In this document: piece after piece, positions 1-26,971 of the stretch
Layout of the letters: every line of letters begins with the position of its first letter
Numbering within the stretch: the stretch's first letter is position 1
Source of the DNA: a virus
DNA: 26,971 nt
Virus record (IMG/VR): IMGVR_UViG_3300008219_000074
Location: 1-26,971 of that record
Strand: one strand, 5' to 3'
Translations under genes and position numbers: made by a program
The notes under the pieces: generated by a model
Databases searched by the model: none
What the model was told of the DNA's origin: nothing
What the model saw: only the letters and a program-made list of their open reading frames with translations

Positions 1-1
1 A

Positions 2-181
2 GCGCGCTCTGCTCTTATGAAAGAAGGAGCCGTTGCAAAGGGCGATGGGAAAGATGTAACGCATAAGAATAATAGATCTACGGATAATAAGCGATCTAAT
101 GTAAAGCCACAAAGTAAATTTGCTAATCGTAGCTTTAAAAGAACTAGTACTGCTGGAATGGCTAAAAAGAAGAAGAAATAA
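2..181 (+). CDS. Small basic protein of unknown function, possibly 5' truncated
   Basis: An open frame enters from the left edge and ends in TAA at 179-181. It may be complete, because an ATG at 17 would give 54 residues starting MKEGAVAKGDGKD; otherwise the visible 59 residues are the C-terminal part of a longer protein. The product is strongly basic and hydrophilic, rich in Lys, Asn and Arg, and ends in five lysines (MAKKKKK). No domain is recognised and no membrane segment is visible. The stop overlaps the start of the putative terminase small subunit by one base (TAATG), which suggests translational coupling and a shared transcript. A nucleic-acid contact role would fit the charge but is only an inference. 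Confidence 0.6.
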   Translation, partial: ARSALMKEGAVAKGDGKDVTHKNNRSTDNKRSNVKPQSKFANRSFKRTSTAGMAKKKKK

Positions 182-564
182 TGAAGACACCAGAAAATGA
201 TCAACAAAAATTATTCTTTGATCTTGTTGCAGCAGGTACATCTGTACGGGATGCAACTGTAGAAGCAAATTATACGTATAGATATGGATATGAACTTATA
301 AGAAATTATAAGGAATATCTTCTAGATTGTGTTGAGCAACAGTTAGTGCTCCACGCTGGAAAAGCTGCTAAAATTCTTACTGATGGATTAAGTTCCGAAG
401 GAACTGATATGCATGAGAAGGTCCATACTACTAATGCCAAAGATATTTTGGATCGTATAGGATTAGTAAAGAAGGATCGGCTGAATGTAACAGTCGATAG
501 TTCGAGTGGTTTAGTTATTATACCAAGTAAAATAAATACAAATGACAATAAAGACGAGGAATAG
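181..564 (+). CDS. Putative terminase small subunit (DNA-recognition subunit of the packaging motor)
   Basis: The product is 127 residues, mostly helical. Residues about 10-45 look like a helix-turn-helix DNA-binding segment (LFFDLVAAGTSVRDATVEAN...), followed by a helical middle part likely used for oligomerisation. The stretch AKDILDRIGL (86-95) resembles the AK-x-hydrophobic-L-x-R-x-G motif seen in many phage terminase small subunits, and the acidic tail (NDNKDEE) is also common there. Small subunits recognise the packaging site on concatemeric DNA and regulate the large subunit, which lies downstream at 2631. Unusually, two virion genes separate the two subunits. The assignment rests on size, motif and position, not on catalytic residues, so another small DNA-binding protein is possible. 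Its end overlaps the next gene by 23 bases. Confidence 0.6.
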   Translation: MKTPENDQQKLFFDLVAAGTSVRDATVEANYTYRYGYELIRNYKEYLLDCVEQQLVLHAGKAAKILTDGLSSEGTDMHEKVHTTNAKDILDRIGLVKKDRLNVTVDSSSGLVIIPSKINTNDNKDEE

Positions 565-775
565 AACTTCCTCAACTGTGCCTTTTGGATATGTTCTGCA
601 TCCAGAAAACGATCATTTAATTATTGAGAATGATCAGGATCAGAAAGTACTACAAGAATTACGGGAAAAAGGTAGAACTCTCAGTTTACGTGAGGCATCT
701 CGTTATGTCGAAGCTAATACTGGGCGAAAACTTACTCCTAGAGGTATAAAAAAAATACTAGATAGGAGCTACTAA
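542..775 (+). CDS. Stand-alone recombinase-domain-like DNA-binding protein
   Basis: The product is 77 residues and starts at an ATG inside the end of the preceding gene. From residue 13 it follows the pattern of the central 'recombinase' domain of large serine recombinases: a P-x-G-Y start (VPFGYVLHP), a hydrophobic segment with Glu/Asp (IIENDQDQKVLQELREKG), a helix with the S-x-R-E/K-x-A type pattern (LSLREASRYVEANTG) and an ending K-I-L-x-x-x-Y (KILDRSY) equivalent to the IL-N-x-x-Y end of that domain. The N-terminal catalytic resolvase domain with its serine is absent, so it cannot be an active recombinase. Beside the terminase small subunit it may act in packaging-site recognition or as a regulator; this is inference. 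A run of A's (747-754 region) near its end is in frame and needs no frameshift. Confidence 0.55.
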   Translation: MTIKTRNRTSSTVPFGYVLHPENDHLIIENDQDQKVLQELREKGRTLSLREASRYVEANTGRKLTPRGIKKILDRSY

Positions 776-837
776 ATTTATTAGGCTTCAAAAATAATGT
801 TATATAAATTTAATAAAGTAAATTAAGGAGATAAATT
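776..837 (+). promoter_or_regulatory. AT-rich leader with strong Shine-Dalgarno, possible promoter
   Basis: This 62-base gap is one of the widest in the window and is very AT-rich. It contains a TATATAAAT stretch at about 801-809 that could serve as a -10 element, but I see no convincing -35 box, so a promoter is only possible. It ends with AAGGAG at about 825-830, well spaced from the ATG at 838. Gap width and ribosome-binding strength suggest that transcription or translation of the structural genes is boosted here. Confidence 0.3.
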
Positions 838-1959
838 ATGGCGAGTATTACTACTGACCCGCATGAAGCCTACGTGCTTAGAGTAGATTCTGCGGGACTT
901 GATCGAAATGCTACTAATGTTGTAGCTGCTGCTGGTACAGCAGCTTCTGATGCTACTGTTATTACGGCTTTTAATAATATTGTTACAGGTGCCACTGGTG
1001 CTGCTGGTGTGGCATTACCGGCTGCTGCGACTAATGCAGGACCGTACACTATTGTAAATGACAATACAAATTACGCTCTGTTGGTTTATCCTGTCAGTGG
1101 CGGAAATGATAATATTAATGACCTGTCCGAAGACACGGCCTATTATCTTAGCCCGCGTCAGACCGCTGTATTTTCGGCTACTAGTGCCACTAAGTGGTAC
1201 GCAGACCGTACTAAGAATCAACCATGCCGAGAAACCCATTTTGAAATCTTTGATGATTTTACAAATGCAGCTATTTCTGTATCTGGCGTTGTGCCTGATA
1301 ACTGGATTACTTTTGCTGGTAGTGATGGTGATGCTACTGCTGCAGCAACAACTGCTGGTGTACCAGAAGGTATCATTACTATAGGCTCTGGTGATGGAAA
1401 CAGTACTAATGATGCTAGTGTCCTTAGCTTAATTCTTCTTTCTAAGGGTTCTTTGGTAAGTCTTGGTACTACTGTTATGGAAGCTCGTGTTTCTACTAGT
1501 CATGTTACTGGGTGTACTATTAATGTTGGTTTATCTGATAAACTTGCGGAAAGTTCAGAAAACCTACTGCATCTTGCCAATAGTGGTACAGTTGCAGACG
1601 GTGGCCTAACCGTAACCAATGTTGCACTGTTCTTGTTTGATTTTGATGCTACTGCCAATACTGTATGGCAAGTTTCATCTGAAAATGCGGGTACAATTGG
1701 TGCATCTGCTGCTGAAACATCAACCGGCGTTACTACGACAGCAGATAAATACTATACTTTACGTATTGAAGTTGATGAAGATGGTGATGCTAGGTTCTAT
1801 GTTAATGGTGTTTTGACTAATACCGTAACCACAGCTGTTGCTACTACATCATTGCTCATTCCGTTTATTGGAATGGATTCCGCAGTTGATGCGCAAACTA
1901 ATACTGATCTATCAATAGACTACATCTACTTTGCTGGTGCTAGACCTGCAACACAATAA
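838..1959 (+). CDS. Virion surface protein: beta-domain plus lectin/LamG-like C-terminus
   Basis: The product is 373 residues, rich in Ala, Thr, Gly and Val, with almost no Cys, typical of beta-rich virion proteins. Residues about 26-122 resemble a beta-domain found twice in the fiber at 15600: shared landmarks are GVALP, TIVNDN, YPVSGGN and a closing KWY. Residues about 134-368 look like a concanavalin A/LamG-type sandwich: it opens with HFEIFDDF, has alternating beta strands, and near the end shows YYTLRIEVDEDGDARFYVNG followed by LIPFIGM and SIDYIYFAG, a pattern usual for such jelly-roll lectin folds. A strong ribosome-binding site suggests abundant product. I infer a decoration or head-fiber protein able to bind glycans on the host surface; the exact place in the virion is unknown. 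Confidence 0.6.
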   Translation: MASITTDPHEAYVLRVDSAGLDRNATNVVAAAGTAASDATVITAFNNIVTGATGAAGVALPAAATNAGPYTIVNDNTNYALLVYPVSGGNDNINDLSEDTAYYLSPRQTAVFSATSATKWYADRTKNQPCRETHFEIFDDFTNAAISVSGVVPDNWITFAGSDGDATAAATTAGVPEGIITIGSGDGNSTNDASVLSLILLSKGSLVSLGTTVMEARVSTSHVTGCTINVGLSDKLAESSENLLHLANSGTVADGGLTVTNVALFLFDFDATANTVWQVSSENAGTIGASAAETSTGVTTTADKYYTLRIEVDEDGDARFYVNGVLTNTVTTAVATTSLLIPFIGMDSAVDAQTNTDLSIDYIYFAGARPATQ

Positions 1960-1974
1960 CAATAAGGAGTTATC

Positions 1975-2592
1975 ATGAGTACAGGAATGCAAAATGCGAT
2001 TTCACGGACAAGTCAGTCGTTCGCACAATACTATGATGCGAATGTTCGTGGAAATGTATACACATTCGGTATCAGCAATACACCTCTAGTAGCAGCTAAT
2101 GCAGTTGCTACTGGAGTAACTGCTACTTCTAAACCTGTTATTGGGCTTTGGAATGACACTGGTACTGGAAAAAATCTAGTAGTACTAAATGCTACTGTTG
2201 TTGCTACAACGATAGACGATTCGGCTGTAGCTCCAGGTGGATTTACTTGGTATAAAGATACATCAGAATCATCTATTTCGACTGGTAGTACTCCTGTTAA
2301 TTGTTCTACTTTAGCATCGTCTGGCTCAGTTGCCAAAGCATTTGCAATGAGTACTGCATTGACTGGTCTTGGTGGAAGTCTTGGAATTCTTCGTCCTTCA
2401 CCAATTACTATTCTGAATGCTGCTGGTGCAAGTACTGCTATTACTCAGCCACAAGGTGTATCAGAAGATAGAATTGATGGATCAATTATCGTACCACCAG
2501 GAGGAGTTCTCTCTCTGATGAATATGCTATCTACAACTACTGTTGATCTTTCAGTTAGTATCACTTGGGCTGAAGAGAATATTACAAGCTAA
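1975..2592 (+). CDS. Beta-rich virion protein (decoration-type), function unknown
   Basis: The product is 205 residues, rich in Thr, Ser, Ala and Val, with no charged clusters or membrane segment. An AAGGAG site lies just before the ATG, only 15 bases after the upstream stop, so both genes are probably co-expressed at high level. The strands IGLWNDTGTGKNLVVLNATV, a Gly/Ser/Thr-rich middle, and the end IIVPPGGVLSLMNM...SVSITWAEE resemble small beta-sandwich proteins common in marine phage structural blocks, in which a P-G-x-x-L turn precedes a final strand ending W-x-E. A terminator-type hairpin follows directly. I infer a capsid or tail surface component; I cannot name a family. Confidence 0.5.
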   Translation: MSTGMQNAISRTSQSFAQYYDANVRGNVYTFGISNTPLVAANAVATGVTATSKPVIGLWNDTGTGKNLVVLNATVVATTIDDSAVAPGGFTWYKDTSESSISTGSTPVNCSTLASSGSVAKAFAMSTALTGLGGSLGILRPSPITILNAAGASTAITQPQGVSEDRIDGSIIVPPGGVLSLMNMLSTTTVDLSVSITWAEENITS

Positions 2593-2598
2593 ATAATT

Positions 2599-2621
2599 GG
2601 GGGTGTCCTTATGACACCTCC
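2599..2621 (+). terminator. Rho-independent-type hairpin before the large terminase gene
   Basis: The arms GGGGGTGTC (2599-2607) and GACACCTCC (2613-2621) form a 9-bp stem with one G-U pair around a 5-base loop (CTTAT). It is followed by ATTTTAT, a short T-rich tract. It lies 6 bases after the stop of the upstream virion gene, so it can lower transcription beyond the two abundant proteins or stabilise their mRNA 3' end. The terminase start codon follows after only 9 bases. Confidence 0.65.
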
Positions 2622-2630
2622 ATTTTATCC

Positions 2631-4322
2631 ATGGTAGAAAAAATTGAAGAGACAAAGAAACGACAGTATAATTTTAGTTCAAAGCATAAAGCTAAGCTTT
2701 CTGCTGCAAGAGTACTTAAACGCACTAAAGATGATGCTGTTAAAGCTGCCAAAGCTGCTAAGAAAGCTAAAGATAAATTAGCAGCTTCTAAGAAGAAACT
2801 TACTGCTACTAAAGATTTCTCTGATAAGTTATCTGGTAAAAGTAAAGTTGGATATGTAGTTACTGATCTTGAAGACGCTACACCAACTGCTCAAACAATT
2901 GTTGATAACCCAGATACAGATGTTATCTTTAGACCAAATGCAGGAGCACAGGAATCCTTCTTAGCAGCGCCTGAAAAAGAAGTGCTCTATGGTGGAGCAG
3001 CCGGTGGTGGTAAATCATACGCTATGTTGATTGATCCACTTAGGTATATTCATAATAGAAACCACAAACCGATTCTATTACGTAAGAGTATGCCAGAACT
3101 TCAAGAGCTTATTGATAAGTCTCATGACTTATATCCTAAAGCTTTCCCAGGAGCAAAATGGAACCAACAGAAGTCTCGTTGGACCTTTCCATCCGGTGCT
3201 GTGTTTATTATGAGCTTCGTGGAGAATGATCTTGATGTGCACCGTTACCAAGGACAAGCTTTTACTTGGATTGGTGTTGATGAGTTAACCCACTATGCTA
3301 CACCCTATGTTTGGGATTATCTACGTTCTCGTCTTCGTACTACAGATAAAACTATCCAGACGTATATGAGAGCAACAACTAACCCCGGTGGTATTGGTGG
3401 TTGGTGGGTTAAGAAGATGTTTATTCATCCTGCTCCGTATAATGAATCTTTCTGGGCAACGGATATTGAGACTGGAGATATTTTACGTTATCCACAGCTT
3501 GCAATTGTAGATCAAGAATTACGCGGACTACCATTATTTAAACGACGATTTATTCCTGCTAGGTTATCTGATAATCCATATCTTATGCAGTCGCCAGAAT
3601 ATCTGGCAATGTTATCCTCTCTTCCAGAAGTACAACGAAGACGACTATTGGAGGGAGATTGGGATGTAGCTGAAGATACAGCCTTTCCTGAGTTTGATCA
3701 TAAGGTCCATACCTGTGAACCTTTTGAAATTCCTAACCACTGGAAACGGTATAGATCTTGTGATTATGGTTATGTAGCCCCTTCTGCTGTTTTATGGTAT
3801 GCAGTTGCTCCCAATGGAACAGTATTTGTATACAGGGAACTTTACCAAAAAAATTTAGACGCAGATGCACTAGCTGAAAAGATTATTGAACTAGAATGGA
3901 ATGACCCCGGAATACTTACTGGCCCATTAGATACTGAGAGTTGGGCAGAACGCGGTCAACGTGGACCAAGCATCGCTGAGACTATGATTCAAGCTGGTGT
4001 TAGGTGGACTAAAACAGATAAGAGTAAAGGTAGTAGAGTTCGTGGTAAAATTGAACTTCATCGTAGGTTAAAAGTTAATAGTTATACCAATGAAGTTGGA
4101 GTAAAGATTTTCAGGAATTGCAGAAATCTAATTAGAATTATGCCTATTCTGCCTCTTGATTCTTCTAATGCAGAAGATGTTGATACTAAGTTTATTGAGG
4201 ATCACTTATATGATTCATTTAGATATGGTATGAATAATCGTCCATCTTATACTCTATACCCGGACGAACAGAAATACACATTAGAACAACCTACACTAGT
4301 AGATACTAAGTTTGGTTATTAA
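2631..4322 (+). CDS. terL: Terminase large subunit (ATPase and nuclease of DNA packaging)
   Basis: The product is 563 residues. The N-terminal ATPase has Walker A GGAAGGGKS (121-129), Walker B in FTWIGVDEL (211-219, Asp217/Glu218) and a coupling motif ATTNP (248-252). The C-terminal RNase H-like nuclease shows acidic residues at SCDYGY (Asp378) and GPLDTES (Asp434), with a further acidic cluster EDHLYDSFRYG near the end. The protein pumps phage DNA into the prohead and cuts concatemers, docking on the portal encoded at 4750. About 100 residues precede the motor; residues 18-60 are a Lys/Ala-rich, probably helical segment, an unusual extension that may contact DNA or a partner. No Shine-Dalgarno precedes the ATG, which sits 9 bases after a strong hairpin. 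No competing start exists before the ATPase core. Confidence 0.95.
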   Translation: MVEKIEETKKRQYNFSSKHKAKLSAARVLKRTKDDAVKAAKAAKKAKDKLAASKKKLTATKDFSDKLSGKSKVGYVVTDLEDATPTAQTIVDNPDTDVIFRPNAGAQESFLAAPEKEVLYGGAAGGGKSYAMLIDPLRYIHNRNHKPILLRKSMPELQELIDKSHDLYPKAFPGAKWNQQKSRWTFPSGAVFIMSFVENDLDVHRYQGQAFTWIGVDELTHYATPYVWDYLRSRLRTTDKTIQTYMRATTNPGGIGGWWVKKMFIHPAPYNESFWATDIETGDILRYPQLAIVDQELRGLPLFKRRFIPARLSDNPYLMQSPEYLAMLSSLPEVQRRRLLEGDWDVAEDTAFPEFDHKVHTCEPFEIPNHWKRYRSCDYGYVAPSAVLWYAVAPNGTVFVYRELYQKNLDADALAEKIIELEWNDPGILTGPLDTESWAERGQRGPSIAETMIQAGVRWTKTDKSKGSRVRGKIELHRRLKVNSYTNEVGVKIFRNCRNLIRIMPILPLDSSNAEDVDTKFIEDHLYDSFRYGMNNRPSYTLYPDEQKYTLEQPTLVDTKFGY

Positions 4323-4324
4323 AT

Positions 4325-4489
4325 ATGCCAAAAATTTTAGAAGATCTTGTTAAAAAATTATCAAAAAAAGGTAAATCTAAGAGTGCTGCTTATGCAATAG
4401 CTACAAGTCAGTTACAAAAAACTGGTAAACTTAAACCTAAAACCAATAAACTAACTAAAACTAAAGCTACAAAATTAAAAACTAAATAA
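4325..4489 (+). CDS. Short Lys-rich phage protein with a KSAAYAIATSQLQK motif
   Basis: The ATG lies 2 bases after the terminase stop; 54 residues follow to TAA at 4487-4489. The motif GKSKSAAYAIATSQLQKTGKL (residues about 17-37) matches a short helical element (K-S-x-x-A-Y-A-I-A-T-x-x-L-Q-K) that recurs in small phage proteins and at ends of virion proteins. The C-terminal third is an almost pure Lys/Thr/Leu tract. No membrane segment or catalytic residue is visible. The position between large terminase and portal suggests a packaging or connector accessory role; this is inferred from position only. Confidence 0.6.
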   Translation: MPKILEDLVKKLSKKGKSKSAAYAIATSQLQKTGKLKPKTNKLTKTKATKLKTK

Positions 4490-4500
4490 GGATACCTAAT

Positions 4501-4740
4501 ATGCCTAATTTTAAAATTGATGATGGTCGCACTGCCGGTTCATTCAATCCAGATATGAAAGCTGGTTATGATCATCGTAATACTAAGACTAAGCCTCTTG
4601 CGAAGGGTTATACCAGTAATTTTAGTGAGGCTTATCCCACTAAGAGTGTTGCTGAGAATGATAATGAGTTTAAGCGTATGGCAGAAGATCATTCGCTTGC
4701 AAAGGTGTATAAGAAAGCCTCTTATCGTAATGTAACCTAG
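4501..4740 (+). CDS. Small hydrophilic protein of unknown function
   Basis: The product is 79 residues, starting at ATG 4501 after a modest AAGGA site. It is hydrophilic and mildly basic, rich in Lys, Asn, Asp and Tyr, and predicted to be partly disordered (DGRTAGSFNPDMKAGYDHRNTK...). I recognise no domain. The coding frame is closed by TAG, followed 9 bases later by the portal start, so it is part of the packaging operon. It may be a minor head component or an assembly aid, but nothing in the sequence decides this. Confidence 0.55.
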   Translation: MPNFKIDDGRTAGSFNPDMKAGYDHRNTKTKPLAKGYTSNFSEAYPTKSVAENDNEFKRMAEDHSLAKVYKKASYRNVT

Positions 4741-4749
4741 CACTAACCT

Positions 4750-6948
4750 ATGGATGCTGTAGTAGCATATTCTGGTGGTGTAGAAGGCATCGAACCAGAG
4801 GATATAAAAAAGTCTATTAAAGAGCAGGAAAACTCTGATATAAATGTTCCTGCTGTTATAGGTGTAGTCTTAACTCGTTACGAACGAGCCAAGACTGCTA
4901 AGCTATCCTCTGAGGCTCGTCATCTAACGGCCTATGAAGATTATCGTGGGATTGTTAATGCTCAACGTAACTTACGTAGAGATGAGAAATCTCAGGTCTT
5001 TGTTAAGATTGCCAAGTCTAAAACTTTAGCTGCCTATGGCCAGATTAATGAAGTATTATTTGGTAGTGGCAAATTTCCAATTGGAGTATTTGCAACTGAA
5101 CGCCCAGAGGGTGTTGCAGAATACGCCCATGTGGCTAAAGAGGATGCACCAGAAGAAGAGCTTACAGAACTAAATCCAGAACTAGACTTTGGTTATCCTG
5201 GGGATGGCAAGAGAGAGAATGAAAATATTCCTCCTATGCATTTCCTAGGGGGATTACGTCAGAAGTTTATGGAGGGAGTTGCTAAGTTTAAACCTGGACC
5301 TGCTCCAACAGATGAATCACAGGTTAGTCCTGCCAAGGCTTCTGCAATAGAAATGCAGAAAACTATTAAGGATCAACTAACAGAAACTAAAGCATCAAGA
5401 GAATTTCGTAAATCTAACTTTGAACTATGTTTATATGGTACTGGAATTATTAAAGGACCATATAATACAACTGAAATTGTCCCTGCATGGCGAATGGTTG
5501 TTAGTGAAGATGGGGAAACTGAGAAAGAGTATGAACCTAAAACAAAGTTAATACCTGCTATTTCTCATGTATCTGTTTGGAACGCTTTCCCAGATGCTGG
5601 TGCTACTGATTCTTTTGACTTAGATCATTTTATTGAACGTCACAAAATGACGAAGAGTATGCTTCGTCGTCTACGTAAAATGCCATACTTTAATGTAGGT
5701 GCTTTGGATACTGCAATTTCTCAAGGTCCAAATTATGTTAAGCAGCACTATGAAAATAGTCTTGGGTATGATGACAATGATGATCAGGTAGAAGAGACAC
5801 GCTATGAAGTACTTGAGTATTGGGGTACACTAGATAAGTCTATTGCTCTTGAAATGGGTATGGACGGAATTGAAGAACTTACCGAGTTAGACGAAGTACA
5901 GGTTAATATCTGGGTATGCAATAATCAATTATTGCGTATGGTCATTAACCCATTTGAACCTGAACGTCTTCCTTATCACTGTTGCCCATACGAACGTGAC
6001 CCACATGAATTCTTTGGTGTTGGTGTCCCTGAGAATATGGCTGACAGCACTATGCTGATGAATGGCCATGCACGTATGGCTATTGATAACCTTGCTTTAT
6101 CAGGCAACTTGATATTTGATATTGATGAGTCTGCTCTTGTACCAGGACAGCCTACTGATATTTATCCAGGTAAGATTTTCCGTCGCCAGTCTGGTGCACC
6201 GGGACAAGCAATACACGGAATTAAGTTTCCGTCTACTACAACAGAAAATCTTGCTATGTTTGATAAGTGGCGTCAGATTGCTGACGAAGAGACTGGCATC
6301 CCGTCCTATAGTCATGGACAAACCAGAGTTCAGAGTACTACTCGTACTGCTGCTGGTATGTCAATGCTTATGGGTGCAGCCGCTCTTAATATTAAGACAG
6401 TTGTTAAGAACATTGATGATTATCATTTGAAGCCTCTTGGAGAGGGATTCTATTACTGGAATATGCAATTCAATCCTGATGTACGTATCCAGGGTGATCT
6501 AAAAGTTAAGGCTCTAGGTACTGATGCTCTGATGCAGAAGGAAGTTCGTAGTCAAAGGATTCAACAGTTCTTACAATTAACTGGTAATCCTATGTTAGCA
6601 CCGTGGATTAATCCAGGGCCATTGTTAAAAGAATATGCATATTCACAAGACCTAGATCCAGAAGAAGTTATTAATGATCTTGATCAAGCGAAGGTAATTG
6701 CTGAACTTATTGGTAAAGCATCTGCCATGGGTGGTCCAGGTGGTCAGGGTGGACCACTTGATCAAGGTGGACCATTAGGCCCTAGTGGTTTAATGGCTGG
6801 TGGTATGGCAGAACCGGGTGGATCAACTGGTACAGGAAATGGTAATATAAGCCCAGCTAATGTAAAACTACCGGGAGAGAGTGGCTTCTCTGGAAATGAA
6901 GGAGATAATGGTGGCAATATCCAAGCTCCTCCTCCCCAGCCTCAATAA
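4750..6948 (+). CDS. Portal protein (head-tail connector)
   Basis: The product is 732 residues, the size of portals of short-tailed phages. It follows the large terminase and precedes scaffold and capsid genes, the standard position. Supporting features are a central region typical of portal clip and wing domains (PAWRMVVSEDGE, VSVWNAFPDAGAT, then EVLEYWGTLD and RLPYHCCPYERDPHEFFGVGVPEN), a long helical part near IDDYHLKPLGEGFYYWNMQF, and NPDVRIQGDLKVKALGTDAL before the end. The dodecamer forms the DNA channel, the packaging motor's docking site and the tail's attachment point. The C-terminus (about 658 onward) turns into a Gly/Pro-rich low-complexity tail with GGP repeats, ending QAPPPQPQ; it is probably flexible and exposed. 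No strong Shine-Dalgarno precedes the ATG at 4750. Confidence 0.85.
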   Translation: MDAVVAYSGGVEGIEPEDIKKSIKEQENSDINVPAVIGVVLTRYERAKTAKLSSEARHLTAYEDYRGIVNAQRNLRRDEKSQVFVKIAKSKTLAAYGQINEVLFGSGKFPIGVFATERPEGVAEYAHVAKEDAPEEELTELNPELDFGYPGDGKRENENIPPMHFLGGLRQKFMEGVAKFKPGPAPTDESQVSPAKASAIEMQKTIKDQLTETKASREFRKSNFELCLYGTGIIKGPYNTTEIVPAWRMVVSEDGETEKEYEPKTKLIPAISHVSVWNAFPDAGATDSFDLDHFIERHKMTKSMLRRLRKMPYFNVGALDTAISQGPNYVKQHYENSLGYDDNDDQVEETRYEVLEYWGTLDKSIALEMGMDGIEELTELDEVQVNIWVCNNQLLRMVINPFEPERLPYHCCPYERDPHEFFGVGVPENMADSTMLMNGHARMAIDNLALSGNLIFDIDESALVPGQPTDIYPGKIFRRQSGAPGQAIHGIKFPSTTTENLAMFDKWRQIADEETGIPSYSHGQTRVQSTTRTAAGMSMLMGAAALNIKTVVKNIDDYHLKPLGEGFYYWNMQFNPDVRIQGDLKVKALGTDALMQKEVRSQRIQQFLQLTGNPMLAPWINPGPLLKEYAYSQDLDPEEVINDLDQAKVIAELIGKASAMGGPGGQGGPLDQGGPLGPSGLMAGGMAEPGGSTGTGNGNISPANVKLPGESGFSGNEGDNGGNIQAPPPQPQ

Positions 6949-7156
6949 CATAGCCCACTCTCCTGATTGGCCTAATTTTTTGCTCTATCTAGATGAATTA
7001 GAAAAATTACAGAGGGGTATTCAAGATACATCCGCTAATAATCAAGACTTATATCAGGCACAAGGGAAAATGAAATTGATTAATCAACTAAGAGCCTTAT
7101 CTGACACTGTAAAAAACGAATTTGCTAATAACAAACAGGATGATACCCATGGCTGA
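6908..7156 (+). CDS. Short helical protein between portal and 740-residue virion protein
   Basis: The frame crosses the end of the portal gene and stops at TGA 7154-7156. The start is uncertain: GTG 6881, ATG 6896, ATG 6908 and GTG 6911 are all in frame. I chose 6908 because AAGGAG lies at 6899-6904, although the spacing is short. The part beyond the portal stop is the supported body: NNIAHSPDWPNFLLYLDELEKLQRGIQ... is helical and amphipathic and continues through ALSDTVKNEFANNKQDD. About 82 residues in all, no recognised domain. Without it, 200 bases between the portal and the next gene would be empty. It overlaps the next start by 8 bases. It may be a head-assembly accessory. Confidence 0.5.
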   Translation: MVAISKLLLPSLNNIAHSPDWPNFLLYLDELEKLQRGIQDTSANNQDLYQAQGKMKLINQLRALSDTVKNEFANNKQDDTHG

Positions 7157-9371
7157 GCAACAAAGAGGAACACCCCCAGGATTTACTCACTCAGGTGGGA
7201 TTTCTACTCAGGCGTTTGATCCATTTTATAATCCATCTACAGGAGAGACATGGACGGCTAGTATTGGTGGATTTACGCCAGGACCAGGATGGGTTAGGGG
7301 TACTCCACCAGCAGGTACTGAATCACGATATACTCAATGGGTTGCTCCAGAACAAGATGCATCTAGTGGCGATGGTACTATATCACCAGGATCTGCTCAG
7401 GCAGTAGCAGCAACGTCAACACCATCAATGGCAGGTGGAGATCAACTAGATACTAACGCTACACAAAATCTTAGAAATCAAGGTATCACAAGTCTAAATG
7501 CATACCGTGATGTTAATGGTGGTTTATATTATGCTACCGTACCACGAATTCGTGCTGAAGGTGCAAGGGGTACTGATGGAGGTCGTAGAGCAAGGGTTGC
7601 GATTGATTCTGCAGGACCAATAGGTTCATATCCCCAACCGGAAGCACCTACATATCGAGATGCTCAGCCTGGGCCTCCTACTATTTCTACTACTCCTACT
7701 CCTGAGTCACAAATAATAGATCGTAGTGATTATCGTCACCCAGAATATGAGGCTTGGGCCCAAGAATATGAATTAGAACAAGCTGAAGACGATAGAGTAG
7801 CTGAAGAAATTTATGAAAAGGCAATGACTGATCCTAATAATCCAGATGGAGTATGGGATCCAGAACTTAAACGCTTAAAAGTATGGGGCTGGGTTGATGG
7901 TGAAAGAAAGATGATTCTCGCCCCGAAATATGGTGAGTCAAAATCAAGTTTTACTACTTTTGAAGATTTTTTCAATGCTATGCTTGCTGGAGGGATAAAT
8001 ATAGGAAAAGGTATTGAACAAGCTGTTGCTAATATTACAGCTGATGCTGGAGGAGGTCTTGCAAATATATTAGGGCTGGATACAGATCCTGCACGTAGCG
8101 CAACTGATGCTCCTTCGGTTAAGACTGCTCCAGAGCAGGAGCTTGGTCCTGATTATAATTTAAAGGAAGGGGAACAAGCTACTACTGGTATTGATATGAT
8201 TTCTTCAGCAATACCTAATGTTGCTCGTCCCGATATTACAGAAGGACCACTCATAACCGATGATATGTTTGGGAGTGGTCCTCGTCCTGCTCCTGCTCCT
8301 GCTATTCTTGGTCCTCGTTCTGGGCCTGTACCTGCTCCTGTACCTGCTCCTGTACCTGAGCCTGTACCTGAGCCTGTACCTGCTCCTATTGCTCCTCCTC
8401 CTCCTCTAGTTCCTCGTGCTCCTGAGCCTATAACTGAAGAAGAAGATTATATGGCTTATCAATTAGCTCAAGATGAAGAAGATCAGGAAAAGGCTAGGGC
8501 TGAGGCTAGGGCTGAGGCTGATTATGCAGATGAAATGCAAAAGGAGCGTGAGGAGCGTGAAGCTGCTGCCCAAGCTGCTGCCCAAGCTGCTGAGGAGCGT
8601 GAAGCTGCTGCCCAAGCTGCTATGGATGATGATCCTTATGCTGATATGGCTGGAGGTGGCCTAGTTAAACGTAATCCTTATAAATATGCTAGAGGTGGGC
8701 CAGTTGATAGACTACCTACTGATCTAGAGCCCCGTACTATTCCCTTAGTTTCTAATCCAAATTTACCCCCAGAAGCAGAAGGCCCAGCGCCTAATTATAA
8801 TTTAGAGGAAGCGAAAAAAGATTATTACGAGAAAAGAAAAGAACGTGAAGACTTTATTCGTACCCGTGAGAATTATAATCAAAAGCTGAAAGAACATGAA
8901 GAATTTATTCGTAGTCGTAGAGATTATGAAGATGCGCGTGGGTATGCTGAAGGTGGATTAGTTGATAGACTGCCTGCAGATATTGATACAGATATTGATA
9001 TTGAAACACCTGCTCTTGCTCCATTAGCCTTTACTCCCGGTTCTAGTGCAGGATCAGAGTCACAAGATCCACCACTACCGAATTATAATTTAGCAGAAGA
9101 TAAAAAAGATTTTTACGCGAAACAAAAAGAACGTCAGGATTTAGTCCGCGTTCGTGAAAATTACGCAGAAGGTGGCTTAGTCAATAGACGGTCTAAGGAA
9201 GGAAAATCTCCACCCAATGCAGGGGTTGCAGACGATTTACTACGCAACCTTTCTGAAGGGGAATACGTAATTCCCAAACACATAGTTGATCATTTTGGAG
9301 AGAAGTTTTTTGAGGACTTACTGGAGACTATCCCACCCCCTAAGAAAACACTTGTTCAACTAAGAATTTAA
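7149..9371 (+). CDS. Large Pro/Ala-rich virion-associated protein with duplicated GGLVDRLP modules
   Basis: I start this protein at ATG 7149 (AGGA at 7137-7140) rather than the upstream TTG 7122; it is then 740 residues. It is hydrophilic and low in complexity. In order: a Gly/Pro/Thr-rich N-terminal half, a Pro-Val-Pro-Ala/Glu repeat tract (about residues 392-412), an Ala/Glu/Arg coiled-coil-like stretch (about 440-495), then two related modules that each begin GG(P/L)VDRLP and contain PNYNL...KKD(Y/F)Y...RENY. The C-terminus DDLLRNLSEGEYVIPKHIVD followed by HFG...FFEDLL resembles the 'LSPGEFVIP...HFG' element frequent at the ends of phage virion proteins. Between portal and scaffold it could be a head-completion or inner-head protein; no enzyme motif is seen. 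Its TAA is followed by a coding-like in-frame extension (see 9372-9471). Confidence 0.6.
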   Translation: MAEQQRGTPPGFTHSGGISTQAFDPFYNPSTGETWTASIGGFTPGPGWVRGTPPAGTESRYTQWVAPEQDASSGDGTISPGSAQAVAATSTPSMAGGDQLDTNATQNLRNQGITSLNAYRDVNGGLYYATVPRIRAEGARGTDGGRRARVAIDSAGPIGSYPQPEAPTYRDAQPGPPTISTTPTPESQIIDRSDYRHPEYEAWAQEYELEQAEDDRVAEEIYEKAMTDPNNPDGVWDPELKRLKVWGWVDGERKMILAPKYGESKSSFTTFEDFFNAMLAGGINIGKGIEQAVANITADAGGGLANILGLDTDPARSATDAPSVKTAPEQELGPDYNLKEGEQATTGIDMISSAIPNVARPDITEGPLITDDMFGSGPRPAPAPAILGPRSGPVPAPVPAPVPEPVPEPVPAPIAPPPPLVPRAPEPITEEEDYMAYQLAQDEEDQEKARAEARAEADYADEMQKEREEREAAAQAAAQAAEEREAAAQAAMDDDPYADMAGGGLVKRNPYKYARGGPVDRLPTDLEPRTIPLVSNPNLPPEAEGPAPNYNLEEAKKDYYEKRKEREDFIRTRENYNQKLKEHEEFIRSRRDYEDARGYAEGGLVDRLPADIDTDIDIETPALAPLAFTPGSSAGSESQDPPLPNYNLAEDKKDFYAKQKERQDLVRVRENYAEGGLVNRRSKEGKSPPNAGVADDLLRNLSEGEYVIPKHIVDHFGEKFFEDLLETIPPPKKTLVQLRI
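8325..8384 (+). repeat. 12-bp coding tandem repeat (PVPA/PVPE)
   Basis: Five in-frame 12-base units alternate CCTGTACCTGCT and CCTGTACCTGAG and encode Pro-Val-Pro-Ala/Glu. The units are nearly identical, which marks a recent slippage or unequal-crossover expansion inside the 740-residue protein. The product is an extended polyproline-type linker with occasional negative charges. Copy number is likely to vary between relatives. Confidence 0.85.
8550..8621 (+). repeat. 30-bp direct repeat coding for EERE-AAAQAA
   Basis: A 30-base unit beginning GAGGAGCGTGAAGCTGCTGC occurs at 8550-8579 and again, identical, at 8592-8621, with an extra 12-base GCCCAAGCTGCT copy between. It encodes alternating charged and Ala-rich helix, consistent with a coiled coil. 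The shorter GCTAGGGCTGAG repeat lies just upstream (about 8492-8516). All are in frame. Confidence 0.8.
8690..9183 (+). repeat. Diverged duplicated protein module in the 740-residue protein
   Basis: Copy one spans about 8690-8880 and copy two about 8947-9180. Both encode GG(P/L)VDRLP(T/A)D, a variable acidic/Pro linker, then PNYNL-x-E-x-KKD(Y/F)Y-x-K-x-KER-x-D-hydrophobic-R-x-RENY; a third partial GGLVNRR follows. The DNA copies have drifted although the peptide landmarks stay, so the duplication is old and the module is under selection, probably as a repeated binding element. Confidence 0.7.
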
Positions 9372-9471
9372 CACAATAGTTTGGGAGGCTACCCAGTTGA
9401 ATTAAATTGGCCCCTCTCTGAGAATATTTCTCGTGGCTACCCTACTATTGGCCCCACATGGAGAATATAAA
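9372..9471 (+). other. In-frame, coding-like stretch after a TAA stop; scaffold leader
   Basis: The 100 bases between the 740-residue protein and the scaffold stay open in the frame of the former: after TAA (9369-9371) the frame reads on for 32 codons to TAA 9468-9470 and includes GGYPVELNWPLSENIS and then RGYPTIGPTWRI. The peptide has a repeated (G/R)GYP element and looks protein-like. At DNA level GGCTACCC occurs at 9387 and 9434 and TTGGCCC at 9407 and 9449, an imperfect tandem repeat. A weak hairpin GAGAA-TAT-TTCTC lies at 9419-9431. Possible meanings are stop-codon readthrough, a remnant of a longer gene, a tiny independent gene starting at TTG 9381, or a structured leader for the scaffold. 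Confidence 0.4.
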
Positions 9472-10323
9472 ATGTCTAATATAGAACGTCAAATGTATAA
9501 GAGTGCCGACCAGTCTGAAGCGGAACAAGATGATAATGTTGTCTTAACTACTCGTGGAGGATATGTTAAAGCTACTCAAGAAACAGAAGAACAGAAAGAA
9601 GACAAGCAAATTGCCGCCGCTGCTAATGATCAAGAGTTAGGTAAGGCCGAAAAGACTTGGGCCTCACGTTATGCTAACCTTCGTAAGTTCTCAGCAAAAG
9701 AAAAAGCGGACATTGAAAATAAGTACCAGGATGAATTAGCCACTATGAGGGCTAAACTCGATGAGACTACCCCATCTGGGCCTCTCTTAACTGATGAAGC
9801 GTTGCAACAATTCATTACCGATCAACCTGATGCCTATAATCTTGTTAATAGTCTGATCCGAAGAGAGTCAGTAGAACGCGACAAAGAAATTGCGAAGCTT
9901 AAAAACACTCTTATAGAAAAAGATAATGAATCTAAGCGTAGTGCGGCAGAGAAAGCTTTATTGCGTAGACATTCTAATTGGGAAGAGATTACTACAAGTG
10001 ATGCTTTCCATGAATGGGCAGCAAGTAAATCTCAAAAGACACAAGACGAGATTTATGAAAACCCAGATGATGCAGGTTTGTTATCAGAAAAAATTGACTT
10101 CTATTTAGCTGAAACAGGTTCAAGCGGCAAGACCAGAAACAATAATGTAAATAAAAAAGCCGCAGCTTCCCTTGTACCAACAAATAGCGGACAATCCGTT
10201 AAAAATTCACAAGGGCGAGTTTATAAACGATCTGAGATTCAGAACATGACTCAGGGACAATATGAAGCTCTCGAAGATGACCTTAATTTGGCAATTAAAG
10301 AAGGGCGGATTATTAATGGATAA
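9472..10323 (+). CDS. Capsid scaffolding protein
   Basis: The start is taken at ATG 9472, with GGAG at 9460-9463; an upstream GTG 9433 lacks a good site. The product is 283 residues, strongly charged and helical, with long Glu/Lys/Ala/Gln stretches (KTWASRYANLRKFSAKEKAD...), typical of scaffolds that line the inside of the prohead and leave or are degraded before packaging. The C-terminus carries the short basic helical unit common to these proteins: VYKRSEIQNMTQGQYEALED and then IKEGRI, comparable to the S-E-I-x-x-M...GRI ending that docks on the capsid protein. It lies directly before the major capsid gene, the canonical order. No protease motif is visible. Confidence 0.85.
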   Translation: MSNIERQMYKSADQSEAEQDDNVVLTTRGGYVKATQETEEQKEDKQIAAAANDQELGKAEKTWASRYANLRKFSAKEKADIENKYQDELATMRAKLDETTPSGPLLTDEALQQFITDQPDAYNLVNSLIRRESVERDKEIAKLKNTLIEKDNESKRSAAEKALLRRHSNWEEITTSDAFHEWAASKSQKTQDEIYENPDDAGLLSEKIDFYLAETGSSGKTRNNNVNKKAAASLVPTNSGQSVKNSQGRVYKRSEIQNMTQGQYEALEDDLNLAIKEGRIING

Positions 10324-10344
10324 TTTAATTAAGGAGAAATAAAA

Positions 10345-11280
10345 ATGACTGTAGCTAATACAGGAGGATGGAACAATCTGCCATCAGGTAATTTCATCCC
10401 TGAAATCTACTCTAAAAATGTACAAAAGTTTCTTAGAAAAGTTGCTGTTGTATCAGACATTACTAACACCGATTATTTCGGTGAAATTGCTAACTTTGGT
10501 GATACAGTTCGTATTATTAAAGAACCAACCATTAGTGTTACGGCTTACACACGAGGGTTGAGCCTAAATACTGAACAACTTGCTGATGATCAGCTAACCT
10601 TGACTGTTGATCAGGCAAACTATTTCCAGTTTGCTGTTGATGACATTGAAGCTAAGGTTGCCCACATTAATTGGACGGATATGGCAATTGGGTCTGCTGC
10701 GTACTCGCTACGTAACACCTTTGACTCAGCTGTTCTTTCCTATATGCGTGGTCAGGCTCCATCAGGTAATATTGTCGGTTCTGACTCTGCTACGTCAACT
10801 GGTGATATTACTTCTACATCTGCTGCTATGGACCTTGGCTATGGTGCTGGTGAGGTTTCCCCTCTCCGCATGATGGCTCGTGCCCGTCGCCAACTTAACG
10901 ATCAAGACGCACCAGAGGATAACCGTTGGTTCGTTGCTCCCCCAGACTTCTGGGAAATTATGGAAGACGAAAACTCGAAACTTTTGGATCGTGACTTCTC
11001 AAGCGATAGCGATTCTAAACTTCGTAATGGCCGCGTAACCGAAGGACTTATCCGAGGTTTCCGCTGCTATATGTCCCGAAATCTACCGGCTGCAAGTTCT
11101 GCAACCAATTCGATCCTTTTCGGTCATATGTCGTCTACTGCAACTGCATCGCAGATTGCAAAAACTGAAGTGCTTCGTTCAGAAGATTTCTTTGGGGACA
11201 AAACTCGTGGTTTGCACCTTTTTGGTCGCAAGACGCTGCGTACCGAGACTCTAGGTACTGGCTACTACGTGATTGACTAA
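10345..11280 (+). CDS. Major capsid protein
   Basis: The product is 311 residues and follows the scaffold by 21 bases with a near-consensus AAGGAG site, as expected for the most abundant virion protein. The N-terminal part FIPEIYSKNVQKFLRKVAVV, followed by DYFGEIANFGDTVRI and EPTISVTAYTRG, is a typical N-arm and E-loop region of a HK97-fold capsid protein of short-tailed phages. The middle has helices around NTFDSAVLSYMRG, then the spine-like MMARARRQLNDQDAP followed by RWFVAPPDFWEIM, and a beta-rich end (TRGLHLFGRKTLRTETLG). No decoration domain is fused. Codons here are somewhat richer in C/G than in neighbours, which may reflect selection for high expression. Confidence 0.88.
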   Translation: MTVANTGGWNNLPSGNFIPEIYSKNVQKFLRKVAVVSDITNTDYFGEIANFGDTVRIIKEPTISVTAYTRGLSLNTEQLADDQLTLTVDQANYFQFAVDDIEAKVAHINWTDMAIGSAAYSLRNTFDSAVLSYMRGQAPSGNIVGSDSATSTGDITSTSAAMDLGYGAGEVSPLRMMARARRQLNDQDAPEDNRWFVAPPDFWEIMEDENSKLLDRDFSSDSDSKLRNGRVTEGLIRGFRCYMSRNLPAASSATNSILFGHMSSTATASQIAKTEVLRSEDFFGDKTRGLHLFGRKTLRTETLGTGYYVID

Positions 11281-11303
11281 TAGATAGGAAAGGAAAATAA
11301 ATT

Positions 11304-11762
11304 ATGGCTACAATTGCTGCAGCCGCCCCTACTGCTGGTCAACCAGCGTCGGCGCGGACTCCATATATTCTTGAAAAAGTCGTAGACTTTGCTGTTATTG
11401 CTGCGGCAGTAACAATTGGTACGACTGATACAGTACAGGTACTGAAACTTCCAGCTTCTACCCACGTTAGTGGTGCTGGTTACGAAATCCTGACTGCCGA
11501 AACAACTAATACCTCTGCTCAGGTTGAGCTTGGTGATGGTGTTGATCCTAATAGGTTTGTTGCATCTACTACAATTGCTGCAACTGGTGTTAGTGCATCA
11601 GTGGCTACTACGTCTGCCCTTGGGCATACGTATGCATCAGCAGATACTATTGATCTGTTAATCTCGGTTGATGATCCTACTAATGCTAAGCTCCGAGTGT
11701 GGGCTATCTGTAGTGACATTAAACCTGTTGGAAATACCACTGATAATTCGACTTGGGCCTAA
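11304..11762 (+). CDS. Capsid-associated beta protein (probable decoration protein)
   Basis: The product is 152 residues with GGAAAGGA before the ATG, 23 bases after the capsid gene. It is Ala/Thr/Val-rich with alternating strands; the last part (DTIDLLISVDDPTNAKLRVW then AICSDI) resembles the closing strands of small beta-sandwich proteins encoded next to capsid genes in marine phages. The position immediately after the capsid gene, upstream of a terminator-like hairpin, is where decoration or head-fiber proteins are usually found. No catalytic motif or membrane segment is present. The assignment rests on position and composition. Confidence 0.55.
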   Translation: MATIAAAAPTAGQPASARTPYILEKVVDFAVIAAAVTIGTTDTVQVLKLPASTHVSGAGYEILTAETTNTSAQVELGDGVDPNRFVASTTIAATGVSASVATTSALGHTYASADTIDLLISVDDPTNAKLRVWAICSDIKPVGNTTDNSTWA

Positions 11763-11776
11763 ATAAGAAATGGATA

Positions 11777-11802
11777 AGGGAGGGGGGTAATTCCCCCTCT
11801 CT
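11777..11802 (+). terminator. Strong G/C hairpin after the capsid block
   Basis: The arms AGGGAGGGGG (11777-11786) and CCCCCTCTCT (11793-11802) pair over 10 bp with one G-U around a 6-base loop. It follows the capsid-associated gene by 14 bases. No T-run follows (AATCTACT), so it is more likely an attenuator, an mRNA-stabilising 3' structure or a translational element than a classic terminator. The next start codon lies 9 bases downstream. The 5' arm contains Shine-Dalgarno-like GGGAGG that folding would hide. Confidence 0.6.
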
Positions 11803-11811
11803 AATCTACTA

Positions 11812-12171
11812 ATGGCGACAATAGTAAACAGAATTTCAGGGCAACAGCTGGCGCAGTCACGTCCATCGACTACTACTGCTGCCTCTATATATGCCCCTAG
11901 ATCTCAATTTAGAATTGAGATACGTAAGTTTGTAGTATGTAATACTTCTGGAGATGCTGCAACCTTCAGAATTTTTCACGACGATAATGGTTCTACATAT
12001 GATGAAACTACTGCACTGTTCTGGGATAGTCCCATTGATGCAGGTGAGACAGTAACAATAGAAGAAGAATTTTGGATGATTGGTAGAAGCCAAGGTAATG
12101 TTGCAGTTAGAACAAGTGTTAGTAATGCCTTGACTTTTACAGTCTATGGCGCAAGAGATAAGACTGGCTAA
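11812..12171 (+). CDS. Small beta-rich virion protein
   Basis: The product is 119 residues. After a polar N-terminus, PRSQFRIEIRKFVVCNTSGD begins a beta-rich fold, continued by ATFRIFHDDNGSTYDETTAL, FWDSPIDAGETVTIEEEFWM and ALTFTVYGARD. This pattern (a first strand ending V-C-N-T-S, then FRIFHD, then a W-containing turn and a final T-F-T-V-x-G-A) is one I associate with small structural proteins widespread in marine phages; the function there is not established. No Shine-Dalgarno precedes the start, which lies 9 bases after a strong hairpin. The stop overlaps the next gene by one base. Confidence 0.5.
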   Translation: MATIVNRISGQQLAQSRPSTTTAASIYAPRSQFRIEIRKFVVCNTSGDAATFRIFHDDNGSTYDETTALFWDSPIDAGETVTIEEEFWMIGRSQGNVAVRTSVSNALTFTVYGARDKTG

Positions 12172-12383
12172 TGCCTATTTGGCGCACGGGGAAACCCCGT
12201 TCAGCTATTGCTCGTGATCCTACAATCGTTGATAAGGGAAATATTGAGCGATCCGCTGTCTTTGATTATGATGTAGGAAGTAAACAAGATGATACGAATG
12301 AGTTACTTAAATTAGTTGTACTACATTTAACATCTATAACAAATGAAGATTTTAACACTGAAGATACAAAAGGATTAATATAA
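12171..12383 (+). CDS. Small conserved-type structural-block protein
   Basis: The product is 70 residues, starting at the last base of the upstream stop (TAATG) and ending the same way in the next gene. A basic N-terminus (WRTGKPRSAIARD) is followed by an acidic linker and a helix, DDTNELLKLVVLHLTSITNE, a pattern (N-E-L-L-K-x-hydrophobic-x-L-H-L-x-x-I-T) common in small proteins within phage head-tail blocks. A perfect 6-bp hairpin with an AAA loop (12186-12200) lies within its first codons. Length and tight coupling suggest a stoichiometric partner of the flanking beta proteins; this is inference. Confidence 0.5.
   Translation: MPIWRTGKPRSAIARDPTIVDKGNIERSAVFDYDVGSKQDDTNELLKLVVLHLTSITNEDFNTEDTKGLI
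12186..12200 (+). other. Perfect small hairpin at the beginning of a coding region
   Basis: ACGGGG (12186-12191) and CCCCGT (12195-12200) pair perfectly around AAA, 15 bases after the ATG at 12171. It may slow re-initiating ribosomes at the TAATG junction or be a by-product of the codons for Thr-Gly-Lys-Pro-Arg. Confidence 0.35.
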
Positions 12384-12913
12384 TGAAATTAGAAGGTGCA
12401 ACTGGCGGCAACGTCCTTAATGTTGATGTAGACGGTCGTGCCGAAACTACATCAGTTATCCAAAATTCTCTTGAACATTATTCAGAAAGTGGTGACTCAT
12501 GGGCGTGGTCTAACGTAACGTATGACCCAGATGCTGCAGATACTATTATTCTTGTTCAGAATACACATGCAACTAAAAATTTGCATATTTCGCAAATTGA
12601 ATTTGTTTCTGATACAGCTAGTGAAGTTACTGTTCACTTAACAAATGGTGCTACTTTTACCCCTACTGGCACAGCAATTGTTGCTACAAATTTGAATAAC
12701 AATGTTGGCGGTATTGCATTTGCTACAGCTAAAGGTGATGAAACAGCTAATACTCAAGGTAACATTGTATTTCATACAAAAGTATTAGCTAATACTCCTA
12801 ATCAGTTTGATATGAAAAATGCTGTTGTTCTAGGAAATAATCAATCTATCGGCGTTGATCTTGTAACGGCAGCGACTGCTGCTTTTACCACTATCTGGGG
12901 TTACTACAAGTAA
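12383..12913 (+). CDS. Beta-rich virion protein, possible decoration/neck protein
   Basis: The product is 176 residues, coupled to the upstream gene by TAATG. It is rich in Thr, Asn, Val and Ala and has no membrane segment. Strands such as TIILVQNTHATKNLHISQIE and SEVTVHLTNGATFTPTGTAI, with an ending AFTTIWGYYK, indicate a beta-sandwich. Mid-sequence QNTHATKNLHISQIEFVSD parallels the VCNTSGD...FRIFHD arrangement of the protein at 11812, so both may share a fold. Between capsid block and tail adaptor it could be a decoration, neck or head-fiber protein. No closer identification is possible from the sequence. Confidence 0.5.
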   Translation: MKLEGATGGNVLNVDVDGRAETTSVIQNSLEHYSESGDSWAWSNVTYDPDAADTIILVQNTHATKNLHISQIEFVSDTASEVTVHLTNGATFTPTGTAIVATNLNNNVGGIAFATAKGDETANTQGNIVFHTKVLANTPNQFDMKNAVVLGNNQSIGVDLVTAATAAFTTIWGYYK

Positions 12914-12927
12914 CAAAAGGAAATTAA

Positions 12928-14031
12928 ATGGCTACAACTTTTCTTACGTTAACCAATAATGTCCTTAAAGCTATTAATGAACCTAGTCTTACATCCACTA
13001 CTTTTCCTACCTCTGTTGGTATTCAACTTACAGTACAGAATGATGTAAATCAGGCTATCAAAGATATCATAGGAGCAGAACTTGAGTGGCCATTTAACTA
13101 TGCTACTCGTTCTGATACATTGATCCCGGCTACTGGTACAATTGCGTTACAAACAAATCGTACAGTTGACTGGGATTCTTTTTATATTCAACCTATTAAT
13201 GAAGTTACTAATGGAGAGTTTACTTCTAATATTACTAGTTGGACTGCTATTAATGCTGGCTCTGGTGCTGCTGCATATACTTCTACAGGAAATGGTCGTG
13301 CACGTTTAACTGGTGATGGAACTGATATTGGTGGCATTACCCAGTCTATCAGTACAGTGATTAATAGAGAATATAATGCGTTGTTTAGACATCTTTCTAA
13401 TGCAGTTACTGTTAGAGTAGGTACCACGTCTGGTGGCACAGAAATATCCTCGACAGAATATGCTTTAGGTGATGATGGTGAAGGGGAACTTAAAGAGTTT
13501 TCTTTTACAGCTACAGCTACTGCTACATATATAAGTTTCACTAATACATCTACTACTGCGGTTGATATTGACTTCATTCGTATTCGTGAGAATAGAGAAG
13601 GCCAAAAACTTACCTTTAAGTCTCTAGATGTATGGAGAGAATTGCAACAGGGACAAGATAATGTTCCTAGTACATCTCAAATGGGATATCCTAATTTTGT
13701 ATATGAAACTCAAAATGATTATTATGGTATCACACCTTTACCTAATCAGGGTAACTGGGAAGTTTCCTATGACTACTGGACTATTCCCGCAGAACTAACA
13801 GTTCATGGCAGTGAGATGATTATTCCTGATCAATGGGCTTGGGTAGTTGTTGAACAAGCTAAGATGTATGCATTTGAGCATTTGTCTGATCCTTCATTTC
13901 ATGACCGTTCACAAAATAGAGCCGCGCAAGGAATAAAACGAATGCGTATCGAAATGATTAACCGTAAAGATGAAATGACTTCTCGTATGAGTGCTAGATC
14001 TGGTCATCATAATAGTATATTTAGTAGTTAA
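12928..14031 (+). CDS. Tail adaptor (T7 gp11-type tubular protein A) with inserted carbohydrate-binding-like domain
   Basis: The product is 367 residues with AAGGAAA before the ATG. Residues 1-92 (LTNNVLKAINEP...NQAIKDIIGAELEWPFNYAT) and 223-367 (SLDVWRELQQ...SYDYWTIPAEL, IPDQWAWVVVEQAKMYAFEH) match the two halves of the T7-type adaptor that joins the portal to the tail nozzle. Between them, residues about 95-219 form an extra beta-sandwich: it opens NGEFTSNITSWTAIN and later has ARLTGDGTDIGGITQSISTV, ALFRHLSN and YISFTNTSTTAVDIDFIRIR, the usual course of CBM4/9-like and galactose-binding domains. The extra domain probably projects from the tail and could touch host glycans. The stop overlaps the next start (TAATG). 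Confidence 0.7.
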   Translation: MATTFLTLTNNVLKAINEPSLTSTTFPTSVGIQLTVQNDVNQAIKDIIGAELEWPFNYATRSDTLIPATGTIALQTNRTVDWDSFYIQPINEVTNGEFTSNITSWTAINAGSGAAAYTSTGNGRARLTGDGTDIGGITQSISTVINREYNALFRHLSNAVTVRVGTTSGGTEISSTEYALGDDGEGELKEFSFTATATATYISFTNTSTTAVDIDFIRIRENREGQKLTFKSLDVWRELQQGQDNVPSTSQMGYPNFVYETQNDYYGITPLPNQGNWEVSYDYWTIPAELTVHGSEMIIPDQWAWVVVEQAKMYAFEHLSDPSFHDRSQNRAAQGIKRMRIEMINRKDEMTSRMSARSGHHNSIFSS

Positions 14032-15599
14032 TGCCTTATACTGGCCAAGCTAAATTTCTTGAAGTAGCGTGTGGTGGTGGTTTACTACTAGATCACAGCA
14101 GTAAGGATATGCCTTACGGCGCTGCTATAATATTACAGAACTATGAAGCCAATATAGCAGGTGGCTATCGTCGCATGAGTGGCTTTAAAAAATATGATTC
14201 TAATGCACTTACAGGTTCTGGTAATGTATTAGGTATTACTACATTAGGTACTAATGTTATTGCCTGTCGTGGGGCTAATGTTCAATATGGTTCTGGATCA
14301 GGTTGGACTTCTATTACAACGGGCCGTACTTCTACTGGTAGATATCACTTTGATAAGTTCAATTTAAACGGTACTGAAACAATTATTATGGCCTCTGGTA
14401 CAGCAGGAACAAACCCTGCTGCTACGTGGGATGGATCAACTTACACCTTAATGAATGGTGCACTCGGTAGTGGAGAAGGTACTGCACCTACTAATCCTAC
14501 TGATGTAGTTGAGCATAAAGATCATTTCTTTTACCTTCAAGGTAATACAATAACAGTATCTGCACCATTTGTACCAAATGATTTTGATCCTGCTAATGGT
14601 TCTATGGAGTTTATAGTACCTGATACTGGGGTAAAGCTTAAATCTTTCCGTGATGAACTATATATTTTCTGTGCAAAATCAATTTATAAATTGATAGGTG
14701 ATAATAGAGAAAATTTTGCTATTAAAGATGTTGCAGACGATATTGGGTGTGTTTCTGGATGGACAATTCAGGAAGTCGGTGGTGATCTAATCTTCTTATC
14801 CCCTGATGGATTACGTCCTGTTTCTGGTACTGCCAGAATTGACGATATTAACTTAAGTTCTATTTCAAAGCAAGTCCAAGAACGTATTAGAGGATTAGGT
14901 GAAACAAACTATGTCTTTAGTTCTAATCTAGTTAGAAATAAAAGTCAGTATCGTCTATGGTGGTCTGCAAAAGATGATGCAGAAGCTGGCATAAGTCTTT
15001 TAGAGGCAAATAGCCCTGGTCTTATTGCTGTATTAAAAGGGGCTGCTGGAGCAGAAGGTACAGGATGGGAATACTCGGATATGAAAGGTATTAAACCCTC
15101 ATATGCGACTAGTGATTATATCGCTGGTGTTGAGACTGTATTACATGGTGGTTGGGATGATGGATTTATTTATCAACAGGAAGTTGATATTACTGGTACC
15201 GGGTTTGGTGGCGGAACTATTCCTTCTATCTGGCGCTCTTCTGATATTATTATGCAGGATTCAGGAATACGTAAGCGTCCTAAACACGTTACCCTCAATG
15301 TTAAATGGGAAGGCTATATAGCTCCTAAATTAGATGTTGAGTATGATTTTGGTAATACGGCTATTGCACAGCCCGCCGCTTATACAATTACTACACCAAC
15401 ACATATCTCTACTTATGGTTTTTCGAGTACAACATATGGAGGAACTTCTGTGTACTCGCTAGATCCAATGGCACTAGATCGTTTATGGGTAGAAGGATCA
15501 GGATTTGCAGTGGCCCTTAAAATTACAGATACCAGCACTAATTCATCATTCACTGTTCTAGGATTTCAAATAGAATATACAGAAGGAGGCCGTAAGTAA
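14031..15599 (+). CDS. Tail nozzle-like protein (tubular protein B position)
   Basis: The product is 522 residues, beta-rich, and coupled by TAATG to the adaptor gene, the order known for short-tailed phages in which adaptor and nozzle genes adjoin. The start MPYTGQAKFLEVACGGGLLL and repeated Gly/Thr-rich blades (GNVLGITTLGTNVIACRGAN, DELYIFCAKSIYKLIGD, GGDLIFLSPDGLRPVSGTA, ISKQVQERIRGL) resemble beta-propeller-type nozzle proteins of marine podoviruses, although it is shorter than T7 gp12 (about 794 residues). The tail tube end would carry the fiber encoded next. An alternative is a hub or stopper protein. Adjacent gene order is the strongest support. Confidence 0.6.
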   Translation: MPYTGQAKFLEVACGGGLLLDHSSKDMPYGAAIILQNYEANIAGGYRRMSGFKKYDSNALTGSGNVLGITTLGTNVIACRGANVQYGSGSGWTSITTGRTSTGRYHFDKFNLNGTETIIMASGTAGTNPAATWDGSTYTLMNGALGSGEGTAPTNPTDVVEHKDHFFYLQGNTITVSAPFVPNDFDPANGSMEFIVPDTGVKLKSFRDELYIFCAKSIYKLIGDNRENFAIKDVADDIGCVSGWTIQEVGGDLIFLSPDGLRPVSGTARIDDINLSSISKQVQERIRGLGETNYVFSSNLVRNKSQYRLWWSAKDDAEAGISLLEANSPGLIAVLKGAAGAEGTGWEYSDMKGIKPSYATSDYIAGVETVLHGGWDDGFIYQQEVDITGTGFGGGTIPSIWRSSDIIMQDSGIRKRPKHVTLNVKWEGYIAPKLDVEYDFGNTAIAQPAAYTITTPTHISTYGFSSTTYGGTSVYSLDPMALDRLWVEGSGFAVALKITDTSTNSSFTVLGFQIEYTEGGRK

Positions 15600-18500
15600 A
15601 TGGCAGTCTATAGCGCACGACAAAGTACATATGTTGATGGGGATGTCATCACAGCCGATGATTCAAATGATGAATTTGATACGATTCTTGCGGCATTCCA
15701 TGCTACAACCGGACATCCACATGATGGTACTGCCGGTGGGGGACCACTATTAGTTGCGACTGGTGCTCTCAATGTAGGCTCAATTACTTCTGGATTTGGA
15801 AATATTGATAATGGAGCATCTAACATAACTTCAGGCGGTTTAGTTAAACTTGATGTTGATGCCGATGCTGATGATGTAACTGGCGATAGTGCTACCGGAC
15901 GCTTGACGTTAGGTGCAGGTGAAGACTTGAATCTGTATCACGGCGGAACAAATTCTTATATAGTAAACGATACTGGAGATTTAATTCTTGATACCGCTGG
16001 TGATATCGTTCTTGATGCTGATGGTGGTGATATATTCTTTAAGGACGCTACTACAACTTTTGGTTCTGCTACTAATACAAGCGGTAATCTAATCCTTAAA
16101 TCTGGCACTACAACCGCACTAACATTTTCTGGAGCTAACGCAACTTTTGCCGGAACTGTGACTATTGGTAGTGCTGAAATTAGTGAGGCAGAGCTAGAAA
16201 TTCTTGATGGTGCTTCGGTAACAACGACTGAGTTAAATCTTATTGACGGAGATACTGCCAGAGGTACTACCTCACTAGCCAGTGGCGATGGTATTCTTAT
16301 TAACGATGCTGGTACAATGCGTATGACCAATGTTGATACTGTATCTACATATATGGCATCTTCTAGTGTTGGTGGTGGAAGTATTGTAACAGTTGGGGCT
16401 TTAGATAGTGGTTCAATTACCTCTGGATTTGGTACCATTAATACTGGTTCTTCCACAATTACCACTACTGGTGCTATTACTGGTGGAAGTGTAGTTGCAG
16501 ATGATATTAATCTAAACGGTAAAGTCATAGTGATGACTGGTGATACAGACGATACCGTTACTATGACAGCTGCCGCAAATGGTGCATTTTCTCTTGTTAC
16601 AGTTGATGATGCTGCTGCTGCAGGTAATATTCAGATAACAGCAGATGGTACGGTAGATATTGATTCAGCAGGAGTATTAACTCTAGATTCTGGAGCAGCG
16701 ATCAATATTGAACCTGCTTCTGGTTCAGCAATTTTATTAGATGGTACAATTAGTGTAGACGCAGGTGTTGTTACAGGTGCAACTAGTATCACATCTACTG
16801 CATTTGTAGGTACTTTATCAACGGCTGCACAAGCTAATATAACAAGTGTCGGTACACTAACGGGACTCACTATAAGTGGGGCGCTAATAAAGTCTGTCAC
16901 CAATTCCATCACGGCTGGCTCTACACAATCACAAGCTGGAGCAACTGCATTAACGACAGACATCAACCGTGTCACCGTGTCAGGCACGGACGGCGACGGT
17001 GTGAAGCTACCTACAGCAGTTGCCGGAGCGAAGGTTGAAATCATCAATGATGACGCGGCTCAGACAATCCAGATTTGGCCTGCGACTGGTGACGCTATCG
17101 ACGGTGGTAGTGCTAACGCGGTTGATGCAAACACCTTGGCTCCTGGTGGCGACCGTACATACTTTAGTGTTGACGCGACCAACTGGTACACCAAGTCGAG
17201 TGACGAACCCGCAGCTAGTGCTACGGTAGCGGGAATTGTGGAGCTAGCCACTACTGCTGAGACTACTACTGGCACTGACGCTGCCCGTGCCGTAACTCCC
17301 GATGGGCTGCATGACATGACCAGCCTGTCTGGTGCTGCTTGGCTGCTGGACGAAGATGCCATGGGCTCTAATTCCGACGTGAAGGTCGCCTCCCAGCAGT
17401 CCATTAAAGCGTATGTCGATGCGCTGGGGGTTACTAGTAGCGGCAGTCCAACATTCACCGGCCTGACGACCACCGGCCATACACAGCGGTCCCTGGCTAC
17501 GAGTCTTACTGCTGGAACTACACAGACCATGGCTGGGGCTCTGGCCTTAACCAAAGATATTAATATCGTGACGGTAGTTGGCAGCGACGACGACGGGGTT
17601 GCTTTGCCGACTGCTGTGGCGGGCAAAGAAGTCACGATCATAAACTCTGACGCTGCCCAGCGGCTCCAAGTTTGGCCTGGGAACGGCTTCTCGGACACGA
17701 TTGATGGCGGCTCTGCTAATGCAGTGGATGCGAATACGTTAGCTGCGGGGGGCATACGGACTTATGTGGCAGACGGTTCGACCAATTGGGTGACGGCCAC
17801 CGCTGAAGGGTCAGCATTTGATCCTGATGGCGCGGTCACGATCAACAATTCCGGTGCCTCCGTTGATTTTATCGTTAAGAGCGACGCTGCCAACGCCATT
17901 TTTGTGGACGGTAGCCAGGACGCTATCTCCTTCGGCGGTGCCAACGTCGACGGTACCGCGCTCACGTTCAACAACCTCACTAAACGTACAGCGATAACGA
18001 ACGTGGGGTTCCAAGCCCACATGCCAAACCAGACAACGAATTTTGATACTGGAAGTTCAACAATCGGCGGTGGTTATGGTATGCGCATTGGCGTTCAGAC
18101 TTGGACTAACGACAATGCTACGCTGACAATAACAAACCCAGCGGGATTGCAGGTCCACGCTCCTGTCGCCAGCACAAACGTCGCGTTCACGAACGGTCCC
18201 TACGCAATTTTTGCAGCGGCGAAATCTCGAATGTCTGGCGGAGTCGAAATTACCTCTGGGTCAGTCCTAGATAATTACACAGAAGGTTCATGGACACCGA
18301 CGCTCCACTTTCACACGACAGCGGGCAGTCACACTTACGGCGCACAATCTGGCTATTTCGTGCAAATCGGCCAGTTAGTCGTCGCGTCTTTCCAGGTTGT
18401 CTTAACCAACCTGGACACATGCTCTGGCATCATGGGAATCAGTGATATTCCCAGGGCTGTGTTGGCTCATACGGATATGGGTTGGTCCGGTTTTTTGGGT

Positions 18501-18686
18501 TACTACGACAACATCACAGCTAACACTAACAAAGATCATCTTGTGATGGTCGCAGGGCCGTCTGATTCCCAATTCCGACTTTATGAAAACGGCATTGGGG
18601 CCACCGCCTCAATCACCGATGCAGATGCGGCCAACGACACTCGCCTCTCGGGTGTTCTAGTTTACATGACAGCAGTAAATACATAG
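15600..18686 (+). CDS. Tail fiber protein, mosaic, with two beta-domains and a receptor-binding end
   Basis: The product is 1028 residues; GGAGG precedes the ATG. The N-terminus (YVDGDVITADDSNDEFDTIL, GHPHDGTAGGG) resembles fiber anchor regions. There follows a beta-helical shaft with T-E-L-N-L-I-D-G type repeats and SITSGFG elements. Residues 431-533 and 629-733 are two copies of a beta-domain (DGVKLPTAVAG, INDDAAQ, IDGGSANAVDANTLA). Between them ATVAGIVELATTAETTTGTD matches the phage fiber repeat that continues to AVTPDGL, and SQQSIKAYVDAL follows. From about residue 889 (LDNYTEGSWTPTL) runs the C-terminal domain common to receptor-binding fibers, with YFVQIGQLVV. From about 16865 the G+C content jumps, so the distal half appears foreign. 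The stop TAG overlaps the next ribosome-binding site. Confidence 0.85.
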   Translation: MAVYSARQSTYVDGDVITADDSNDEFDTILAAFHATTGHPHDGTAGGGPLLVATGALNVGSITSGFGNIDNGASNITSGGLVKLDVDADADDVTGDSATGRLTLGAGEDLNLYHGGTNSYIVNDTGDLILDTAGDIVLDADGGDIFFKDATTTFGSATNTSGNLILKSGTTTALTFSGANATFAGTVTIGSAEISEAELEILDGASVTTTELNLIDGDTARGTTSLASGDGILINDAGTMRMTNVDTVSTYMASSSVGGGSIVTVGALDSGSITSGFGTINTGSSTITTTGAITGGSVVADDINLNGKVIVMTGDTDDTVTMTAAANGAFSLVTVDDAAAAGNIQITADGTVDIDSAGVLTLDSGAAINIEPASGSAILLDGTISVDAGVVTGATSITSTAFVGTLSTAAQANITSVGTLTGLTISGALIKSVTNSITAGSTQSQAGATALTTDINRVTVSGTDGDGVKLPTAVAGAKVEIINDDAAQTIQIWPATGDAIDGGSANAVDANTLAPGGDRTYFSVDATNWYTKSSDEPAASATVAGIVELATTAETTTGTDAARAVTPDGLHDMTSLSGAAWLLDEDAMGSNSDVKVASQQSIKAYVDALGVTSSGSPTFTGLTTTGHTQRSLATSLTAGTTQTMAGALALTKDINIVTVVGSDDDGVALPTAVAGKEVTIINSDAAQRLQVWPGNGFSDTIDGGSANAVDANTLAAGGIRTYVADGSTNWVTATAEGSAFDPDGAVTINNSGASVDFIVKSDAANAIFVDGSQDAISFGGANVDGTALTFNNLTKRTAITNVGFQAHMPNQTTNFDTGSSTIGGGYGMRIGVQTWTNDNATLTITNPAGLQVHAPVASTNVAFTNGPYAIFAAAKSRMSGGVEITSGSVLDNYTEGSWTPTLHFHTTAGSHTYGAQSGYFVQIGQLVVASFQVVLTNLDTCSGIMGISDIPRAVLAHTDMGWSGFLGYYDNITANTNKDHLVMVAGPSDSQFRLYENGIGATASITDADAANDTRLSGVLVYMTAVNT
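16890..17199 (+). repeat. Fiber beta-domain, copy 1
   Basis: Residues 431-533 of the fiber. Landmarks are ITAGSTQSQAGATAL, RVTVSGTDGDGVKLPTAVAG, IINDDAAQTIQIWPATGD, IDGGSANAVDANTLA and NWY. It starts at the point where base composition shifts. It aligns with copy 2 over the whole length and more weakly with residues 26-122 of the protein at 838. Confidence 0.8.
17484..17800 (+). repeat. Fiber beta-domain, copy 2
   Basis: Residues 629-733 of the fiber. Landmarks are LTAGTTQTMAGALAL, VTVVGSDDDGVALPTAVAG, IINSDAAQRLQVWPGNG, IDGGSANAVDANTLA and NWV. Peptide identity with copy 1 is high but the codons differ almost everywhere, so this is not a recent duplication. Confidence 0.8.
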
Positions 18687-18695
18687 GAGCAATAC

Positions 18696-18959
18696 ATGCC
18701 AGTTTATACAGAAGAAATCGAAGAACACATTGCCATCGCGCCTAACGGAAATGTGACTGTGGACACATTCACAATCACATTTAAGGATGGAGTGCCCATT
18801 GGAAAATCACCACCCCATGCCGTTTCATTAAACCCTGGTGCCGCCACGGACACGCAATCGGACAATATAAAAGCAATCACCGCAGCGGTGTGGACGCCAG
18901 AAGTCATTGCTAAAAGCAAAGAGGTTGAAGCTGCAAACATAGCCAAAGAGGGGGGGTAA
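18696..18959 (+). CDS. Small protein following the fiber, possible fiber chaperone or partner
   Basis: The product is 87 residues; AGGAG precedes the ATG, 9 bases after the fiber stop. The N-terminal half is beta-rich (EIEEHIAIAPNGNVTVDTFT, ITFKDGVPIGKSPPHAVSL), the C-terminal half helical (DNIKAITAAVWTPEVIAKSK, EVEAANIAKEGG). Its G+C content (35 of 60 at 18841-18900) matches the foreign half of the fiber, so both were probably acquired together. A position straight after a fiber is typical of fiber assembly chaperones, but the sequence does not match a family I recognise. It could also be a small tip component. Confidence 0.5.
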   Translation: MPVYTEEIEEHIAIAPNGNVTVDTFTITFKDGVPIGKSPPHAVSLNPGAATDTQSDNIKAITAAVWTPEVIAKSKEVEAANIAKEGG

Positions 18960-19035
18960 GGACTGATTGTAAGCGTGAAGTGTAAGGGCTAATCCCATGA
19001 ATATTGATGATATTTCAAAAACGTGATGAGATTCC

Positions 19036-19434
19036 ATGATCGACGAATCATTCTTTCAGACAGCCGTTGCCGAATACGGGATGGCGACTACCCTTTTATT
19101 AGCGATGGTAGCGGGCATGGGATATGTGATTTGGAAGCGGCTACTCCAACAGCCAAAGACAAATGATAAAAGTAGTGTCTCTGCTGATAAGACAAATTCT
19201 ATAATGCAAGCAATCAGTACCGGCGACAAACACTTACGCACTGTTATTGATGAAAATGCAAAAGAAGGTAGGCAAATTAGTGAGAGTTTGAGAGATGACC
19301 TAGATGTCACCTGCCGTGAACTTAAGAGTGATATAAAGTCTATCAGTGATGATGTAAAATCAGAAGTACAGACTCGTCGTATGGATGTTATATCTCTGCA
19401 TCAGAAGATAGATGCCGACAAAAAAAGAAAGTAA
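19036..19434 (+). CDS. Single-pass membrane protein with coiled coil, holin-like
   Basis: The product is 132 residues. Residues about 14-33 (YGMATTLLLAMVAGMGYVIW) form one membrane segment, followed by KR and a long, highly charged, predicted coiled-coil tail (TVIDENAKEGRQISESLRDD, DIKSISDDVKSEVQTRR, ending KKRK). A short N-terminus, one membrane helix and a charged cytoplasmic tail fit a small holin or spanin-like protein, and the position after the fiber block suits a lysis gene. No adjacent endolysin is visible, which weakens the call; an inner-membrane-directed ejection protein is an alternative. The first third is G+C-rich and the rest AT-rich, so a recombination boundary may lie inside this gene (near 19150). 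The ribosome-binding site is weak. Confidence 0.5.
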   Translation: MIDESFFQTAVAEYGMATTLLLAMVAGMGYVIWKRLLQQPKTNDKSSVSADKTNSIMQAISTGDKHLRTVIDENAKEGRQISESLRDDLDVTCRELKSDIKSISDDVKSEVQTRRMDVISLHQKIDADKKRK

Positions 19435-19440
19435 TTATAT

Positions 19441-20640
19441 ATGCCTGAGCAAGAAACAACACCTGTAATTAATCCTAATGCTGATCCTACTACGGGTATT
19501 CAGATTCCTGCTAATGTTCCGTCTGATGAATGGTTAGCTCAACAGGTTGTTAGTCCTGTTATGCCGGGTATGGCAGTACAGGCACCTGTCCAACAAACCA
19601 TAGATGAGGAGAAAGAATTACTACAGCAGACTACTGGGCAAATACCAATAACACCAGAGGCGGAACGTGCTCCTGTAGCTGCAGCAACTCCTACAACTGG
19701 GGCAACTCAAGCAGTAGCTCAGCAAGAAAATATTGAAATAGAGCGTGTACAGGCAGATCAGGGAGTTGCTCAAGAGGGTAATGTAACGCCTCTAAGCACC
19801 GTCAGAGGACAACTAGAGCAGTTGATGGGTGATGTAGAGTCTGATGACGCTCCGTGGGCTGACGAGGCTGTGAGGCGTGCTAATCAGGCAATGTCGGCTC
19901 GTGGTATGGGTAATTCCTCTATAGCAGCTGCAGCAATTACTCAGTCAGTCCTAGAAGCTGCTATGCCTATTGCTCAGTACGATGCAAGTGTCTATGGAAA
20001 TATGAATATCCAGAACCTTCGTAATCGTCAGGAAACCATGCTTAGCAATACTGCTGCTTCTAATGTAGCTAAAAATATGAATGCTAAGACTGCTAATGAA
20101 GTTCAGATGTTTATGAATACTATGAGAGATGGCGTACTCAAGTTTAATTCTACACAGCATGATGCAATGTCTAAATTTAATGCTGTTCAAGGCACTGAAG
20201 TTTCTAAATTTAACGCTGCCGCGAATAATGTTGCTAATCAATTTTACGCCCAAATGGATGATGCTGCTGAGAAATTTAATGCAACCAATACGCTTGCAAT
20301 TTCTAAGAGTAATGCTGAGTGGCGCAGAACTATTAATACAGCAAATACTGCTGCCGTCAATACATCTAATATGGTCAATGCTCAGAATGCATTTAATATG
20401 TCGCAGCAAGCTATGGCTGATCTGTGGCAGCGTTCTAGGGACGTATTCAACTGGGCTAATCAATCAGCAGACAATTCAAAAGATAGGGCTTTCCAAATGG
20501 CTATGTATTCTATGCAGAGAGCAGACTATATGGCGGATATGTCTACCCAAGATAAAAATAATCTTTGGTCAGGTGTTGGAAATTTTGCATATAGTCTCTT
20601 TGAAGATGTCTTAGAAGATACGAATTGGTTTGGAGAATAA
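19441..20640 (+). CDS. Internal virion/ejection-type protein with 11-residue repeats
   Basis: The product is 399 residues. Residues 1-120 are Pro/Gln/Thr/Ala-rich and probably disordered. Residues about 135-185 contain ANQAMSARGMGNSSIAAAAI followed by LEAAMPIAQYDASVYG, a motif (R-G-x-x-N-S-S-x-A...A-x-P-I-A) known from phage ejection and internal virion proteins. Residues 212-313 hold an exact 11-residue repeat centred on KFN. The C-terminus is helical and ends acidic (LFEDVLEDTNWFGE). Heading a run of large helical proteins after the tail genes, it is best seen as packed inside the head and released into the cell. No Shine-Dalgarno is seen; the start follows the previous stop by 6 bases. A tail-needle role is the alternative. 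Confidence 0.55.
   Translation: MPEQETTPVINPNADPTTGIQIPANVPSDEWLAQQVVSPVMPGMAVQAPVQQTIDEEKELLQQTTGQIPITPEAERAPVAAATPTTGATQAVAQQENIEIERVQADQGVAQEGNVTPLSTVRGQLEQLMGDVESDDAPWADEAVRRANQAMSARGMGNSSIAAAAITQSVLEAAMPIAQYDASVYGNMNIQNLRNRQETMLSNTAASNVAKNMNAKTANEVQMFMNTMRDGVLKFNSTQHDAMSKFNAVQGTEVSKFNAAANNVANQFYAQMDDAAEKFNATNTLAISKSNAEWRRTINTANTAAVNTSNMVNAQNAFNMSQQAMADLWQRSRDVFNWANQSADNSKDRAFQMAMYSMQRADYMADMSTQDKNNLWSGVGNFAYSLFEDVLEDTNWFGE
20074..20379 (+). repeat. Hendecad (33-bp periodic) coding repeat
   Basis: In the 399-residue protein the triplet K-F-N or a variant recurs exactly every 11 residues: 212 NMN, 223 MFM, 234 KFN, 245 KFN, 256 KFN, 267 QFY, 278 KFN, 289 KSN, 300 TAN, 311 MVN. The intervening residues vary and the DNA has diverged, so the period is kept by protein structure. 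An 11-residue period is the signature of right-handed coiled coils. Confidence 0.8.
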
Positions 20641-20677
20641 TATTATATACATTTACAGAGAATTTGGAGAGTAAATA

Positions 20678-20998
20678 ATGGGAATATTTACAAATATTAT
20701 AGGCGCTCTTGCTGGCCCACTTGTTACAAATGTAGTTGGTGGTATATTTGGTCTTGATGGGGAAGATAAAAAAAGCAGTGATGGCAAGCCCAGATTAGTG
20801 GCAAAACCTGAACCTCCCAAGGCATTTAAAAGCCGTGAGATAAAGGACTTTAGTCCTAGATCCTTTGCAGGGGACCGTAAAGATGCTCCGATTGCTGGTG
20901 CCGTTGCTGCTTTACGCAGCATAAGTCCATCTGAAAGAGAAACACGGTACTGGTCAGCAATATTTGCTGATGCCAAACGAAAATCGGAGATTGGATAA
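20678..20998 (+). CDS. Small protein with hydrophobic N-terminus, unknown function
   Basis: The product is 106 residues; GGAGAG precedes the ATG within a 37-base AT-rich gap that includes TATTATATAC, a conceivable but unsupported -10 element. Residues 2-26 (GIFTNIIGALAGPLVTNVVG, GIFGL) are hydrophobic and Gly-rich, perhaps a membrane-interacting helix; the rest is basic and polar (KPRLVAKPEPPKAFKSREIK, ending SAIFADAKRKSEIG). No family is recognised. Among presumed ejection proteins, a membrane-active peptide that helps DNA entry would make sense, but this is speculative. The stop overlaps the next gene (TAATG). Confidence 0.5.
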   Translation: MGIFTNIIGALAGPLVTNVVGGIFGLDGEDKKSSDGKPRLVAKPEPPKAFKSREIKDFSPRSFAGDRKDAPIAGAVAALRSISPSERETRYWSAIFADAKRKSEIG

Positions 20999-21552
20999 TG
21001 GCTGAAAATCCTTTTGATATTCTAGGAGATATGGAAGCAGCAATGCCACCTATGCAAGAACCTGCTATACCTCCTACTGAAATGGATCAGAATACTAACT
21101 TTAAACAGTTTGATACTCCCATCCCTGGTCAGTCCTTAACTGAGACACCTGGGAATGCTAAATATGAGCAGCCCCCACAGTACACTGAGTTAACTGATTT
21201 CATGGATTATATGTTTAAATCCATGAATAGAAAAAATGTTCGTAGGGATTTATTGCGTATGCTAGATGCTGGTGTACCTGTGAAAATACTTATTGAGCCA
21301 ATTATTATGCAAGCTGTAAGTGAAGGTAAAATTAGTATGGATCTTGCTGTTATGTCGCTTCAACCATTAGCGACAATGATTTATGGCATGGGAGATGCTG
21401 CAGGAATTAATGTAGTGTTTCAGGAAGATAAACAAGAAATAGGCTTAGATGCCCGTCCCTTTGAAAAGGCATTTAAGAAAAAGCGTGAGGATACAACTCC
21501 ACCTAAATTACCTGAAACCAAAAATAATCTAGTAGCTAGGAGAACAATGTAA
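20998..21552 (+). CDS. Helical virion-block protein of unknown function
   Basis: The product is 184 residues. The N-terminal 60 residues are Pro/Met/Glu-rich (MEAAMPPMQEPAIPPTEMD). The core, about residues 65-145, is compact and helical: FMDYMFKSMNRKNVRRDLLR, MLDAGVPVKILIEPIIMQAV and LAVMSLQPLATMIYGMGDAA. I know this type of core from marine phage genomes as a small conserved protein without assigned function. The tail is Lys/Pro-rich. CGGAG lies before the ATG and the gene is coupled at both ends by TAATG, so it is made together with the flanking proteins, probably in fixed ratio. Confidence 0.5.
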   Translation: MAENPFDILGDMEAAMPPMQEPAIPPTEMDQNTNFKQFDTPIPGQSLTETPGNAKYEQPPQYTELTDFMDYMFKSMNRKNVRRDLLRMLDAGVPVKILIEPIIMQAVSEGKISMDLAVMSLQPLATMIYGMGDAAGINVVFQEDKQEIGLDARPFEKAFKKKREDTTPPKLPETKNNLVARRTM

Positions 21553-23207
21553 TGGGTGCAGGAACAGCGTTTCTAACTGGGTTTGTTGATGCGGCTAATC
21601 AGAGTCGTTATGAAAAGCGTATGGCTGAACATGAACAGTCTATCCAAGACCGTGCGGATTTTACGTGGAAAGAACGTGATGAGGAAGCGAGAGCTAGGGC
21701 TCTAGAAGATCAAAGAACTGAACGGGAGTTTAGAGAAAGAACTGCTGCTACGCTAGCTGAGACACAGACTGATGCTACTGCACTGGCTAGGACGCATGCA
21801 CAAGAAGATCAAAGAATAGCTGACGAACAAGCTACAGAACAATTAACTGAGACACTTCTAGCACTAAATCCAACATATGCTGACAATCCAGAGGCTCTTG
21901 CTAGGGCACTTACATATGGTGAAGATGGACTCGCCATGTTTACCCATAGAGGGTCTAGATATGACCCAGATGGTTATTTGATTTCAAGCGAGGACATCCT
22001 CGACAGAGACACAGAAGCATTTGTTAGAGCCAATGCTCCAATATCTTGGAGAGGTAATGAGGATGCGTGGATGTTGACAGAAGCAGCTAAAGAGTTTGGG
22101 GAAATGGTAAGGAAAGAAGGTGGTAGGTCTGGGCGTGTTGCCTTTAATGATGCTCGGATGCGTTTTGAAGATACTATCGGTGAGGATGGTGTCAGGACTG
22201 GTGCACGTATTGTACGTCCAGCTGCAGAGGGTCCAGAACAGTATAGACTAACTGCTGCTGATAATGAGGACTTTATCACGCTAAAGAGACAAGCGTATAA
22301 TAGTTTCAATAGCATTATGAAACTTACTCTAGACGAAAATAACGTGCCCCTCACACCAGGAGTATATACATCTGTTGTAGAGGGAGTAACCGGACTAGCT
22401 GCTGCAGCGTACAGTAATGCACAAACCCAGCGTATTGCAGGAACTAATCCAAGCCTTTCATTTGACACTACATTTAAAGCTATGTTTGGAAAGAAACATG
22501 AGGATCTACGACAACTTGATGACGCGCATTTAGCAATTGGTGCTAATGCTATAGCGGCCTATGTTGCTGACCCCACATCTTTGTCTAATTTACCTGCAGC
22601 TGAGTTACTAAAAATATATGAAAACATACGTGTCAGGAACAAGGTGACACTTAATGTTCCGAATGTGGATCTTACTGAGCAACGCGGCACTTTTGTATTA
22701 AATGATATTCTGCGTGACATAGAGGCTAATCCTGGGTTTATTACTGAATATGGTAGTGATGAGCAGAGAGCAGCACTTGCGGAACTTACTTCTACTATTA
22801 CTCCTGTTGTTCCTGCTCCTGCTCCTCCTGTTGCTGGTGGGCCTGGCCCTGCTGAACCTGCTGCTGCTTTTGTTGACCCCGATAAGCTATATAGTATTAC
22901 TAATGGAATTAGCACCACTATAAACACAGACGGAAAAGTCCTTTATTCCTATGATAATGAAGAAGGACAAAAGAAAATGAATGCTGCAGTTGAGGCATTT
23001 ACAGCACATATAGAAGAACAAAAAGGTAAAACTATTAGGCAGGCTATAGGATCTCAACGGAACTTACAGTGGTTTATTGCAAAGGAATTTGGACTTAGAA
23101 AAACTTATGTGGGTAATTATCGCCAAAGAGCAAAAGCTAATGAGAAGAGAACTAATGCTATTGCTCAATTAGAAGAGCAATGGCGTAGAAGCATGGAGAC
23201 ACGATAA
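21552..23207 (+). CDS. Large coiled-coil internal virion-type protein
   Basis: The product is 551 residues; AGGAG precedes the TAATG start. The first residues MGAGTAFLTGFVDAANQSRY are followed by a long charged helix (about 16-105: EKRMAEHEQSIQDRADFTWK, ERDEEARARALEDQRTEREF), a strong coiled coil. The middle (about 110-390) is a helical globular part with ANAPISWRGNEDAWMLTEAA and ANAIAAYVADPTSL. At about residues 417-435 lies a Pro/Ala/Gly linker (VPAPAPPVAGGPGPAEPAAA), then a C-terminal domain ending in a basic helix. No hydrolase motif is visible. Position before the very large protein and the coiled coil suggest one of a set of internal virion proteins forming the ejection conduit; sequence alone does not prove it. 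Confidence 0.5.
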   Translation: MGAGTAFLTGFVDAANQSRYEKRMAEHEQSIQDRADFTWKERDEEARARALEDQRTEREFRERTAATLAETQTDATALARTHAQEDQRIADEQATEQLTETLLALNPTYADNPEALARALTYGEDGLAMFTHRGSRYDPDGYLISSEDILDRDTEAFVRANAPISWRGNEDAWMLTEAAKEFGEMVRKEGGRSGRVAFNDARMRFEDTIGEDGVRTGARIVRPAAEGPEQYRLTAADNEDFITLKRQAYNSFNSIMKLTLDENNVPLTPGVYTSVVEGVTGLAAAAYSNAQTQRIAGTNPSLSFDTTFKAMFGKKHEDLRQLDDAHLAIGANAIAAYVADPTSLSNLPAAELLKIYENIRVRNKVTLNVPNVDLTEQRGTFVLNDILRDIEANPGFITEYGSDEQRAALAELTSTITPVVPAPAPPVAGGPGPAEPAAAFVDPDKLYSITNGISTTINTDGKVLYSYDNEEGQKKMNAAVEAFTAHIEEQKGKTIRQAIGSQRNLQWFIAKEFGLRKTYVGNYRQRAKANEKRTNAIAQLEEQWRRSMETR

Positions 23208-26200
23208 ATGGAGTTTAAGTCTATGGCGCATTTACTCCCAGAGAATAATACTCTTGGATTTAGGCGTAGACAAGACGAAGAGGACAAGCCCTGGAGCTTG
23301 CCTGGTGAATTTGTTCGTGCCGTTGGTACAGGAGCGCGGGCTACTGCCCAAAGTATTGCGGAACTACCTAAAATTATTCCTGGTATAGACTATGAAGTAA
23401 CCGTTCCTGAGTTTACTGAGCGTCCTCAGACCGTTGGTGGGGATATTGCAGCTGCAATGGTGCAGTTTGCCGTGCCATATGGTGTGGTTCTTAAAGGTAT
23501 ATCACTAGGTTCTAGACTATTTGGAGCAGGTCGTGCTGCTCGTACTGCTGCTGAAGCTGCCCGTGCTGCTCAGGTTGCGAGTTCCGCTCGTACTGCAGAA
23601 GCTATTACTACAGCCCCAAAGGTTGGACAAGCTGCGGAAGTAGCTCGTAAGGCTACGTTACTTGATGATGCAGTAGTACCTATACCTTTAACTAAGAGAC
23701 AAAAACTAGTTAAGTATGCTGGTGCCGGTGCTGCCGCAGATTTTATTGCTTTCTCTCCTAATGACCCAACTCTTGGTAATTTCATACAGGGGTTAGGTGG
23801 TGATAAGATCCCTGTTATCAATGCAATCAGTGATCTTCTGGCCACAGATGAGGACGACTCAGATGCCCTTAACCGTTTCCGTCATGTGATGGAAGGTCTT
23901 GGACTAGGTGCTGCTGTTCCTATGGTCTTTAAAGGATTGGGCAAGGGCCTGTCTTTGTCTGGACAAGCTATTGACAAGGTTACACCGTATGCTAAAGATG
24001 CTCGTGGCAGACCTGTGTATAAGCAAGATGTTCTTGTCAAAACGGAACCTAGAAAGAAGAAGGATGGCACCCCAGACTTACGCTTTAAACAGAAGCCGCC
24101 TCAGTATGAGAAACGTCAAATTAACATAATTGAGTATCGTAGAGATAAACTAGTAGGTGCTCTGGATAAAACTATACAGAACTTTGTTGATAAAAGCCAC
24201 GCTGTGCGTCTTATTGATGAAGCGTATGAGAAGTTTAACCCTAACAAACCTCATGCATTAAGGAATGGCCTTAATGCATGGAAAGAACGGCGTATGCTTG
24301 TTTCTATAGAGGAGCAACAGATAAGAGCATATAATGACGGATTCTATAGAACTGGTATTGACGGCGTACCTGTTAGGTATAGTAACCATAAAAGTATGAA
24401 GGAAATTGAGCAAAATATTGTTAAGGTGGCTGAGCTTTCTCCTACTACCAGACAAGAGACTATAGATCTTCATCAAGACTATTTGTATGCTGTCCAAGCA
24501 AAACAACACAAAGCAACTAAGAAGTTGTCTGGTCTTGATGATGAAAAAATTAAAAATACTCTTGCCCGTGTAGAGGCATTACCATCTAATATTAAAACTG
24601 CTTTTGAAACAAGTGTTAAGGATCTTAAAGATTATAATAATGCCGCATTAAGACTGCTTCTTGATGAGGGTATTATTGATAAGGCTACCTTTGATAATAT
24701 TGGTAAAGTTAAGGTTGGTAGGAAACTAGAAGATAGACTGTGGATTCCTATGCTTAGACAAGGTGATGATAGAGCTATTGAATTAGCTCTGGCTTCTTGG
24801 GCACCCACGATTCCCAAAGGTAGTAAGGTGTCCATCAGTAGGGCTGATCTATCTAAATTATCTCAAGCAGAGTTAAGAGAATATAACATAGAGAACCCAT
24901 TAAATCAGGCGTACAATAACCTTGAGTTGGGCTATGATCACATTATTAAGTCAGTTGCTGAGAACCGTGCTAAGAGAGCTATGTACGACACTATTATTGA
25001 GCTTGGAGAACAGGGAACAAAATGGGCTGTGAAATCTACTAAAGTCGTTACCAGGAAGGATATTTCTGGTAGAGGTATAAAGGAGTTATTAGGTAAGCAA
25101 GGTGGCGCACTTAAAGATACTCTTAATGACAGTGATATCTTTAAGATGTTTAGCTCTAAGTACGATATCACAAATAAAACTGATATTATTTACCGAGATG
25201 GTAAGGCAGAAGTGTGGGATATTAAAGACCCACTTCTTATGGATTCTCTTCAGGCCATGGGGCCACAGCTTACTAAGGATTTTACCCGTTTTTATATGCG
25301 GTGGGGTGGTAAGTTTAAGAATTTTCTGACACGTATGGTCACGTCTTCTCCCACATTCTTTTTTGGTTCAAACTTTGCACGGGATACCCTATCCGTTGGC
25401 ATACTTATGAAAGGATTTATACCTTTTATTAGTTCCTACAGGGGTCTATACCACCAGTTACGCAATACTGATATTGCTAAACGGTTAGAGGTTTCTGGCG
25501 GAACATTTGGCAACAGAGCATATACTGATTTCGGTACTAGTAAAGAGTTTCAAGGTAGAAATGCTTCTCGTATCCACACCATTGATGGGCCTAAAGGTCT
25601 TACGAAAGTTGTTGGGTTCATTGATAAATGGACATCTAAATTTGAAATGGCTTCTCGTACAGAAGCGTTTCGCTTGTTCACCAAGCAGGGATACTCAGAT
25701 AACGTAGCTGCGTTCAAGGCTAGAGAGATTGCTGTGGACTTTGCACAGAGTGGTAGTAGCGCAAACTTTAGACTTGCTACTTCTACCGTTCCATTTTTGA
25801 ATGCAAGTATTCAAGGTTTAAGTCGTACCCTACGTGCGCTTGGAGGTAAGAAACTTACTGGTAAAAAGTTAACTGCCGAAGAAGTAGAGGAAGTAGGACG
25901 TGCATGGACAAACATGATGGCCGTAACGACAGTAGGTGGCGTTCTACTACCTATGGCACATTATACAAGTTCAGATGAAAGCATCCGTACTACATACGAC
26001 GAAATTCCTAAGTACTTAAAGGATACAAACTTTGTATGGGTTACCCCAAAAATTGATGGGGTAAACCAGATTATATTACTGCCCAAGCCTTTCGACTTTG
26101 GTATCATCCCCACTATTGCTGAGAAGTTTCTTGATGAGGAATTCATTGAGTCTGATGCAATGGTTGTCAGGGAATACTTGCGTACAGCCTTTCTTAATTC

Positions 26201-26971
26201 TACCCGCTTAGGTGACGCTTCGTTAGCCCCACAGTTTATTCGTCCTTTAATAGAACTAAAAATTAATAAGAAGTTTACTGGTGCACCTATTGTACCCCGT
26301 AATTTACAGGGCGGTACTATTGCACAACGTAGGTTCTGGACTAGTCCTACTGCTACATTCTTTGCAGATGTAGCTGGTAGTTTGAATTTCAAGCCAGAGT
26401 GGACTAAATCCCCCTTAGCTGTAGAACATATATTGAACTCTTACTTTGGTACGGTGGGAGGATTTGTAATGGACTATATTACTGATCCTGTTTTCAGAGG
26501 AATGCTAGAGCTTCCAGATAAGCCTATTGAGCCAGAGGGTAGGCGTTGGCCTTGGGAAGAAGGTGCACTAGGACTAGGTAAGGTGGGTAAGGTATTACCC
26601 GTACAAATTAGGTCCGATGCTTTATCCACTACTCGTTCTGTGAATGAATTGTATGATGCATTTAATAAGGCTAAAAGCTTTAAGATTGACTTCGACTCTG
26701 TGAAAAATAATCTTGATGGATTTACACAAAAGCACTTTCAAGAGATGATTAAAGACCCAGAGACTATGTTCTTCCTTATTCAATATCCAATGCTTGAAGA
26801 GGCTTTATCTAATTTAGCTGATATAAACAAACAGATAAAAAACTTAGCTACGCTTGACCCTGGAGATTTAGCTGCCCGTGATGCCCTGACGCAGATGAAA
26901 CAAGTAATATCCCGCCAGTTTATGAAAGTATATTATATTCAAAGGAATAGGTTTTCAAGGGAGCAGCAGGG
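23208..26971 (+). CDS. Very large polyvalent/internal virion protein, 3' end outside window
   Basis: An open frame of 1254 codons runs from ATG 23208, directly after the previous stop, to the window edge without a stop. Near the N-terminus, RPQTVGGDIAAAMVQFAVPY is a hydrophobic pattern seen at the start of large phage internal proteins, followed by an Ala/Arg-rich stretch (about 110-145). The middle is helical with basic clusters. From about residue 700, TSSPTFFFGSNFARDTL, FIDKWTSKFEMASRTEAFRL, REIAVDFAQSGSSANFR, LPKPFDFGIIPTIAEKF and HILNSYFGTVGGFVMDYITD resemble the LPD38-type domain of large polyvalent proteins. No transglycosylase, protease or polymerase motif is visible in the part shown. 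I infer a T7 gp16-like ejection protein; a DNA-associated polyvalent protein is the alternative. Confidence 0.65.
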   Translation, partial: MEFKSMAHLLPENNTLGFRRRQDEEDKPWSLPGEFVRAVGTGARATAQSIAELPKIIPGIDYEVTVPEFTERPQTVGGDIAAAMVQFAVPYGVVLKGISLGSRLFGAGRAARTAAEAARAAQVASSARTAEAITTAPKVGQAAEVARKATLLDDAVVPIPLTKRQKLVKYAGAGAAADFIAFSPNDPTLGNFIQGLGGDKIPVINAISDLLATDEDDSDALNRFRHVMEGLGLGAAVPMVFKGLGKGLSLSGQAIDKVTPYAKDARGRPVYKQDVLVKTEPRKKKDGTPDLRFKQKPPQYEKRQINIIEYRRDKLVGALDKTIQNFVDKSHAVRLIDEAYEKFNPNKPHALRNGLNAWKERRMLVSIEEQQIRAYNDGFYRTGIDGVPVRYSNHKSMKEIEQNIVKVAELSPTTRQETIDLHQDYLYAVQAKQHKATKKLSGLDDEKIKNTLARVEALPSNIKTAFETSVKDLKDYNNAALRLLLDEGIIDKATFDNIGKVKVGRKLEDRLWIPMLRQGDDRAIELALASWAPTIPKGSKVSISRADLSKLSQAELREYNIENPLNQAYNNLELGYDHIIKSVAENRAKRAMYDTIIELGEQGTKWAVKSTKVVTRKDISGRGIKELLGKQGGALKDTLNDSDIFKMFSSKYDITNKTDIIYRDGKAEVWDIKDPLLMDSLQAMGPQLTKDFTRFYMRWGGKFKNFLTRMVTSSPTFFFGSNFARDTLSVGILMKGFIPFISSYRGLYHQLRNTDIAKRLEVSGGTFGNRAYTDFGTSKEFQGRNASRIHTIDGPKGLTKVVGFIDKWTSKFEMASRTEAFRLFTKQGYSDNVAAFKAREIAVDFAQSGSSANFRLATSTVPFLNASIQGLSRTLRALGGKKLTGKKLTAEEVEEVGRAWTNMMAVTTVGGVLLPMAHYTSSDESIRTTYDEIPKYLKDTNFVWVTPKIDGVNQIILLPKPFDFGIIPTIAEKFLDEEFIESDAMVVREYLRTAFLNSTRLGDASLAPQFIRPLIELKINKKFTGAPIVPRNLQGGTIAQRRFWTSPTATFFADVAGSLNFKPEWTKSPLAVEHILNSYFGTVGGFVMDYITDPVFRGMLELPDKPIEPEGRRWPWEEGALGLGKVGKVLPVQIRSDALSTTRSVNELYDAFNKAKSFKIDFDSVKNNLDGFTQKHFQEMIKDPETMFFLIQYPMLEEALSNLADINKQIKNLATLDPGDLAARDALTQMKQVISRQFMKVYYIQRNRFSREQQ

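Follow-up and report, generated by a model that had tools for sequence, protein, structure and literature searches.

The DNA pilot protein H of phiX174 contains three hendecads followed by heptads and forms a decameric tube with a lining of Asn, Gln and Arg residues (PMC7354561). In T7, mostly helical proteins of the ejectosome form a hexameric tunnel through the periplasm (PMC8954989). The proteins gp20-24 of SU10, which are encoded soon after the needle gene gp18, are ejection proteins, present in the virion and absent from the genome-release intermediate (PMC9509320). Phages of the HMO-2011 type have been counted among the most abundant phages in the sea (PMC6918029; PMC9038755), and the locus described here belongs to a phage fragment with similarity to this group.

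The window, i.e., the whole stretch of DNA that was analyzed, comprises 26,971 nucleotides of the virus record IMGVR_UViG_3300008219_000074. Its portal protein shares 43-50% identity with those of HTVC033P, CRP-1, HMO-2011 and relatives, the terminase and the capsid protein match PHROG families and the head-tail adaptor matches the Pfam family SU10_adaptor. Judged by these sequence similarities, the fragment derives from an HMO-2011-type podophage. On its plus strand the ORF at 19441-20640 encodes a protein of 399 amino acids with hendecad repeats, which the homolog search linked to HMO-2011 phage1322_25, CHOED_013 and SmphiM6_25.

The N-terminal region of this protein (residues 1-115, 19441-19785, plus strand like all following parts) is variable in the alignment, modeled with low confidence by AlphaFold2 and probably disordered; within the family it is rich in T, A, Q, G and P. 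It is followed by a conserved entry domain (residues 116-186, 19786-19998; QL..L...P-W-A...RG.G.SS...PIA..DA), which was delimited by conserved residues and helix prediction and in which short helices are predicted to precede the start of a long helix. P138, G155, S159, P176, I177 and A178 are invariant; within the annotated set this also holds for W139 and A140. Period tests and indels in multiples of 11 in relatives define a hendecad array of twelve 11-residue units (residues 190-321, 20008-20403), and the AlphaFold2 model adds a C-terminal helical region (residues 322-399, 20404-20637). No significant match of the window protein to Pfam, PHROGs or NCBIfam was found. The expectation that gene callers would label it only as hypothetical was borne out, since annotated homologs are listed as "hypothetical protein" or, in one record, as "huntingtin". 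The latter (MW202701, L019:3963-6554) is an evident misannotation of a Q/A/N/P-rich repeat protein. The repeat family is new to annotation and is missed by gene callers; it lacks a Pfam or NCBIfam model, and the window protein falls into no PHROG.

The eleven-residue period and the predicted helix

A preliminary description of this DNA had reported ten consecutive K-F-N-like positions, spaced by exactly 11 residues from residue 212 to 311 without insertion, and all ten units are indeed in register. The triplets at the unit starts 212, 223 and so on to 311 read NMN, MFM, KFN, KFN, KFN, QFY, KFN, KSN, TAN and MVN, with F at position 2 in six and N at position 3 in eight of the ten units and an exact KFN in four. 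The region initially described (20074-20379) corresponds to residues 212-313 of the ORF and the ten complete units extend over 20074-20403; the register of the ladder begins about two units earlier, with IQN at residue 190 and LSN at residue 201 (N192 and N203).

Self-identity at lag 11 within residues 186-365 amounted to 40 of 169 comparisons against 14.5 expected (z = 7.2), a score which none of 2000 shuffled sequences reached at any lag. Echoes were observed at lags 22 and 33 and no signal was obtained at lag 7, which agrees with the claim that the spacing follows 11 and not seven residues. Moreover, a ladder of equal quality did not occur in any of 3000 shuffles, and over lags 5 to 19 the highest two-column score was 15/20, as compared to at most 12 in shuffled sequences. 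In the DNA no 33-bp tandem repeat was found; the period is therefore held at the protein level, and a recent origin by DNA slippage was rejected on the same grounds. The "aromatic-Asn ladder" proposed initially holds for the Asn residues, which occupy position 3 in 72-77% of the units along the whole array, whereas conservation of Phe is confined to the FNA segment.

AlphaFold2 (monomer) predicted helix throughout past about residue 120, and a globular fold, which would have spoken against the repeat interpretation, was not predicted. The full-length model (pLDDT 67, pTM 0.35) contains helix breaks at residues 213-217, 251-256 and 319-321, and a focused model (pLDDT 71, pTM 0.30; numbering shifted by 115) consists of helices at 160-215, 218-318 and 322-397; the confidence of both models is middling. 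The hydrophobic peak of the hendecad region lies at 3.66 residues per turn, equivalent to 11/3, and therefore points to a supercoil that is almost straight or only weakly right-handed. The superhelix of this kind suggested before is thus in accord with the 11-residue period (3.67 residues per turn), with homolog indels in multiples of 11 and with the predicted helix.

On the helix wheel, hydrophobic residues accumulate at positions 2, 6 and 10 in the FNA segment and at 1, 4 and 10 in the upstream segment, where the uncharged Q-rich positions 5, 8 and 9 lie between them. The harmonics of the hydrophobic wheel were not significant (p 0.14-0.83, permutation of the 11 positions). A two-seam signal as for a barrel was not significant (p 0.14-0.32), and the helix wheel therefore does not choose between a trimer and a barrel. 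Searches of the PDB by sequence and by fold, including Foldseek, gave no convincing match to the window protein; the VIA-align rows with Z 5-7 are inside the range which is common for long helices. Taken together, sequence and models support the view that the repeat segment forms a continuous hendecad (11/3) coiled coil and not a hairpin or a globule.

Distribution of the family and length changes in whole units

By tblastn, the repeat protein was detected in 26 phage records, all of which belong to the HMO-2011-type group or its kin (HMO-2011, CRP, HTVC, CHOED, phiM6, MQM1, Slicky01, RHph); CRP-212 joins the family through CRP-3. In IMG/VR, 566 of the first 600 candidates from an alignment query were confirmed, so that the family has at least 566 loci there, and a scan of IMG/VR for close relatives with the window protein alone gave no match. 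For 18 annotated homologs the lags 11, 22 or 33 were best or near-best among lags 5 to 39 in nearly every protein. One round of these lag scores was biased by the choice of the sequence window and was not relied on alone.

Most telling is the spacing between two anchors, "PIA" (residue 176) and "N..WRR" (residue 291). Among relatives 11 different lengths between 95 and 337 residues occur, yet the remainder modulo 11 is identical in all 96 unique sequences that could be measured. The 11-residue period was present in every homolog examined. The anchor "LGVAE" of CRP-235 was at first matched one residue late (remainder 6) and agrees with the others after correction. When the interval was split at a middle anchor, each sub-segment was in phase in 77 of 77 cases, and the lengths of the two sub-segments were anticorrelated (Spearman -0.51, non-redundant set). 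Since the arms of a hairpin would have to match in length, such a fold is not indicated; the hairpin that could be read from the break at 251-256 in the full-length model was also ruled out by the focused model, which lacks this break. Whole-unit changes are expected because a continuous helix would pack on in-register neighbors, whereas a loop would tolerate any length.

The repeat segment of the family contains neither Pro nor Cys in 11,095 residues, is composed of N, Q and A to 49% and of K and R to about 6%, and is preceded by an N-terminal region with 7.9% Pro. Within the Pelagibacter phages the anchor spacing is 161 residues in HTVC033P as against 315 in HTVC104P and HTVC115P; the length of the helix is therefore not simply tied to the host genus. 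From the sequences, the family is one of about 10 to 30 pure hendecads which is lengthened or shortened by whole units. It thereby represents a natural series for the study of right-handed coiled coils, and the same series of lengths is suited to test whether the length of the rod or tube matters for crossing of the cell envelope.

Neighboring genes and possible functions

The repeat gene heads a block of genes on the same strand, in which it is followed by a small variable gene, a gene for ~180 amino acids, usually a gene for ~300-900 amino acids and a large gene for ~800-1400 amino acids. In the window these positions are all occupied on the plus strand. The ORF at 20678-20998 encodes 106 amino acids with a hydrophobic, Gly-rich N terminus, and unrelated small or lytic genes hold its position in relatives. 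The conserved partner gene at 20998-21552 (184 amino acids) has the orientation of the repeat gene and lies downstream of it in 90 of 98 loci, and it occurs in 27 phage records, among them all 26 with a match to the repeat gene. It accompanies the repeat gene strictly and belongs to no known family. For the 551-amino-acid protein encoded at 21552-23207 no database relative was detectable by tblastn, and a gene of roughly similar size holds this position in many relatives. The block continues with a large LPD38 protein (Pfam PF18857, E 1.6e-22) of >1254 amino acids (23208-26969, cut by the end of the window), which also has a weak internal-virion-protein match (phrog_6651, E 3.3e-6). Relatives of the LPD38 protein are found in 165 phage records, some of them annotated as DarB-like antirestriction proteins or DNA methylases.

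In CRP-235 a LysM domain is fused to the N terminus of the homolog, and the gene directly after the repeat gene encodes a lytic transglycosylase in CRP-13 and a LysM+GH19 protein in CRP-207. Because the gene heads a block for proteins of ~180, ~550 and >1250 (LPD38) amino acids and because peptidoglycan-binding or lytic modules occur in some relatives, a role of the repeat protein in ejection is most likely. The designation "ejection-type" in the preliminary description is thereby backed by context only. A literature search found no virion proteomics for any member of the HMO-2011-type group.

Genes annotated as toxin-activating lysine-acyltransferase or putative acyltransferase were found near or adjoining the repeat gene in HTVC115P, CRP-235 and CRP-738 (L010:5420-5869; L018:1-45; L017:1-209); these enzymes might acylate a virion protein. 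Just upstream of the repeat gene of HTVC033P (L005:3397-5511), two 2OG-Fe(II) oxygenase genes and one ferrochelatase gene are annotated.

We give about an even chance to the explanation that the repeat protein is a virion protein of the ejection block which forms an in-register hendecad coiled-coil rod or conduit across the periplasm. The variable N-terminal tail and the small conserved helical domain would lead into one long proline-free helix, for which the exact 11/3 repeat is read from the sequence and the helix is predicted. Several chains would associate in parallel and in register to a coiled coil that is almost straight or has a slight right-handed twist, and a seam of Phe, Ile, Val and Ala together with an Asn every 11 residues would hold it. 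The protein would be packaged with the co-encoded proteins of ~180, ~550 and >1250 amino acids, exit through the tail at infection and form or stiffen a rod or conduit which extends through the periplasm for some 20 nm or more. As the sequences show, its length has evolved solely in steps of 11 residues, because each unit keeps the register.

The oligomeric state bears on the alternatives. Of 19 aligned relatives, three (CRP-3, CRP-738, CRP-235) carry a C-terminal Peptidase_S74 domain, which follows the region matching residues 322-399 of the window protein; CRP-212 has an S74 C terminus by similarity, and no such domain was found in the window protein. S74 is an intramolecular chaperone known from trimeric fibers, an analogy which favors a trimeric rod at least in the S74-bearing subgroup. 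An external trimeric stalk is one alternative: the protein could be a tail needle or fiber comparable to P22 gp26 and SU10 gp18, its shaft built of hendecads rather than heptads with a ring of Asn in the core at each 11-residue step, and it would plug or pierce at the tail end and provide no conduit. We hold this to be possible, though rather unlikely. Apart from the four S74-bearing relatives, it would fit that the needle gene of SU10 sits just before the ejection genes, that the FNA segment of the window protein shows mainly one hydrophobic seam and that no other gene of the window was recognized as a needle. The tail needle gene of P22 is likewise located just before the ejection genes. However, the window protein, like most relatives, shows no detectable S74, beta-prism or knob, no sequence match to the SU10 needle or to any needle or fiber in the PDB was found, and the N-terminal LysM domain of one member would be unusual for a needle. 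S74 also terminates 7-11-type "DNA ejection" proteins (phrog_4287), among them Privateer gp18, whose record gives verification by mass spectrometry, and therefore does not put the repeat protein outside the capsid.

As a sub-case of the ejection reading, the chains could assemble to a wide alpha-helical tube like the decamer of phiX174 H, with Gln and Asn lining a DNA channel. Hendecads in phiX174 H (PMC7354561), the high content of N, Q and A and the Q-rich positions amid the hydrophobic ones in the upstream segment would agree with such a tube. A tube or fiber had been suggested initially; we regard the tube as unlikely, since the wheel analysis gave no significant two-seam signal, the S74-bearing relatives argue for a trimeric rod and no match to phiX174 H in sequence or fold was found. 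An internal core or scaffold rod which organizes DNA or the portal in the capsid, with the repeat number as a ruler, would explain changes in whole units as in tape-measure proteins. This is very unlikely, as the capsid gene is preceded by another gene (9433-10323, phrog_13678) whose position and size are those of a scaffold gene and as the spacing differs twofold at similar genome size in the Pelagibacter phages named above. Periodicity of 11/3 is also common to the lipid-binding 11-mers of apolipoproteins, alpha-synuclein and perilipins, and an ejected protein would meet membranes at infection. Nevertheless, an amphipathic 3-11 helix which binds lipid and coats such a membrane is most improbable: the typical positively charged flanks are lacking, the repeat is N/Q-rich and not strongly amphipathic, and the strictly in-phase length changes fit a partner-registered coiled coil better. 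A rod or conduit of the ejection block remains the preferred explanation.

Comparison with described delivery proteins

No homology to the ejection proteins of T7, P22, SU10 or phiX174 was detected, and the comparison is therefore one of arrangement and form. With gp14, gp15 and gp16 of the T7 ejectosome the locus has an internal block of several proteins in common; for gp15 no hendecads are described (PMC8954989) and a sequence relation to the window protein was not detected. The tail needles P22 gp26 and SU10 gp18 are trimeric coiled-coil rods, a form which the repeat protein may share, and the gp18 gene adjoins the ejection genes. Unlike the repeat protein, gp18 has no 11-residue period and ends in a beta-prism (PMC9509320).

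The ejection proteins of SU10, phiEco32 and 7-11 (phrog_4287; SU10 gp21 and gp22) are also Q/N/A-rich and encoded in front of genes for ~550 and more amino acids; the last two of SU10 gp20-24 comprise 551 and 1473 amino acids. This parallel in position and size supports an ejection role without proving it. The 7-11-type proteins moreover carry an S74 tail as do the homologs of the CRP-3 type. They differ in that an 11-residue period is absent and in that no profile similarity to the repeat family was found outside S74. Membership in this protein group was rejected, as the matches to phrog_4287 and phrog_6121 disappear once S74 is removed; a motif resemblance of "RGxGxSS" to "GNMGSSRAG" of 7-11 gp20 gained no support from hhalign. 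BLAST and phmmer comparisons of the block proteins with SU10 gp16-24 revealed no similarity.

The phiX174 H chain was not matched in the PDB profile searches or by Foldseek, by which weak relatives could be missed. H is the protein of an ssDNA microvirus with a solved decamer (PDB 4JPP) and differs from the window protein in that its hendecads, only three, are followed by heptads. Both have 11-residue (11/3) repeats in a long, N/Q-rich helix, and lag 11 is the top lag of H by the period test that was used on the window protein. Considering its part in DNA delivery, H is plausibly the closest functional analog. A more far-reaching interpretation, which we consider quite doubtful, is that a group of tailed phages which ranks with the most abundant ones of the ocean uses a pure-hendecad, Asn-laddered helical conduit, convergent with phiX174 H, in which the count of 11-residue units determines the length.
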